Assembly: GCF_000515235.1 (NCBI RefSeq)
Contig: NZ_KI911558.1
Coordinates: 1,133,918 to 1,197,917 of the forward strand
DNA: 64,000 nt
Reading direction: 5' to 3'
Origin: Synechococcus sp. CC9616
GTDB taxonomy: Bacteria > Cyanobacteriota > Cyanobacteriia > PCC-6307 > Cyanobiaceae
The notes under the pieces are model-generated. The model saw only the letters and a list, made by a program, of their open reading frames with translations, ran no database searches and had not been told where the DNA came from. The translations under genes and the position numbers were made by a program. Of this stretch, positions 1 to 64,000 are shown piece by piece (position 1 is the first letter of the stretch; every line of letters begins with the position of its first letter).

Positions 1-2184
1 AAGATCAGAATCAGTTGCGTCAACAAAATCACGCCCCCTACTACCACGTAATTGGTTTGAATCACCAGCAAGCTTGTAGAGATAATGACTATCACTGCCA
101 CTGAAGTCAAAAACATCAGGCGATTGAGTACCCATGACAATAGAATTTTTGAAAGAATTATTATTTACTATGTCGCGACTTAAACGTGACGAATCATCTT
201 CTGCAATATCATCATCTTCACTGACTTCATCTCGAGAGAAAGACCAATTAATGCCAGGAGTATTGATCTCAATGTCTGAAGCACCATCAACACCGTACTC
301 ATCAATAATATCTGATAAAAGTGACAATCTGCTTTCTCTAAAATCACCAAAATCATAAATTTTCGAGAAGTCTTCAATTCTGGATCGTCCTAACTGCAAT
401 GAATCAAAAACATCTAGAAATGAGGAGGATTCCGATGAAAAATCATAAATTTGAGAACTTAAGCTTGTGTCATCCGGAGTTATCGTGGTATTCACAGAAA
501 AACTATAGGCCTCCGATGTCGTAAAATCACCAACCCAATCTGTTTGAACATAATCTTCACCATCAATGGTGACAATATCAATAGAATCGTATAAAGAAGA
601 ATCTTCTGGGACTTCAACACCGCCAGCAACCCAATTTGTCAAGTAATCCATATCGATAGCCGCTTCAGCTAAGTCAGCAATATCTTTATTTGTTGTTGCA
701 ATATAATCAGCTTCTTGATTATCAGCTTGTACTGAACTCCCGCCAATCGGAGTTCCAGATCTCAGGAGTGGAATACTGCCGTAGCTAACGGAGGAACCAC
801 TAGATTGCGTAATCTGTTGATAGATTGAATCTCCGGGGAACAAAATATTTTGCTCTTCTTCATCACCATCTTCATAGTAAGTGTATTTTAGAAATTCAGC
901 ATAGGATCCTGCCGAGTCTTCAAGCATATAACTGCCAAGTTCAACATCAATGTCATATGTTGTTGTTGAGCCTTTGTAAGAAGCGTCTTCGTCTGATGTG
1001 TAAATCTCCGTCATGGAGCTCCACGTATCACTCTCAGTGAAGCCTAAAGCGATGGAGTAATCGAACCCCCAACCCGCATCAACTTTACCTGTCGAAGATA
1101 CGTACTCTCGTCCGTTGTATGAGTATGAGCTTTTGTCCGAATAGCTTGTAGATGATGCATTCGTGACTTCAATCGACGACGTACTACTAGCCCCTAATGT
1201 ATACTGACCTTCAACACCCTGTACAAAATCGTACTGAAATTGAGAAACTGCATCAGACTCACTTAACGTCGCAAATGCTATATCACCTCGGTTCGAGATA
1301 GTGTAATCCCAATCAAAATCTTGTAGATTTTCGACGACAGCTGCAGCGTTGGGATCCAGGCTAAACGGACCTGCTTCTGTAAATTTGGAGATATCAATTG
1401 ATGAACCAGCTGTAAATGTATTGCCATCCAATCCGTTGCCAATTGCAACCTCACTATCCTCTGAGTCCGATGTATCAGTGTCATCTGTTGAATCATCCGA
1501 GCCCGTCTCGTCATCATCAGAATCATTAGATATTTCATAGCCATATTCATTTTCTGCCAACACACCGTCAACAAGAATATTGCCGTCATCATCATAAACC
1601 GGAAGAGTCTTATAGACCTTAAATGTTAACTCACTAAGATCAATATTATCATAAAAAGAAACATCAGAGGTGGAATCGCCTATTAAATAAATACTGCTCG
1701 GAGTAAAGTACTCTGTTTCGTCGTAATTAGCATTATCTCCACACCCATAGTCTAAAAGCAAGGCATTGTCGTAACCGTAAGGCCACTTGATGACGGCGGG
1801 TGTATCTGAATTGCTTGAATTCGTAATCCAGTAAACAAGATACTGGAGCAAAGAACCATCTTGATCGGAAATGAGAGAGCCAACATCAATATCAATTGAC
1901 TCGGAAGAAGGTAGAACAGAATAGAAATCAATAGCCGTAGAATTCCCCTCTGAGGAGGTGTTGTAGTAAACAGATTGAAGCTTGCTTTCATGGCTTTCCC
2001 CACCACCGCTGCAGTCAATTTTTTGGCTAAATCGTCCGAGACCTTCATAACTATTGCCCAGATCGTCCGTGTAGGCAAAACCTCCTGAACCATCATCAGC
2101 GGGGATGCCCTCTGTAACCCAATCTTGGAGGATCCCTGCAACAGTTCCCCAAGAAATTAAATCCAACAAACTGGGAGATTTCAC
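1..2184 (-). CDS. Large acidic Ser/Thr/Asp-rich protein, RTX-like, partial (C-terminus beyond left edge)
   Basis: An uninterrupted minus-strand frame runs from a GTG at 2184 to the window edge (about 728 residues seen), preceded in frame by a TAG near 2240. It is very rich in Ser, Thr, Asp and Tyr, poor in Lys and Cys, and AT-richer than the core genes. The first 20 residues (LLDLISWGTVAGIL) resemble the N-terminus of the neighbour at 2301-5237, which supports the GTG start. Near the edge, residues around SPDVFDFSGSDS match the start of the RTX-like block of the neighbour (GDVFDFGGIEQS). No signal peptide is seen. I infer a secreted or surface protein exported by a type I system, as is usual for RTX proteins. 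The function is unknown. It follows a terminator, so it needs its own promoter or read-through. Confidence 0.75.
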   Translation of the reverse strand, partial: MKSPSLLDLISWGTVAGILQDWVTEGIPADDGSGGFAYTDDLGNSYEGLGRFSQKIDCSGGGESHESKLQSVYYNTSSEGNSTAIDFYSVLPSSESIDIDVGSLISDQDGSLLQYLVYWITNSSNSDTPAVIKWPYGYDNALLLDYGCGDNANYDETEYFTPSSIYLIGDSTSDVSFYDNIDLSELTFKVYKTLPVYDDDGNILVDGVLAENEYGYEISNDSDDDETGSDDSTDDTDTSDSEDSEVAIGNGLDGNTFTAGSSIDISKFTEAGPFSLDPNAAAVVENLQDFDWDYTISNRGDIAFATLSESDAVSQFQYDFVQGVEGQYTLGASSTSSIEVTNASSTSYSDKSSYSYNGREYVSSTGKVDAGWGFDYSIALGFTESDTWSSMTEIYTSDEDASYKGSTTTYDIDVELGSYMLEDSAGSYAEFLKYTYYEDGDEEEQNILFPGDSIYQQITQSSGSSVSYGSIPLLRSGTPIGGSSVQADNQEADYIATTNKDIADLAEAAIDMDYLTNWVAGGVEVPEDSSLYDSIDIVTIDGEDYVQTDWVGDFTTSEAYSFSVNTTITPDDTSLSSQIYDFSSESSSFLDVFDSLQLGRSRIEDFSKIYDFGDFRESRLSLLSDIIDEYGVDGASDIEINTPGINWSFSRDEVSEDDDIAEDDSSRLSRDIVNNNSFKNSIVMGTQSPDVFDFSGSDSHYLYKLAGDSNQLRGSRGRDFVDATDSDL

Positions 2185-2219
2185 GGTAACGAAAGAAGCG
2201 AATAGTTTAAGGAAGCATG

Positions 2220-2245
2220 AAAAAAGACCATAGAAATCCTATGGT
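2220..2245 (-). terminator. Rho-independent terminator after the 978-residue paralog
   Basis: On the minus strand a perfect 7-bp stem ACCATAG/CTATGGT with a 5-base loop is followed by C and six T (plus-strand A run at 2220-2225). It lies about 55 bases past the stop of the gene ending at 2301 and about 35 bases before the start of the next paralog, so it separates the two genes. Confidence 0.8.
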
Positions 2246-2300
2246 GGAAGTGAAAATACAGAAAAAGGGAACAACAAAAGGAAAAGGTAATACTCCATCA

Positions 2301-5237
2301 TTAAAAATTAGCTTGAAGATTTTCAACAAATGATATGAAGTTTTGAGCTAAAGGAAAATCACTCAATCCTGAATATGTGGATGGGATTGAATTTAACCAA
2401 TCCGGATAAAAGCTAGACTCCGATTTGCCATCAACATAACTAGCAATGACATCATTCAAAGCCCGAGCACCACGTTTTGAACTAGAAAGTACTTCTTCGT
2501 CACTAATAGATGATGTATTGAGAGAATTGAGCGGTGACTTTCTACGTGATAGGATCTTAGAAAAGTTAATAACGTCGTCAACAACAGTATCAAGCAAGGT
2601 TGAAGTATTTTCCTTTCGTACGGCTTTCAAGGAAGAACGAATGAGCTTGCCTCTCTGATCGTTATCGCGCAATACCAACTCAAGAGCATTTTCAAAATTA
2701 TTAATCGAGTCGTCAATTTCCAAAAGACCAAGAACTTGTCCCTCCTTCGACATTTGAAGAATTGATTTATTACTATTTTCAACCCATGAAAACTTACATC
2801 GCTCTGAGTCGCAGGACACCCGATCCCTGGCAAGATCAAAACCAGTAACGACTGCTGCCAATCCATCATGCGAGCCTTCAAAGCGAATTACGTCAGGACT
2901 TGGTAGTTTTGTGGATTCACTTAGATCGACAAAGCTCGTCCCAGTGGTGTTGACAAAAGTCACTTGATCGGAACCTTGACCGGTCTTGACATAATTGCCC
3001 TCGCCAGTGATGACAGCGTGATCATCCCCCAAGCCAGTATCAATACTACTTTCAAACTCTGTGCTGACAATTACATCATCACCACTGCCTGTATTTGCAA
3101 CTTCATTCGAACCACTTAAGACAGCAACAACAGATTGCTCTATGCCACCGAAATCAAAAACATCACCCTCTCCAGAGGAACGTACAAAAATCGATTCATC
3201 TGAACCAATAGAGCTTAAATTAGATGTATCTAACGTAAAGCCAAGACCAAGATTGCGCTCTTCTTCAATAGTTCTAGCGAGACGCGATAAACTCTTTGAT
3301 CTTGACTCACTTAGTTCCGTTTCAGATAAATCAAGCCTGCGATCGCGTTCACTCAAAAAATCGATGAGCACACCGCTTTGATCAGGCACCAGATCTTGAA
3401 GTTTACTAAGGACCCTTTGACCAATCACATCTTGAAATAGATCAGTAAACGAATCAGCGGTTACTTTTGAAGCAAGATCACTACCCAAGTCTTCAAGTTT
3501 GTCTCCAATCGAGCCGCCACAACCAAGTGGATTAATCAGGACCTTGAGATAAGGATCAAAGGCAAAGCTAGACGACAAATTAACCGACAAGGGAGTTATA
3601 ATAGAATCTGGATAATCCTCATCGACATAATAAGGCTGACTACCAGTAAAATCATTCCAGCGTGATGAATACGCACCCATGACCACATCTTCAAAGTCGT
3701 ATGCGTCATTAATGTCGGAAAGACGTCCTAAATTGTCGTACAATGTATACGAGTAGGTTGTTTCAAAACTATCTGAATTGCCAGATTCAGTTTCATAACC
3801 ACTATACATTTCAAGGCCTCCAATAAAACCCTGAATCATTGCATCACCATTGAAATTATAATTCTGTGTTGTAGACGATGATGCATATAATGCGGCTTTC
3901 AAAGAATCGCCAGACTCTAGGACATTATCAAAATATAGATCATGAACACTAGCTAATTCAGACAACACTGAATCATCGTTGTCAATGAAAAAACGGGTTG
4001 AAACATCACCGATATCATTAACATCAATTGTTACAGATGCATTAATCGAATCGGTTGTTTTTGTTGAAGTCGAAGTCGATACATCTGTCGTGGTTGTTGT
4101 TTCTGTCGCATAATTCCAAGCGCCTTCATACCCGGCACCAACGGAAAAGCTATACCCTTCTGTAGCCGTTTTGGTTGTGTAACCAAGATAAACTGATGTA
4201 TCGAAGCCTATTGAGGACCCGTCTGTCTCAGTTTTCGTGACGCCACTTGTTGTTGTTGATGTAGTTGTAGCATCATACGTTCCCGATATTGTCGCCGATA
4301 TATTCTCTCCCGCGATATATGACATACATATTTCAGAAGTATTTAATAATCCCGCATCATTTAATCGGGTATTTGGATTGTAAGTCGTAACAAGAGTGAC
4401 TGGATCAGTTAGCTCTGGGGTTTCGAATGTTGGTTCTCCACCCTCGTAACCCATGAAAGTTATATCATCTGCATCCGTATTGTATTCTTTGTAAATAACT
4501 GCTGGTTCATAAACGCTGGGTACACCACTCGTCGTATACATCCATCCACCATCTCCTTTGCTAGGATTATCCTCATCTGGATGTACAGATTCAGAATCAC
4601 CTGACCAGCAATAATTATCTTCCGAAACATCTTCGGCCACACATTCTGTGGCTGATTCATAAATTGAGTTACCCCTATATGTTGCTTCATACGAATTACT
4701 GTAATGGATCCCATAATCCCCATTTGGGAAAAACGAATTATCATATACATTCCCAGGCGTCACGTCCACATAAGGGTCTTGTAAGTAAATGGCCTGACGA
4801 TCGCTGGTTTCAGCATCATTACCAGCAGCAGTAACCAACCAACTATACAATTTCGATAAAGATTCATAGTCGGCAATGTCAATATCGTTTTTTGTGATTG
4901 CTTCATCATCATTCGCAATTAAAAAAGAAGAATTATCCTCATCAAAAAATCCTGGCCCTTGCGCTGTACCAAGTACAGCATCTTCCGTAAACTTAGTTGC
5001 ATACCAATCATCGCCTTTACTACCAGATGTATATACAACATATGCAAGGTCAGTCTGCAATGTGAACCCAAACGGGTACAGACTATTGACCGTACTTATG
5101 CCAGGTACATCATCACCAGGACTGTCAGCATTATAAATTGTGTTCGAATCATCAGTTGAATTATTGACAACATTATCAAACACGCCCATCATTAGGCCGT
5201 AAGCTGCAAAATCGTCAACATCAAGAATCCTGGACAT
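2301..5237 (-). CDS. Large acidic Ser/Thr/Asp-rich protein with RTX-like repeats, 978 aa
   Basis: Complete ORF starting MSRILDVDDFAAYG with no signal peptide. Residues about 300-400 form a Thr/Ser-rich block of alternating polar and small residues (TETTTTTDVSTSTSTKT), which suggests long amphipathic beta strands. Residues about 690-770 hold degenerate calcium-binding nonapeptide-like motifs (GSGDD, GLGDD, GEGN, GQGSD). The C-terminal 200 residues are more basic and helical. Asp and Glu dominate throughout. RTX proteins are normally exported unprocessed by a type I secretion system; no such system lies in this window. The gene at 1-2184 is a paralog with the same order of blocks. A beta-pore-forming or adhesin role is possible but is only inference. 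AT-rich composition suggests transfer or relaxed codon use. Confidence 0.85.
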   Translation of the reverse strand: MSRILDVDDFAAYGLMMGVFDNVVNNSTDDSNTIYNADSPGDDVPGISTVNSLYPFGFTLQTDLAYVVYTSGSKGDDWYATKFTEDAVLGTAQGPGFFDEDNSSFLIANDDEAITKNDIDIADYESLSKLYSWLVTAAGNDAETSDRQAIYLQDPYVDVTPGNVYDNSFFPNGDYGIHYSNSYEATYRGNSIYESATECVAEDVSEDNYCWSGDSESVHPDEDNPSKGDGGWMYTTSGVPSVYEPAVIYKEYNTDADDITFMGYEGGEPTFETPELTDPVTLVTTYNPNTRLNDAGLLNTSEICMSYIAGENISATISGTYDATTTSTTTSGVTKTETDGSSIGFDTSVYLGYTTKTATEGYSFSVGAGYEGAWNYATETTTTTDVSTSTSTKTTDSINASVTIDVNDIGDVSTRFFIDNDDSVLSELASVHDLYFDNVLESGDSLKAALYASSSTTQNYNFNGDAMIQGFIGGLEMYSGYETESGNSDSFETTYSYTLYDNLGRLSDINDAYDFEDVVMGAYSSRWNDFTGSQPYYVDEDYPDSIITPLSVNLSSSFAFDPYLKVLINPLGCGGSIGDKLEDLGSDLASKVTADSFTDLFQDVIGQRVLSKLQDLVPDQSGVLIDFLSERDRRLDLSETELSESRSKSLSRLARTIEEERNLGLGFTLDTSNLSSIGSDESIFVRSSGEGDVFDFGGIEQSVVAVLSGSNEVANTGSGDDVIVSTEFESSIDTGLGDDHAVITGEGNYVKTGQGSDQVTFVNTTGTSFVDLSESTKLPSPDVIRFEGSHDGLAAVVTGFDLARDRVSCDSERCKFSWVENSNKSILQMSKEGQVLGLLEIDDSINNFENALELVLRDNDQRGKLIRSSLKAVRKENTSTLLDTVVDDVINFSKILSRRKSPLNSLNTSSISDEEVLSSSKRGARALNDVIASYVDGKSESSFYPDWLNSIPSTYSGLSDFPLAQNFISFVENLQANF

Positions 5238-5397
5238 CCAGATTTAATAGTTTTAATTAATTTAGTTTAAATCCTGCATGCTCACATGCCAATAGCCCTA
5301 AGAATCTGCAAACAATTCGCCCAATTGTTACTGTTGATACTTAAATTCTATTTTTTCAAAATAAAGGCTCCAAAAATGAAAGCCAAATACTTTTTTT

Positions 5398-6801
5398 TCA
5401 GCGCTTGCGGCGGGAATCGATCTGCAGCAGATCCCGCACTTTTTGCACCTGTCCAGCCAGCTGCGGATCCGTTGCCAGTTTTTTCTCCACCTGGTCGACG
5501 GCATACATCACGGTGGTGTGATCCTTACCGCCGAAGGTATCGCCGATCCGTGGAAGGCTGAGATCGGTTCCCTGACGCATGAGATACATGCCCACCTGAC
5601 GAGCCTGGGAGACCGCCCGTCTGCGTGTGCTGCTGCGCATTTCCTCAGGCGTCACGTCGAACACCTCAGACACCTTGTCGATCACCTGCTGAGGCGTCAC
5701 GTCCACCCCCTGACCGGTGGGGTCGAGCATCGGCGCCACCGATTCCACCGTCATCGGCAGACCGGTGATCGAAGCAAACGCCACCGCACGGGTGAGTGCC
5801 CCCTCAAGCTCCCGGATGTTGGACGTGAAGCGCCCAGCGATGTATTGGATCAGATCCCTGGGAAGGGCCATCCGCTCCTGCTCGGCCTTTTTCTGAAGAA
5901 TGGCCATGCGGGTCTCCAGATCCGGGGCCTGGATATCAGCGATCAGGCCCATCTGAAAGCGGGAGATCAAACGTTGCTGCAACCGGGGGATCTGGCTGGG
6001 AGGGCGATCACTGGCAATCACCACCTGCTTGCCCGCTTCGTGCAGTGCGTTGAAGGTGTGGAAGAACTCCTCCTGGGTGTACTCCTTGCCCTCAATGAAC
6101 TGGATGTCATCAACAAGGAGTAGATCGGAAGCCCGATAGCGGTCGCGAAACGCCTTCATCCCATCTTTTCGGATGCTGTCGATCAGATCATTGGTGAAGG
6201 TTTCCGTGGAGACGTAGGACACCCGGGAGTCGGGATCGATCTCCAGTCGGTAATGGCCGATCGCTTGCATCAGGTGGGTTTTGCCAAGGCCCACCCCACC
6301 GCAGATGAACAGGGGGTTGAATTCGCGCCCCGGGGCTTCCGCCACCGCAAGAGCCGCTGCATGGGCCATGCGGCTGTTCGGCCCCACCACGAAACGGTTG
6401 AACACATAGCGGGGATTGAGTCCTGGCAGATACCGCCTTGGGGTGGTTCGTTCAGGGGGCGAGCCAACCGGAGCTGATGCAACCGGGGGCGCTGCTGAGT
6501 CCGAGGTATGCGGAGGAGCCTGACGGTCCCGTTCCATTCCGGCCGGAACTGCACTCTCAGCCAACACCGTCACCTGAACCGGACGTCCGCAGACACCGGC
6601 AGCCAACTCGGCGATGGTCGGCAGGAGCTGTTCCTTGAGCCGAACCCCAGCGAAGGGATTCGGTGCCATCAACTTCAGTTCACCATCCGCGAAACCGCTG
6701 CAGCCAGTTGGCCTGATGAAGGTCTCGAAGGTGGGCTTGCTCAGCTTCGCCTGCAGCTCCTGCTGCACCTTCCGCCAGAGCTCATCGCCCGTATTACCCA
6801 C
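5398..6801 (-). CDS. dnaA: Chromosomal replication initiator DnaA
   Basis: The 467-residue product binds DnaA boxes and ATP to open the replication origin. Visible parts are the N-terminal domain ([13 protein letters not shown]), a Pro/Ala-rich linker, the AAA+ domain with Walker [11 protein letters not shown] and Walker [12 protein letters not shown], and the DNA-binding domain with the signature DHTTVMYA near the C-terminus. The start is GTG at 6801. It is divergent from the protease gene at 6886 with about 85 bases between them. I looked for a cluster of TTATCCACA-like boxes in the flanks, including the AT-rich 5238-5397 spacer, and saw none, so no oriC is called here. Confidence 0.98.
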
Positions 6802-6885
6802 AAACCACCACCCGCTTGAGTGCCGAATCTACGCATGCATTCAGGGGCAGTCCGTCTTAAATGAGTCAGGAAATATGAAGCCGTG

Positions 6886-8016
6886 ATGCAGCGTTCGCTG
6901 AGATGGATTGGGATCGGCCTGATCAGCACAACGCTCTCATCCTGCGGCGTGCTGCGCAGCCAGCTCGGGCTGGATTCAGAGCAACCTGTTAAGACGCCAC
7001 CGTTGGTGAGCGATCAACCGCGCACCGCCCCCCTGCAGCCAGGGGAAAACGTGATTGTGAAAGCCGTGGATCGCGTCGGCCCGGCCGTCGTCCGCATCGA
7101 CGTGGTGAAGGAAATCAACAACCCGCTCGGTCGCATGTTCGGTCTTGGCCCGGCCACGCAACGACAGCAGGGACAGGGATCCGGATTCATCACCCGCTCC
7201 AACGGCCTGATCTTCACCAATGAGCACGTTGTGAGGGGCGCCGACAAGGTGGCTGTGACCCTGCCGGATGGTCGCAGTTTCACTGGCAAGGTGCTTGGCG
7301 GCGACAAACTGACGGATGTCGCCGTTGTGAAGGTGGTGGCCGAGAAATTACCGGTGGCATCACTGGGGGACTCCAACCAATTGCGGCCGGGTGAGTGGGC
7401 CATTGCCATCGGCAATCCCTTCGGCCTTAACAACACCGTGACCGCTGGAATCATCAGCGCCGTGGGGCGCACTGAAGCCAACAACGGTGGTGGCCAGAGG
7501 GTTCCTTACATCCAAACGGATGCTGCTGTGAACCCCGGCAACAGCGGCGGTCCGCTGATCAACGCCGCAGGGCAGGTGATCGGCATGAACACGTTCATTC
7601 GTGCTGCCCCCGGAGGCGGTTTGAGCTTTGCGATCCCAATCAACTCCGCCAAGCGGATCGCCCAGCAGATCGTGAGCACAGGCCAGGCATCCCATCCCTA
7701 CCTCGGGGTTCGCTTGCGGGATCTGACACCCCAGCTGGCACGGGAGATCAATGCCACCAACCCACAGTGCAAGGTGCCCGAAGCGAATGGCGTTCTGGTG
7801 GTCGATGTTGAGGCCGACTCCCCGGCGGCCGCTGCTGAGATTCAGCAGTGTGATCTGATTCGCCAGGTGAATGGACGCAACGTGAGAAACCCGTCTGAAG
7901 TTCAGATCGCTGTTGATCAGGGGACGGTCGGGGAACCGATGGACATCACCCTGGAGCGCGAAGGGGAGGAACTGAGCGTGGAGGTGCTGCCGATCGAAAT
8001 CCCTCGGAACGGGTGA
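6886..8016 (+). CDS. HtrA/DegP-type serine protease, predicted lipoprotein
   Basis: Trypsin-like protease plus one C-terminal PDZ domain, of the DegP/HhoA type that degrades misfolded envelope proteins. The catalytic triad is visible as His114 (TNEHVVRG), Asp144 (KLTDVAVV) and Ser220 (NPGNSGGPL). The N-terminus has a hydrophobic segment ending LSSC, a lipobox with Cys20, so the protein is probably membrane-anchored in the periplasm. The ATG at 6886 is preferred; a GTG lies one codon upstream. The next gene begins two bases after the stop, so the glycosyltransferase pair may be co-transcribed. Confidence 0.93.
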   Translation: MQRSLRWIGIGLISTTLSSCGVLRSQLGLDSEQPVKTPPLVSDQPRTAPLQPGENVIVKAVDRVGPAVVRIDVVKEINNPLGRMFGLGPATQRQQGQGSGFITRSNGLIFTNEHVVRGADKVAVTLPDGRSFTGKVLGGDKLTDVAVVKVVAEKLPVASLGDSNQLRPGEWAIAIGNPFGLNNTVTAGIISAVGRTEANNGGGQRVPYIQTDAAVNPGNSGGPLINAAGQVIGMNTFIRAAPGGGLSFAIPINSAKRIAQQIVSTGQASHPYLGVRLRDLTPQLAREINATNPQCKVPEANGVLVVDVEADSPAAAAEIQQCDLIRQVNGRNVRNPSEVQIAVDQGTVGEPMDITLEREGEELSVEVLPIEIPRNG

Positions 8017-8017
8017 G

Positions 8018-8671
8018 ATGACGGCGAAACCAGTGCTGACTGTGATGGCGCGCTGGCCATCAGCAGGGCGCTGCAAGAGACGACTCGCCAACGATCTGGG
8101 TTCCCTGCCTTTACAGCACGCAGGTGAGCGTGCAGCGCATCTGCAGCAGCGGTTACTGATGCACACCATGGCCGTGGCAACACGGCTGCGGCTGCAGGGA
8201 CACCTGGAACTTGCGCTCGCCGTGAGCGGTCTCGCACCTCGAGGGGCCAGGCGCTGGGGGCGATCACTCCAGGTGGATAGAACCGTGCTGCAGAGGGGTA
8301 GTTCCCTGGGATGCCGCCTTCGCCACCTGCTCATGGCGTTCAGGCGCAGCGATCCAGGACGGGACCTGCTTCTGATCGGAACCGATCTGCCATGGCTGAA
8401 TCACCATGATCTACTCAGCGCGGTTGAGTCCCTTCAGCACCGGGAGCTCGTTCTTGGACCAGCGGATGACGGTGGCTACTGGCTCATCGGACTCTCCAAA
8501 GCCTTGCTTCAGCAGCCAGAACGCTGGCCAATTCAGGACATTGCCTGGGGCAGCGCCACCGTTTTCGAGAGCACTCTCAGGAGTGCCCAGGCCGCAGGAC
8601 TCGATCCGGCTCTGATCACATCCCGGCAGGACATCGACCGCATCAGCGATCTCCAGCCCTGGCTCAGATGA
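8018..8671 (+). CDS. TIGR04282-type arsenosugar biosynthesis glycosyltransferase
   Basis: The 217-residue protein has the nucleotide-sugar-transferase-like fold of the TIGR04282/DUF2064 family: an N-terminal MARWPSAGRCKRRLA (family pattern R-x-P-x-x-G-x-x-K-T-R-L), LLIGTDLPWL near the middle, and LGPADDGGYWLIGL. Members are usually encoded beside TIGR04283 glycosyltransferases, as here, and have been tied to arsenosugar or rSAM-associated clusters. The start ATG follows the protease stop by one base, and the 3' end overlaps the next gene as ATGA. No ArsM methyltransferase or radical SAM partner is in the window, so the substrate is uncertain. Confidence 0.85.
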   Translation: MTAKPVLTVMARWPSAGRCKRRLANDLGSLPLQHAGERAAHLQQRLLMHTMAVATRLRLQGHLELALAVSGLAPRGARRWGRSLQVDRTVLQRGSSLGCRLRHLLMAFRRSDPGRDLLLIGTDLPWLNHHDLLSAVESLQHRELVLGPADDGGYWLIGLSKALLQQPERWPIQDIAWGSATVFESTLRSAQAAGLDPALITSRQDIDRISDLQPWLR

Positions 8672-9459
8672 CGCCGCTCTCCGTGGTGATCCCCACGTTG
8701 AATGAATCGCGCTCCCTTCCCCTGCTGTTGGCAGACCTCGGGCGCTGGCCCGGGCCCATGCAGCTGCTGGTGGTGGATGGAGGGAGCAGCGATGCCACGG
8801 CCACCGTCGCGCACCTGGCCGGAGCTGAAGTGCTTCGCAGTGGGGAGCGTGGACGCGGCCAACAGCTTCTCCTCGGCAGCACCAAGGCACGGGAGGACTG
8901 GCTGTTGGTGCTTCATGCCGACAGCCGGCTGCATCCGCACTGGCCTGCGGCGGTCTCGACGGTGATCAACGATCCACGCAACAGCACCCAAGCCTGGACG
9001 TTCAACTTTCAGGTGGACGGAGATCGTCTGATGCTGCGAATGCTTGAGCAGGCAGTGGCCCTTCGCAGCCGATGGTTGCAGCGCCCCTACGGCGATCAGG
9101 GTCTGTTGATTCATCGCGAGCTGCTGGCGAAGGCTGGCGGCTACCGACCTCTGGCCTTGATGGAGGATCTTGACCTGGTGATGCGCCTGAGCCGCAAAGC
9201 GACGATCCGCCAACTCGGGCTCCCCCTGACAACCAGTGGCCGCCGCTGGAGGACACACGGTGTATGGCGGATCGCCTGGCGCAATGCCCGGCTGAGAAGG
9301 CGCTGGCGCAGGGGAGAAGACCCCGTTCAACTGGCCAATGCCTATGCAGCCGAACCAGTCAGCTGGCGTACCAGAAGGCACAGCGGTGCTGTTGCGGCTC
9401 CAGCTCCCAACCCTGGCGCTGATAGAAACTCACCACCCCCGGATCTGCAAACAGGCTGA
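8668..9459 (+). CDS. TIGR04283-type family 2 glycosyltransferase
   Basis: GT-A fold enzyme with the N-terminal family 2 signature SVVIPTLNES, the VVDGGSSDAT loop and an acidic LHADSRLHP motif, then a QGLLIHRELL region and a C-terminal RGEDPVQLANAY typical of this family. ATGA overlap with the TIGR04282 gene implies coupled translation. The last 30 or so residues (Pro/Ala/Arg-rich) extend past the family end and run 101 bp over the opposite-strand acetyltransferase, which looks like loss of the original stop codon. Confidence 0.88.
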   Translation: MTPLSVVIPTLNESRSLPLLLADLGRWPGPMQLLVVDGGSSDATATVAHLAGAEVLRSGERGRGQQLLLGSTKAREDWLLVLHADSRLHPHWPAAVSTVINDPRNSTQAWTFNFQVDGDRLMLRMLEQAVALRSRWLQRPYGDQGLLIHRELLAKAGGYRPLALMEDLDLVMRLSRKATIRQLGLPLTTSGRRWRTHGVWRIAWRNARLRRRWRRGEDPVQLANAYAAEPVSWRTRRHSGAVAAPAPNPGADRNSPPPDLQTG

Positions 9460-9862
9460 CGCGCTCCGTCCCCATCTCCCGCAGGGCATCGAGCACGTAA
9501 ACCATCATCTGGCTGCCCAGACCTGCGCCTTGATAAAGCGGATGAACGGCCACGTCCCAGACGGTGGCTTCCAGCACGCCGTCCCCTGTACATCGGGCAA
9601 ATCCCACCAGCCGGGGTACCCGTGGATCATGCCGCCAGAGGCCCACCTTGAGCAGGCTGTTGGCCAGGGCCTTCTTCACCCTTCGCACCGGCCGGCGGCT
9701 CCAGCCGACCGCCTCAAGCAGTTGTTCCAGCTCCACCAGATCAAAGGGGCGACTCTGACTGAACACCAGAGTGAGCTGATCATTGGCACAGGGGCACAGG
9801 CGGGCTTCGGATCCATAGAGCAACTGAAGAGGCTCTGTCACCGTCGGCAGCGACTGGGTCAT
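9359..9862 (-). CDS. GNAT family N-acetyltransferase
   Basis: A 167-residue single-domain GNAT with the acetyl-CoA binding motif A visible as VHPLYQGAGLGSQMM, followed by FADPGVVSFYQRQGW (motif B). It resembles the cyanobacterial/plastid NSI-SNAT type group in size and layout, but the acceptor cannot be read from sequence. The ATG shares its A with the stop of the ABC exporter (TGATG), so translation is probably coupled. The 3' end overlaps the convergent glycosyltransferase. Confidence 0.88.
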   Translation of the reverse strand: MTQSLPTVTEPLQLLYGSEARLCPCANDQLTLVFSQSRPFDLVELEQLLEAVGWSRRPVRRVKKALANSLLKVGLWRHDPRVPRLVGFARCTGDGVLEATVWDVAVHPLYQGAGLGSQMMVYVLDALREMGTERVSLFADPGVVSFYQRQGWELEPQQHRCAFWYAS

Positions 9863-11640
9863 CAAAGTCTGGCCAACCCCTTTTCCTGAAGCTCTGCCAG
9901 TTGAGCGTAAAGCCCCCCACGGGCACGCAGCTCCAGATGGGTTCCCTGCTCGATCAGGCGGCCCTGGCGCAGCACCAGAATCCTGTCCGATGCCTCCACC
10001 GTTGCAAGCCGATGGGCGATCACCACAGCGGTGCGCCTCTGAAGCAAGCGGTCAAGGTCTCGCTGAAGGGTGGCTTCGGTTGCGGGATCCATGAAGGCTG
10101 TTGCCTCATCCATCACCAGCACCGCTGGATCACGAATGGCCACCCGGGCCACCGCCAGCAACTGCCTCTCGCCAGAGGAAAGATTGCCTCCGCGCTCTCG
10201 CAATTCGGTTTGGAGGCCATTCGGCAGACGTGACAGCAGGCTCTCAAGCCCCAGATCCCTGCAGACCCTGGCGAGGGTGCGATCACTGATCTCAGCATTG
10301 AGGCGGAGATTGTCGGCGACATTGCCGCTGAACAGGAACGTGTCCTGCAGGACAACACCGAGCTGTCGACGCAGATCTGCGATGGACAACTGCCGGATAT
10401 CGCGTCCGTCCAGAAGGATGCGGCCATGTTGGGGCTCGTAGAGACGACACAACAGTCGAATCACTGTGGTCTTGCCGGAGCCTGTCGGACCCACCAACGC
10501 CACGTGCTCGCCTGGAGCGATGCGAAAGGACAGATCGCTCAGGATGGGTTCGTCGGGTCGGTAGCTGAAGCTGACGTTCTCGAACACCACCTCTCCAGAG
10601 CCATTGGAGCTGAGGGGAATCGCATCGCGCGCTTCCACAATTTCAAGGGGTTGTTCCAGCAGTTCACCGATTCGCTCAACGGCGGTGAGGCCGCCCTGAA
10701 TCTGCGTGAAGCGCTCAGCCAGTTGCCTCAGCGGGTCAAACAGACGCTGGGCATACAGGATGAAGGTGGTGAGCGTGCCGAGCCCCATCGCACCGCCGCT
10801 CACCATCCAACCGCCGAGAGCAATCACCAGGGCGACGGCGCAAAGCGCCACCCATTCCAGGAACGCCGAGATGCTGCTGTCGAAGAAAATCGTGCCATTG
10901 ACCGCACTGCGGTAGGCCGAACCCGTTCTGGCGAAACGGGCACCATTCACCGCTTCACGGCGGAACATTTGAACAACCTCCAGGCCCTGGAGGTTCTCCT
11001 GGAAGTCGGCATTGAGTTGGGAGAGTTCCTCCCTTACGCGGTAGTTGGCCTTGCGGTAGCGACCCTGCAGCCAGAGCACGACAAGGGTCACAGGGACCTG
11101 GGTGAGCAGCAGCAGCAAGCCAAGACGCCAATCGAAAAAGAGCATCGATGCAGCGATCACCAGCAGGCTGACCAGATCCCCGAGGACTCCCACGGCCCCA
11201 CTGCCGAAGACTTCCGCCAGGGCATCGACATCACTGGTGAGCCGGGTGAGCAGTTTGCCGACGGGCATCCCGTCATGAAAACGAAGCGACAGCGACAGGG
11301 AATGCCGGAAGAGGTCATCACGAATCCGGGCTGTCAGGCGCTGGCCGACAGCCTGAATGTTGAAGCTTTGGACTCCCTGCAGACCCATGCGCAACAGGAC
11401 GGTGATCAACAGAAGGCCGACCAGCAGACGAATCGCTGCCGCGACCGAGAGCCCCTGCAACCAAGGCAGGCTGGCCTCACCACGAAGCACGCTGATCGCC
11501 TGACCAATCAGGAGCGGCTGCACAGCCCCGGCAAGAGCGACGGGAACCAGAAGCAAGAGGGTGAGCAGCAGACGCCGCCGGTCATGACCGAGATAACGAC
11601 CGAGGCGCACCGTCCTCTGCCAGTCGCTGACAACAGGCAT
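9862..11640 (-). CDS. ABC exporter half-transporter, fused membrane and ATPase domains
   Basis: A 592-residue type I ABC exporter (MdlB/MsbA-like). The six-helix membrane domain covers about residues 1-330. The nucleotide-binding domain has Walker A GPTGSGKTTVIRL, signature LSSGERQLLAVAR, and Walker B VLVMDEATAFMDP. The D-loop reads AFMD instead of the usual S-x-x-D. It sits between hisG (TGATG overlap at 11640) and the GNAT gene (TGATG at 9862), one tight operon of unrelated functions. The exported substrate is unknown. Confidence 0.95.
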   Translation of the reverse strand: MPVVSDWQRTVRLGRYLGHDRRRLLLTLLLLVPVALAGAVQPLLIGQAISVLRGEASLPWLQGLSVAAAIRLLVGLLLITVLLRMGLQGVQSFNIQAVGQRLTARIRDDLFRHSLSLSLRFHDGMPVGKLLTRLTSDVDALAEVFGSGAVGVLGDLVSLLVIAASMLFFDWRLGLLLLLTQVPVTLVVLWLQGRYRKANYRVREELSQLNADFQENLQGLEVVQMFRREAVNGARFARTGSAYRSAVNGTIFFDSSISAFLEWVALCAVALVIALGGWMVSGGAMGLGTLTTFILYAQRLFDPLRQLAERFTQIQGGLTAVERIGELLEQPLEIVEARDAIPLSSNGSGEVVFENVSFSYRPDEPILSDLSFRIAPGEHVALVGPTGSGKTTVIRLLCRLYEPQHGRILLDGRDIRQLSIADLRRQLGVVLQDTFLFSGNVADNLRLNAEISDRTLARVCRDLGLESLLSRLPNGLQTELRERGGNLSSGERQLLAVARVAIRDPAVLVMDEATAFMDPATEATLQRDLDRLLQRRTAVVIAHRLATVEASDRILVLRQGRLIEQGTHLELRARGGLYAQLAELQEKGLARL

Positions 11641-12293
11641 CAGCCGGACACTCCTGCCGTCGCGCAGGTGCCGCGCATCGCCTCAACGACAGCCTTGAGA
11701 TCACCGCCGTCGAGCCGCAGGGAAAGCGGGTGGCCGACAAGCCGTGCCGTGGAGTGAAAGAGATCCTCGATCGCGACAAGACCGTTATCCCGAAGCGTTC
11801 GACCTGTGGCCACGAGATCGACAATCGCCTCGGACATTCCTGTGATCGGCCCAAGCTCCACCGAACCGTTCAGATGAACCAGCTCAACGGGCAGATCGAG
11901 AGCATCAAAAAATTCCCTGGCGCAATTCGTGAATTTGCTGGCCACCCGGCAGTGAGGGGGGAGGTCGGCTGCACGGCAATAGCCGCTGCTGTCCTTGACC
12001 GCGACGGACATCCGGCAGCCACCAAAACCAAGATCCACCAACTGAGCCACAGGGAGCTGGTGCTCACGCAGCACGTCGTATCCCACAACGCCAAGTTGCG
12101 CCTGTCCATAGGAGACGTAGGTCGGGACATCGCCATTGCGAACCAGCATCGCCCTGGCTCGCCCGCAAGGTGTCGGCAACATCAGCTGACGATTATCGGG
12201 ATCAAGAAACGCCGAGAAATCGAGTCCCGCCGCAGCGAAACGTGCCACGGATTCCTTGAGCAGCCCCCCTTTGGCCAAGGCGACGGTGATCAT
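11640..12293 (-). CDS. hisG: ATP phosphoribosyltransferase, short form
   Basis: First enzyme of histidine synthesis: ATP plus PRPP gives phosphoribosyl-ATP. The 217-residue length and the start [16 protein letters not shown] identify the short HisG form, which lacks the C-terminal regulatory domain and in known cases needs the HisZ subunit; hisZ is not in the window. The [14 protein letters not shown] motif near residue 155 fits the PRPP-binding loop. The start is ATG at 12293, divergent from gloB with 40 bases between. It leads the operon with the ABC exporter. Confidence 0.95.
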
Positions 12294-12333
12294 GGTCTCA
12301 GCACCGTCCTGATGATCAGGCTGGACTTTAACG

Positions 12334-13083
12334 ATGTACTCAGCACTCCACGCCCTTCCGGTTCTTCAGGACAACGTGATCTGGATCTGGGTGTGCGGAG
12401 AAGACGCCGTTGTCGTGGACCCAGCCATTGCCGCGCCCGTCAAGGAGTGGCTGCAGGCCCGAGGGTTGAGGTTGAAGGCGGTTCTCCAGACCCATCACCA
12501 TGCCGATCACATCGGCGGGACCCCCGAATTGCTGGATCACTGGCCTGACGCTGAGGTTGTGGCAGCTGCGGCCGATCAACGCCGGATCCCATTTCAGACC
12601 ATCTCTGTTTCAGACGGTGATCAGCTCTCGTTGCTGGGGCAGGACGTGCTCGTGATGGATGTTGCTGCTCACACCAGCCATCACATCGCTTTCTTCATTC
12701 CACAACCCCCTGGTGCGGAGAGCGAGCCGATGCTGTTCTGCGGCGACACACTATTTGCCGGCGGCTGCGGGCGACTGTTTGAAGGGACCCCCTCCGACAT
12801 GCTTCAGGCCTTGTCGCGATTGGCCGCCTTACCGGATGCAACAAAGGTGTGCTGCGCCCATGAGTACACGGAAAACAATCTGCGCTGGGCTGCGGAGCAA
12901 TGTCCGCAAAATGTCGACATCCAAAAGCGTTATCAGGCGGTGAAGAGCCTGCGGTCACGAGGAGAGCTCAGCCTTCCCAGCACAATCGGCCTGGAACAAC
13001 AAACCAATCTGTTCATGCAGGCTGCGACGGCTGAAGAACTGGGGAACTTGCGTCATCACAAGGATCACTGGCGCGCAGCCTGA
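12334..13083 (+). CDS. gloB: Hydroxyacylglutathione hydrolase (glyoxalase II)
   Basis: Metallo-beta-lactamase fold enzyme that hydrolyses S-lactoylglutathione in methylglyoxal detoxification. The binuclear metal motif [10 protein letters not shown] is present, followed by the metal ligands [10 protein letters not shown] and [13 protein letters not shown], and the C-terminal HAYTEN-like [11 protein letters not shown]. At 249 residues it has normal family length. Its last 71 bases overlap the 3' end of the convergent ABC ATPase gene. Confidence 0.95.
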
Positions 13084-14182
13084 TTCGCTCAGGGAACAAC
13101 ACAACTGAGGCTTCAGGCCGCAGCCTCAGCCGACAACGGGTTCCGCGAGGATGAACCTGATCGAGCGGAAGATTCAGCCGCAGGGTCTGATTGTCGAGCT
13201 GAACCCGGTACTGCCATCCCTCCTCGAGGAACTCGCGACCCATCACACAGGCTTCGGCGCCGCTGTCGACCTCGAGGCTGATGACGGATGGATCCACAAG
13301 CACCGATCCAGAACCGGGGGGAAGGCTCGCCTGGCCGGCATGGTCTGCCTGCAAAGGCCCCAGGGCGCAATGGAGTGTGTCCTCCGAGCGGGCGATCACC
13401 GGCAGCAGATTGGCCTGCAGAACAAAGCGACCCACAAAAGGAGTGGCAGGGTCCTGAACGAGCTGTCGCGGCTCAGCGCACTGATCAAAACGGCCATCCT
13501 TCATCACAGCCACGCGGTCGCAGATCGCCAGCGCTTCTCCTGGGTCATGCGTCACGATCAGGCCACTAGCTCCACATAATTTCAGGACCGACGTGAGCTC
13601 GCCACGGAGCCTGAGACGCACCTCCACATCAAGGTTGGATAACGGTTCATCCATAAGCACAACAGCTGGAGCCGGAGCCAGTGCCCTTGCCAGAGCCAGC
13701 CGCTGTCGTTGTCCCCCTGAAAGCTGATGGGGGAATCGCTGCTCGAGATCAGCCAAACCGAGCAGTTCAAGCAGCCAGCGTGCACGGCTGACATCCTGGC
13801 CGGGGCGAAGCCCGAAACAGGCGTTCCGCCAGGCACTCAGATGCGGGAACAGGGCGTAATCCTGAAACACCATCCCCACTCCGCGGCGCTCTGGAGGAAC
13901 CCAGCGCCCCTCTCCAGCCACAAGTCCCTGTTGAAGGTGAACACTCCCGCGGGAGGGCTTCTCAAAACCTGCGATCAGTCGCAAGAGGGTGGTCTTACCG
14001 CAACCAGACGGACCGAGAAGGCCCACCAGCTCCCCGGGGGCCAGCTTCAAATCAATTCCCCGAAGCGTCCAGCTCTGTCCGGCACCCTCAAATCGATGCC
14101 AGAGATCGCAAAGCTCCACCGGTGGAGCCGGGACCGCTGGAGGGGTGGGGGACAACGGCGAAACGCGATGATCGCTTCTCAT
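13013..14182 (-). CDS. ABC transporter ATP-binding protein, Fe(III)/FutC-like
   Basis: A 389-residue ATPase of the FbpC/FutC or sulfate/polyamine importer type. Walker A is [17 protein letters not shown]-loop [12 protein letters not shown], signature [15 protein letters not shown], Walker [14 protein letters not shown]-loop VTHDPGEAL. Residues beyond about 250 form the C-terminal OB-like regulatory (TOBE-type) region. No cognate permease or binding protein is adjacent, as is common for FutC in cyanobacteria. It starts at 14182, only 14 bases from the divergent ridA start, so promoters must overlap coding sequence. Confidence 0.9.
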
Positions 14183-14196
14183 TGTGCGTTCCTGTC

Positions 14197-14604
14197 ATGT
14201 CCGCTCAAGCGATCACGACGATGTCCGCTCCAGCTCCGGTTGGCCCCTACAACCAGGCTGTTCTCGCCGGGGGTTGGCTGTACTGCTCCGGGCAGATCCC
14301 AATCGACCCGGCCACGGGGTCCATGGTGGGGAATGGAGACGTGACGGCGGAAACGCGTCAGGTGCTGAACAATCTCATCGCTGTTCTCAAGGAAGCTGGC
14401 GCCAGCCCCAGCCAGGTGGTGCGTTGCACCGTCTATCTGGCAGACCTTGGAGACTTCCAGACAGTGAATGCGTTGTACGCCGAGGTGTTCGGACAGGGTG
14501 TCAGTCCTGCCAGGGCATGCGTCGAGGTGGCAGCTCTGCCGAAAGGGTCCCGGGTGGAGATTGACTGCATTGCCTGGCTTGGAGCTGAGACAGTCGCAGG
14601 CTGA
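14197..14604 (+). CDS. ridA: RidA/YjgF-family enamine/imine deaminase
   Basis: A 135-residue RidA protein; the family hydrolyses reactive 2-aminoacrylate-type enamines made by PLP enzymes. Hallmarks visible are APVGPYNQAV near the N-terminus, LYCSGQIPIDP, VVRCTVYLAD and the C-terminal PARACVEVAALPKGSRVEID, including the conserved Arg and Glu of the active site. The ATG at 14197 gives MSAQAITTMSAPAPVGP; a second ATG eight codons later is also possible. An upstream in-frame extension runs into the divergent gene and is not family sequence. Confidence 0.93.
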   Translation: MSAQAITTMSAPAPVGPYNQAVLAGGWLYCSGQIPIDPATGSMVGNGDVTAETRQVLNNLIAVLKEAGASPSQVVRCTVYLADLGDFQTVNALYAEVFGQGVSPARACVEVAALPKGSRVEIDCIAWLGAETVAG

Positions 14605-14854
14605 AGCAGTCGCGCAGAACAAGGCTGCGTTCCGTTGCAGTTTGGAGCAGAGATTGGAGCGTCATCACTCGTTGTTGCCGCTCTGCTCATCAAGCCGACT
14701 GCGGAGCAATGGCTGCCGTTTCAGGTTGAAAACCCGTCTGAGCCGATCAGGACGGATGAAGCCACCTGCGGGCACCTGAATTGCGGTCCAGCTCTGGGGT
14801 CATGAGCGGCAGTCCGACGGTTTCATAGGTTTAGGAGGTGGTGGAAAGGATTTC
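14605..14854 (+). other. Intergenic 250 bp, no gene recognised
   Basis: No ORF with coding character on either strand and no tRNA-like fold was recognised. The last 30 bases hold the strong Shine-Dalgarno region (TAGGAGGTGG, AAAGGA) of the next gene, so the promoter of that gene is probably here. A small RNA cannot be excluded. Confidence 0.5.
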
Positions 14855-15079
14855 ATGCCCCAGGCGAAGCTGACCATCGGTGAACTGGAGGCGGGCTATC
14901 CCCTGTACTGCAAGGCATTAAGGCGCCTCCTGCAGCAAGGGAAATCACCCAAAGACATCGAACGCACGGTCTGCTGGGGGCATTTGGAGACCCTCAACCG
15001 CTGCTTGCCAACCCGCTACAAATCGCCCTCCTATCTGCTGGCTCTGATCAGGCGAGACCTGGAAAAAAAGACTTCATGA
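14855..15079 (+). CDS. Small conserved protein, DUF3136-like, 74 aa
   Basis: The basic, helical 74-residue protein contains LTIGELEAGYPLYCKALRRL, then a WGHLETLNRCLPTRYKSP segment and a Lys-rich end. I recognise this layout as the small DUF3136 family of marine Synechococcus and Prochlorococcus from memory, without a search. It has one of the best ribosome binding sites of the window (AGGAGG and AAAGGA just before the ATG), which suggests efficient translation. It is convergent with the GAF gene, with two bases between the ends. The function is unknown. Confidence 0.85.
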   Translation: MPQAKLTIGELEAGYPLYCKALRRLLQQGKSPKDIERTVCWGHLETLNRCLPTRYKSPSYLLALIRRDLEKKTS

Positions 15080-15081
15080 GC

Positions 15082-15819
15082 TCAGCTTGAGCGATGGCCC
15101 TCCTGTTTCCAGAGATCAATCACTTCAGGAAAGTGGGTCTCCATGCAGGCATCACAGATCCCGTGACTGAAGTTGAGAGTGGTGTGTTGCGAGAGATATT
15201 GATCAAGATGCAACCAGTGCCCCTTTTCATCCTTGGCCTTGCGGCAATAGGAACAGGTTGAAATCATTCCGCCTTTGTTTTCCATCTGGCAAACGGACTC
15301 CAGCAACCTGATCGATCGCTTGCGAAGCTCAAGAAAAGCCACGGCCTGACGAGCCAACGCCTCCATCACCTTGCACTGAGCAGGACTGAGTTCCCCCGGC
15401 CTGCGATCAATCACGCAGAGGGTGCCGATGCGATGAGCAGCATCATTTTGCAGAGGGAAGCCGGCATACAGCCGAATTCCCGGTTCGCCGGACACCAGGG
15501 GATTGTCTTTAAAGCGTTGATCCGTGTGGGCGTCCGGAACGATCAGCGGCTCTGGATTGAGAATCGCGTGTGCACAGAACGACCAATCCCTCGGGGTCTC
15601 CTCAACATCGATTCCAACACGGGACTTGAACCATTGCCGATCGGCGTCGACAAGACTCAAAAGCGCAATGGGGGTCCGGCAGGTCTCAGACGCGATCGTG
15701 GTGATGTCGTCGTAAGACTGCTCAGGCTTGGTGCCGAGGATCCTGTATTCATGCAGCGCTGCCAAACGATCCGACTCGTTCTCAGGCCGTGCGGCTGTTT
15801 TCACGACATCCGAGAACAT
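15082..15819 (-). CDS. GAF-domain sensor protein with C-terminal Cys motif
   Basis: A 245-residue protein. Residues about 30-170 form a GAF domain (DITTIASETCRTPIALLSLV, FCAHAIL, YAGFPLQN, IGTLCVIDRRP). The C-terminus carries CSYCRKAKDEKGHW and FSHGICDACM, a short Cys-pair module that often follows GAF or PAS domains in signalling proteins and may bind metal. There is no kinase, GGDEF or output domain, so this is a stand-alone sensor or adaptor. FCAHAIL-type GAFs often lack bilin. It starts at the edge of the AT-rich island. Confidence 0.88.
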   Translation of the reverse strand: MFSDVVKTAARPENESDRLAALHEYRILGTKPEQSYDDITTIASETCRTPIALLSLVDADRQWFKSRVGIDVEETPRDWSFCAHAILNPEPLIVPDAHTDQRFKDNPLVSGEPGIRLYAGFPLQNDAAHRIGTLCVIDRRPGELSPAQCKVMEALARQAVAFLELRKRSIRLLESVCQMENKGGMISTCSYCRKAKDEKGHWLHLDQYLSQHTTLNFSHGICDACMETHFPEVIDLWKQEGHRSS

Positions 15820-16202
15820 TCACTTCAACCTACAGAAAATTTCCAACCATTTAGCTTGCGACACAAGAATTCAAGTTAACTTTTCCATAGAAATCATTCC
15901 TTTTTTTCATATTGCCCCGACTCGCCCAGAGGCCATCCACAAAACGATGTCAAATTTGCCACATTCGAACATGCGAAATAACAAATAACAGTGACCGGGA
16001 GATTGGCAAGAACGATCTCATTACAAGCGATCCACTACTAAAGTGAACGATACGCATGCAAACCACAAAACAAGCACAGCCATAAATCTTTATACACAGG
16101 CAATAGCACTTACCCAGGAATCAAGCCAGTGAACAAAAAAACGACAAATAAATAGCAGACGCACAATCGAAGCAGAGATGACCGACAATTAATCCAATCA
16201 AT

Positions 16203-16446
16203 ATGGAAACTGTATCAATCAGCTTTCGCGAAAAGTTTTAAACTCGGGCAATACAAAAGTTATATCGCGAGTCCGAATGCGAATTCTTTGGTAAGGCCCT
16301 AATCCCAGTCACCTGAAGCACCAGAAGAAGTGCCAATTTATTATTCGTCTCACAGCAGCGATTTATCGTCTGGAAAATACCCAAATGTTAAAACTCCACT
16401 GTCCAGAAAAAATAAAATTTTCAAGCTCAAATCAGACGTCGCGTGA
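16203..16446 (+). pseudogene. Possible decayed small gene
   Basis: ATG at 16203 gives METVSISFREKF and then a stop, but dropping one T of the TTTT run near 16236-16239 continues as KLGQYKSYIASPNANS, passes a TAA at 16300, and goes on as PEAPEEVPIYYSSHSSDLS until TGA at 16446. The two later pieces share one frame and read like protein, so this may be a small gene with one frameshift and one nonsense change. The family is not recognised. This could be chance in AT-rich DNA. Confidence 0.25.
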
Positions 16447-16971
16447 GCTTCTAATACACGTGAATTGCTTAATCAGAACAACAATTCAATGCTTCACCCA
16501 TCGATAAATCATACGCATGTCTTTGGAAGCACTTTGGAGTCTGTCGTTATAAATTTTACGATCGTATTTAAGAAGATTGTCTTGTTTGGGAAGAGACGCT
16601 TTCTGGTAGCTGACACCACGGTACGTACAGACAGGCATTGACGAATGAAGTAGCGGAGCAAAAATACAAGTAATTCAAGCGCTGCAAAGCTCAATGTATC
16701 CGGATGAGCAGGAATTCATAATTTCTTCAGCAGAACTGTTCGCCGCGATACACTCTGGAACCAATCCTGCGCAGGCCACAAAGGCATCTATTTCATATTG
16801 CTAATCATGGACTTGCGAGATTAAAAGCCATCCCAATTTTTTAGCTGGAGCAAAGAAGCTTTGCATGAATACAATCTTCAACAAGGCATCTTACAAAACA
16901 CAATCTTTCAAGATTTCTCATCATTATTCATGCAGTCGATAGTAAAAATTCTGACTGCTCAATCCATTTCA

Positions 16972-17029
16972 AAGATCAACTCCTTTCATTGACCGAACTC
17001 ATGGCTGATCAATGAAAGGAGTTGATCTT
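16972..17029. repeat. Perfect 21-bp inverted repeat with 16-base loop
   Basis: Left arm 16972-16992 (AAGATCAACTCC...CATTGA) is the exact reverse complement of right arm 17009-17029; the loop is 16993-17008. Neither side is followed by a T run, so it is not a standard Rho-independent terminator. It lies 26 bases beyond the stop of the minus-strand nuclease gene. It could be a folded RNA 3' end, a protein-binding palindrome or a relic of a small mobile element. Confidence 0.9.
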
Positions 17030-17054
17030 GACAACATACGAAAGACATCACCCA

Positions 17055-17474
17055 TCAGTAGCAGACAGCCCAGGGGCATTGATATGCATACCTTGGATGA
17101 ACCACGGCATGGCGACTGGACACCATCATTTGTTGTACATTCCCACCATCGACGAATAATTCACCAACCGTTCGTCCAAAACGGTCCTTGGTAATCCGTC
17201 GAAGAGCAACGGACTTTCCCACAACCAACATCTCCAGTCGATCACGCGCAGCAACAGCACGAGCATGGTCAGCAGCATGACCACGTATTTCAGGCGCATC
17301 GATACAGGCCAAACGAATGCGTTCACCCGATGTCGTCCGGCAGGTGTCTCCGTCGTAGCAATATTCAATGCTGACAAGATCACGGAATTCAGCAAAGCTT
17401 CTATTAGACAACAACAGCTGAAAAGTAATGAAGCCCAATAGAAAGGGCAGAGGCTTGAAAATTCTTTTCATCAT
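17055..17474 (-). CDS. Secreted thermonuclease-like protein (SNase fold), short C-terminus
   Basis: A signal peptide (MMKRIFKPLPFLLGFITF..SFA) is followed by a staphylococcal-nuclease-like domain: YCYDGDTCRT, RIRLACIDAPEIRG, and KDRFGRTVGELF carry the expected Asp, Arg, Asp, Glu and second Arg of the active site. Homologs normally continue past Y-x-x-CPW for about 20-30 residues to a GLW-type end; here the frame stops after CPWAVCY. It may be slightly truncated yet keeps all catalytic residues. It sits isolated in the AT-rich region. Confidence 0.85.
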   Translation of the reverse strand: MMKRIFKPLPFLLGFITFQLLLSNRSFAEFRDLVSIEYCYDGDTCRTTSGERIRLACIDAPEIRGHAADHARAVAARDRLEMLVVGKSVALRRITKDRFGRTVGELFVDGGNVQQMMVSSRHAVVHPRYAYQCPWAVCY

Positions 17475-17573
17475 TCAAGGCAGATGATCTGACAGCCTCT
17501 CATCAGGTTAACGATGTTGAAGAATGGTTCAAGCGAGCCAATACTGTAGAATAATATTAAGGTGACCAAATCA

Positions 17574-17843
17574 ATGAACTTCACGATCGTCATCCTCGAT
17601 GAACACGTTAGCGCCTATCCAAAGATGGAATGGGCTGACTGGAAAGACGAGAACAGAAAACAGATGATCAGTCAAGGTGATCACTGGTCTAAAACAACTT
17701 TGGCAGGCGCCGACATCTGGGATTGTCTTGAAACAAATCAGATTGACCCACAACATGTCGTGCAATGGAAACCAGAATCAGACAAGCTTCATCAAGTCAG
17801 CTTGCCTCTCCACAAGCATCCATTTGATTCATCCAAGAACTGA
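17574..17843 (+). CDS. Hypothetical protein, about 89 aa
   Basis: The protein begins MNFTIVILDEHVSAYPKMEW and is rich in Trp, Lys, Asp and His, with no membrane segment. The ATG at 17574 has AAGG about 11 bases upstream; a GTG at 17562 would add four residues. No family is recognised. It is divergent from the nuclease gene. Confidence 0.5.
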   Translation: MNFTIVILDEHVSAYPKMEWADWKDENRKQMISQGDHWSKTTLAGADIWDCLETNQIDPQHVVQWKPESDKLHQVSLPLHKHPFDSSKN

Positions 17844-17920
17844 CCCGATCAACACCATAAACAAGATATGATGGATTATTAATCGCTTGTCCATAGCACC
17901 GGCACCGAGTCTTCATTATT

Positions 17921-18022
17921 TTAGTGAATACCTAATTTTTCACCAAACGCCGCACCATAAAAAAGTCCCAGGCCGAGCAGGATCAGCCTAAACAAAATCA
18001 CAAACGAACAAGATGACCACAT
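17921..18022 (-). CDS. Possible small membrane protein, 33 aa
   Basis: A short minus-strand frame begins MWSSCSFVILFRL and contains one hydrophobic helix (LILLGLGLFYGAAF) before a short charged tail. A GTG seven codons in is an alternative start. There is no strong ribosome site and no recognised family; it is offered because the composition fits a single-pass peptide. Confidence 0.3.
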   Translation of the reverse strand: MWSSCSFVILFRLILLGLGLFYGAAFGEKLGIH

Positions 18023-18247
18023 CAATCATATTCGAAATATCTAAACCAGGAATCGTAAAATCTGTGATAAACGAACGGACATCCCAAGTCCCTACAAAAT
18101 ACTCCTAACGATTAGACAACACTAAATCCTCAACAAAGTTACGCGTGTAATTGAAAGTGAACAACGCCCGGTCAAAAATTATTTATGAAACCAATAGACG
18201 CAAGTACTTTTTGCAATCAACCAATGCGATGCACAAGCATCACTTCG

Positions 18248-18439
18248 CTATTCAGTTTCTTCAGGGCAGCAACGCCAAAAACCAAGATTGCCATTGTTGC
18301 TATTGCGTGCAACACGTTTGCACCGTATTCCATCGCGACGTTGGCTTGGATCCTGTGAGCTCATGATCGTCACGCAATCGGATGACTGCACAGCAGAACC
18401 TGTGATCAGCAAAGCAGTCATCATTAATCTGACAAACAT
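18248..18439 (-). CDS. Possible small secreted Cys-containing protein, 63 aa
   Basis: ATG at 18439 gives MFVRLMMTALLITGSAVQSS, a plausible signal peptide with cleavage near residue 16-18, followed by a 45-residue basic region with four Cys (SDCV, IRCK, WRCC). This matches the pattern of small exported proteins nearby. No family is recognised and the plus strand also has an open frame here, so the call is tentative. Confidence 0.35.
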   Translation of the reverse strand: MFVRLMMTALLITGSAVQSSDCVTIMSSQDPSQRRDGIRCKRVARNSNNGNLGFWRCCPEETE

Positions 18440-18541
18440 AATCACAAAGGCTTGCTGACTGTCGACACGACACTAGTCGCAAAGGGCGACAAAGGACACA
18501 AGCGACCATCAACAGAGCATTTCACGATGACCTGATTTCAA

Positions 18542-18715
18542 GTGCCAAATGGATGGTTCATTCAAGTGGTTTACCTTGAAGGCTCTGCACGAGACCACAA
18601 AGCACCAAGCTTGGCTCAAGTGGCTGACGTCGATACAGGCGTCATTCGCTGGGTTAACGCTGACTGCATCGAACAAATCCTCATGCCCATCACAAGTGAA
18701 TTCGCACGCGTATGA
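18542..18715 (+). CDS. Possible small protein, 57 aa, GTG start
   Basis: After an in-frame TGA, GTG at 18542 opens a frame reading PNGWFIQVVYLEGSARDHK and then LAQVADVDTGVIRWVNADC up to TGA at 18715. Residue use is protein-like, with paired hydrophobics in beta-strand spacing. The stop overlaps the next small frame as ATGA. No family is recognised. Confidence 0.35.
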   Translation: MPNGWFIQVVYLEGSARDHKAPSLAQVADVDTGVIRWVNADCIEQILMPITSEFARV

Positions 18716-18822
18716 CCAAGCTTTTGATTTTGATTGCTTCAGTGCTGGCTTGCCTTACCGGGCATCAGCCCGAGTTCAATCCACAGGCAGGAGCTTCATT
18801 CATCTCTTCATATTTCTCATAA
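18712..18822 (+). CDS. Possible 36-aa lipoprotein peptide
   Basis: ATG at 18712 overlaps the preceding TGA by ATGA. The peptide MTKLLILIASVLACLTGHQP has a hydrophobic start and a lipobox-like SVLAC, then ends 20 residues later. The same DNA on the minus strand encodes a truncated signal-peptide gene, so only one of the two may be real. Confidence 0.25.
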   Translation: MTKLLILIASVLACLTGHQPEFNPQAGASFISSYFS

Positions 18823-18896
18823 GCTTGAACCGGTGCTGTCGAAAGAAACAGGACACTTAGAAGGACTGGGAGTTTAATACTGATGACGGAATGCAT
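18765..18896 (-). pseudogene. Truncated copy of small secreted protein family
   Basis: The minus-strand frame from ATG 18896 reads ...IKLPVLLSVLFLSTAPVQA, a signal peptide, then YEKYEEMNEAPACG and a stop after 43 residues. Its signal peptide and early mature part match those of the broken gene at 18919-19249 (LLLSAAPVQAFETFED), so it is a paralog cut short soon after the mature N-terminus. The original start was perhaps the ATT six codons downstream of the ATG. Confidence 0.5.
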
Positions 18897-18918
18897 GTGA
18901 TTATTCAGTTAGATCTAT

Positions 18919-19249
18919 CTATTTAAAGTCACCGATATTGATTTGTTCATACGCACAACGTCTCTTTACATCTGCCCACATTGCCTCAAGCAAATATTTA
19001 GCTATATACTCGTATTTATGGCTAAACATTTCCTTCGCTCCAGACAACACTTCCTCAAATTCTTGTTGGCTAATTTTTTTCTTGCTGCTTCAGTCCGCAT
19101 GAGCGATGAAGAGCCCCTGAGATGTATCCAATGAAATAAACTTCGAGCATCTTTGCTTACTCTTCATTATTTAAATCCTCAAATGTTTCAAAAGCCTGAA
19201 CTGGTGCTGCTGAAAGAAGTAGTGCACCGATGAGGGGAAAGAGTTTCAT
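18919..19249 (-). pseudogene. Small secreted protein gene broken by a stop and a frameshift
   Basis: ATG at 19249 gives signal peptide MKLFPLIGALLLSAAPVQA then FETFEDLNNEE and TAA. In the same frame it resumes as AKMLEVYFIGYISGALHRSC, then hits a stop after a run of seven A (plus-strand T7 at 19074-19080). Losing one A would join it to ISQQEFEEVLSGAKEMF and on to TAG at 18919. The reconstructed product, about 108 residues, looks like the small exported families with a GY-x-x-GA...C...E-KIS pattern. One nonsense change and one homopolymer frameshift mark it as a pseudogene. Confidence 0.65.
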
Positions 19250-19282
19250 AAGAAACAGCCTGCGGGAACTAATGATGTCATC

Positions 19283-19650
19283 TCAATCCACTGGGAAAAG
19301 CTTCCATTGAGCATTCTCTGGAATCTCTGGACCTACCTTCATATCCTCAGGTTCTTTCCAAGCCACTCGCCACTCGGGTACACGGCAAGGGACATAGTCA
19401 AAGTGCTCGATACGCACACCACCAAGACGGGCTGAGCTTCCATACCAACCACTCACCCAATGGCCTCCATCACTTGCCCCCCCCACGAAACCAAATCCAG
19501 CACCGTTCCTAGCAACCACTGGAGGGGCTCACGTAAGCGCACAGCTGGCAGATCTCTGCAAGAGTCATGAATTGCTCCCAGAACAGATGCTTTAAGACAC
19601 TGTTCGGATTCTTCAGAACCATTAATCAAGCGAATGAATTGTTTAATCAT
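19283..19650 (-). pseudogene. Hypothetical gene split by a frameshift at a G8 tract
   Basis: The first part (ATG 19650, MIKQFIRLINGSEESEQ...LQWLLGTVLDLVSWGG) goes out of frame at a run of eight G on the minus strand (plus C8, 19477-19484). The other frame continues as ASDGGHWVSGWYGSSARLGG and ends at 19283 with ENAQWKLFPVD. A G tract of nine or six would fuse them into one protein of about 122 residues. No family is recognised. This could be a true mutation, tract-length variation or a sequence error. Confidence 0.55.
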
Positions 19651-19697
19651 TGGCTGTTAAGGTTTAATGACACAAACATTGTCCTCTAACCCCAGCA

Positions 19698-20078
19698 ATG
19701 CTCATCGTCTTAAAGAGACTCCATCAATTTGTGGTCCCAATGATGCTGGGACTTTCTCCTATCGCAGCGATAGCTGAAACGCCTAAGTTACCGATCAGCT
19801 GTCCCGGCTGCAACCTTCGAGGAATTGATTTCAACTCAGCAGTAACGGGTGACAAGTATTTTATTGATTCCAATTTTGCTAATGCTGATCTTCGCCATGC
19901 TGACCTAAGCAACATGTACATGCTCACAACCAACATGGAAGGAGCAGACTTGCGTGGAGCCATGGTGGATGAAAAATTTTACACCAAGGTGATGGCTGAT
20001 CAGCCGTACGGCATTTGTCTGAACAACACCACCTTGCCCAATGGCAACAAAGTTGGCGCCAGTCGTGAATTTCGCTGA
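19698..20078 (+). CDS. Exported pentapeptide-repeat protein, 126 aa
   Basis: A signal peptide ending near SPIAAIAE is followed by CPGCNLRGIDF and tandem A(D/N)Lxx-type pentapeptides (NFANADLRHADLSN, NMEGADLRGA), which would form a short right-handed beta-helix. The C-terminus reads GICLNNTTLPNGNKVG. It acts in the periplasm or thylakoid lumen, if the signal is right. Such short pentapeptide proteins are frequent in cyanobacteria; the function is unknown. It is divergent from the frameshifted gene. Confidence 0.85.
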   Translation: MLIVLKRLHQFVVPMMLGLSPIAAIAETPKLPISCPGCNLRGIDFNSAVTGDKYFIDSNFANADLRHADLSNMYMLTTNMEGADLRGAMVDEKFYTKVMADQPYGICLNNTTLPNGNKVGASREFR

Positions 20079-20376
20079 GGTCCAGCATCGCTGTTTAGGC
20101 CTTGCACATCAGCAGATTGCTTCACGAACTCTTATCAACTCCGCCAAAAAAATTATTTATAAATTACTCATGTAAGAGCTATTCAAGAACAGGCAACGTC
20201 GTGAAATGACGCTTGTAGATGTAGCGGCAGCACTCAAGATATCGACCCTGACGCCTTCAAAAGCTGGCTATGTGGCGGCGTCCAAGACCTAGGAGAACCA
20301 GCGGTGGAAGAGCTGTTGCTGGATTGGACGACTCGATTACTGAAGAAAAAACCTCTAAAAACTTCTAGTGATGTGA
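20079..20376 (+). other. Intergenic, no intact gene seen
   Basis: A plus-strand open frame here (DPDAFKSWL...EELLLDW) has no start codon near its 5' end and runs on as the antisense of the DUF1651 gene, so it is not called. It may be a gene remnant. No RNA gene or terminator was recognised. Confidence 0.45.
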
Positions 20377-20649
20377 TCAACGCACTGGAGGTGAGCATCG
20401 GCGCCAGCCTGTTTTCAGCATGGTGTCCCACGCCTCTATGGCGTTATGCCTCAGCATCCGCCTGCGTGTTTGCGGGATTGGGTAGTCAGGTGGCCGCCAG
20501 TGGAAGGTTCGCAGGATGACCCATTGGCCATGAGTCGTTGGCGCATCAGGCAGAAACTGCACGACCTTTTGTTGATCGCTATTCACCAGCCAACCCTCAC
20601 CGCCAGCTTTGTCGTGGAGTTCGTCTGGGTTGGGTCGGTATAGAGGCAT
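20377..20649 (-). CDS. DUF1651-type small protein, 90 aa
   Basis: The protein has the layout of a family I know from marine Synechococcus and Prochlorococcus: GGEGWLVNSDQQKVVQFLPD near the N-terminus, an Arg-rich centre, and the closing AIEAWDTMLKTGWRRCSPPV. The N-terminal half is probably a small beta sheet and the end a helix. The function is unknown. The start ATG at 20649 lies about 270 bases downstream of tRNA-Ala on the same strand. Confidence 0.8.
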   Translation of the reverse strand: MPLYRPNPDELHDKAGGEGWLVNSDQQKVVQFLPDAPTTHGQWVILRTFHWRPPDYPIPQTRRRMLRHNAIEAWDTMLKTGWRRCSPPVR

Positions 20650-20918
20650 CGATTAAGTCTGACCACCACCACCGCAAAAATGGAGAGTTGCCTTCAATCG
20701 CTCATGCATGGCAATGCAACCCCCCAGGTTGAAATGGCGTGAATTCAGGAATTGGCAGATCTGTAAAGGCTGGAGGGACCATGACTGACGCCCTGCCGGA
20801 ACGGGATCGACGGTGGCGTCCGGACGGGACGGGTGGAGTGAAGGCGAGAGGTCGTGCAAGGCGCCTGATCACGAGGCCTTTTACACGAATCAGGGAGTTC
20901 CACTTGGTGAAAACCTAG
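20650..20918 (-). other. Intergenic between tRNA-Ala and DUF1651 gene
   Basis: No convincing gene. A minus-strand frame of 68 codons (20859-20653) has weak coding character. GACGCC/GGCGTC arms near 20785-20822 and an imperfect AAGG..CCTT hairpin with TTTT near 20858-20882 on the plus strand could belong to an unannotated RNA, but no known RNA family was recognised. Confidence 0.4.
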
Positions 20919-20991
20919 TGGAGCCAAGGAGACTCGAACTCCTGACCCCCTGCATGCCATGCAGGTGCTCTACCAGCTGAGCTATGGCCCC
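20919..20991 (-). tRNA. tRNA-Ala (GGC)
   Basis: The reverse complement folds as a standard 73-nt tRNA: acceptor GGGGCCA/TGGCTCC plus discriminator A, D-arm GCTCAGCTGGTAGAGC, anticodon stem CCTGC/GCAGG with loop ATGGCAT (anticodon GGC), and T-arm GGAGTTCGAGTCTCC. The 3' CCA is not encoded. Confidence 0.97.
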
Positions 20992-21056
20992 ATGAACGCC
21001 GGTGATGCCATCAGGCTCGTGCCGTCGTCGTGGTTGAGCTTACACCGCAGCTCCCG

Positions 21057-21677
21057 TCACACCTGACGCCACACCGCCACAAGACGGCCCTGCACCTGCA
21101 CTTGATCAGCAGGGATCTCCAACGGTTCGTAGGCGGGATTGGCGGCTTCAAGACGCACCACAGCCCCATCGCGATGAAAGTGCTTCAGCGTTGTTCCGCT
21201 GCCAGGGACCAAAGCACTCACCACCGTGCCTTGCCGCAGTCTGGATGGGTCAAGCACAGGCTCCATCAGCACCACATCGCCATCGGCGATGTGGGCATCC
21301 ACCATTGAATCGCCATTCACGGTGAGCGCAAAGAGACCGCGCGTCTCCAGCACAGACCCGAGATCAAGACGCTCCTCCACATCATCGAAGGTTTCCACGA
21401 GGCCTCCGGCAGCAACCGCGCCCAACACTGGTATCCCTCCTCTGACAATCCCTCCGAGCAATTGCAGGGTTCTCGCCTGTCCCTCCTGCCAGGTGATCCA
21501 TCCCTTCTGCTGCAGATGACGCAATCGGCTCTGAATCGGCGCCGGTGAGCGAAGGCCCATGGCCTGCATCATCTGGCGAATCGAGGGGCTGTGGTGATGG
21601 GTACCGATGTAATCAGCCAGCCAGTCGTAGAGCTCCTGCTGCGCAGGGGTCAGAGAATCGGGCCCAGAGCCTGTCAC
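21057..21677 (-). CDS. lexA: LexA-family repressor
   Basis: A 206-residue S24 repressor-protease. The winged-helix DNA-binding domain spans residues 10-70 (LTPAQQELYDWLADYIG, SIRQMMQAMGL). The autocleavage bond is Ala90-Gly91 (GAVAAGGLVE), with catalytic Ser124 (NGDSM) and Lys165 (TTLKHF), so it should be able to self-cleave with RecA, unlike the cleavage-defective LexA of some cyanobacteria. It controls DNA-damage genes, and a matching operator lies 20 bases upstream of its own start. Confidence 0.96.
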   Translation of the reverse strand: MTGSGPDSLTPAQQELYDWLADYIGTHHHSPSIRQMMQAMGLRSPAPIQSRLRHLQQKGWITWQEGQARTLQLLGGIVRGGIPVLGAVAAGGLVETFDDVEERLDLGSVLETRGLFALTVNGDSMVDAHIADGDVVLMEPVLDPSRLRQGTVVSALVPGSGTTLKHFHRDGAVVRLEAANPAYEPLEIPADQVQVQGRLVAVWRQV

Positions 21678-21697
21678 CAGAAGAACAAACGATCGTC

Positions 21698-21711
21698 AAT
21701 ACATTTGTACC
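21698..21711 (-). promoter_or_regulatory. Putative LexA operator upstream of lexA
   Basis: The minus strand reads GGTACAAATGTATT, one base off the cyanobacterial SOS-box pattern RGTAC-NNN-D-GTWCB. It ends 20 bases before the lexA start codon, the right place for autorepression. Confidence 0.65.
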
Positions 21712-21803
21712 GTTCATCATTCCCTGCCGCAACCTTGAGAACAAACACTCCCTTGATTGGCGCTGTTCGGTGACCTTTAACAGGTGAAATCAGATCCCGA
21801 CCC

Positions 21804-21974
21804 ATGAACACAACAGCGGATCACAACGCCACCTTCGACGTGATTCCCACTGAAGACGGATTGGGATATATGGTCCGGCTCTGCCGAAACGGCGACTGCG
21901 CCCAGACCTTCATCTCGTCGATGCATCTTGTGGATTCAAAGCGGCCACAACTGGAAAACAGCCTTTCAGCCTGA
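21804..21974 (+). CDS. Small hypothetical protein, 56 aa
   Basis: ATG at 21804 (MNTTADHNATFDVIPTEDGL) leads to a compact acidic protein with two Cys (RLCRNGDCAQTF) and a soluble composition with beta-strand spacing. GC-rich third positions match the core genes. It is divergent from lexA with about 125 bases between, so it may share the SOS-box region, and convergent with argF. The family is not recognised. Confidence 0.65.
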   Translation: MNTTADHNATFDVIPTEDGLGYMVRLCRNGDCAQTFISSMHLVDSKRPQLENSLSA

Positions 21975-21991
21975 AGCTGCTTCGCAACAGC

Positions 21992-22939
21992 TCACAAGCC
22001 ACCCATCACCGAGGCCAGCAAAGCCTGTTGGACATGCAACCTGTTCTCAGCCTGATCAAAGATTCGGCTGGCCGCGCTCTCCATCACCTCGGCGCTGATC
22101 TCCTCGCCACGGTGTGCCGGCAAACAGTGCAGAACGATGGCGCCTTTGGCGGCCTGATCCATCAGGGCCTGGTCGACGCAGAAGCCAGCGAAAGCCTGTT
22201 CCCGTTCTGCCTGCTCCTGCTCTTGCCCCATCGATGCCCAGACATCGGTGTAAACCGCCTGAGCTCCACGCACCGCCTGCGCTGAATCCGCCATCACCTC
22301 GATCTGAGCCCCCTGCTGAGCCAGCGAGCGAGCCTGCTCCAGCACGCCTGGCAGAGGCTCAAATCCCTCAGGGCAAGCAATCCGCACATTCACACCCAGA
22401 ACGGCACCGCAGAGCATCAGGGAATGGGCAACGTTGTTGCCATCCCCGATGTAGGCGAGGGTCTGACCGGCCAAATCACCGTGACTCTCCTGCATGGTGA
22501 GGAAATCGGCCAGCGCCTGACACGGGTGTTCAAGGTCGGTCAGCGCATTGAGAACCGGAACCGTCGCCCAGTAGGCGTAGTCAACGATTTCCTGTTGAGC
22601 GAAGGTACGTACCGCCAGGACATCGCAATATCGACTCAGCACGCGGGCCGTGTCCTGCAAGGGCTCTCCCCGTCCCAGTTGCGTAACGCTGGGATGCAAA
22701 TCAACCGTCTGGCCTCCGAGACGAGCCATCGCCACCTGAAAACTCACCCTGGTTCTCGTGGAGGCCTTGCTAAAGATCAGCCCAAGAACACGATTCCCTA
22801 GATCAATGCGGCGATCACCGGACTTCAGCTGGTGAGCCAGATCAATCAGACCTTGGGTCTCTCCCGCAGAGCAGTCCGCGGAAGAGAGGTAATCACGACC
22901 GCTCAGTGCGGTGAGTACAGCAGCAACGCCTGTGACCAT
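21992..22939 (-). CDS. argF: Ornithine carbamoyltransferase
   Basis: Makes citrulline from ornithine and carbamoyl phosphate in arginine synthesis. The 315-residue protein has the carbamoyl phosphate motif KASTRTRVSF (STRTR), the HPCQALADF motif, ornithine-binding DVWASMGQE, and the active-site HCLPAHRGEEI. It lies 45 bases downstream of ftsH on the same strand. Confidence 0.98.
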   Translation of the reverse strand: MVTGVAAVLTALSGRDYLSSADCSAGETQGLIDLAHQLKSGDRRIDLGNRVLGLIFSKASTRTRVSFQVAMARLGGQTVDLHPSVTQLGRGEPLQDTARVLSRYCDVLAVRTFAQQEIVDYAYWATVPVLNALTDLEHPCQALADFLTMQESHGDLAGQTLAYIGDGNNVAHSLMLCGAVLGVNVRIACPEGFEPLPGVLEQARSLAQQGAQIEVMADSAQAVRGAQAVYTDVWASMGQEQEQAEREQAFAGFCVDQALMDQAAKGAIVLHCLPAHRGEEISAEVMESAASRIFDQAENRLHVQQALLASVMGGL

Positions 22940-22984
22940 GCCAGCGCTTCAAAGGGGTTTTATCGGGGATAGAAGGCCTTGGCG

Positions 22985-24856
<1,872 letters not shown>

Positions 24857-24941
24857 AGCTGCTGACAGGAATCCGATCACGGTACGAGGGATCATCAGTT
24901 GGCAACGGGTGGGAGAACCGAACGCCACCTAGCGTTTGCCA

Positions 24942-25616
24942 ATGTGCGGACGCTTTTGCCTGGATACGCCTGCGGCTGAACTGATCAGCCACCTCTCGCC
25001 ATGGCTGGATCATGAGGATGATGGCTGGCTCGGCCATTACGCAGCCCGATCGCTGATCCGCCCCCAGGAACCAGTGCTGATGCTGCGTCAGGAGCACGGA
25101 CGGGCTCGAATCGCACACGTGCTCTGGGGTCTGCTGCCCGGCTGGGTCAAAGACCCAACGCAGGGCCCGAGACCCTTCAATGCCCGTGCTGAAACCGTGG
25201 CTGAGAAAGCCAGTTTTCGCGGTCCGTGGCGCCATCACCGCTGTCTGCTGCCCTGCTCCAGCTATCTCGAAAAAGGCCACCAGATTCAGCGACTGGATGG
25301 ACAACTCTTCTGGCTGGCTGGCATCTGGGATCGCTGGATCGGATCCGATGGCAGTGAAGTTGAGAGTTGCTGTGTGATCACGACAGAGGCCAATTCCCTC
25401 GTGCAACCGCTGCACAACCGGATGCCCGTGATCATTCCCAATGGGCTCGAAGAGGCCTGGCTGGAGCCCGGCGACGCCATGCACCGACAAGCACTTAAGC
25501 CGTTGCTGGAACCAGGCGACAGCCAGGGATGGACAAGTTCGCCGATCGCTCAGCAGTCCAAGCACAGATCCGGCCACCAGCTTTGCCTTGAGGGGATCGA
25601 ACGCTCCAACGCTTGA
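24942..25616 (+). CDS. SOS response-associated peptidase (SRAP, YedK/HMCES family)
   Basis: SRAP proteins form a thiazolidine crosslink through Cys2 with abasic sites in single-stranded DNA. Starting at ATG 24942 gives MCGRFCLD with the required Cys2, so the slightly longer TTG start is rejected. Other family residues are present: PFNARAETV, RCLLPCSSYLE (catalytic Glu), and the HNRMPVII motif with the conserved His. At 224 residues it is full length. It is divergent from ftsH. It fits functionally with lexA 3 kb away. Confidence 0.93.
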   Translation: MCGRFCLDTPAAELISHLSPWLDHEDDGWLGHYAARSLIRPQEPVLMLRQEHGRARIAHVLWGLLPGWVKDPTQGPRPFNARAETVAEKASFRGPWRHHRCLLPCSSYLEKGHQIQRLDGQLFWLAGIWDRWIGSDGSEVESCCVITTEANSLVQPLHNRMPVIIPNGLEEAWLEPGDAMHRQALKPLLEPGDSQGWTSSPIAQQSKHRSGHQLCLEGIERSNA

Positions 25617-25667
25617 CAGGACTGGTGGATTCCAGACCCTGAAGACGTCGCGTTCAGGCTGCAGCGG

Positions 25668-26399
25668 GTGATCGAGTCAAGACCTCCCCGGCCTCAAAGC
25701 AGCGGCCAGTTGAAGCTGCTGCTGTTGCTGACCCTCTTGCTGGTGGGTGGACTCGCCTTTCCGGCCCTCATTCGCTACAAATTTTTGCTGTATTCACTCA
25801 TCGCCTTGCTGCTGACGCAGGTGATGGTGCGTGATGTTGATACGCATGCCTGGGCCAACTTCGTCTATCGATTGCTCGGAGCTGTGGCTGTGGTGGCCAT
25901 GTGGCTGTGGCTTCTGACGCCTTTAGAGCTCATTTATAGCGGCGTTCCACTCGCCCTCAGCTGGGGGATTCTGCTGACCTGGAGCATTCGCCGGCTGATC
26001 ATGCAGATCTCGCGCGAACCCGTCATCAACGAATCGATGTTGATGGGAGCTGTTGCTGGTTACCTGCATCTCGGTTTGACCGCCGCGCTGATCATGAGTG
26101 CTGTGGAAACAATCCAGCCAGGCAGTTTTGCCCCCTTGGAATTATCAGCTGAATACCTGGTTAAGGGATCCATCAACGTGATCAACGTTGGAGATGTGTT
26201 CACCCAAATCACCTATTTCGCCTTCGTTTGTTTGACAACGGTTGGCTTTGGCGACATCGCGCCGGTGCTTCCGCTTGCCCGGATGATCAGCGTGGCGACG
26301 AGCATCGTTGGCCCCTTGTACCTGGCTGTCGTGATGGGGATCTTGATCGGCCGTTTCGTCAGCACGAACGGAGCGGGTCAGTCCAGAAGTCGCCCTTGA
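25668..26399 (+). CDS. Ion channel protein, K+ channel pore type
   Basis: A 243-residue membrane protein with about six hydrophobic helices and the potassium selectivity filter TTVGFGD near residue 190, preceded by a pore helix (QITYFAFVCL) and followed by a final helix. No cytosolic RCK/TrkA domain follows, so regulation would come from elsewhere. The start GTG at 25668 is the first in frame. The last 22 bases overlap the 3' end of the convergent ribD. Confidence 0.88.
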   Translation: MIESRPPRPQSSGQLKLLLLLTLLLVGGLAFPALIRYKFLLYSLIALLLTQVMVRDVDTHAWANFVYRLLGAVAVVAMWLWLLTPLELIYSGVPLALSWGILLTWSIRRLIMQISREPVINESMLMGAVAGYLHLGLTAALIMSAVETIQPGSFAPLELSAEYLVKGSINVINVGDVFTQITYFAFVCLTTVGFGDIAPVLPLARMISVATSIVGPLYLAVVMGILIGRFVSTNGAGQSRSRP

Positions 26400-27442
26400 A
26401 TCAGCCAATCCGTTCCGAGCGATTCGCTGCGCGATATCTCCAGGAATTTCACCTGGTCCATCCGCTCAAAGCCAAGATCTGCCAGAGGCGTTCGGGCAGC
26501 CACACCGCCCAGCAGCTTGGGTGCCACCACGGCGGCCAACTCCTGAACACACCCCTGGCGTAGGGCCGCCGCAGCCAGCTCCGGCCCGCATTCCCACAGC
26601 ACCCGGTTGCAGCCTCGACGCGCCAATGCATCCATCAAGTGCAGCGGATCACAAACCTCAAGCCGGAGAGATTCCGCTCCTGGGGGGACCTCTCGATCAG
26701 CCGCTTCCGGTCCGAAAGCCACCACGGTTGGCGCCACGCTTGAATCCCAGAGCTGGGCCTTCGCAGGCAGGTCCAGGCTGCGGCTGAGCACCACGCGCAG
26801 AGGTTCGGGTGTTGTCCTCCCGCGGCTTGTCAGCAGAGGGTCGTCGGAGCGAACAGTGCCACCACCCACGATCACGGCATCACAACGGCTGCGCAGCTGG
26901 TGCACCCAGCTGCGGGCTGAGGGGGCCGAAATCCACTGACTGGCACCACTGGGTAACGCCGTTCGCCCATCCAGACTCATCGCCCATTTCAGAACTCCCC
27001 ACGGACGACCTGTTTTCACCCGCTGCAGAAAGGCCCGGTTCTGCTCAGCGGCCATCTCCCGCAAGACACCTGAAATCACTTCGACACCAGCCGATCTCAA
27101 ACGATCGATACCGGCTCCGGAAACCCGTGGATCCGGATCATCCAGAGCCACCACAACCCGTTGCACCCCTGCCTGGATCACCGCCTCGGTGCAAGGCGGA
27201 GTGCGGCCGTGATGACAACACGGTTCCAGGGTGACCACCAGGGTGCCGCCCCGGGCCAGAAGTCCAGCCTGGGCAAGAGCGCCGACCTCGGCATGGGGCT
27301 CTCCAGCGCGAGCATGAAATCCCTCGCCGACAAGCTCTCCACGGGCGTCCAGCACCACCGCACCCACAAGTGGGTTGGGGCTGGTGTGGCCATCAGCGAG
27401 GGCCGCCAGCTGCAGGGCCCGCCGCATCCAGGGCTCCCACAT
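26378..27442 (-). CDS. ribD: Bifunctional riboflavin biosynthesis deaminase/reductase RibD
   Basis: Catalyses the second and third steps of riboflavin synthesis from GTP. The N-terminal zinc deaminase has HAEVGAL and PCCHHGRTPPC; the C-terminal reductase (from about residue 145) has GRPWGVLKWAMSLDGR and VIVGGGTVRSDDPLL. The ATG at 27442 (MWEPWMRRAL) shares its A with the TGA of the upstream DUF3122 gene, a TGATG overlap that fixes the start. The length of 354 is normal. Confidence 0.95.
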   Translation of the reverse strand: MWEPWMRRALQLAALADGHTSPNPLVGAVVLDARGELVGEGFHARAGEPHAEVGALAQAGLLARGGTLVVTLEPCCHHGRTPPCTEAVIQAGVQRVVVALDDPDPRVSGAGIDRLRSAGVEVISGVLREMAAEQNRAFLQRVKTGRPWGVLKWAMSLDGRTALPSGASQWISAPSARSWVHQLRSRCDAVIVGGGTVRSDDPLLTSRGRTTPEPLRVVLSRSLDLPAKAQLWDSSVAPTVVAFGPEAADREVPPGAESLRLEVCDPLHLMDALARRGCNRVLWECGPELAAAALRQGCVQELAAVVAPKLLGGVAARTPLADLGFERMDQVKFLEISRSESLGTDWLIQGRLLD

Positions 27443-27930
27443 CAACTCAACGGCAACTCCTGCAGGGACCGCCATTCGCCAACAACGAAGGGCGGGACAG
27501 GCAGTTCAGTAAACACTCCCGGCAGGACGAGACGCAGAGGCCTGTTGTTGCTGAGATCGTTGAGCAAGGGATCCAGGGCAAATTCAGCGGCAGCTTCACG
27601 ACCGTCGCTTGCCAGCGCAGGATTATCGAGGGTGATATCGGCTAGTTGCCATTCACGACGTCCTGCCAAGACAGCAAGGCCTGTTGGGTGATCGAGCCTC
27701 ACCTTGCCTGGGTAGCCGACGATGCGCAGCACCACCGGTTGGCCAGGGGGGCCTTCGCGATAGGCGACCGCTTGCCAGCTGTCGTAATCCAGATCTCGCA
27801 AGCTCTCCAAACTGCGCACCATGCGCGTGCCGGTTTCGTTTTCGTGTTGATGGATCTGGCCCCACGCCATGGCCGGCGTCAGCAGCAACATCAGACCGGC
27901 AACGAAGCAACTGCAGACCAGACGAATCAT
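27442..27930 (-). CDS. DUF3122-type exported protein
   Basis: With ATG 27930 the protein begins MIRLVCSCFVAGLMLLLTPA and has a signal peptide cleaved near AMAWG, then HQHENETGTRMVRSLESLRD, a WQAVAYREG motif, LRIVGYPGKVRLDHP and a closing VPPFVVGEW. I recognise this as the cyanobacterial DUF3122 pattern. Another ATG lies four codons upstream. It is translationally coupled to ribD by TGATG, though no functional link is known. Probable location is periplasm or lumen. Confidence 0.82.
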   Translation of the reverse strand: MIRLVCSCFVAGLMLLLTPAMAWGQIHQHENETGTRMVRSLESLRDLDYDSWQAVAYREGPPGQPVVLRIVGYPGKVRLDHPTGLAVLAGRREWQLADITLDNPALASDGREAAAEFALDPLLNDLSNNRPLRLVLPGVFTELPVPPFVVGEWRSLQELPLS

Positions 27931-28017
27931 GGACCTGTCCATCAGGGAACCAGCGTATGCAACAAACGCCTGTTTATAGAAGGAAGGCGAATATCTTGAG
28001 GCGGGCTTGAGATCTTC

Positions 28018-29001
28018 GTGCGGCCGCTTCATCTCGCTGAATCACAACCAGAGCTGATCACGGGCAGGCGCTTCAAAAGTGCTCTCGAGCTCACGGGTTT
28101 CTGGAGATCCCTCGGATTTGATCTGAATTGTGTCCAGATGACCCCTGGCGAGCTGGAGGGGTCGGTGCTCGTGGAGCGGGCTTCTTGCCTCACGCTCGTG
28201 TCCATCAAGTGCAATCAATCTCTGTTGGTTCAAGGCCAGCGCAATCCAAGGTTTGTGGCCTTCTGCCTAGAGAACACAGCACAAACGGAGATGCACCGTG
28301 TTTGGGGAGATCCAATCCCCCCTAATTCGCTGCATGGGTTCTGCACAGGTCTAACGGAGGCATTTTTCCAAACAACTCCCGGTTCCCACTTATCGATCGG
28401 CCTGATTCCCATCGAACGCATCAAGTCCCTTGTGGAACTTGATCCCTCCGGTTCCTTCATGGAGGCCTTTGAAACCAGCAATACAGCGGTGCTCCCAGCT
28501 GCAGACTTTCAACGGATCCGTGCGCTGTTGCAGATCACACAACCCAAACCCAATCAAACAGGAAACCAACTCACTCTTGATCTGCTCGAAGCCCAGTTAC
28601 TGGAGAGTTTCAGCGATCAACATGATGCCCATCTTGGGCTGGCACCCTCACCCCATCGACACGCACTGATCCGCGAACTCGTTCGTTTCGCATTTGAAAA
28701 CAGCACGTCTTCGCTAACACTCAATCAGGTTTGCCGAAGCATCTTCACGTCCAGCACCACCATCACAGTGAGCTGCCGCGAAGTGTTTGGCGTTGGACCG
28801 ATGAATCTTTTGAAATGGGTCCGATTACAGCAGGTTCAGTACGTTCTTCAAAGTCGTGTTCGGATGGAATCAATGGGCTACACCAGCATTCAAGACGTTG
28901 CAGTCCACTACGGTTTCCGCAGCCGTAATCACTTTGCCCGCGACTACCGACAGCTCTTCGGAGAGGCCCCAAAAAAGACCTTGCTGCGAGCGGCCGCTTA
29001 G
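28018..29001 (+). CDS. AraC-family transcriptional regulator
   Basis: A 327-residue regulator. The N-terminal 220 residues form a ligand- or oligomerisation-type domain without a recognised cofactor site. The C-terminal double helix-turn-helix has SLTLNQVCRSIFTSSTTITV and SIQDVAVHYGFRSRNHFARD, then YRQLFGEAPKKTL, the AraC signature. The start is GTG at 28018. It is divergent from the DUF3122-ribD pair (88 bases from its preferred start) and convergent with the GH116 gene, so it may regulate either. Confidence 0.93.
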   Translation: MRPLHLAESQPELITGRRFKSALELTGFWRSLGFDLNCVQMTPGELEGSVLVERASCLTLVSIKCNQSLLVQGQRNPRFVAFCLENTAQTEMHRVWGDPIPPNSLHGFCTGLTEAFFQTTPGSHLSIGLIPIERIKSLVELDPSGSFMEAFETSNTAVLPAADFQRIRALLQITQPKPNQTGNQLTLDLLEAQLLESFSDQHDAHLGLAPSPHRHALIRELVRFAFENSTSSLTLNQVCRSIFTSSTTITVSCREVFGVGPMNLLKWVRLQQVQYVLQSRVRMESMGYTSIQDVAVHYGFRSRNHFARDYRQLFGEAPKKTLLRAAA

Positions 29002-29002
29002 G

Positions 29003-31519
29003 TCATCTCGATGGAAAAGCCGGCTGTGCGGCACCAGGAATCCTGGCCCAATCAGTGTCCGTAGCCCAGAGCCCCCAGATCGCCATCGCCCGCAGGTAAT
29101 GACAGGCCCGGAAGGTCTTCACCGCCGTGATCGCCTCCGGGGTACGGAACTGCAAGCCACCGCTGTACACCTGATTCACCACTGAAGAACAGATTGCTTC
29201 TGCGGTGTCCTTTTCGCCCATCAATCTGTAATAGGAGGCCAAGCCGAAATTGATGCCGGTCCACACTTCCAGCGGATGTGTTCCGTCTGGATCCAGTGGT
29301 GTGCCATCGCGACGCAAACCATTGGCAACCCCGAGACGTCCACCATCAAACCGCTCAAAACAGGCTTCTTTCACAGCCCTGAGTGTGCTGCGGCTGTTGG
29401 CCTCACTAACGACCGCAGGAAGCTTCAGCAGACGGGCGTAGAAGTCGCCGCACAGCTGGTCAGCCATGACAACTGGAGTGCCGCTCTCGGCATCAATCCG
29501 GTAAAACTCGCCATTCCAGAGCAACTTGTCGAAATTGGATCGCGATTGCTCCAGCCACTGGCTGAAGTCGTGTTGGTCCTGGCTGGTTTCCAGTCCCAGC
29601 TCCAACTGCAACCGCTGAGCCATGGCAAGGGCTGCTTCAAGCGCTGCGATCCAGAGTGCACCGCAATAAGCGCTCACGCCCTTGAGCGGCCAGTCATCAA
29701 AGGTCTGATCAGGGGCTCCGCCGTTATCCGGCAAGCCGTCGTTGTTGATGTCGAACCGTTTGAGATAGCGAAGGGCCTGAACCGCAGCCGGCCAACACTC
29801 CGCCAGAAAATTCAGATCTTCACCGGTGGGAGCCAGCAGAAACGTACGCCATACCTGGAGCACGTAATCACTCGCGAGATCTTTCCAGAGGTTGCAGTCC
29901 TGATAAGCGGTGTAGTTCGTTGCATCGAACGGCTCCTCATTGGGAGCGCCAAGGTCATGGGGTGTTGCTCCCTCCACCTTGCGGTCGGCTTCAACCCGAC
30001 CTCTTCCCTGAGTGAAATACCAACCGATCGGCCGCTGCGTGGCATCGCTCGCTGGAATCGCACGGGCGAAGCTGCGAAGCACAGCTTTGTCGAGCTCGGG
30101 CCAAAGCTGCAACAGCGCGAATGATCCGTAGAGCCTCACGTCAAGGCTTTCGTACCAGGCGTAATCGACGCACTCGAGCACTCCGAAACGGCCGACAGGG
30201 TCACCGGGGCGAGCAGCCGTCCAGAGGCTGCCTCCACTGGCAAGGTCATACAGCTCATTGAAGAGAGCCATCCGCAGATTTTCGGGCAGCTGCCGGCGCT
30301 CCAAAACAGGCGCTTGCCATTGGTCGATCTGCTGGCGCCAGTCCCTCCAGTCCCGAAGAGCTTCTGCGGCGAGATTGACGGCCTGTCGCCCATCAGCAGC
30401 AAAGAAGTCCGTGTAGCGCCGCAGGTCCTGAATCCCTGAAGCAAAGCTGGTCACCGGAAGATCCCAGCTGATTACCACCGGGATTTCACGACACTCTCCA
30501 GGGGCAAGGGTCATCTTCACAGCGATGGCCGCGCTGGCCTGCTCTCCAGGCCGACTGGCACGGTCGTTATCGCTTTCAGGAATTCGCCCTTCCGCAGCGA
30601 AGGTCTCCCACAGTTCAGCACCATCACCGCTGGGATCCCAGCGGCTGCAACGCATCACCTGCACAGCTTCAAGGTCGTCCGGCAATGCCAGGCACCACTG
30701 GCCTTCACCCTCGGCGATTGGGCTGGATTCACGACCTTCCAGGAGCAGTCCCGTCAGTCCAGGCTGGTCAACAGCTCGATTGCGCTGACCTTCACCGCTT
30801 GCGATCGCCGGGGCGTAGTTGTGTTCCGGGCTGCCGTCGTCGCGAAAATGCACCTCGGCCGAAGCATCGGTGTTGGTAAACCAACCCACCATGTTTCTCC
30901 AGCTCAACAGCAGCGAAAGCTCCAGGGGTTCGCTGGTGGGATTGCGCAACTGCCAGCGAAACACCGCCAACGGATAACTAGTTCGCTGATAGTCACCGGG
31001 GAGAATCGGGCTGAAGGCCTCGCAGGTGATCTCTGCGGCAAACACACCGCTGTAATGGCTCCAGCTGAGCGGATAGCGGGCGGCATATTGACCGGTTTCA
31101 ACCTCCTCTGTGCTGGCCGGGTACCAGGACCAGGCACTCAGCGGGTTGTCCTGATCAGGTAGGGATGCATCGCCATCGGGAGCCGTCGCCAACGCATGGG
31201 CACGGCAGGTGTCGCCATTGCGTTCCCAAACAGCGAACTGACTGTCGGGGATGGTTCCATACCAGTGCTCACCACCGTCGAGATGCCAGAGATTGAAATC
31301 ACCTCTGGGGCTGCGACCGATGCAGCCAGCACCGAATCCCCCGAGGGGCATGCCATGCCAGGGGCCATCATCCAGGTTGCTGGCGTAGCGGACCGAATAG
31401 GGCTTCTGCCAGCCCAGACCAAAGGGGCGGGTCCAGCTGGCTTCCGGTGCTGTCCAGGGCTGGGGACGAGGACGACGGCGCAGCCGATTGCGCAGAGCGG
31501 ACAGACCCAGAGGCGCCAT
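29003..31519 (-). CDS. GH116-family glucosylceramidase/beta-glucosidase
   Basis: An 838-residue protein related to GBA2 non-lysosomal glucosylceramidase. The N-terminal beta-sandwich has WHGMPLGGFGAGCIGRSPRG, and the (alpha/alpha)6 barrel fills the C-terminal half. The likely nucleophile is Glu near residue 449 in VLECVDYAWYESLDV and the acid/base Asp near residue 606 in DQTFDDWPLKG. There is no signal peptide, so it acts in the cytosol. The substrate in Synechococcus is unknown; a sterylglucoside, glucosylglycerolipid or other beta-glucoside is possible. The start ATG at 31519 stands alone. Confidence 0.92.
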   Translation of the reverse strand: MAPLGLSALRNRLRRRPRPQPWTAPEASWTRPFGLGWQKPYSVRYASNLDDGPWHGMPLGGFGAGCIGRSPRGDFNLWHLDGGEHWYGTIPDSQFAVWERNGDTCRAHALATAPDGDASLPDQDNPLSAWSWYPASTEEVETGQYAARYPLSWSHYSGVFAAEITCEAFSPILPGDYQRTSYPLAVFRWQLRNPTSEPLELSLLLSWRNMVGWFTNTDASAEVHFRDDGSPEHNYAPAIASGEGQRNRAVDQPGLTGLLLEGRESSPIAEGEGQWCLALPDDLEAVQVMRCSRWDPSGDGAELWETFAAEGRIPESDNDRASRPGEQASAAIAVKMTLAPGECREIPVVISWDLPVTSFASGIQDLRRYTDFFAADGRQAVNLAAEALRDWRDWRQQIDQWQAPVLERRQLPENLRMALFNELYDLASGGSLWTAARPGDPVGRFGVLECVDYAWYESLDVRLYGSFALLQLWPELDKAVLRSFARAIPASDATQRPIGWYFTQGRGRVEADRKVEGATPHDLGAPNEEPFDATNYTAYQDCNLWKDLASDYVLQVWRTFLLAPTGEDLNFLAECWPAAVQALRYLKRFDINNDGLPDNGGAPDQTFDDWPLKGVSAYCGALWIAALEAALAMAQRLQLELGLETSQDQHDFSQWLEQSRSNFDKLLWNGEFYRIDAESGTPVVMADQLCGDFYARLLKLPAVVSEANSRSTLRAVKEACFERFDGGRLGVANGLRRDGTPLDPDGTHPLEVWTGINFGLASYYRLMGEKDTAEAICSSVVNQVYSGGLQFRTPEAITAVKTFRACHYLRAMAIWGLWATDTDWARIPGAAQPAFPSR

Positions 31520-31645
31520 GGATCAGCAAAGAGTCGCCCCACACTGCCAGACCTGAACCGTTCAGCCAGCTTTTGGTTCAATCAAATCGCAGGAGAACGC
31601 CCCGATTGCGCAAAACAACGGCGGAGGCTGGGACCTTTGAAGACC

Positions 31646-31918
31646 TCAGCCTCCAAGCGCTGAGGACGGGGAGCTGTCATCGACCGGATGTTCTGCATCC
31701 AACAGGGCATCCAGCGTGACGGCCGTACGCACCAGCGCTTGGTAGCGCTGCAACGTGCGGCGGTTGCGATCCAGCCATCGGGCCGGTTCCGCTGACACGC
31801 CTGGCTCCGGAACGTCCTCGTCCATCAGCGCCAGCTCTCCTTGCTGGGCAATCAGGGCCAGCAACAGGTCATGCAGACGCTGTCGACGGTTCTGCGATGC
31901 GTTGTTCTGCGCAGACAT
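31646..31918 (-). CDS. Hypothetical protein, 90 aa
   Basis: ATG at 31918 gives MSAQNNASQNRRQRLHDLLL, an acidic mostly helical protein with DRNRRTLQRYQALVRTAVTL and an acidic low-complexity tail. No membrane segment and no known family. It is divergent from cobL with 36 bases between; the longer upstream frame is antisense to cobL and is not family-like. Confidence 0.75.
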   Translation of the reverse strand: MSAQNNASQNRRQRLHDLLLALIAQQGELALMDEDVPEPGVSAEPARWLDRNRRTLQRYQALVRTAVTLDALLDAEHPVDDSSPSSALGG

Positions 31919-31954
31919 CTCGGAATCATCCGGCCGTGCTTTCAGAATGCCTGC

Positions 31955-33202
31955 ATGATCGACGTGATCGGAACAGACGCCGGCGCTCCGGAATCGCTGC
32001 CTGTGGGACTCCAAGAGTTGATCAGGCAGGCGAAGACAGTTGCTGCACCGATCAGACAGCACCAGTCGCTGGCGCAATGGCTGGACAGACCTCAGGAAAC
32101 CCTGATCGCGACGGATGACCCCCGAGCCCTTTGCGATGTGCTGAAACGGGAATCCTCAGCCGTTGTTCTGGCCAGCGGTGATCCACTCTGGTTCGGCATC
32201 GGACGGATCCTGCAAGGTCGGCTGGGCAGCGAAAAGCTGCGGTTCCACCCCTCACCAACGTCTCTTCAACTCGCCTTTGCTCGCCTTGGGCGTCCATGGC
32301 AGGACGCTTCCTGGGTGAGCCTGCATGGCCGTTCCCCTGAACCATTGGCACAGGCACTGCAGAAGCGGCCAAAAGCCCTCGCCGTTCTGACCGATCCCGA
32401 TCAGGGGGGAGCCGAAACCGTTCGGCGCACCTTGCTGGCCAGCGGCCTCGCCAGCAGCTACCAGCTCTGGGTCTGTGAAAATCTCGGCCACCAACAGGAG
32501 CTGGTGAGGCGTTTCGATGTGGCAGAGCCCTTGCCTGAGGAGCTCTCAAGACTGTTGCTGACGGTCCTGATCGCCGAGCCGGTTCCCCAGCCATCGCCGC
32601 AGGGCTTGCCGATGTTCGGCCTGGAAGACGGCTTTTTTCTGCAGCACGACGACCATCCCGGATTGATGACCAAACGGGAGGTGCGCATTCAGTTGCTGGC
32701 TGATCTGCAGCTGCCGGAACAGGGCGTTCTCTGGGATATCGGAGCTGGAACGGGAAGCGTGGGACTGGAAGCGTTGCGCCTGCGACCCCACTTGCAGTTG
32801 CTGTCGGTTGAGCGTCGCGGTGGTGGTGCTGCATTGATCCAAGCCAATGCCCAGAGGCTTGGAGTGCAACCCGCCTTGGTTTTGCAAGTGGATGCACGGA
32901 CGCTGGGAGATGCCGACCTTCCCCAGGAACTGGACCGGCCAGACCGCGTGCTCTTAGGCGGCGGCGGGCGCGAGCGTGCCGAGCTACTGACACTCGTGCT
33001 GAATCGATTGAATCCGCAGGGCGTTGTGGTGATCCCCCTGGCCACACTCGAAGCGGTTGCTGGATGCCGCTCTCAGATGGACGCTGCCGGATTCGCCGTG
33101 TCGATCACGCAACTTCAGGCATGGCGAGGGGTGCCACTTGGCGATGGAACCAGGCTGAACCCGATGAATCCAGCGTTCATCCTGAAAGGACTCTCCATGT
33201 GA
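31955..33202 (+). CDS. cobL: Precorrin-6Y C5,15-methyltransferase, CbiE-CbiT fusion
   Basis: Cobalamin (or pseudocobalamin) pathway enzyme that methylates C5 and C15 and decarboxylates. The N-terminal tetrapyrrole methylase part (CbiE) has VVLASGDPLWFGIGR; the C-terminal Rossmann methyltransferase (CbiT) has LWDIGAGTGSVGLEAL and DRVLLGGGGRE. The start ATG 31955 (MIDVIGTDAG) fits the family; the upstream extension does not. Its 415 residues match fused CobL. Confidence 0.95.
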   Translation: MIDVIGTDAGAPESLPVGLQELIRQAKTVAAPIRQHQSLAQWLDRPQETLIATDDPRALCDVLKRESSAVVLASGDPLWFGIGRILQGRLGSEKLRFHPSPTSLQLAFARLGRPWQDASWVSLHGRSPEPLAQALQKRPKALAVLTDPDQGGAETVRRTLLASGLASSYQLWVCENLGHQQELVRRFDVAEPLPEELSRLLLTVLIAEPVPQPSPQGLPMFGLEDGFFLQHDDHPGLMTKREVRIQLLADLQLPEQGVLWDIGAGTGSVGLEALRLRPHLQLLSVERRGGGAALIQANAQRLGVQPALVLQVDARTLGDADLPQELDRPDRVLLGGGGRERAELLTLVLNRLNPQGVVVIPLATLEAVAGCRSQMDAAGFAVSITQLQAWRGVPLGDGTRLNPMNPAFILKGLSM

Positions 33203-33213
33203 GACGACAAGGA

Positions 33214-33642
33214 TCAATTGCCGTCAACATCGGCTTCAAACGGTCTCACCCTCGAGAACTGCCCGATGTGCAGTCCAAGCCTCCTGGCTTCACCGGCACC
33301 GAGCTCGACAACGCCATCCGCCCATTCCGATGGTCCATAGCTCGGGCAGGGAAGGCCAGGGCAGACGGGCACATTCGACTCGATGTGAATCACTCGTCCA
33401 TCGCGGACAAACACCATGTCCAACGGAGCCAGGGTGTTGTGCATCCAGAAGCGAGCTCGTCTGGCCCGGTTGAAGGGAAACCACATCCCGCGCAACGGCG
33501 GCAGTGCCTGCCGCTGCATGAGGCCAAGACGTTGTTGCTCAGTTGTTCTGGCAACCTCCAAGGCAATGCAACGGTCCGCCGCCAGGCACCATTCCGCCAT
33601 CACCGGTAGGTGCTGAGGTGGTGGAGTCGGTGCCGCCTCCAT
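33214..33642 (-). CDS. DUF192 family protein
   Basis: A 142-residue DUF192 protein with the hallmark EVARTTEQQRLGLMQRQALPP and GMWFPFNRARRARFWMHNTLAPLDMVFV, then VIHIESNVP and ELGAGEARRLGL. The ATG at 33642 lies two bases after the stop of the response regulator gene, so it ends the nadK-regulator operon. The biochemical role of DUF192 is not known. No clear signal peptide. Confidence 0.93.
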   Translation of the reverse strand: MEAAPTPPPQHLPVMAEWCLAADRCIALEVARTTEQQRLGLMQRQALPPLRGMWFPFNRARRARFWMHNTLAPLDMVFVRDGRVIHIESNVPVCPGLPCPSYGPSEWADGVVELGAGEARRLGLHIGQFSRVRPFEADVDGN

Positions 33643-33644
33643 GC

Positions 33645-34322
33645 TCAGGCCTGAGATGGCGCACCGAGGCAATAACCCAGCCCACGGACGGTATTGAGCA
33701 GTCTGGGCTCGCCGCCCTCCTCCAGCTTTTGGCGCAGATAACGCACGTAGACCTCCACCAGGTTGCTGCTGCCAACCCGCTCGTCCTGCCAGACCTGCTG
33801 CAACAACTCATCTCGGCTGAAAACTCGACCGCTCTGACGCATCAGCACAACGAGAAGGGCATATTCACGGGCGGTTAAAGCGATTGGCCTGGCGCCTCGA
33901 CGCACCTGCCGATTGATCGGATCAAGGCTGAGATCCTCCACGGTCAGCAGCGCCGGGCGATGACCGATGCGGTCCTGAATCGTGCGATGCAACCGCAACC
34001 GCATCAGCAGGTCGCTGGGACCGATCGTTGACAGCCAGAAATCATCCGCACCCGAGCGCAGGCACGCAGAGCGCGCTTCCACACTGTCCTGCTGAAGGTC
34101 CAGAAGGATCGGCATCGGACCGAACCTCTGGCGCAGATCAGCGATCAGAGTCGACTGATCCGCCGAAAGAATCGCTGCAGCAGGCTCGTCTCCAACCTGA
34201 ACAGAACTCGACGCCACACCAGCACTCAGCCAATCGACGGTGGCGTACCCCGAAGCCGTCAGGCGAGACGCCAACGCCAGGGCATCCGTTCCGACCAGCA
34301 GCAACAAGGGCGCAGCATTCAT
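33645..34322 (-). CDS. OmpR-type response regulator with degenerate receiver domain
   Basis: The C-terminal 100 residues are a clear OmpR/PhoB winged helix ([52 protein letters not shown]). The N-terminal receiver has lost the acidic pair (LLLVGTD), the phosphoacceptor region reads AAAILSADQ, and the Lys position reads STIGPSD, though GADDFW is kept. It is therefore probably not phosphorylated in the usual way. ATG 34322 overlaps the nadK stop by 4 bases (ATGA). Confidence 0.9.
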
Positions 34323-35227
34323 GGCCGATCCGGCTTGGCGATGTGGGGGAGCCCCCATCCCAGTTTGTTGCGGAGCACCTGGAAAAACTCGTGATCCACA
34401 AGACGAACGAATCGGACAGGGTGGTCACTGCGACGGATTAACACCCGGTCTTCCGGCCAGACGTAGCAACCCGCACTGCCATCCACCACCATCATCAATC
34501 GCTCAGGTGTGGCGGGGAAGATGGTGACTGGTTCACGATCGCTGAACACCAGTGCCCTCGACGCCAGCGAGTGGGGCGCTATCGGCGCCAGCTGCAGCAC
34601 TGGGCAATCCGGGGTGATCACCGGTCCGCCAGCACTCAGCGCATAAGCCGTAGAACCTGTTGGCGTGGAGAGAATCACGCCATCGGCAGCGATATCCACC
34701 GGTGCATGGCGCCCAATGGCGATCTCGAAATGGCACATGCTGGTGAGCGGCTCGCGATGCAGCGCCATTTCGTTCAGGGAAAGGGCCTCCCAGCGCCGCT
34801 GATCGCCGCGCATCACGCTCACCACAAGATTGCTGCGTTCCTCGATCGTCCACTGCTGCGTGAGAATCACCTCAAGAGCCCGATCCAGGTCCGCCAGGTA
34901 GGCCTCTGCCAGAAAGCCAAGATGACCCGTGTTGATGGTGAGGATGGGAATGCCGACGGGAGCTGTCTGCCGGGCAGCGGACAGCACGGTTCCATCACCG
35001 CCGAGAACGATCGCAAGCGCCATGGCCTGATCAAACCCTTCCGGCACGCAGGCGTTGTAACCCAGCAGCCTCAGATGCTGATCGGGATTGGCAAAGCCCA
35101 CCAGTCCACCGGAGCTGCTGGCCCGGGTGACGCTGTGACCCGCCTGCTCAAGCCGCTGCTGGATCGTGTCCGCTGTCTGCAAAGCGAGCGGCTTGCTGTC
35201 GTTGACGATCAGTCCGATGCGAGGCAC
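34319..35227 (-). CDS. nadK: NAD kinase
   Basis: Phosphorylates NAD to NADP. The GGDGT motif ([13 protein letters not shown]) carries the catalytic Asp; SLNEMALHR and [15 protein letters not shown] are the other conserved blocks. The 302-residue size is normal. Cyanobacteria often carry two NAD kinases; only this one lies here. It leads a tight operon with the degenerate response regulator and DUF192. Confidence 0.96.
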
Positions 35228-35266
35228 TGATCGCAGCCGGGGAAAGGTTTTCTAAGCCTATGGGAA

Positions 35267-35386
35267 TCAGGGTTTCCGGGATGAGCGCAGTAACGATTGG
35301 ATTAACCAGAGGCCAAACAGGGAAGCGGCGATGAACAGCCCTTCGCTGATGTTCTGAAGCAGCAGCTTGTCGGATGAAGTGGTCAT
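35267..35386 (-). CDS. Small single-pass membrane protein, 39 aa
   Basis: The frame MTTSSDKLLLQNISEGLFIA continues with a hydrophobic helix (ASLFGLWLIQSLL) and a basic tail RSSRKP. It starts 12 bases after the pheS stop and ends before nadK, on the same strand, so it is probably co-transcribed. Codon use matches the core genes. The family is not recognised. Confidence 0.6.
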   Translation of the reverse strand: MTTSSDKLLLQNISEGLFIAASLFGLWLIQSLLRSSRKP

Positions 35387-35397
35387 CACCGTGGCGC

Positions 35398-36405
35398 TCA
35401 GAACTGCTCGAGGAAGCGCAGATCGCTGGTGTACAGCCGGCGGATGTCGTCGATGCCATGGCGCACCATGCAGAAGCGTTCAACGCCGAGCCCTGCGGCG
35501 AAGCCGCTCCAGCGCTCCGGATCCAGCCCCAGCCCCTGCAGAACGGCGGGATCCACCATGCCGCAACCCATCACCTCCAGCCAGCGGCCCCGCCACTGCA
35601 CATCCACCTCGGCTGATGGTTCGGTAAACGGGAAGTAGCTTGCGCGGAAGCGGATGGGCACGTCTCCGAAAAATGCTTTCAGGAAGGCCATCACCGTGCC
35701 GCGCAGATGGCTGAAATCGAGACCTTCATCGATGGCAAGAACCTCAACCTGGTGGAACACAGCGGAGTGGGTCGCATCCGCCGCATCACGCCGATACACC
35801 CGTCCTGGAGCGACGATCCGCGCCGGAGGCGGGTTCTGCTCGAGGTGGCGAATCTGAACAGGCGACGTATGCGTGCGCAGTAGGAGGTCGTTCTGCAGGT
35901 AGTAGGTGTCCTGCATGTCCCGGGCGGGATGGTCCTCAGGGATGTTCAGCGCCGTGAAGTTGTAGTGGTCCTGCTCCACCTCAGGGCCTTCGGTCACGGT
36001 GTATCCGAGTCCCAGAAAGAGATCAACGATTTCTTCGGTGGTGGTGATCAGGGGATGGCGATGCCCCATCGGGGTACCGGACGCCGGAGCGGTGACGTCC
36101 AAACGTTCCCTGGCGATGCGTTCCTCCATCGCCACCTGCTTCACGACCTGCAGTCGATCCGCCAACAGGCTTTGCACCTGGGTCTTCAGCACATTGGCCC
36201 GCTGGCCCACCACTGGCCGTTCATCGCCGGGCAACTTGCCCATGGCTCCGAGCACCGCGGAGATTCGTCCCTTCTTGCCAAGCAGTCCAACCCGCAACTG
36301 CTCAAGCTGCTGAGCATCGCTGGCTCCGGCGATATCAGCTGCTGCTTCCTGCTCCAAAGCCTCCAGCTGATCGGTGATCTGCTGCAACGTGACCGGGGCG
36401 CTCAC
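35398..36405 (-). CDS. pheS: Phenylalanyl-tRNA synthetase alpha subunit
   Basis: A class II synthetase subunit that works with PheT. An N-terminal coiled coil (residues 1-85) precedes the catalytic domain with motif 2 [20 protein letters not shown] and motif 3 [21 protein letters not shown] at 36405 gives [17 protein letters not shown], the normal start; the further 21-codon upstream extension reaches the surE promoter and is rejected. It is divergent from surE. Confidence 0.96.
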
Positions 36406-36476
36406 AGGGTTTGGGCTGGTGGCAGCTGACTGTAAGCAGCCGGCCGGCTTAAGTTCCCCCCACCACAAGGCGTCCC

Positions 36477-37277
36477 ATGCGGATCCTGATCAGCAATGAC
36501 GACGGGGTGTTCGCAGAGGGCATCCGCACCCTTGCTACAGCGGCGGCAGCCCGCGGGCACAAGGTCACCGTGGTGTGCCCGGATCAGGAGCGTTCGGCAA
36601 CCGGCCATGGCCTGACCCTGCAGACCCCCATCCGTGCGGAACGGGCGAATGAGCTTTACGTCCCAGGAGTCACCGCCTGGGCCTGCAGCGGAACGCCCGC
36701 GGACTGCATGAAATTGGCGCTGTTCGAATTGGTCGAGGAAAAACCCGATCTGGTGCTGTCCGGCATTAATCACGGACCCAACCTCGGCACCGACGTGTTC
36801 TGCTCCGGCACGGTGGCCGCTGCCATGGAAGGGACGCTGGAAGCCATCCCCTCCATGGCCGTCAGCAGCGCCTGTTTCCAGTGGCGCCAGTTTCAGGCGG
36901 CAGCGGACCTGGCGGTGGAGATCGCCGAGCAGGCCCTGGAGGATGCATGGCCAAGCAATCTGCTGCTGAATCTCAACGTCCCCCCCTGCGCCCGTGAGGC
37001 CATGGGGCCTCTGCGCTGGACGCGCCTATCGATCCGGCGATACAACGAACAGTTCAGTCGCCGGGTTGATCCGCGCGGACGCCACTATTACTGGCTCGCC
37101 GGCGAAGTGGTGAACGACCTCGAGTCCGCTGGCGAAGGCCCTCGCGACTGGCCCAGCGACGTGGCCCAGATCGATGCCAACGCCCCTTCGGTCACGCCGA
37201 TCCAGCCTGATCTGTTCTGGCGCGGCCCCCTGGCAGCCCTTCCCGAGTTGAAACTCTCCGGTCAGCTGGTGCGGTAA
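36477..37277 (+). CDS. surE: 5'-nucleotidase SurE
   Basis: Metal-dependent nucleoside monophosphatase. [16 protein letters not shown] contains the metal-binding DD pair, [15 protein letters not shown] the next block, and [24 protein letters not shown] the conserved Asn/Ser ligand region. At 266 residues it is full length. Its end overlaps the convergent DUF3611 gene by 16 bases. Confidence 0.96.
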
Positions 37278-37804
37278 ACCCGCTGCAGCAACCAGAGTGA
37301 ACAACAGAGTCCGATCAGGTGGGCGAAGAGCGCCTGAGCGTTTCCAAGCACGACCACGATTTCCGTCGCGGTGATCGGCAGGTTGTCCACCTGAACACCC
37401 GGGGTCTGAGAGGCGGCCTGAATAAACAGAGGTCCCGCCAGAGCCTGGTAACCGAGCAGCGCCAGGATCAGACCGAGCAGGTCAGCGAGAAGACTGCGTT
37501 TGATTCGACGTGCCGTTTCCCCGCGCGTGGGGCGGGCTGGGCTGTCGATGGCGCGCCCGGTGCGGACCACGAGCCAGCCCTGCCAGAGGCTGAACAGCAG
37601 AACAACAAATGCCAGCGTGGTCAGCGAGATCCCCGTGCCCAGCCCGACGGCACGGGCGGCATTGCGCACCATGCTGCCTCCGATGGCAGCGAAGACAAGG
37701 ACTCCGAGAACCACGGTCCCGAGGACCAGCTGAATCCAGAAGCGGATCCAGCCCATCCGCCTCAGTCCGGCGGACAACTGCTGGAAATCAAGTCGATCCG
37801 CCAT
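37262..37804 (-). CDS. DUF3611-type integral membrane protein
   Basis: A 180-residue protein with about four transmembrane helices ([56 protein letters not shown] and a C-terminal [12 protein letters not shown]). I recognise the layout of the cyanobacterial/plastid DUF3611 family. ATG 37804 ([19 protein letters not shown]) is the likely start. The function is unknown. It is divergent from ribF with 57 bases between. Confidence 0.85.
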
Positions 37805-37861
37805 GCCTGGCCCCATTCATCGTTCAAACTTGGCACTAAAGGCATCCATACGCATCTCGCG

Positions 37862-38797
37862 TTGATCCCCCTCTGTTCCCCCCAGGACGCAAAACGGCCA
37901 ACGGCCCTGGCGCTCGGCAGCTTCGACGGTCTCCATGCCGGACACAGGCAAGTGATCGAACGCGCCATCGATGGCGACTGCGGCGTGCCGACCGTGGTCA
38001 GCTTCTGGCCCCATCCCCGGGAAGTGCTCTTCGGTGAAGCGCGCCTGCGTCTCGATCTTCCCAGTGAAAAAGTTGAGTTGCTGGAGCCGTTGGGCATTGA
38101 GCAACTGGTGCTGGTGCCTTTCAACAAAGAGCTGGCAAAACTCAGCGCCGAAGCCTTCATCGACCAGATCCTCTGCGAGGCGCTGGCTGCTCAGAGGATT
38201 GCCGTTGGCGCCAACTTCCGTTTCGGGCACAACCGCGAGGGGGATGCCGACAAACTCCAGACGCTTGGCGCAGCACGAGGCATCGCTGTTGATGTGGTGG
38301 AGATCATCGAAGATGAAGCCGGACGCATGAGCAGCAGCCGCATCCGATCAGCCCTCGAGACTGGCGATCTGGATACCGCTAAAGCCTTGCTCGGTCGCCC
38401 GTTTCGCTTTCAGGGGCGCGTGGTGCGTGGTCGCGGTTTGGGCCGGGAACTGGGCTGGCCAACGGCCAATTTGCAAGTGGACGGCCGCAAGTTTCTTCCT
38501 GCCCTGGGGGTCTACGCCGCCTGGGTTGAACTGGACCGCACTGAGGGTCGACTGCCGGCAGTGATGAACCTGGGACCGCAGCCCACTGTGGATCCCACCT
38601 CACCCTCAGCCGTGGAGGTGCATCTGCTGGATCGCAGCCTGGAGCTTGAAAATCGCCTGCTCACCGTGGAACCCGTCCTGCGCCTGCGGGGCCAGAAAAA
38701 ATTCGACGGCCTGGATTCCCTCAGCCAACAGATCGGACGGGACGCTGACCAGGCACGCCAGTGTCTGCAGGCGTCTGCTCAGACCGGTGTGGGATAG
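37862..38797 (+). CDS. ribF: Bifunctional riboflavin kinase/FAD synthetase
   Basis: Makes FMN and FAD from riboflavin. The N-terminal FAD synthetase has ALGSFDGLHAGHRQVI (nucleotidyltransferase HxGH-like) and AVGANFRFGHNREG; the C-terminal kinase has GRGLGRELGWPTANLQV and PAVMNLGPQPT. There is no ATG at the family start, and TTG at 37862 (giving IPLCSPQDAKRPTALALGSF) fits best. A long in-frame extension back to 37319 is antisense to the DUF3611 gene and is not coding. Confidence 0.93.
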   Translation: MIPLCSPQDAKRPTALALGSFDGLHAGHRQVIERAIDGDCGVPTVVSFWPHPREVLFGEARLRLDLPSEKVELLEPLGIEQLVLVPFNKELAKLSAEAFIDQILCEALAAQRIAVGANFRFGHNREGDADKLQTLGAARGIAVDVVEIIEDEAGRMSSSRIRSALETGDLDTAKALLGRPFRFQGRVVRGRGLGRELGWPTANLQVDGRKFLPALGVYAAWVELDRTEGRLPAVMNLGPQPTVDPTSPSAVEVHLLDRSLELENRLLTVEPVLRLRGQKKFDGLDSLSQQIGRDADQARQCLQASAQTGVG

Positions 38798-38898
38798 GCA
38801 TTGGCGAGACCCCACACGATGAAGACACCGATGCCGCCCAGCAGCACAATGCCCCAGACCAGAACATGCATCGTGCTGTCGGATCCGCTGTTCTCCAT
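38779..38898 (-). CDS. Small single-pass membrane protein, 39 aa
   Basis: The frame MENSGSDSTMHVLVWGIVLL continues through a clear helix (GGIGVFIVWGLANAY) to PTPV. Codon use and the conserved-looking WG pairs suggest a real thylakoid- or membrane-associated peptide. It overlaps the 3' end of ribF by 19 bases and is divergent from thiE with 44 bases between. The family is not recognised. Confidence 0.6.
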   Translation of the reverse strand: MENSGSDSTMHVLVWGIVLLGGIGVFIVWGLANAYPTPV

Positions 38899-38942
38899 GC
38901 CCCAGGTAGAAGTGCGATCCTCCACAAGATGACACGGAATTG

Positions 38943-39995
38943 ATGGGCTGCGACACCCCAGCGGATCCTCGTGTGGCCAGGTTGATCGACGCCAATCTCG
39001 ATCGCGCCAGGGAGGGGTTGCGCGTCGTTGAGGACTGGTGCCGATTTGGGCTGGAACGGACAGACCTTGTGAAGACGCTCAAGGATTGGCGACAGCGACT
39101 CGGTGCGCTGCACGCCGACAGCTACAAGCAAGCCCGTTCCACTGCCACTGATCGGGGAGCAGGCCTCAGCCACCCTGCCCAACTGGATCGCCGCAGCCCG
39201 AGCGCCGTGGTGGCTGCCAATTGCGGCAGGGTTCAGGAGGCCCTCCGCGTTCTCGAGGAATACGCCCGTGCTTCTGATCCCGCACTCGCGTCCGAAGCCG
39301 CTGTGATCCGTTATGGGCTCTACGACCTTGAGGTGACCTGCCTGAATGCCAGCGCCGGCCTGCAACGTCGCAATCGACTGCAGGACTGCACCCTCTGCCT
39401 GATCACGACCCCTACAGAGAACCTGACAGAGAAGGTGAGCGCAGCACTCCGCAGCGGCGTCTCGATGGTCCAGTACCGCTGCAAGCAGGGAGAGGACCGG
39501 GAGCGGCTGAACGAGGCCATCGCTGTTCGAGACCTCTGCCGAAGCCACGGAGCGCTGTTCATCGTGAACGACCGTGTGGATCTGGCGATGGCCGCCGATG
39601 CGGACGGCATCCATCTCGGCCAGGACGACATGCCAGCCGCTGCCGCCAGGGCGTTGATCGGCGCGGATCGGCTGCTGGGACTGAGCACCCACAGCTTGGA
39701 TGAGGTGCAGGGTGCCATGCAGGCCCCCGTCGACTACATCGGATGCGGCCCCGTGTTTTCAACAGCGGTCAAACCAGACCGTGCGGCAACTGGAACAGCG
39801 TTGATTCAGCAAGCCATGGCCAACACCACGCTGCCGCTGTTTGCCATCGGAGGCATCAACAGCTCGAATTTGAGCGAACTGATGGATGTCGGCTGTCGTC
39901 GCATCGCGGTGATCGGCGCAATCATGTCGGCATCCGATCCTTCAGCGGCGAGTTTGCAGCTGCTGAAGAGCCTGTCCAGTCCCCATGAACCATGA
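38943..39995 (+). CDS. thiE: Thiamine-phosphate synthase with N-terminal ThiD2-like domain
   Basis: Joins the thiazole and pyrimidine moieties to thiamine phosphate. The N-terminal 130 residues (ARLIDANLDRAREGLRVVED) are the extra helical domain typical of cyanobacterial ThiE; the TIM-barrel ThiE has MVQYRCKQGEDRERL, FIVNDRVDLAMAADADGIHL, GLSTHSLDE and YIGCGPVFSTAVKPD. ATG 38943 is preferred to the TTG one codon upstream. The stop overlaps thiS as ATGA. Confidence 0.95.
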   Translation: MGCDTPADPRVARLIDANLDRAREGLRVVEDWCRFGLERTDLVKTLKDWRQRLGALHADSYKQARSTATDRGAGLSHPAQLDRRSPSAVVAANCGRVQEALRVLEEYARASDPALASEAAVIRYGLYDLEVTCLNASAGLQRRNRLQDCTLCLITTPTENLTEKVSAALRSGVSMVQYRCKQGEDRERLNEAIAVRDLCRSHGALFIVNDRVDLAMAADADGIHLGQDDMPAAAARALIGADRLLGLSTHSLDEVQGAMQAPVDYIGCGPVFSTAVKPDRAATGTALIQQAMANTTLPLFAIGGINSSNLSELMDVGCRRIAVIGAIMSASDPSAASLQLLKSLSSPHEP

Positions 39996-40228
39996 GCGAA
40001 TCCATGACCTTGACCCTCAGCGTGAACGGTGAGCAGCGGGTTCTGGAGCCAACACCGGATCCGGCCTGTCTCAGCACGGTGATTCCAGCCCTGGGACAGA
40101 ACCCGGCGCTGGTGGTTGTCGAGCTGAATGGCGTGATTGTTCCCAAGGGTCGCTGGCCAACGGAACGGGTACGGGAAGGCGACACTCTGGAGATCGTCAC
40201 CATCGTTGGAGGAGGTTCCTACAGTTAA
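39992..40228 (+). CDS. thiS: Thiamine sulfur carrier protein ThiS
   Basis: A ubiquitin-fold sulfur carrier for thiazole synthesis. Features are LTLSVNGEQRVL, VVVELNGVIVPKGRW and the ending EIVTIVGGGSYS. ThiS normally ends in Gly-Gly, which is adenylated and thiocarboxylated; here three residues (SYS) follow the GGG, so trimming or an unusual activation would be needed. The start ATG overlaps the thiE stop. Confidence 0.92.
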   Translation: MSESMTLTLSVNGEQRVLEPTPDPACLSTVIPALGQNPALVVVELNGVIVPKGRWPTERVREGDTLEIVTIVGGGSYS

Positions 40229-40246
40229 GGAGTGAGATCGAGACGA

Positions 40247-41203
40247 ATGTCCGCGAATCGTCGTCAGTCCTGGCATCGCCGATTGCTGGCAACCGTGCTG
40301 TTGCCTCTTGTGATTGCAGGGTTATGCCTGATCCCTGCCGAACCTGCTTCCGCGGCGCGCGGTGGACGCATTGGTGGCGGCAGTTTCCGTGCACCCTCGA
40401 TGCCGCGATCAGGCGGTGGATACCGCAGCAACTACGGCGGCGGGTATCGCGGTGGCTATCGAGGTGGCGGTGGATTTGGCTTCCCGTTCCTGATTCCGAT
40501 CTTTGGATTCGGAGGTGGTGGTCTCTTCGGACTGTTGATCCTGATGGCGATCGCCGGTGTTCTGGTGAACGCCATCCGCGGGGCCGGAGGGGGCGGAGCA
40601 GCGCTGAACGGTTACAGCGAACCGGTGCCGGCGATGCCCAGCAAGGTGAACATGATCCAGGTGCAGGTCGGCTTGCTGGCGAGCGCCAAGCAGGTGCAGG
40701 AAGACCTGCGAGCCCTGGCAGCTTCGTCTGATACCTCCTCATCGAGCGGCTTGCAGCGCCTGTTGCAGGAAACGACCCTCGCGCTGTTAAGGCAGCCCGA
40801 GCTCTGGGTTTATGCGAATTCGGAGGACGGAACCGTTCCATTCAGTGCGGCTGAATCCACCTTCAACCGCCTGTCGATGAGTGAGCGCAGCAAACTCCAG
40901 GCGGAAGTGACCTCCAACGTTGGCGGCCAGAAACTCACGGAATCGACTCTGAAAGCCTCGGTGGGCGATGCCGATGCCACCAACGAGTTCATCATCGTGA
41001 CGTTGCTGGTGGCTTCAACGGCCAAAGCCAAACTGCAGGGAGCGGACACGGGAGAGGACCTGCGCCAGACACTGAGAATCCTCGGTTCGACCTCCTCCTC
41101 CGAACTTCTGGCCCTGGAAGTGATCTGGCAACCGGAGGGCCGAGGTGATGTGTTGAGCGCCGAGGAGCTGATCACCGCCTATCCCAATCTTCAGCACCTC
41201 TAA
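40247..41203 (+). CDS. DUF1517-type membrane protein
   Basis: A 318-residue protein with an N-terminal hydrophobic signal (LLATVLLPLVIAGLCLIP..ASA), a Gly/Arg/Tyr-rich segment (GGGYRSNYGGGYRGGYRGGG), a transmembrane helix (FGLLILMAIAGVLVNAI) and a soluble C-terminal domain (NMIQVQVGLLASAKQVQEDL, NEFIIVTLLVAS). This is the DUF1517 layout seen in cyanobacteria and chloroplasts. The ATG at 40247 is chosen; AAGGAG lies 14 bases upstream. It follows thiS closely. Confidence 0.9.
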   Translation: MSANRRQSWHRRLLATVLLPLVIAGLCLIPAEPASAARGGRIGGGSFRAPSMPRSGGGYRSNYGGGYRGGYRGGGGFGFPFLIPIFGFGGGGLFGLLILMAIAGVLVNAIRGAGGGGAALNGYSEPVPAMPSKVNMIQVQVGLLASAKQVQEDLRALAASSDTSSSSGLQRLLQETTLALLRQPELWVYANSEDGTVPFSAAESTFNRLSMSERSKLQAEVTSNVGGQKLTESTLKASVGDADATNEFIIVTLLVASTAKAKLQGADTGEDLRQTLRILGSTSSSELLALEVIWQPEGRGDVLSAEELITAYPNLQHL

Positions 41204-41323
41204 GGATCTTCAGAAAATCTTCGGGTCAAGACTCGCTACGTAAGTGTTTTTTCTCAGGACATTTTCCTAGTTTCCTCTCACTGATAATTCGTTCTTAGCG
41301 TCTTGGTCCCAGACCCACGATCG

Positions 41324-41458
41324 ATGGAATGGCAGCAAGATGGTGAGCTGTCCTCGACTGACTTGCACGATCTCGTCAGTCGCCTGCAGCGAATTGATGC
41401 TGACGCCAACAGCCGTGAGTTGGGCCGCTTGAGCCGCCTGGAGGACGAGGCAGCCTGA
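41324..41458 (+). CDS. Small acidic helical protein, 44 aa
   Basis: The frame MEWQQDGELSSTDLHDLVSR continues as LQRIDADANSRELGRLSRLE to DEAA. A strongly helical, charged sequence with GC-rich third positions indicates a real small gene. It follows the DUF1517 gene by 120 bases, which include T-rich DNA that could hold its promoter. The function is unknown. Confidence 0.65.
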   Translation: MEWQQDGELSSTDLHDLVSRLQRIDADANSRELGRLSRLEDEAA

Positions 41459-41616
41459 TCGGCAACCGGCCGCCTTGCCCGGAGGTTCATGTCAGCGCAC
41501 GCTGCAGAGGTTGCGGCTCTTCAATGGCTTCTCACAGCATCACCTGGGTGAACAACCTCGTGATTGCTGAGGCGATGCACCGCTATGGGGAAAGACGGTT
41601 ACCGCGCTCGTTGACG

Positions 41617-42288
41617 CTATGGATCGAGCAGCTGCTCGAGATCGCCCCGGAGGATGCGCAAAGCAGCCATGGCGGCGCCATAGCCGTTGTCGATGTTGAC
41701 CACCATCAGCCCGGGCGCGCAGCTGGCCAACATGCCATCGAGAGCAGCCCGTCCGCCCTCACTCACCCCGTAGCCCACCGACACCGGCACAGCGATCACC
41801 GGTTGTGGGACCAGACCTGCGAGCACGGTGGGCAGGGCTCCCTCCATCCCGGCACAGGCAATCAGCACTCGAGCTGAGCGCAGCCGGGGCAAGGCATCCA
41901 TCAGTCGGTGCAGACCCGCCACGCCCACATCCATCACCTCATCAACGGGGATGCCATGGCAACGCAGCGCCAGGGCGGCCTCAGCCACCACGGCTCGATC
42001 ACTGCTGCCACCGCTCAGGATCGCCACACCAGCCCCGATCGGCAGCGTGGCTGGCAGAGGGCCGAGCGTCAGGCAAGCCGACTCGGGATGATGCACAACC
42101 CCATCAACCCCGTTCATCACCTCCGCCGCCTTGGAGGGCTGCACGCGGGTGACCAAGGCCAGCTCCTCGGCATCCTGAAACCGCCTCAGGATCGCGATGA
42201 TCTGATCGGCGGTCTTGTGCTGACCCCAGATCGCTTCGACCATGCCGAGCCGCTGCCGTCGCTGAAAATCAAGTCGCGCGTCGCTCAT
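41617..42288 (-). CDS. larB: LarB-like PurE-family protein
   Basis: LarB carboxylates and hydrolyses nicotinic acid adenine dinucleotide in synthesis of the nickel-pincer nucleotide cofactor. The PurE-like core is visible (GVAILSGGSSDRAVVAEA, GVAGLHRLMDALPRL, LIACAGMEGALPTVLAGL, VIAVPVSVGYG). LarC and LarE are not in the window, and free-standing LarB homologs are common in cyanobacteria, so the pathway is an inference. The start overlaps the upstream gene stop by 4 bases. Confidence 0.9.
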   Translation of the reverse strand: MSDARLDFQRRQRLGMVEAIWGQHKTADQIIAILRRFQDAEELALVTRVQPSKAAEVMNGVDGVVHHPESACLTLGPLPATLPIGAGVAILSGGSSDRAVVAEAALALRCHGIPVDEVMDVGVAGLHRLMDALPRLRSARVLIACAGMEGALPTVLAGLVPQPVIAVPVSVGYGVSEGGRAALDGMLASCAPGLMVVNIDNGYGAAMAALRILRGDLEQLLDP

Positions 42289-42704
42289 CCGCTCCGGCCA
42301 ATCAACCGCTGGGGCAGCAGTTCCGCCGCTTCCAGGAGAGGGAAGGCTGAGCCCGCCTCAACCTCACGCCCGAGGGTTCTGTTCACCGCTGCATCAAAGC
42401 GCTGCTGCACCTGATCCACCGCATCAGCTTCAATCGCCTTCCACTGAGCGCGACTGGCCCAGCGGATCAACAGCAGGCCCTGCTCCAGGCTGGGATCCCA
42501 GTAAAGATCGCGACCCAGAAACCCGTCCTGGCGCTCCAGCCAGGGTTGCCAGGTGCTCGCCTCCGCCTCCAGCCAGATCTCACGTTGTGCCGCCGGAACA
42601 TCCAGCCGCAGCATTTCAACAACGAACTCGGAAGCCAGCACCGGAGACGCCCAGAGGATCAGGGCCACCAGCATCGCTAGGCAAGCAGCGGTGATGCGCT
42701 TCAT
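42285..42704 (-). CDS. TIGR03792-type exported protein
   Basis: A signal peptide ([23 protein letters not shown]) is followed by an ABM-like ferredoxin-fold domain ([38 protein letters not shown]) as in the cyanobacterial TIGR03792 group. The function is unknown. It overlaps both neighbours by 4 bases in the operon lyase-trmD/ispF-this gene-larB. Confidence 0.85.
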
Positions 42705-43912
42705 GCCTTCTCAAGCAGCGCCACCGCATGGCAGCTGATGCCCTCCTCGCGGCCCTCAGCGCCGAGTTTCTCATTGGTGGTGGCCTTCACACCAACAGCA
42801 TCGGCGGCGATGCCGATCCGCTGGGCGATGTTCCCTCGCATCGTCTCAACATGCGGCTTGAGCTTGGGCCGCTCGGCAACCACCACGGCATCCACATTGG
42901 CGACACGCCAACCGCGCTCACCCACCAGCGCCACCACCTGCTCCAGCAGCTGCAGGCTGTCGGCCCCCTTCCATGTCGGATCGGTGGGGGGAAAGTACTT
43001 GCCGATATCTCCGAGGGACAGGGCACCGAGCAGAGCATCCATCACGGCATGCACCAGCACGTCTGCATCGCTGTGACCATCCAACCCAAGCCCCTTGGGA
43101 TGCTCGAGGCTGACGCCTCCGAGGATCAGCGGCCGGCCCGGAACCAAACGATGGATGTCGTAGCCATTGCCGATGCGCAGCTGCATGGCCTCGCTTGCGT
43201 CGGGCCCCATTGTCTCGCCTTGCCAGCGAGCGTAGAGATCCGGCCTGCGCTTCTGGGTGCGCAGCTCACGCTGCTGCTGCCTCCAGGTTGCAATCAAACC
43301 ATGGTCGCCACTGCGCAGCACCTCCGGCACGGCCATGCCTCGGAACTCCGCAGGCCGTGTGTAGTGGGGGTGCTCCAGCAGCAGGGCGCTGTGGCTTTCC
43401 TCCACGAGTGAATCCGCCGTGCCAACGGTGCCCGGCAACAGGCGCAGCACACCATTGATGATCGTCATTGCCGGCAGTTCGCCGCCCGTGAGCACAAAAT
43501 CACCGATCGACACCTCTTCATCGGCCAGGGAACGAATCCGCTCATCAAAGCCTTCGTAATGACCACAGAGCAGCAGCAGCTGGTCGTGGTCCCTGGCCCA
43601 GCGCTTACAGTCGCGCTGTTGGAGAGGTTGTCCCTGGGGTGACATCAGCAGCACCCGAGGCTGTTCACGACGGGGAATGGATTCCACCGCGGCAAACACT
43701 GGATCGGGTTTCAGCACCATGCCGGCACCTCCGCCATAGGGCTCATCGTCAACCTTGCGGTAGCGATCGACGGCGAAATCGCGAGGGTTGTGTCGGTGCA
43801 GTTCCGCGATGCCTGCGCTGAAGGCTCGCCCGAGCACCCCGAGCTGCAGCAAGCTGTCGAAACAATGCGGCGCCAGGCTCACCACATCAAATCGGTATGG
43901 CGCCATCGCCAT
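42701..43912 (-). CDS. TrmD-IspF fusion: tRNA (guanine37-N1)-methyltransferase plus MEcPP synthase
   Basis: A single 403-residue frame. Residues 1-233 are TrmD ([44 protein letters not shown]), the knotted SPOUT enzyme that makes m1G37. Residues 243-403 are IspF ([60 protein letters not shown]), which makes 2-C-methyl-D-erythritol 2,4-cyclodiphosphate in the MEP pathway. Both domains keep their active-site residues. The joint [14 protein letters not shown] contains two Met codons, so IspF could also start internally. ATG 43912 shares its A with the lyase stop. Confidence 0.93.
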
Positions 43913-44382
43913 CAGCTGGCCAGTTTCGAGACGCGCCGGATGTCCGTGCAGAAACTGCCCTGCAGAGGATGGCCCTCCGCATCCACGGCCGTGGTGCTGC
44001 GCAAGCGAAGGTTCGCGCGGGTGAACCAGATGCGTTCCTGCACCATCGCCCCATCAGCCTGGGGCAGGGTCAACTCCATGCTGCCATCGGGCCAGAAGCG
44101 CCAAAGGCCAGTGAGCTCCTCAGCACCGCCATGAATCGCGAGTCGGCCATCCGTCGAAAATTCAAGCGTGCTGGCGTGTCCCGAGGGAGGCATCACCTGC
44201 AGTCGCCCGACGCTTTGCTCACCCTTCTGGTCGCAGCTCACTTTGAGCTCCCCCTTTTCGCTGGCATGCCAGTCGTCATCCCCTTCACTGAGCTCGAAAC
44301 TGCTGCGCAGGCTCATCCACTCACCAGCGCAGAGCGCCAGGAAGGCCTTGGGATCCTCAGGTGGGAAGGGTTGATCACTCAT
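43912..44382 (-). CDS. CpeS/CpcS-family phycobiliprotein lyase
   Basis: Lipocalin-like chromophore lyases that attach bilins to phycobiliprotein Cys residues. The hallmark [17 protein letters not shown] near the N-terminus and [15 protein letters not shown] near residue 115 identify the S/U-type lyase family. Which subunit or bilin it serves cannot be told. It lies outside any phycobilisome cluster, coupled by TGATG to trmD/ispF. Confidence 0.9.
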
Positions 44383-44404
44383 CAGGCCATCCTCTCAGCC
44401 GGCT

Positions 44405-45307
44405 TCACCAGCTCAGTGGCAGGAAGGGATAGGGACGATTCCAGCCATAGAGGGAGAGGCGCTCACGCCCCGGCAAGGCCCGCCCCCTGCGGTGGAAACC
44501 AAACACGTCTGCCAACACGAGGGTGTTCGCTGGGCAGGTGAGCGCAACAGGTGGCGGCAGACCAAGGGAGGCAAGGTCCTGTTCACGGATGCGGAACGAA
44601 CCGGAGACATCCGGCTGTTGCTGATGCTGAATCGCCGCATTGGCGGTGGCCTGTTCCCAGCGCAACCGGGCCGAAGTCAGGCGATGGCTGCCCGGCACCA
44701 TCTCGAAGGGGCCGTCCTGCTCCGTCACAGGACGCAGAAAGATCCAGAACTTCAAGGCCCGGAAAAACGTATCGCGGTGGAGATCCTTCTGAAGATCGGG
44801 GGTGCGACGTTCCTCGCCGTGCACGGTCAGATAGATATCGAGCTTGCGATGGTCTGCCGGCAGGCCGATCACCTGACGGGAGCAGTCACTGAGGCGAGGG
44901 TCATGGCTGAGGGCTGCACTGCAGGGGAGCTGCTCAGGATCAATGTGCAGAAAGCGGTTGAGCGTGCCGCCGTCATAACGATCGAAGCCGCCGGGGAAGG
45001 GCTGTTTCGGCTGAAAGCCAGCTTGATCATTCGATGGAAGCGGATGGGCAGCATTGGCCCTGGCCAGGTGCTCCTCCACCTCGTTTCGAAGCGCAAGGAA
45101 GGCAGGATCCGGCAGCAGGTTGGGAATCACCAGGAAGCCATCCCTCTCCAGGCTCTTCCAGTGACTGGGCTTCAGCCAACGCCTCCAACGACACAAGCTG
45201 TCGGCAAGCTGCACCCGACGGCGATGCAACTGCCAACGCCGGTTGAGCATCGGGTGCCCCACCCAGGGGTCCCGGAAGCTCTTGGTGCGCGTGAGCAAAG
45301 AGAGCAT
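44405..45307 (-). CDS. Phytanoyl-CoA dioxygenase (PhyH) family protein
   Basis: A 300-residue Fe(II)/2-oxoglutarate oxygenase. The metal triad is visible as HRD (KDLHRDTFF, about residues 179-181) and a distal His (VFGFHRRG, about residue 270), with Arg downstream (RERLSLYG) for 2-oxoglutarate. FEMVPGSHRLT is a family block. The substrate is unknown. It precedes the lyase gene on the same strand by 22 bases. Confidence 0.88.
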   Translation of the reverse strand: MLSLLTRTKSFRDPWVGHPMLNRRWQLHRRRVQLADSLCRWRRWLKPSHWKSLERDGFLVIPNLLPDPAFLALRNEVEEHLARANAAHPLPSNDQAGFQPKQPFPGGFDRYDGGTLNRFLHIDPEQLPCSAALSHDPRLSDCSRQVIGLPADHRKLDIYLTVHGEERRTPDLQKDLHRDTFFRALKFWIFLRPVTEQDGPFEMVPGSHRLTSARLRWEQATANAAIQHQQQPDVSGSFRIREQDLASLGLPPPVALTCPANTLVLADVFGFHRRGRALPGRERLSLYGWNRPYPFLPLSW

Positions 45308-45381
45308 GGGCCGGAGATTAGGCGGGTGATCGACCGATCCAATCCCGATGGCTAGTTCTTCAGAAGACCAGCGATCTGATC

Positions 45382-45879
45382 ATGCGCACCCACTGGAGAC
45401 CCCAACTGTTTGCAGCGGCCCTGATCATGCTCAGCGTCAGCGGCTGCGCCACTGACCAGACCTCAAAGCAGACCGCTCAAGACGCTGAAGAAACAACAGA
45501 GGTTGTTCAGAACAGCACGACAGCTCAAACAAGCGAGGCTGCGCCTACAACCGAGGCCAATAAATCCGTGGAGACCGTGGACACCGCCGAAGTCGTTGAA
45601 GGGAAGGCCTCCTGCTATTGCCCGGGCTTCTACGGCAACAAAACCACCAGCGGCGACATGCTCGAGAAGGGCACCATGACGGCTGCCCACAGCAGCCTGC
45701 CGATGGGTACGGAGGTGAAGGTCACCAGACTCGACACCGGTGAGAGCGTGACGGTGGAGATCAATGACCGCAAGCCGTTCAAGCAAGGAACCGTGATCGA
45801 CTTAGCCCATGGCGCAGCGGAAGCCCTCGACATCGATGACGACGGTACGGCGAGTGTGAGCATTGAGGTGCTCGACTGA
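45382..45879 (+). CDS. rlpA: RlpA-like septal lipoprotein
   Basis: A signal peptide ends with lipobox LSVSGC. A 50-residue Thr/Glu/Ala-rich linker follows, then a double-psi beta-barrel: EGKASCYCPGFYGNKTTSGD, TMTAAHSSLPMGTEVKVTRL, VEINDRKPFKQGTVIDLAHG. The catalytic Asp (NDR) and the His of AHSSLP fit lytic-transglycosylase-type RlpA. It lacks the SPOR domain seen in E. coli RlpA. It acts in the periplasm at the cell wall. Confidence 0.9.
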   Translation: MRTHWRPQLFAAALIMLSVSGCATDQTSKQTAQDAEETTEVVQNSTTAQTSEAAPTTEANKSVETVDTAEVVEGKASCYCPGFYGNKTTSGDMLEKGTMTAAHSSLPMGTEVKVTRLDTGESVTVEINDRKPFKQGTVIDLAHGAAEALDIDDDGTASVSIEVLD

Positions 45880-45901
45880 GACCGGTTCGCCCATCTGTTG
45901 A

Positions 45902-46840
45902 TCAGGGCGTATTGACGCCATAACCGAGTTCATTCAGCCGCTGAGGCTTGCTTCGCCAATCCGGCACCACTTTCACGAACAGTTCGAGATACACCGGACC
46001 ATCAATCAGGGTCTGCATTTGCAGGCGGGCACCCTGGCCGATCGTTTTGAGCATTGCCCCACCTTTGCCGATCAGGATTCCCTTCTGGCTTTTGCGTTCC
46101 ACCAGCACAGTGGCCAGCACAGCCGTACGCCCGCCGCCTTTGCCCTTGGCTGGCATCTCCTCCACTCGGTCGATGGTCACCGCCACGCTGTGGGGAACCT
46201 CTTCTCGCGTGTGGAGCAGCACCTGCTCCCTGATCAGCTCCCCCATCAGCACCCGCTCCGGCTGATCACACACCATCTCCGGTGGATAGAGCTGGGGACC
46301 AGTCGGCAGCATGGCCGCCATATCCACCGACAAGTCAGAGCATCCCTCACCAGAAAGCGCACTGCATCGATATCTGGGCCAATCCAGCCCCGAGAGCAGC
46401 TCGTCGTATGCCGCTTCTGAGGCTTCCTGCTGATCCGGTGCAACCTTGTCCCACTTGTTCAGGACAACGATCACCGGGAGTGGCTGCTGGCGCAGCAAAT
46501 TCACGATGAAGCCATCGCCACGGCCCGGTCGCTCACATCCCTCGAGCAACAGCACCACAAGATCCACTTCACCGATAGCGGTGCGGGCGCTTTGCACCAG
46601 ACGCTCCCCCAGCAGGTGATGGGGCTTGTGAATCCCAGGCGTATCCACCAGGACCATCTGCGCCACCTCCGTGGTGAGAATGGCCCGCAAACGATTGCGG
46701 GTGGTCTGGGCCACAGGCGAGGTGATCGCCACCTTCTCCCCCACCAGCTGGTTCACCAGGGTGGACTTGCCCACATTGGGCCTGCCGATCAGGGCGATGA
46801 AGCCGGAGCGATGGTCCGCCGACAACGGTGTGCTGAGCAT
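45902..46840 (-). CDS. era: GTPase Era
   Basis: A ribosome-associated GTPase for 16S rRNA maturation. G1 is GRPNVGKST, G3 DTPG (VDTPGIHKPHH), G4 NKWD, and the C-terminal KH domain has GILIGKGGAMLKTIGQGAR. The 312 residues match the family. It is convergent with rlpA. Confidence 0.97.
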   Translation of the reverse strand: MLSTPLSADHRSGFIALIGRPNVGKSTLVNQLVGEKVAITSPVAQTTRNRLRAILTTEVAQMVLVDTPGIHKPHHLLGERLVQSARTAIGEVDLVVLLLEGCERPGRGDGFIVNLLRQQPLPVIVVLNKWDKVAPDQQEASEAAYDELLSGLDWPRYRCSALSGEGCSDLSVDMAAMLPTGPQLYPPEMVCDQPERVLMGELIREQVLLHTREEVPHSVAVTIDRVEEMPAKGKGGGRTAVLATVLVERKSQKGILIGKGGAMLKTIGQGARLQMQTLIDGPVYLELFVKVVPDWRSKPQRLNELGYGVNTP

Positions 46841-46900
46841 GGTTCAAGTCTGCGCTGTCATCGCCCGGGCAATAGCCTGCGCCCACTGGAGTGGCGTGCC

Positions 46901-47419
46901 ATGGCCGATCTGCAACCCACCTTTCAGCAGGCGATGGAGATCACGGCTGCCTGGCTGCAGCAGTGGGACAACGAGGAGATCAGTGATGAAGTGCTGGCCG
47001 ACCGCATCGGCGAGATGGTGGCCAGCCGGGATGGAGCTCGCGGCTTCTTTGTGGTGAGCCTGGCAGGAGAGAGCGCTTTGATGGATCGCCTGCCCGATCC
47101 GGTGGTTGGTCAGCTGCGCGCCGCTGCAGAAGGGGTGGTCGATCTCAGTGTGCGCAACCTGGCGATGAGCTCCGCCATGGCACTGCAGCATCAACGCTCC
47201 GGTGATCAGGCGCAGCAGGCGGGCTCAGAGCAAGTGAGCGCGCGCTGCACCGAATTGCTGCGTCTGCTGGAACCGGATCTCGTCAAGCAGCGGCTCGAAC
47301 AGCTCCTGGAAGGCTGCGACAACCGAGGGGACGATGTCGCCTTTCTGAAGCGATGGGGGTACGACGATGAACAGAAGCGTGCGATCAGCGCTAGCGCCCT
47401 TGCTGTGGCTGATCACTGA
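46901..47419 (+). CDS. Conserved hypothetical cyanobacterial protein, 172 aa
   Basis: ATG at 46901 gives MADLQPTFQQAMEITAAWLQ, a mainly helical acidic protein with GARGFFVVSLAGESALMDRL and a C-terminal CDNRGDDVAFLKRWGYDDEQ. No membrane segment or cofactor motif. I do not recognise a named domain. The open frame extends upstream over era but without family character. It is divergent from era. Confidence 0.8.
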   Translation: MADLQPTFQQAMEITAAWLQQWDNEEISDEVLADRIGEMVASRDGARGFFVVSLAGESALMDRLPDPVVGQLRAAAEGVVDLSVRNLAMSSAMALQHQRSGDQAQQAGSEQVSARCTELLRLLEPDLVKQRLEQLLEGCDNRGDDVAFLKRWGYDDEQKRAISASALAVADH

Positions 47420-47424
47420 AACCC

Positions 47425-47784
47425 TCAGAAGGTGATGTTCATCTGAAGGCCCAGCACAAGGGGGTCGTCCACCTTGCCCTGCCCCATCGGATTGAAGACG
47501 TACTGAAGATTGGGCTGAATCGAGGCACTGTTACCCAGCATCGCCTGATTTCCCAGCTTCAGCACCGATGCCCAGATCGGCCCGTTGGGGATGGCACGGC
47601 TCCAGTTGGCATTGCTCAGACCAACGACGACGGCATCGAACGGTCTGCTGCGAATCACGCCCTTGCCCACCCAGCCGCCGGCAACGAATTCGGGATCTCT
47701 CAGCTTTAACTGCAAATGATGTTGCTCGTGAAGTAGCAATACAGCGAGGTAGACGCCAAATCGTCGAAGCTGCGGCCTTTCCAA
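47425..47784 (-). pseudogene. Remnant of an OprB-type outer membrane porin (C-terminal end)
   Basis: The last 60 residues look like the closing beta strands of a carbohydrate-selective/cyanobacterial porin: WASVLKLGNQAMLGNSASIQ, PNLQYVFNPMGQGKVDDPLV and the terminal LGLQMNITF ending in Phe, the outer membrane insertion signal. The N-terminal 35 residues are not porin-like, and no S-layer homology region or barrel body lies upstream; a neighbouring frame at 47785-47860 is broken. It is thus a 3' fragment of a deleted gene. Confidence 0.55.
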
Positions 47785-47879
47785 GCTTCAGCATCAAGAG
47801 GCTCTCCTCACTCTGGTTGCGTTCCAGCCAGAGACATGTGAGCCATGCCGCAGTCAATAAAAACGGTGTCTTCGATCAC

Positions 47880-47904
47880 AAAAAAGCCCCAGACAAGCTG
47901 GGGC
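47880..47904 (-). terminator. Rho-independent terminator of the BI-1 gene
   Basis: On the minus strand a 7-bp perfect stem GCCCCAG/CTGGGGC with loop CTTGT is followed by six T. It lies 34 bases beyond the stop of the gene ending at 47938. Confidence 0.9.
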
Positions 47905-47937
47905 GCAGTTGACGTCAATTCAGATCAACTGAATGGA

Positions 47938-48687
47938 TCAGTCCCGTCGTCCACCGCCATTGAGAACAATGATCAGGCGCAGGATGAAGATGAACAGGTT
48001 GATGTAAGTGAGGTACATGCTCAGGGCGCCGGCCAGGTACTGCTCGTCCTGGTAAGTGCGAGGCATCGTGTAGAAGTCGACGAAAGCCGCACAGACGAAG
48101 AGCACGGTGCCGAAGCCCGCGATCATCAGCTCAAAGCTGGTGCCGTGGAACATCGCCGGAGCAAAGATGCCGCCGATGAACTGGACCACCATCGCCAGGA
48201 TTAAACCGATCAGTCCAAGCCCGACCACTCCCGAAAGGGCCTGGCCGACGCTATCGCTCATCCGGCGCCCCACCACTGAGGCGATCACAAAGGTGATCCC
48301 TGTCGCCAGAGCCGCTGTTCCAACAGCACCAATGCCGGCAACCGCTCCAGCAAATGCCACCAGGCCACTCAAGGTGAAGCCGGTGATCAGGCTGTAAACG
48401 GCAAGAAGCGGTAAAGCTGTGGAGTTGTTTCCTTTCATCGCCACGTTCTGGGCGACGAAGAAAAGAATCAAATTGCCGATGATCGCCACCCAGAACAGGG
48501 GCTGGAACAGCGGCGTTGCCATCAGCGAAAGCCCGCCGATCACCCCGACCGACGTGAGCACCATGCCGCCCCCCACGTAGGGAAGCGCTTTGTTGACCAC
48601 GTTGGGGCCGACCAGGGCACTCGATTGCGCCTCGCGAATGGCCTGTTGGAAATTGCTGCTGGCTGGCATGTTGACCGAACCATCCAT
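47938..48687 (-). CDS. Bax inhibitor-1/YccA family membrane protein
   Basis: A 249-residue protein with about seven transmembrane helices, typical of the TMBIM/BI-1 family of pH-sensitive calcium-leak channels. Helices include MATPLFQPLFWVAIIGNLIL, AVYSLITGFTLSGLVAF and LSMYLTYINLFIFILRLIIV; VDFYTMPRTYQDE matches the family region that carries the conserved Asp pair. ATG 48687 is used; a GTG lies one codon upstream. A strong terminator follows. Confidence 0.92.
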   Translation of the reverse strand: MDGSVNMPASSNFQQAIREAQSSALVGPNVVNKALPYVGGGMVLTSVGVIGGLSLMATPLFQPLFWVAIIGNLILFFVAQNVAMKGNNSTALPLLAVYSLITGFTLSGLVAFAGAVAGIGAVGTAALATGITFVIASVVGRRMSDSVGQALSGVVGLGLIGLILAMVVQFIGGIFAPAMFHGTSFELMIAGFGTVLFVCAAFVDFYTMPRTYQDEQYLAGALSMYLTYINLFIFILRLIIVLNGGGRRD

Positions 48688-48737
48688 CACTTATGACACT
48701 CTGCCAGTGCTGACAAGGGTCTGAGGTGTGGATCCCC

Positions 48738-49733
48738 CTATCGATGCATTGACCGTGACACTTTGCCGCCGTCCCGCCTGGCATAAGCCTCGACAACCCG
48801 TTGCACCAGCTGGTGGCGCACGACATCCGCCGACGTCAGACGACAGACGGCAACACCCTCCACACCATCAAGGACCTCAGAGGCTTCGACAAGACCGCTG
48901 AGCTGTCCAAAGGGCAGATCCACCTGGGTGGTGTCACCGGTGACGACCATGCGTGAACGTTCGCCAAGCCTGGTGAGCACCATGCGCATCTGCGCCGGCG
49001 TGGTGTTCTGAGCCTCATCGAGGATCACAAACGCCTCACTCAGGGTTCGGCCGCGCATGTAGGCCAGAGGAGCCACTTCAATCACGCCCTTCTCAAGCAG
49101 CACCGTGGTTTTTTCAGGACCCAGCAGGGCATGCAGCGCGTCGTAAAGGGGCCTCAGGTACGGATCCACCTTCTGTTGAAGATCGCCTGGCAGGAATCCC
49201 AGGCGCTCCCCAGCCTCAACAGCTGGCCTGGTGAGAATCAAGCGCTCCACCTTGCGTTCGGTGAGCATCCGAACCGCAAGAACGGTGGCCAGGAACGTTT
49301 TTCCTGTGCCAGCAGGGCCCAGAGCGAAGGTGAGGTCGTGACGCTCCATGGCATCGACGTATTTCTTTTGCCTCAGGGTTCGTGGCCTGAGCAGGTTGCC
49401 TCTCTGGCTTCGCGCCAGCACCTGCTCGCCCATGGCGGCATGGTCATCGCCGCGGCCGGTGTTCAAGGCCCCGAGCGCCGTTTGCAGATCCAACGCCGTA
49501 ATGGCCTGGCCGTCCTGCCAGATCGGTCTCACCAGCTCGACAACGGCCGCAGCCCGTTCGATCTGGGTTGACCGGCCGGTGATCACTAATTGAAGACCCC
49601 GCAACACCAGGCCTGCACCGGTGAGTGCGCCAAGGCGATGCAGAGTTGCTTCCGCCTCCCCAGCAAGAGCCAGGGCTGCGTCGGAATCAGGAAGGTCGAG
49701 AACGAAGCGGCCGTTGTCGCCGTCGTCAGACAC
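48738..49733 (-). CDS. phoH: PhoH-like ATPase
   Basis: The 331-residue protein has the PhoH P-loop domain: FALGPAGTGKTFLATVLAV (Walker A), EAFVILDEAQNTTPAQMRM (Walker B), and VTGDTTQVDLP. An N-terminal KH-like region precedes it. PhoH proteins are linked to RNA metabolism, and to phosphate stress in some bacteria. It follows rpsP by 8 bases in the ffh-rpsP-phoH cluster. Confidence 0.95.
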   Translation of the reverse strand: MSDDGDNGRFVLDLPDSDAALALAGEAEATLHRLGALTGAGLVLRGLQLVITGRSTQIERAAAVVELVRPIWQDGQAITALDLQTALGALNTGRGDDHAAMGEQVLARSQRGNLLRPRTLRQKKYVDAMERHDLTFALGPAGTGKTFLATVLAVRMLTERKVERLILTRPAVEAGERLGFLPGDLQQKVDPYLRPLYDALHALLGPEKTTVLLEKGVIEVAPLAYMRGRTLSEAFVILDEAQNTTPAQMRMVLTRLGERSRMVVTGDTTQVDLPFGQLSGLVEASEVLDGVEGVAVCRLTSADVVRHQLVQRVVEAYARRDGGKVSRSMHR

Positions 49734-49741
49734 GTCCTGGA

Positions 49742-50134
49742 TCAGGCTTCAGTGGATTCGGCCGAGTCGCCGTCTGATTCAGAGGCCTCAGATTCAGCAG
49801 CCTTGGCTGCTGCGGCATCCTTGGCGGCCTGCTTCGCATCGGCCTCACGCTTGGCAGCCTGTTTGGCTTTGCCAACAACTTCTGCCGATCGCACCGACTT
49901 CTCAATCAGGCCACCACGCTCAAGCAGGGTGCGCACCACATCAGTTGGCTGAGCACCCTGGCTCAAACGCTGGCGGATGGCCTCGGTATCAAGGCGGGTT
50001 TCCTTGGTGCGGGGGTTGTAAAAACCGAGCTCCTGGAGGGGACGGCCATCACGGCGGGATGTGCTGTTGCAGGCCACGAGGCGGAAACTCGCTTCCCGCT
50101 TCTTACCGAACCGCTTCAGGCGGAGCTTGATCAT
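49742..50134 (-). CDS. rpsP: 30S ribosomal protein S16
   Basis: [30 protein letters not shown] and [17 protein letters not shown] are the S16 core (about 82 residues). A 45-residue tail, first Lys/Ala-rich then acidic (Ser/Glu/Asp), extends beyond the E. coli protein; such tails are common in marine cyanobacteria. Confidence 0.98.
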
Positions 50135-50213
50135 CGTGGCGCTTTCGTAAGGAGTGGTCTTCGTTCAGGCAGCGCCGTAGCGCCCACCAAACAACAACAA
50201 TACCGTTCCACCC

Positions 50214-51710
50214 TCAAAGCTCCCCAAAGCCTTTCTTCTTTTTGGCCGGACGCTGCCGCTTGGGTGGACCACCGCGTCCAGGCCGCCCACCGCCACCAGG
50301 CATTCCACCCATTCCGGGCATTCCGCCCATTCCGGGCATGCCACCCATCCCAGGCATTCCACCCATTCCGGGCATCCCGCCCATTCCTGGCATGCCACCC
50401 ATGCCGGGCATTTTGCCCTGGCTCATCTGCTGCATGAAGCCGCGCATTTTCTGGAAGTCGGCCAGCACCTTGTCCACATCAGCGGGCTGATGGCCGCTGC
50501 CGCCGGCAATTCGCCGACGTCTTGACGGTTGACTGGCCAGCAGGTCGGGGTTTTCCCGCTCCTGCTGCGTCATTGAGCCGATCATCGCCTCGATGCGCTT
50601 GAGCTGCTGCTCCCCCTGCTTGAGCATGCCGTCGTCGATCTTGTTCATGCCCGGGATCATTTTCATCAGGCCACCGAGCGACCCCATGCGCTTGATCAGG
50701 CGCATCTGCTTCACGAAGTCCGAGAAGTCAAACGTCGCTTCCTGAAGCTTCTTCTGCATCTTCTCGACATCGGCGAGTTCGACCTCCTTCTGGGCCTTCT
50801 CCACCAGCGTCAGCACATCCCCCATCCCGAGGATGCGACTGGCCATCCGTTCGGGATGGAACGGCTGCAGCGCCTCCACCTTCTCGCCGGTGCCGATGAA
50901 CTTGATCGGCTGACCGCTCACCTTGCGGATCGAGAGGGCCGCACCACCGCGGGAATCACCATCGAGCTTGGTGAGCACCGCTCCGGTGATGCCCACCTGA
51001 TCGTGGAAGGCACGGGTGAGCTCAGCCGCCTCCTGGCCGATCATCGAATCCACCACCAGCAGCACTTCATCGGGCTGCACGGCGGAACGGATCCGCACCA
51101 TCTCCTCCATCATCTCGGTGTCGATCTGGAGGCGACCAGCGGTATCCACCAGAAGCGTGTCGAACCCCTCCTGCTTCGCTTTGGCTAAGCCAGCCGCTGC
51201 GATGTCTTCAGGTTTGGCTTCAGCGCCGAGGCTGAACACCTCCACATCGATCTGGGCACCTAAAATCTTGAGCTGCTCAATCGCCGCTGGTCGATAAACG
51301 TCGGCACCCACCATCAGGGCGCGACGGCCCTGGTCCTTGAGGTGCAGGCCGAGCTTGGCCGTTGCCGTGGTCTTACCCGCACCCTGAAGACCAGCCATCA
51401 ACACAACGGTGGGAGCCTCGGCCGCCTTGGCCAGAGGTGCGTTATCTCCCCCCATCACCTCCACCAGCTGCTCATGAACAACCTGGATGAACTTCTGATC
51501 CGGGCTGACCCCGCGCACCACCTCAGCGCCAACGGCTCTGTCGCGGACTTCAGCGACGAAGTCCTTCACCACCGGCAGGCTCACATCCGCTTCCAGCAGG
51601 GCCCGGCGGACGTCCTTCAGCGCTCCTTCAACATTGGTTTCGCTGATTGCGTCCTGGCCCCGCAGCCCCTTGACCGCATCCTCAAAACGGGCTGAAAGCT
51701 CATCGAACAT
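50214..51710 (-). CDS. ffh: Signal recognition particle protein Ffh
   Basis: The SRP54 GTPase that targets membrane proteins with the 4.5S RNA. The NG domain has G1 GLQGAGKTTATAKLG, VDTAGRLQ and TKLDGDSRGG; the M domain has MQKKLQEATFDFSDFVKQM, GSLGGLMKMIPG and the RNA-binding SRRRRIAGGSG. The M domain ends in a Met/Gly/Pro repeat (see 50296-50403) and a basic tail. The 498 residues match cyanobacterial Ffh. Confidence 0.98.
   Translation of the reverse strand: MFDELSARFEDAVKGLRGQDAISETNVEGALKDVRRALLEADVSLPVVKDFVAEVRDRAVGAEVVRGVSPDQKFIQVVHEQLVEVMGGDNAPLAKAAEAPTVVLMAGLQGAGKTTATAKLGLHLKDQGRRALMVGADVYRPAAIEQLKILGAQIDVEVFSLGAEAKPEDIAAAGLAKAKQEGFDTLLVDTAGRLQIDTEMMEEMVRIRSAVQPDEVLLVVDSMIGQEAAELTRAFHDQVGITGAVLTKLDGDSRGGAALSIRKVSGQPIKFIGTGEKVEALQPFHPERMASRILGMGDVLTLVEKAQKEVELADVEKMQKKLQEATFDFSDFVKQMRLIKRMGSLGGLMKMIPGMNKIDDGMLKQGEQQLKRIEAMIGSMTQQERENPDLLASQPSRRRRIAGGSGHQPADVDKVLADFQKMRGFMQQMSQGKMPGMGGMPGMGGMPGMGGMPGMGGMPGMGGMPGMGGMPGGGGRPGRGGPPKRQRPAKKKKGFGEL
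50296..50403 (-). repeat. ffh: Tandem 18-bp repeat in ffh, six units of P-G-M-G-G-M
   Basis: Six nearly identical 18-bp units, differing mainly at third codon positions, encode PGMGGM repeats at the end of the M domain. The differences at silent positions indicate selection on the peptide and not a very recent expansion. Confidence 0.9.
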
Positions 51711-51764
51711 CAGCGAAAACCAACTACAACATTGATGTGATCGTAAAAAGAGATCCGATCCGCT

Positions 51765-53750
51765 TCAGCCGGCAGGGATATACGCCTGAAGCCTCCACTG
51801 GTCTCCATCCCGTCCAAGGATGTAGCGAACGCTCAAGGTATCCGGAGGCGTCTGGTTGATCACCGCACCAGCTCTATTGATGGTTTTGTCGGAATAGGCG
51901 ATCTGAGCCATCACCTCGATGCGCTGCGGCGTGCGGCTGACCAGCTCGAGCGATGTCACTGAGGCATCAATGACTTTGCTGAGTCCCGCTGATGCATCGG
52001 CGGCCTGCTCCTGCAACACCTTCTGCACCATGTGATCACGGGCGACAACAGAGAGATCCACGCCCTGGTCTGCCTCTGCTGCCAGCGAGGCAGCCTTGAG
52101 ATCCAGCCAGCCCTGAATCAGCTCCTGGAGGTTTGCTTCTGAAGGCTCATCGGCGGTGAGGGGTTTGAGCTGCTCCTGAGGCTTCGGATCAGGTTTCAAA
52201 GAGGCGTTGGGCTGGGCAGGGGCGTCCTCGAGCTCCACTTCAGAGCCTGGATCAACCGGATCAGCAGTCTCAACCGAATCGTTTTGATCACCCGAATCAA
52301 TCTGAGCGGCTGGCTCCGGGAGTGGGTCGAGAGCGTTCTGTCTCGAACTGATCACGGCCGCCAGCACGCCCAGGACGGCAAGGCCTGATCCGATCGCGAT
52401 GAGGACAGACCGGGGAACCGCAAGATGGAACCCTTCGTTGGCTTCTGCGTGATCTCCTGGACCAACTTCCGCAGGGACGGCTGACTCGTCGAGGGCAGGA
52501 GCCGAATCACCGCTGAACAAGCTGGGCCAGTCACCCGCTGTGGTGAGAGCTGGATCGGACCGGCGGGCTTCCTGACGGTCGAGTCGTTCGACATAGGACT
52601 GAACATCCCGGTCCGCGAACCAGGCATCGAGATCCACATCCGATGCCTCCACATCCCTGTAGCCGGGAAGAACATCACGCTCGAGCCAGACACGGCAGTA
52701 CTCGCATTGCGCTGACAGCTGATCGCCGGGGTGCTGATCCAGCCACAGCCTCAATTCGCGGTCACGAACAGCCAGAAAGTGTTCGCCAGCGGCAGCGACA
52801 TTGCCCAGCAACAGATCCAGGCAACCCAGCAAGGGCATTGGATCGAGATCCGCTGCCGCCAGTCCCTTCACCTGATCTCGGGCCTGCTCCAGCAATTCGG
52901 GCTTCCTGCGCGAGAACCCGGACGCTGTCAGCGCGAGAACCGCAAGAAAACCAGCCTCTCCGGAGCCCTGGAGCTGCCAACCGCTGAACAGATCAACCTG
53001 TTCCTGAACGGTGAGGAAACGCCGGATCTGCTTGAAGAATGGTTCGAAATCCTCCTGACCGAAGGCAGCCTCTGGTGCCCCTTCCAATCCACCACGATCC
53101 TTCACCAGTTGATCCAGCAACGACAAGCCCTGCTGATGGGAGTCCTGATCGCTGAGGTCCCTGCTCAGAAGATCCAGGATTCGGTAAGGGAGAAGGGAGT
53201 CCAGATCTTGCTGCAACGCATGCAACTGGTCGGGCAGCTTGCCCATGCGTTTCTGCAGCTCAATGCCCGCTGCCAACACTTGAGCCGCTGATTCATATCG
53301 CCTCTGGGCTTGCTCGTCTTTTGCCGCATCAAGGCAGGCCAGAGCAGCCAGAAGCGTTAGATCAGCTTCTCGGCCGCTGCCCAGTGCCGGAGCCTGCGGG
53401 GGCTGGAGCCCCTGGCAGGCCATTTGAAACGCTTCTACAGCTGAACCGGCCTCCCAGAGCAGCAGCAGTCCAGCGGCCTCGCTGCTGCTGGGAAGGTCCA
53501 GACCAACGGTGTCATCGGGATGATGCTGGGCCAGGTCCAGCAACTGCGCCTCGTACTCTGCCCGACGTACGGAGTCGGTCAACAGATCCGCCGACTGCCT
53601 GAGCAGCTCATCGCGCTGAATCAGGACCTCATGGGTGAATCCCTGATCCGGCGGGCTATCACAACGATTCTGAAGCTTTCTGAGAACGGCGTCGGCTGCA
53701 GCGGAAGGACTAACACCCAGCAGTCGGAAGTGATCGATGGGCAGGTCCAA
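51765..53750 (-). CDS. ftn2: Ftn2/ZipN/ARC6-type cell division protein
   Basis: A 661-residue division-ring anchor of cyanobacteria and plastids that binds FtsZ. The N-terminal J-like region is MDLPIDHFRLLGVSPSAAAD; the middle is helical with TPR-like stretches; a single membrane helix (VLIAIGSGLAVLGVLAAVIS) lies near residue 455; an acidic linker follows; and the C-terminal IMS/DUF4101-like domain has VQKVLQEQAAD and TPPDTLSVRYILGRDGDQW. It is divergent from pdhA. Confidence 0.92.
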   Translation of the reverse strand: MDLPIDHFRLLGVSPSAAADAVLRKLQNRCDSPPDQGFTHEVLIQRDELLRQSADLLTDSVRRAEYEAQLLDLAQHHPDDTVGLDLPSSSEAAGLLLLWEAGSAVEAFQMACQGLQPPQAPALGSGREADLTLLAALACLDAAKDEQAQRRYESAAQVLAAGIELQKRMGKLPDQLHALQQDLDSLLPYRILDLLSRDLSDQDSHQQGLSLLDQLVKDRGGLEGAPEAAFGQEDFEPFFKQIRRFLTVQEQVDLFSGWQLQGSGEAGFLAVLALTASGFSRRKPELLEQARDQVKGLAAADLDPMPLLGCLDLLLGNVAAAGEHFLAVRDRELRLWLDQHPGDQLSAQCEYCRVWLERDVLPGYRDVEASDVDLDAWFADRDVQSYVERLDRQEARRSDPALTTAGDWPSLFSGDSAPALDESAVPAEVGPGDHAEANEGFHLAVPRSVLIAIGSGLAVLGVLAAVISSRQNALDPLPEPAAQIDSGDQNDSVETADPVDPGSEVELEDAPAQPNASLKPDPKPQEQLKPLTADEPSEANLQELIQGWLDLKAASLAAEADQGVDLSVVARDHMVQKVLQEQAADASAGLSKVIDASVTSLELVSRTPQRIEVMAQIAYSDKTINRAGAVINQTPPDTLSVRYILGRDGDQWRLQAYIPAG

Positions 53751-53849
53751 CAGAGACAGACTTGATGAGGCTGGACTTTAGTCAGTGTCTGGGATTTTGC
53801 CCAATTTCAGTCCTCTGACCCTTACAGTCAAGCTCCCGGAAGATCGGTC

Positions 53850-54938
53850 ATGGGTCAGGACCTAGCTGTCGAGACTGCTCCCCTTGGCACTGCCGCGGCC
53901 GGCGGGGCCCATGGGGAGCGGCTCTCCTCCCTTGTCACCGCTCAGAGAGCAACCGTTGATCGCGACACCGGCCTGGCTCTTTACCGCGACATGACCCTCG
54001 GTCGACGCTTCGAGGACAAGTGTGCCGAGATGTATTACCGCGGCAAGATGTTTGGCTTCGTTCACCTTTACAACGGTCAGGAGGCTGTCAGCACCGGGGT
54101 GATCGGTGCGATGAAGCGACAGCACGACTGGTTCTGCAGCACCTACAGAGATCACGTTCATGCCTTGAGCGCCGGTGTGCCAGCACGGGCCGTCATGAGC
54201 GAACTGTTCGGCAAGGAGACCGGCTGCAGCAAGGGCCGCGGAGGGTCCATGCACTTGTTCTCCAAGGAGCATCACCTGCTGGGCGGCTTCGCCTTCATCG
54301 CCGAGGGCATCCCTGTGGCTCTGGGTTCCGCGTTCACAAGTCGCTACAAGCGCGATGCTCTGGGCGACTCATCCAGCGATTCGGTCACTGCGGCCTTCTT
54401 CGGAGATGGCACCTGCAACAACGGGCAGTTTTTCGAGTGCCTGAACATGGCGCAACTCTGGAAACTGCCGATCATTTTTGTTGTGGAGAACAACAAGTGG
54501 GCCATCGGCATGGCGCACGATCGAGCCACGAGTGATCCGGAAATCTGGAGAAAAGCCGCCAGCTTTGGCATGGCGGGCGAGGAAGTGGATGGAATGGACG
54601 TCCTGGCTGTCCGCGCCGCTGCTGAACGGGCACTGGAAAGGGCCAGGGCTGGCGAAGGTCCAACGTTGCTTGAGTGCCTGACCTATCGCTTCCGGGGCCA
54701 CTCGCTGGCGGATCCAGACGAACTGCGTTCCGAGCAGGAAAAACAGTTCTGGGCGCAGAGAGATCCTTTGAAGGCCTTCGAGCGAGATCTCGTTTCGGCA
54801 GATTTGGTAAGCAGCGACGAACTACGGGCGATCGAAAAGGAGATCGACCAAGTGGTTGAAGACTGCGTTGACTTCGCTCTGTCAGCACCCGAGCCGGATG
54901 CTGAAGAACTCACCCGATACATCTGGGCCGACGACTGA
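53850..54938 (+). CDS. pdhA: Pyruvate dehydrogenase E1 component alpha subunit
   Basis: Thiamine-diphosphate-dependent subunit that with PdhB decarboxylates pyruvate. The TPP motif is [20 protein letters not shown]...VVENN, with [15 protein letters not shown] and the [15 protein letters not shown] phosphorylation-loop region. The length of 362 residues is normal. pdhB is not adjacent; lpdA (E3) lies 8 kb downstream. Confidence 0.97.
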
Positions 54939-54955
54939 TCGCCTGATTCAACGCG

Positions 54956-55897
54956 TCAGATTCCTCCAGGCAGACGCCGGGTGAGATTGCGGAGTTTGCG
55001 AAGGGCCTTGAGCTCAACCTGGCGAACACGCTCGCGAGACACGTCCATCAACCGGCCGATTTCGGCGAGGGTGTGACGCTCATTGCTTTCGAGGCCAAAT
55101 CGCAACCGCAGCACGTGCTGTTCCTGCTCGCTGAGGTGACTCAACCAGCGGCCCAACTGCTCGTGATGAATCCTCTGTTCGACCATGTCGAGCGGTTCCT
55201 CAAGTGAGGAATCAGCAATGAGGTCTCCAAGGAAGCTGCGACCCTCCTCTCCGTTGACGGGAGCATCGAGGCTGCTGGTGGTGAGCGCCTGACGAAGCAG
55301 AGAATCGAGTTCATCAAGGGGGATATCCATCGCTTCAGCGATTTCAACCCGGCTGGGCATGGCTCCGAGCTTGTGGGCCAAATCCAGACTGACCTTGCGG
55401 ATCGTTGTCAGCCTTTCACTGAGGTGAACGGGCAGGCGGATCGTTCTGGATTGACAGGCGATCGCGCGAGTCATGCTCTGGCGAATCCACCAGAAGGCAT
55501 AGGTCGAGAATTTGTAACCACGGGTGGGATCAAATTTTTCAACGGCGCGCTCAAGGCCGAGGGATCCCTCCTGGATCAGATCGAGAAGTTCAAGGCCTTT
55601 CCCCTGATACTTCTTCGCCACACTCACGACCAGACGAAGATTGGCCTTCATCATTCGCTCTTTGGCCCGGCGGCCAATCCGAACGGAACGGCGCTGCTGT
55701 GTTGTCAAACCAGACTCATCAAAATCGCGGGAACCGTCTTCGGTGAGCTGCATCATCGTCTGCACCTGATTGCCCAGCTCGATCTCCTCGGCAGGCGTGA
55801 GCAAGGGAATCCGCCCAATGGTGGCCAGGTACCAACTCACTGGGTCGCTACTTCGTCGACGCTGCGTGTCGAGAGGCTTGGAAGCGGTGGAAACCAT
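54956..55897 (-). CDS. Group 2 sigma-70 family RNA polymerase sigma factor
   Basis: A 313-residue primary-like sigma factor without region 1.1. Region 1.2 is DPVSWYLATIGRIPLLTPAE, region 2 NLRLVVSVAKKYQGKGLELL and FDPTRGYKFSTYAFWWIRQS, region 3 RLPVHLSERLTTIRKV, region 4 RFGLESNERHTLAEIGRLMD with VSRERVRQVE. Cyanobacterial group 2 factors are non-essential and tune responses to light, carbon or nutrients. It is convergent with pdhA. Confidence 0.95.
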   Translation of the reverse strand: MVSTASKPLDTQRRRSSDPVSWYLATIGRIPLLTPAEEIELGNQVQTMMQLTEDGSRDFDESGLTTQQRRSVRIGRRAKERMMKANLRLVVSVAKKYQGKGLELLDLIQEGSLGLERAVEKFDPTRGYKFSTYAFWWIRQSMTRAIACQSRTIRLPVHLSERLTTIRKVSLDLAHKLGAMPSRVEIAEAMDIPLDELDSLLRQALTTSSLDAPVNGEEGRSFLGDLIADSSLEEPLDMVEQRIHHEQLGRWLSHLSEQEQHVLRLRFGLESNERHTLAEIGRLMDVSRERVRQVELKALRKLRNLTRRLPGGI

Positions 55898-56237
55898 GTC
55901 GACGCCGATTACGTGGGAAGACTTTCTTACGTAAAGAAAGAAAAGCGAAGTGACTTCAACAACCTTTCAGATTCAAACGAGCAAACCGAAACATTCGGGG
56001 ATTTTGCTCACAAAACACCGACACGAAGACAGGTACCCAAAAGGGGTTCTGCTTGGAGTATTTCGTTACCAGCAAGCGTAAGTACGTGTTGATTTCACAA
56101 CTCCAACACTCAATCCTTCGCTCGACGACCATCCAATCGGCCTTCGAAGATTGAAATTTAATGACCAGTTAATAAACCGTCTCACATTTGCCCCGGGAAG
56201 GCGGGATCGCAGGATGGAGACATCGAAAGGGTCTCCG
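55898..56237. other. Divergent intergenic region between sigma factor and mnmA
   Basis: No gene is seen. It should hold both promoters. A 7-bp hairpin (CTTTCTT-ACGTA-AAGAAAG, 55922-55940) lies 25 bases upstream of the sigma factor start codon and could sit in its leader RNA. On the mnmA side a ribosome site GAAAGG is 7 bases before the chosen ATG. Confidence 0.5.
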
Positions 56238-57389
56238 ATGACCACCGCCCCCTCGATCACCTCTGCAGGTCAGGCTGCGCTGGAGCGTCTCCGAACCTGG
56301 CCAGGTGAACACAGCGTCGCCGTCGGACTCTCCGGCGGCGTGGACAGCTCACTGACGGCTGCCCTGTTGGTTGAGGCTGGCTGGCAGGTGGAAGGTCTGA
56401 CGCTCTGGCTGATGAGCGGCAAAGGGGCCTGCTGCGCCGAGGGACTTGTGGATGCTGCCGGAATCTGCGAGCAGCTGGGCATCCCCCATCACGTTGTCGA
56501 TGCCCGCGACACGTTTCAGAAGGAGATTGTTCAACGACTGGTGGAGGGCTATCGCGATGGCATCACCCCATTGCCCTGCTCCCAGTGCAACCGATCGGTG
56601 AAGTTCGGGCCAATGCTGAGCTGGGCTCAGCAGGAACGCGGCATCGAACGCATCGCCACCGGGCATTACGCGCGCATCCGCCATGGCCGTGGGGTCGGAC
56701 GCCATCAACTGCTGCGCGGTCTGGATCACCAAAAAGACCAGAGCTACTTCCTGTACGACCTACCCCAGGAGGCACTGGGCAGTGTTGTCTTCCCCCTTGG
56801 AGAACTCACCAAACCGGATACCCGGCGGGAAGCAGCTCGCCACGGACTGCGCACGGCGGACAAACCGGAAAGCCAGGATCTCTGCCTGGCGGATCATCAC
56901 GGGTCGATGCGGGCCTTCCTCGATGCTTACCTGCCGCCTCGCATCGGGCAGATCGTGCTTGAAGACGGCACTGTTCTTGGCGAACACGACGGGATTGAAC
57001 ACTTCACCATCGGCCAGCGGCGCGGACTCGGTGTCTCCTGGAGTGAGCCATTGCATGTGGTTCGACTTGATGCGGCGATGAACCGCGTGGTCGTTGCCCC
57101 CCGTGCCGAGGCTGGCTGCCACAGCTGCGAGGTGGGAGCGGTGAATTGGATCTCTATCGAACCTCCCCTGGAGTCCATCACTGTGGAAGTGCAGGTTCGC
57201 TATCGAAGTGCTCCGGTCATGGCTCAGCTATCGCCTGCTGAGCCGAACGAGAACGATCGCCAGCGATCACGTCCGCATCGCTGTCGGCTGGAGTTCCACG
57301 AGCAGCAGTTCTCGATCACTCCCGGGCAGGCAGCGGTTTTTTATGACGGTGAAACCGTTTTCGGAGGCGGACTGATCAGCGCAGAGTGA
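56238..57389 (+). CDS. mnmA: tRNA-specific 2-thiouridylase MnmA
   Basis: Thiolates U34 of tRNA Lys, Glu and Gln. The PP-loop is [18 protein letters not shown]; the catalytic Cys pair is in [14 protein letters not shown] and [13 protein letters not shown]; the tRNA-binding and C-terminal barrel parts follow ([25 protein letters not shown]). ATG 56238 with the GAAAGG site gives [15 protein letters not shown]; an upstream in-frame extension to 56151 is unlikely. Confidence 0.95.
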
Positions 57390-57404
57390 TCAACACGTCC
57401 TGGC

Positions 57405-58889
57405 TCAGCTTGATCGGCGGCTGATCAGCCCCTGAATCAGACAAACACCGAACAGCACCCGCAAGGGCAAATCCAGCCAGCGCACGTAACCCGTCAGGGC
57501 CTTCCGGGTTTGGATGTCTGCTGCTGCAACGCCTTCCTCTCCTGAAGGCAACAGCTGATCGACACGGCCATCAGCATGAACAACGGCCGTTGGCCCCGTG
57601 TTCGCCACGCTGAACAGATCCCGTCCCGTTTCGATGGCCCTCAGCTGTGCCAGGGCCAGAAACTGACGTTGGAGCAGATCTGGATACGGGTCGAGGTTGG
57701 CGATGGAGAGCATCCATTGGCCACCCTCAGCAATCGCCTTGGCCATCGACCTGCCATCACTGATCTCGTAGCAGATCGCCACTGCAGCTGGATCCGAGAA
57801 GCCTGTCTGCAGACGTGACGCTGGGCCTGGCATCACGCCCCCAACAGCGGAAAGACCGCCCGCCAACCCCTGCGGCAGAGGAGGAAGGGCCTCCCCCAGG
57901 GGAACGAGTCGATGTTTATCGAGCAGGGGCTCGGGCTGATCGGCATCAGGGCTGATCAGCAGAAGACTGCTGCGCAACTGGCCGTCTTGACGACGGAATC
58001 CACCCGTCAGCAGAGGCAGGGGCTGATCCTCGGAGGCAAACGTCCAGCCCGACGGAAACGTGCCTTCAGGAGCAACCAAGGCCTGGGCATCGAAAGCTCG
58101 TGCCGTTTCCAGGGCGCGCTGAAGAGCCTGTGGCAGGCGCCGTTGCTGTTCAGAGGCGAACTTCTCCCTCGTTGGGATCGCAGGTTGCCAACCTGCCAGG
58201 GACAGATCGCCTCGGGAGACCGGCGGACGAAAGAGCGCAGCGGCACCGAGCAGATGGGCGAGCAGGAGCGCCATCAACCAGATCACAGACCAGCTCACAG
58301 TGCGACGCAGGGCAAACCGCTGACGAAACAGCTGATCAAGCCCCCAGCCAGCTGCCAGCAACAGCACCGCCAACCCGCCGCTGCCGATCCAGCGACTGAG
58401 GCCTGCCAACGCTGGATCCAACGGCAGGACGCTCCCGCCGACGCCGATCCAGAAGAGGGGCCCGCCAGCCAGCCCCACTTCGATGAGCCCCCAGATCAAC
58501 GCCAGGATGAGCATCGACATCCCCGACAGCTCTTCTCTGCTGCCCGGTTGAGACGCCACCAGCCAGCGAGCTGCGTTTGACCAGATGGCCAGCAGAACCG
58601 CTGCCGCCAATCCACAGACCAGCCAGATCAGAATCGCGATGGGAAGGCTGAGCAGGGCAGACACGCCCATCCAGGTGAGGGGATGGAGCGCCAGCAGCCA
58701 GCGATGGCTCAGCAACACAGCCAGCAACCCCCAGATCGCTGCAAGGCGAGGACGATCGGCGATCCTCCACAGCAGCGCGAGGGCAGGGAGCATGGTCACG
58801 GGCCCAGCCGCTGCCGGGGAGAGACCCGCCAGCAATCCCCCTCCGATGGCCAGCCAGAGCGAGGCAGATCGGTGATCGCCCATGGTCAT
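57405..58889 (-). CDS. lnt: Apolipoprotein N-acyltransferase
   Basis: Adds the third acyl chain to lipoproteins in the inner membrane. About six N-terminal transmembrane helices precede a nitrilase-like domain with the triad Glu (VAPEGTFP), Lys (LLDKHRLVPLGE) and Cys (AICYEI); a final C-terminal helix closes the protein. It fits with the lipoproteins HtrA and RlpA in this window. ATG 58889 is chosen from three clustered start codons. Confidence 0.93.
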   Translation of the reverse strand: MTMGDHRSASLWLAIGGGLLAGLSPAAAGPVTMLPALALLWRIADRPRLAAIWGLLAVLLSHRWLLALHPLTWMGVSALLSLPIAILIWLVCGLAAAVLLAIWSNAARWLVASQPGSREELSGMSMLILALIWGLIEVGLAGGPLFWIGVGGSVLPLDPALAGLSRWIGSGGLAVLLLAAGWGLDQLFRQRFALRRTVSWSVIWLMALLLAHLLGAAALFRPPVSRGDLSLAGWQPAIPTREKFASEQQRRLPQALQRALETARAFDAQALVAPEGTFPSGWTFASEDQPLPLLTGGFRRQDGQLRSSLLLISPDADQPEPLLDKHRLVPLGEALPPLPQGLAGGLSAVGGVMPGPASRLQTGFSDPAAVAICYEISDGRSMAKAIAEGGQWMLSIANLDPYPDLLQRQFLALAQLRAIETGRDLFSVANTGPTAVVHADGRVDQLLPSGEEGVAAADIQTRKALTGYVRWLDLPLRVLFGVCLIQGLISRRSS

Positions 58890-58933
58890 CAATCCCCGCC
58901 AGGGTCATCCTGAAGCCAAGCCAACAGGTTCTA

Positions 58934-59266
58934 ATGGACGCCGGCAATCCTCTTCAGCAACTGCTGCTCCGCGGCCTTGGGACCACCACTCTGGTCGCAG
59001 AGCGCCTCAGGGGTGTGTCCCAGCAATGGGTGAGCAGCGGCCGACTAGATCCCAATCAAGCTTCCGCCCTGGTTGAAGACGTGCTCAAGGCCCTGCGAGG
59101 GGAAACCCCTGAGCTCGAAGAGCAGATGGAGAAAAACCTCGAGCGCAACCGCGATCACTTTCTCGAAGACATCGGAGTGGCCAGCCAGAAGGAGGTCGAT
59201 GAACTGCGTGGTCGCATCGATCGGCTCGAGCAGCAGCTCAGGAAGTCAGAATCACGCGAGAACTGA
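58934..59266 (+). CDS. Phasin-like helical protein, 110 aa
   Basis: The amphipathic N-terminal helix (LQQLLLRGLGTTTLVAERLR), a middle acidic helix and the closing coiled coil (EVDELRGRIDRLEQQLRKSE) match the layout of cyanobacterial phasin-like/DUF proteins. A polyhydroxyalkanoate or membrane-surface role is only an analogy. It is divergent from lnt and 8 bases before the FKBP gene. Confidence 0.8.
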   Translation: MDAGNPLQQLLLRGLGTTTLVAERLRGVSQQWVSSGRLDPNQASALVEDVLKALRGETPELEEQMEKNLERNRDHFLEDIGVASQKEVDELRGRIDRLEQQLRKSESREN

Positions 59267-59274
59267 ACTTCAAC

Positions 59275-59925
59275 GTGCGGGACATCTTGATCAGCTCAAC
59301 CGTCTGCGTGCTCTGCCTCCTGCTGGCGCTGGTTAGCCAACTGATCTCGCCTTCCACCGTGGTTGCTTCCACAGTGGTGGCTTCCACAGTGACTGCCTCC
59401 ACCACGACAGCTCCGGTTCAGGCAGCCGTGATCCAGCCAGAGCCCCCTCAGCAAGCAGGCCGGATCGAACTGGATCCCGATGACCCCAACCCAACCTTGT
59501 TCGCAATGGCTCCCGACAACACCACTCCCGACAACAACAACACCGCCGATGCATCCGCCCTTGGAGGACCTCTGGATGCCCCCGATACAACGCTGACGGC
59601 CAGCGGCCTCAGCATCACCGAGTTGGAAGTTGGTGATGGCGACGTTGCCAGTTCAGGCCAGACCGTGGTGGTCAATTACCGCGGAACACTGGAAAACGGT
59701 AAAGAATTCGACAGCAGCTACGGCCGCGGCCCCTTCAGCTTCCCGCTGGGTGCTGGTCGCGTGATCAAAGGCTGGGATGAAGGGGTGGCTGGGATGAAAG
59801 TTGGCGGGAAACGCCGGCTGGTGATTCCCCCAGACCTGGCCTATGGCAGCCGTGGGGCCGGTGGTGTGATTCCACCAAATGCCACTCTCATTTTCGAGGT
59901 GGAACTTCTCGACATCCGTAAATGA
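59275..59925 (+). CDS. FKBP-type peptidyl-prolyl cis-trans isomerase, exported
   Basis: A hydrophobic N-terminus (VCVLCLLLALVSQLIS) directs export; a Thr/Val/Ser linker with three 5-residue repeats (TVVAS, TVVAS, TVTAS) and an Asp/Asn-rich stretch follow. The FKBP domain (residues 110-216) has VVVNYRGTLENGKEFDSSYG, GRVIKGWDEGVAGMKVGGKR and PPDLAYGSRGAGGVIPPNAT. It acts in the lumen or periplasm. The start is GTG at 59275. It ends 35 bases before sodN. Confidence 0.95.
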   Translation: MRDILISSTVCVLCLLLALVSQLISPSTVVASTVVASTVTASTTTAPVQAAVIQPEPPQQAGRIELDPDDPNPTLFAMAPDNTTPDNNNTADASALGGPLDAPDTTLTASGLSITELEVGDGDVASSGQTVVVNYRGTLENGKEFDSSYGRGPFSFPLGAGRVIKGWDEGVAGMKVGGKRRLVIPPDLAYGSRGAGGVIPPNATLIFEVELLDIRK

Positions 59926-59960
59926 TCGGCAGTTAGGCTCTCGGCTAGCCACCTGTTCCG

Positions 59961-60434
59961 ATGCTGCGTTCGGCCCTTTCCGCCATCGTCCGCGCCCTCC
60001 CTGCATCCGTCGTTCATGCCCATTGCGACGGACCCTGCGGCGTTTATGACCCAGCCTCCGCCCGTGTGGCGGCTGAAGCTGTTCTGGCGATGACGAAGAA
60101 GCTCAAATCCCTTGAAGCCCCTGCCAATGGCGATGCCGCTGCCATGGCTGCCTACAACAACACCTTCTCTCGCTTCGTCGCGATCAAGGAAGATCAGGCC
60201 AAGGAAACCAAGAAGGAACTCCTGATTCTCTGGACGGACTATTTCAAGCCCGACCATCTGGCGACCTTCCCCGACCTCCACGACACCTTCTGGAAAGCCA
60301 CCAAGCTTTGCAGTGCCTGCAAAGTCCACATCGACCAGGGCAAGGCTGAGGAACTGATGGCTGCTGTGGAAAAGATCCACAACATGTTCTGGCAGTCCAA
60401 GGGCCGCAGTGATGCCTGGGTCACCGCCTCCTGA
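59961..60434 (+). CDS. sodN: Nickel superoxide dismutase
   Basis: A 157-residue precursor. A 20-residue propeptide is followed by the nickel hook HCDGPCGVYDP; after cleavage His1, Cys2 and Cys6 of the mature protein bind Ni. The rest is the four-helix bundle (AAEAVLAMTKKLKSL, TFPDLHDTFWKATKLCSACK). NiSOD replaces iron SOD in most marine picocyanobacteria, sparing iron. The cleavage protease gene sodX follows, and an 11-bp hairpin lies 58 bases past the stop. Confidence 0.98.
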   Translation: MLRSALSAIVRALPASVVHAHCDGPCGVYDPASARVAAEAVLAMTKKLKSLEAPANGDAAAMAAYNNTFSRFVAIKEDQAKETKKELLILWTDYFKPDHLATFPDLHDTFWKATKLCSACKVHIDQGKAEELMAAVEKIHNMFWQSKGRSDAWVTAS

Positions 60435-60469
60435 ATCATTCAGCACCGCCTGCAGCCAGCCTCAGGGAA

Positions 60470-60784
60470 CTGCTGCTGCTCGCCTGCCGTCGCCGTCGAC
60501 ACCTTCGTGTCGACGGCTTTTCAATGGCGCCAACCTTGATGCCCGGGGATCGGGTGCTGATTCGACTGTTATCGGACGATGCCCCGCTGCCAACGATCGA
60601 TTCGCTTGTTGTGGCCTGGCATCCCAATAAGGCCGAGACGAAAATGATCAAGCGGTTGACCAGCTGCAATCAGGGTCGCCTACTCCTGCACGGAGACAAC
60701 CCGTCGGAAAGCAGCGACAGCCGCCAGTTCGGTGCTCTGGAGCGCCGTCACCTCATCGGTGTCGTCACATCCATTGTTCGCTGA
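60470..60784 (+). CDS. sodX: NiSOD maturation protease SodX (S26 type), non-canonical start
   Basis: SodX trims the NiSOD propeptide. The S26 signal-peptidase signature is RVDGFSMAPTLMPGD with nucleophile Ser, and the general-base Lys lies in KMIKRLTS. The only ATG (60524) codes for the Met directly after the catalytic Ser, so starting there would remove it. The frame is open back to a TGA at 60410, with no ATG, GTG or TTG; CTG codons at 60416, 60431, 60470, 60473 and 60476 are the only near-starts. I list CTG 60470 as a guess. The region also forms a terminator-like hairpin. Confidence 0.85.
   Translation: MLLLACRRRRHLRVDGFSMAPTLMPGDRVLIRLLSDDAPLPTIDSLVVAWHPNKAETKMIKRLTSCNQGRLLLHGDNPSESSDSRQFGALERRHLIGVVTSIVR
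60492..60521 (+). terminator. Terminator-like hairpin inside the 5' part of sodX
   Basis: GCCGTCGACAC and GTGTCGACGGC form a perfect 11-bp stem with a CTTC tetraloop, followed at once by TTTT. It sits 58 bases after the sodN stop codon and ends at the catalytic Ser codon of sodX. It may terminate most sodN transcripts, letting a minority read into sodX, or protect the sodN 3' end. Confidence 0.75.
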
Positions 60785-60816
60785 TGACCTGTTCGCTGAG
60801 CACCTGTTGCAGCCCG

Positions 60817-61485
60817 TCAGAACACAACGGCTGAGGTTTTCTGCAGCCAGATCATCCCCGTCACGATGGACAGCCCCCCTGTGACGCCAACCAGGACTGG
60901 AAGACAACGCGCACCGGTGCGCTGGGTCAGCATTGACAAGGCTGCCGCCACCAGGAGCATGGCTGCAATCGAGCCGCCCAAATAGGCGAACAGGTAGATC
61001 ACAGCACCCAATGGGGGCAGCGCCAGGGCCGGAATCACAGCCAGTACATGGCTGGCACCGGCCAGGCCATGCAGGAGCCCCAGGCCGGAAGCGGCATGGG
61101 CATGGCGTCTGTGATTGCTCTGACCGCGAACGTGCAGGTGGAGATGGCGGTGTTGGCGCTCCCCGTCGTGATGATGCTCATGCGTGTGCAGCTCCAGTCC
61201 AAAGGCTGTGCGGATCGCAAGGGTGCCAACCACCAGCAACGACACACCCACAAACCATTCAGCCCAGGCCGACATGGCCTCCAGATGGGCCAGATCCTTG
61301 ATCAGCAGTGTCATCAAGGCCAGCAACACCACGCCCGCTGCATGACCAACCCCCCAGGCCAAACCCGATCGCAGCGCCTGCACCGGACGGTTCAAGGACA
61401 TCGGGGCCATGGCCACCAGGTGATCGGCTCCACCGACGACATGCAGCGCTCCGGCGGCAAACCCCGTCAACAGACTGATCAGCAT
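60817..61485 (-). CDS. sodT: Putative nickel transporter SodT (UreH/NicO-like)
   Basis: A 222-residue protein with about six transmembrane helices. The metal-site motif HVVGGADHLVAMAP (H-x5-DH type) lies in helix 1, and a second GLLHGLAGASHVLA repeats it. A His-rich cytosolic loop (HTHEHHHDGERQHRHLHLHV) fits Ni binding. In marine picocyanobacteria such genes beside sodN-sodX are proposed to supply nickel to NiSOD. It is convergent with sodX. Confidence 0.88.
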   Translation of the reverse strand: MLISLLTGFAAGALHVVGGADHLVAMAPMSLNRPVQALRSGLAWGVGHAAGVVLLALMTLLIKDLAHLEAMSAWAEWFVGVSLLVVGTLAIRTAFGLELHTHEHHHDGERQHRHLHLHVRGQSNHRRHAHAASGLGLLHGLAGASHVLAVIPALALPPLGAVIYLFAYLGGSIAAMLLVAAALSMLTQRTGARCLPVLVGVTGGLSIVTGMIWLQKTSAVVF

Positions 61486-61528
61486 CGAGCTTCTTCGCCA
61501 ACCATCAATTGTACAGGAGCGCTGAGGC

Positions 61529-62413
61529 TCAACCGTCGATCAGTGTTCGAAGCCCCGCCTCGACATCCTGCTGACGCATGAGCGCTTCTCCCACCAGAAC
61601 CGCCTTGGCCCCGGCCGACTGAACACGATCCAGATCGTTGCGCGTGAACAGACCAGATTCACTCACCAGCAGGGTGTCGGACTGCTTGAGCTGCTCTCCA
61701 AAGCGCTGCATCAAGCGCTCCGTAGTGGCGAGGTCGGTCTCAAAGCTGGCGAGATCACGATTGTTGATTCCGATCAGGGGAAATCCACCCAGCTGCAGCA
61801 CGCGCTCCAGCTCCTCGTCGTCGTGAACCTCCACAAGAACGTCGAGGCTGAGCGCTTTGGCTGCCTTACGCAGGTAATTCAGATCCTGGTCGGTGAGGAT
61901 TGCAGCGATCAGCAAGACGGCATCCGCGCCTGCTGCCCGAGCCTGATAAAGCTGATAGGGACTGAGGATGAACTCCTTGCAGAGCAGGGGGAGATCAACG
62001 GCCTGTCGCACATCCACCAGAACCTCAAAACCACCCTGGAAGAACGTCTTATCGGTCAGCACCGACAGGCAGCTGGCGCCGCCACTGGCGTAGGCGCGGG
62101 CAATCGTTACAGGGTCGAAGTCCTCACGGATCACACCTTTGCTGGGACTGGCTTTTTTGACCTCAGCGATCACAGCCGGCTTCCGCGTCGATGACCGGAG
62201 TGCCGCGATGAAATCTCGCGTTGGGGGCAGGTCCTGAATTTGTGATCTCAGCTTTTCAAGGGGAACCTTCTGACGCGCCACGTCGATTTCACGGTCCTTC
62301 TCCCAGACGATTTCCTCGAGGATGTGCCGAGGCTTCTCGTCATCGTGGGGAACGGCATATTCGAGATAGGCAACACGCACCTTGGGATTGGGGGGACGGC
62401 GACGGATCTCCAT
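61529..62413 (-). CDS. trpC: Indole-3-glycerol phosphate synthase
   Basis: Tryptophan pathway enzyme with a TIM barrel. Key blocks: [38 protein letters not shown] (catalytic Lys), [39 protein letters not shown] and [16 protein letters not shown] 62413 ([14 protein letters not shown]) is the family start; an upstream extension is rejected. It lies 22 bases after lpdA. Confidence 0.97.
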
Positions 62414-62435
62414 GCTCAGATTCCTTAAAAACGAC

Positions 62436-63878
62436 TCAGCCGACGAGCTGGCCGGCGGCCTGCTTGTAGGCAACCTCCACCACTTCACTCAGGGTGGGGT
62501 GGGTGTGCACTTCCGTTGACAGCTGGCGCACGCTCTGGCGTCGTGCCACGGCATTGGCCACCTCCTGGATCAGATCGGCGGCATGGAGGCCATAGATATG
62601 AGCTCCAAGGACTTCACCCGATGATTTGTTGAACAGAAGCTTCATCAAACCATCGCTCTCCAGCTCAGCGAGTGCTTTGGAATTGGCCTTGAAATAGCTG
62701 CGCACAGCACCCAGCTGAAAACCCTGCTGTTCGGCCATCTGCTTGGCATCCACTTCGGTGAGTCCCACCGAGCTGATCTCGGGATGGGTGAAGGTGGCTG
62801 CGGGAATGCTGCGGTAATCAATCTGCCTGTCGTGGCCAAGAATGTTGTCGACAGCCACGGTGCCCTGGGCCGCTGCTGTGTGGGCCAACATCAGTTTTCC
62901 AGTGACGTCGCCAACGGCCCAGAGATGGGGGACGGGCTGACCGTTCAGCAACACCCGCATCGAGTCGTCGATGGGAACAAATCCGCGGTTGGTCTCGATC
63001 TGAAGCGCTTCAAGGTTCAGACCCTTGCTGCTGGGGACGCGTCCCGTGGCAACGAGAACAGCATCGACCTCCAAGGTCTCCACCAGCTCACGACTGTCGA
63101 AATCGGCCAGCTCAATCTGCACAGGACAGCCCGGGGTGACCTTGCGGGCGAGCACACCGGATCGGGCATCAATATCGCGACTGTCAATCAGATTCCGTCC
63201 GGCAATCTTGGCGATATCGGGATCAAAGGTCGGCATCACCCGATCCAGGGCTTCGATCATCGTCACTTCGCAGCCGAGCGCTGTGTAGACATCGGCGAAT
63301 TCCAGGCCGATGTAACCACTGCCGATGATGGCAATCCAGCGGGGCAACCACTCCAGGTTGATGGCTTCATCACTGGTGAACACCGTGCGGCCATCCGTCT
63401 CGATGCCGGGAGGGACGAAAGGGTCGGAGCCTGTGGCAAGGATCACGTCCTTTGCGCTCAGAACGCGGTCCACACCGTTCGGCTCGCGCAGACCCACCTT
63501 CTGTTCACCTTCCAGGCGTCCATGGCCACGGAGGATCGTGACACCGGCCCGTTCGAGGGCCTTCGTGAGGTTTGTGCGAATCGCCTGAACCAGCTGGTTG
63601 GCATGGTCAGCAATCTTTTGGCGTTCGAAGCGCACCGGGGCGGCATGAATGCCAAAACTGGCGAGATGCTTGTCGTCGGCCAGTTCACGCACCTTGCCGC
63701 TGGCCGCCAGCAGGGCCTTAGACGGCACGCAGCCTCGGTTCACACAGGTTCCGCCCATGTCCCGCGATTCGATGATCGCGGTCTTCAGACCGTGCTCTGC
63801 CGCGTGTTTCGCTGCGTCAAAACCGCCGTAACCGGCACCAATGATGATGACGTCGAAATCGAAACTGGCGTCGCTCAC
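62436..63878 (-). CDS. lpdA: Dihydrolipoamide dehydrogenase
   Basis: E3 subunit of pyruvate dehydrogenase (and glycine cleavage). The FAD site is [20 protein letters not shown], the redox disulfide [17 protein letters not shown], the NAD site [17 protein letters not shown], and the C-terminal active-site His-Glu pair [13 protein letters not shown]. The GTG start at 63878 overlaps the upstream methyltransferase stop (GTGA). Confidence 0.97.
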
Positions 63879-64000
63879 ACCGACTGCTGCGTTGAGGACG
63901 TCATTCTCGCCCTTCGACGCTCCAGCAACAGCGGAACAGCGGCGGCGGCAACATTCAACGATTCCACCCGTTCACTGTGGGGGAGCGTCACGGAATGACT
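63875..64000 (-). CDS. C-terminal end of a SpoU/TrmH-family RNA methyltransferase (partial)
   Basis: The visible 41 codons (VTLPHSERVESLNVAAAA, VPLLLERRRAR) contain the SPOUT motif 3 pattern ESLNV-x-x-A-A used for SAM binding and knot formation. The rest lies beyond the right edge. It overlaps the lpdA start codon by 4 bases. Confidence 0.8.
   Translation of the reverse strand, partial: SHSVTLPHSERVESLNVAAAAVPLLLERRRARMTSSTQQSV

Follow-up and report, generated by a model that had tools for sequence, protein, structure and literature searches.

Dar and Sorek reported for E. coli that 26 of 34 upstream-stabilised gene pairs end at a hairpin without a U-tract, and that 17 of these 26 hairpins lie inside the next gene, as far as the accessible part of the paper goes (PMC5927463). 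For cyanobacteria, the available text of PMC13289151 states that 22% of the transcription units of S. elongatus end with intrinsic-terminator features, and that in a cyanobacterium intrinsic termination works, its strength follows the U-tract, and Rho is absent. In Streptomyces, the sodN-sodX intergenic region is conserved and holds a 19-bp stretch that recurs downstream of sodF, according to the portion of PMC3919588 at hand. I found no description of the sodN-sodX element reported below in the literature, which was searched by title and abstract with subscription journals and supplements mostly outside the search.

The window analysed here is a 64,000-nucleotide stretch of the Synechococcus sp. 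CC9616 genome. Photosystem II and phycobilisome families score above the cut-off in this genome, as befits a cyanobacterium, and its relatives studied here probably belong to the marine Synechococcus/Prochlorococcus family. Its sodN gene for nickel superoxide dismutase (NiSOD) lies at 59961..60434 on the plus strand, with the stop codon TGA at 60432-60434, and the product matches TIGR02753 with 226 bits, above the cut-off, and PF09055 with 170 bits. The sodX gene for the NiSOD maturation protease follows on the same strand at 60461..60784 (TIGR02754, 85.5 bits, above the cut-off), and its frame is open from 60413. In 59275-59960, a gene for an FKBP-type isomerase (PF00254) ends 35 nt 5′ of the sodN start. 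The sequence scan detected no promoter-like site in 58500-62500, and sodN may share a transcript with this upstream gene. On the other side, sodX is adjoined by a convergent gene (60817-61485, minus strand) for a His-rich membrane-like protein. This product matched no Pfam family at E 0.001 and no NCBIfam family at 1e-10; as a guess, it might be a nickel transporter. Over 59300-61500, Rfam gave a single match with a score under its gathering score. A repeat element was ruled out, the 105-nt hairpin stretch matching the genome once.

The hairpin of CC9616, named T2 here, consists of a left arm at 60492-60502 (GCCGTCGACAC), a CTTC tetraloop at 60503-60506 (CTGC in the relative G021), and a right arm at 60507-60517 (GTGTCGACGGC), all on the plus strand. 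It is followed by TTTT at 60518-60521, formed by a TTT Phe codon and the first base of the next Ser codon. The preliminary description of an 11-bp perfect stem, a tetraloop, and TTTT 3′ of the sodN stop codon proved exact; 8 of the pairs are G-C, and 57 nt separate the stop codon from the stem. The folding energy is -21.9 kcal/mol (z -5.5; equalled by 0 of 200 dinucleotide shuffles), and the hairpin is kept in a 149-nt fold. Both features of an intrinsic terminator are present, namely a stable G+C-rich stem-loop and a U-tract directly 3′ of the stem (TTTTCAAT, 5 T in 8). The terminator score, which is of the d'Aubenton-Carafa type and was calculated with my own simplified energy code, is 16.4. 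Scores above 0 were obtained at 2 sites when both strands of the 64-kb window were scanned, and T2 is one of them. The other (47886-47904, minus strand) scores 30.1 and follows an ORF at a distance of 33 nt; the window has few strong intrinsic terminators. A simple pattern scan of 58500-62500 gave 5 terminator-like sites, no excess over shuffled sequence (mean 3.4, sd 1.8). T2 is the sole plus-strand site among them, the other four being 5-bp stems. The label of attenuator, also given to the hairpin before, is unsupported.

Is this hairpin common in related genomes? I searched 300 genomes of the family and obtained a SodX match in 155. In the first set, 99 loci were examined, of which 96 could be used, counting CC9616; in each of these, sodN immediately precedes sodX. 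The other three were discarded: L133 has no detectable sodX, while L112 and L123 have no SMxP motif; when read separately, the latter two both carry T2. The later set consisted of 40 more matches, 18 of g79 and 22 of other genera. The later tests count 42 loci (20 of g79 and 22 others), and the g79 loci are not a blind test since two g79 members had already been seen. L032, aligned at the wrong serine, was left out, and three distant non-cyanobacterial relatives and L134-L136 from other families of the class were used for start codons only. Positions are counted from the Ser codon TCA, which together with the conserved ATG of the SMxP motif occupies 60521..60526 in CC9616. The Ser codon (60521-60523) is presumably the catalytic one, as in the signal peptidase family. 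In 43 of the 96 genomes, a U-tract terminator named T1 is located about 40 nt upstream of T2. The T1 class is defined by a score >10, with CC9616 and G021 set aside by hand because their hairpin sits at T2.

The family-wide register of T2 spans -32 to -1 before the Ser codon (60489..60520), with the loop at -18 to -15, and CC9616 forms 12 of the 14 possible pairs. In the 53 non-T1 genomes, CC9616 included, 528 of 742 register pairs are formed. When the arms were permuted between genomes, which ignores relatedness, 465.7 ± 8.7 pairs were formed (maximum 503 of 2000 permutations). Sliding the axis keeps relatedness: the true axis has a mean of 9.96 of 14 pairs, while 90 slid axes have at most 7.5. 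At least 12 pairs are formed in 20 of the 53 genomes, compared with at most 2 of 53 for slid axes, and ten genera of the first set reach this level. T1 genomes have a mean of 6.16 pairs at the same register; none of the 43 reaches 12, and one reaches 11. A search for compensatory changes across strains had been proposed, and pair changes on both sides were found. In a recount of the same data as 52 distinct rows, 71.3% of the cells are paired (31-52% when slid), the cells changed on both sides number 68 versus 38.2 ± 4.9 (a count reached in 0 of 500 shuffles), and the covariation score is 0.349 versus 0.238. On the other hand, the pairs changed on both sides (8 versus 8.3 in shuffled rows) and the further pair types (36 versus 32.4) do not stand out. 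In the later set, all 20 g79 loci reach 12 pairs (mean 13.15, best slid axis 8.95), with arms strongly unlike those of CC9616 in sequence. Among the other later loci, 12 pairs are formed in 6 of 22, and on slid axes in no more than 1 of 22 (mean 8.45, best slid axis 6.82). Pooled into 35 distinct rows, the later loci form 358 of 490 pairs versus 320.4 ± 5.9. T2 was absent from all 10 loci of g40 that were read. Across 138 loci checked, TTTT follows T2 in CC9616, G021, and G026 only. G026 has kept the right arm and TTTT, but one T.T mismatch weakens its stem (score -5.1). Termination, the function claimed for the hairpin, is probably not the general function of T2, since the homologous hairpins of the other relatives lack TTTT.

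T1 has a stem of about 13 bp of the GCAGCAGCAGGTC / GACCTGTTGCTGC type followed by T6 or more. Its 3′ end is 42-45 nt upstream of the Ser codon, and the residues it encodes are AAAGLxDLLLLF-like. Its scores range from 13.6 to 54.6, CC9616 T2 being at the weak end of this range, and in no genome do more than 1 of 300 synonymous recodings reach them. Sliding the axis gives a clear result, with 12.51 pairs at the true axis and no more than 7.91 elsewhere. The arms hardly vary: the 33 distinct rows form 409 of 429 pairs, a total that the best of 2000 permutations also attains (mean 403.6). Covariation therefore contributes little for T1. Judged by its sequence, T1 has the textbook form of an intrinsic terminator and stands between sodN and sodX. 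No terminator was found at the homologous place in CC9616 (60449..60479, plus strand, -72 to -42 before the Ser codon). Six genomes without T1 (L101, L107, L114, L116, L118, and L122) have another hairpin with a U-rich stretch in the leucine-rich segment, equalled by 0 to 5 of 300 synonymous recodings; these may be independent T1-like elements. Loss of the arms with SodX kept had been named as evidence against the proposed role of the hairpin. Such a loss was encountered in the T1 clade, but the stronger terminator lies about 40 nt upstream there; 25 of the 96 genomes lack T1 and also fall short of 11 pairs at T2.

The order of events may be read from a quick tree, which has SH-aLRT support only and a midpoint root and serves for orientation only. 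L086, with a 14-bp T2, the same CTTC loop, and no U-tract, adjoins the group of CC9616, G021, G026, and the T1 clade (95). CC9616 and G021 branch outside the T1 clade (87), while G026 is inside it with weak support. This branching suggests that T2 is older than both the U-tract form and T1, that the CC9616 lineage gained a U-tract via the Phe codon, and that the sister clade swapped T2 for T1. One element is present where the other is missing, which suggests a common task, the limitation of sodX relative to sodN. I consider it rather probable that the hairpin is a dual-use element, the N-terminal codons of SodX also encoding an RNA 3′-end structure behind sodN. It would form or shield the 3′ terminus of a sodN mRNA that is short and stable. 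The sodN mRNA would be held in excess over sodX, leaving little protease message and protein. The U-less T2, presumably the older form, would block 3′-5′ exonucleases. In the CC9616 lineage, the TTT Phe codon would add a short U-tract to make a weak, leaky intrinsic terminator; leakage is expected of a terminator with 4 U, because weaker U-tracts are read through more in S. elongatus. That the U-tract has only 4 U was counted against the proposal. In the sister clade, the stronger terminator T1 in the leucine-rich segment would replace T2. In some genomes including CC9616, a non-canonical start close to the sodN stop codon probably reduces SodX output still more.

Counted from the Ser codon, the hairpin spans codons -10 to -2. 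The first in-frame ATG of CC9616 sodX (60524) is 3′ of that codon. Thus, the stem is coding solely because translation has to begin farther 5′, with a codon other than ATG, GTG, or TTG. Across the 53 genomes lacking T1, codon position 2 is far less variable than position 3 at most codons from -20 on, and this contrast is not seen upstream of codon -21. At codon -17, which is Leu in 46 of 53, the entropies are 0 (position 2) and 1.88 (position 3). Protein constraint on SodX is therefore visible from about codon -20, and the codon-position entropies indicate that SodX is translated through the hairpin stretch, in agreement with the nesting in sodX given by the preliminary description. No ATG, GTG, or TTG precedes the Ser codon in the open sodX frame of 15 of the 96 genomes: CC9616 (60413-60526), L009, L018, L090, L094, L095, L105, L106, L113, L119, L124, L126, L129, L130, and L131. 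These frames are open and conserved nonetheless. In 26 of 96 genomes, all three codons are missing beyond position -4, counted from the sodN stop codon. A conserved near-cognate start, ATT or ATC at codon -25, seemed promising for the T1 clade and L084. However, from the sodN stop to codon -20, neither a canonical codon nor ATT, ATC, ATA, or CTG was found in 15 of 96 genomes.

It seems unlikely, though conceivable, that the stem, stable and early in the sodX coding region, acts on translation; it would slow or gate ribosomes re-initiating behind sodN on a non-AUG codon, and so lower SodX directly. The frames without a canonical start among the 96 whole open frames speak for this reading, as does the absence of TTTT outside CC9616, G021, and G026. 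It is also favoured by the sodX frame, which is open back to the sodN stop codon. In non-T1 genomes, between that stop and codon -20, stop codons make up 2 of 462 codons in the sodX frame versus 51 of 876 in the other frames; in T1 genomes the figures are 2 of 581 versus 19 of 1150. However, an action on translation leaves the U-tract terminator T1 of 43 genomes and the U-tract of CC9616, G021, and G026 unexplained. Canonical starts are enriched in the same stretch of non-T1 genomes, with 16 of 462 codons in the sodX frame (11 of 53 genomes) versus 9 of 876 in the others (p 0.003). This counts against the bolder start-codon reading given below, and some genomes therefore probably start ordinarily. 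The gap between sodN and the sodX frame is 0, 1, or 2 modulo 3 in 5, 50, and 41 of the 96 genomes. A fixed programmed frameshift from sodN to sodX was rejected as a general mechanism because the relative frame takes all three values. For CC9616 sodX, the best guess is that ribosomes leaving sodN re-initiate on a non-AUG codon. PMC4648390, in the part available, concerns reinitiation in a eukaryotic system, and no support is drawn from it. As a tentative extension with the odds against it, CC9616 and at least part of the family may have no ordinary sodX start at all, ribosomes re-entering at a non-AUG codon near the sodN stop in a manner coupled to the hairpin or terminator. If this were true, ribosomes finishing sodN would re-enter the sodX frame in whichever frame is present. 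One short stretch would then serve as protein leader, as unconventional initiation region, and as conserved RNA element, which would jointly keep the protease far below its substrate. The usual start-codon rules fail to place the start of sodX.

Near-perfect stems of 12-14 bp without a U-tract occur in several genera. They would suit a processing site, for example for a double-strand ribonuclease, that separates the sodN and sodX messages. The U-tract terminators of the T1 clade, however, point to end formation rather than cutting, and I regard processing as quite improbable.

The dual use of the codons was assessed with 300 synonymous versions of each sequence with the protein unchanged, a locus passing when 15 or fewer equal it. 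No recoding reaches the terminator score of CC9616 (16.4) or G021 (16.9), and the stem energy is reached by 2 of 300 in CC9616 and 12 of 300 in G021. T2 passes in 24 of the 53 non-T1 genomes, in none of the 43 T1 genomes, and in 28 of the 42 later loci (20 of 20 in g79, 8 of 22 in the others). The control windows are above the nominal 5%, with 39 of 317 and 28 of 258 in sodN and 11 of 159 and 14 of 126 in the sodX body; in that comparison the sodX N-terminus gives 25 of 53 and 43 of 43. Between CC9616 and G021 only, silent conservation in the stem (9 of 10 codons) exceeds that in the sodX body (35 of 63) at a marginal p of 0.037, and is not significant when sodN is added to the background (p 0.17). 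That the hairpin is a by-product of the protein, with RRHxRVDG codons self-complementary by chance, is very improbable and already disfavoured in light of these tests and of the pair changes on both sides, even though recoded CC9616 sequences average -11.3 kcal/mol and 12 of 300 recodings reach the stem energy in G021. As the comparison shows, the hairpin is under selection as RNA, judging from the covarying arms, the fixed register, and the synonymous choices favouring pairing. Together with the codon-position entropies, this bears out the claim of a double constraint on the arms, at the RNA and at the protein level; the preliminary description as a whole is partly supported. The junction offers a clean natural case of codons selected as RNA in an operon while the protein stays readable. 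The element has three forms, a U-less hairpin, a hairpin with a U-tract, and a relocated terminator, and it makes operon stoichiometry without Rho testable in cyanobacteria.

How does the element compare with known systems? CC9616 T2 shows features of both a terminator and a protective hairpin. Its structure is conserved beyond the protein constraint, as in a hairpin of the Dar-Sorek type. The lack of a U-tract that characterises that type is found in the relatives outside CC9616, G021, and G026, but CC9616 itself has TTTT. For the U-less T2, the protective hairpins of differentially decaying operons (malE-malF type) are a fit, as described in the accessible part of PMC5927463. Those hairpins, as presented there, belong to enterobacteria and have mapped 3′ ends, whereas the sodX hairpin belongs to cyanobacteria, concerns one junction, and is known from sequence alone. 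Unlike them, so far as that text describes them, it has pairs that differ from genus to genus, and in the CC9616 lineage it carries a U-tract. In Streptomyces, the conserved sequence is at the same junction but is intergenic and not a hairpin in sodX; the likeness is drawn from the description in the available portion of PMC3919588. Like the cyanobacterial intrinsic terminators in the available text of PMC13289151, the sodX hairpin is a stable stem followed by U. In contrast to those terminators, as they are given there, it is embedded in the coding part of the gene downstream, its U-tract in CC9616 is short, and most of its homologues are U-less.
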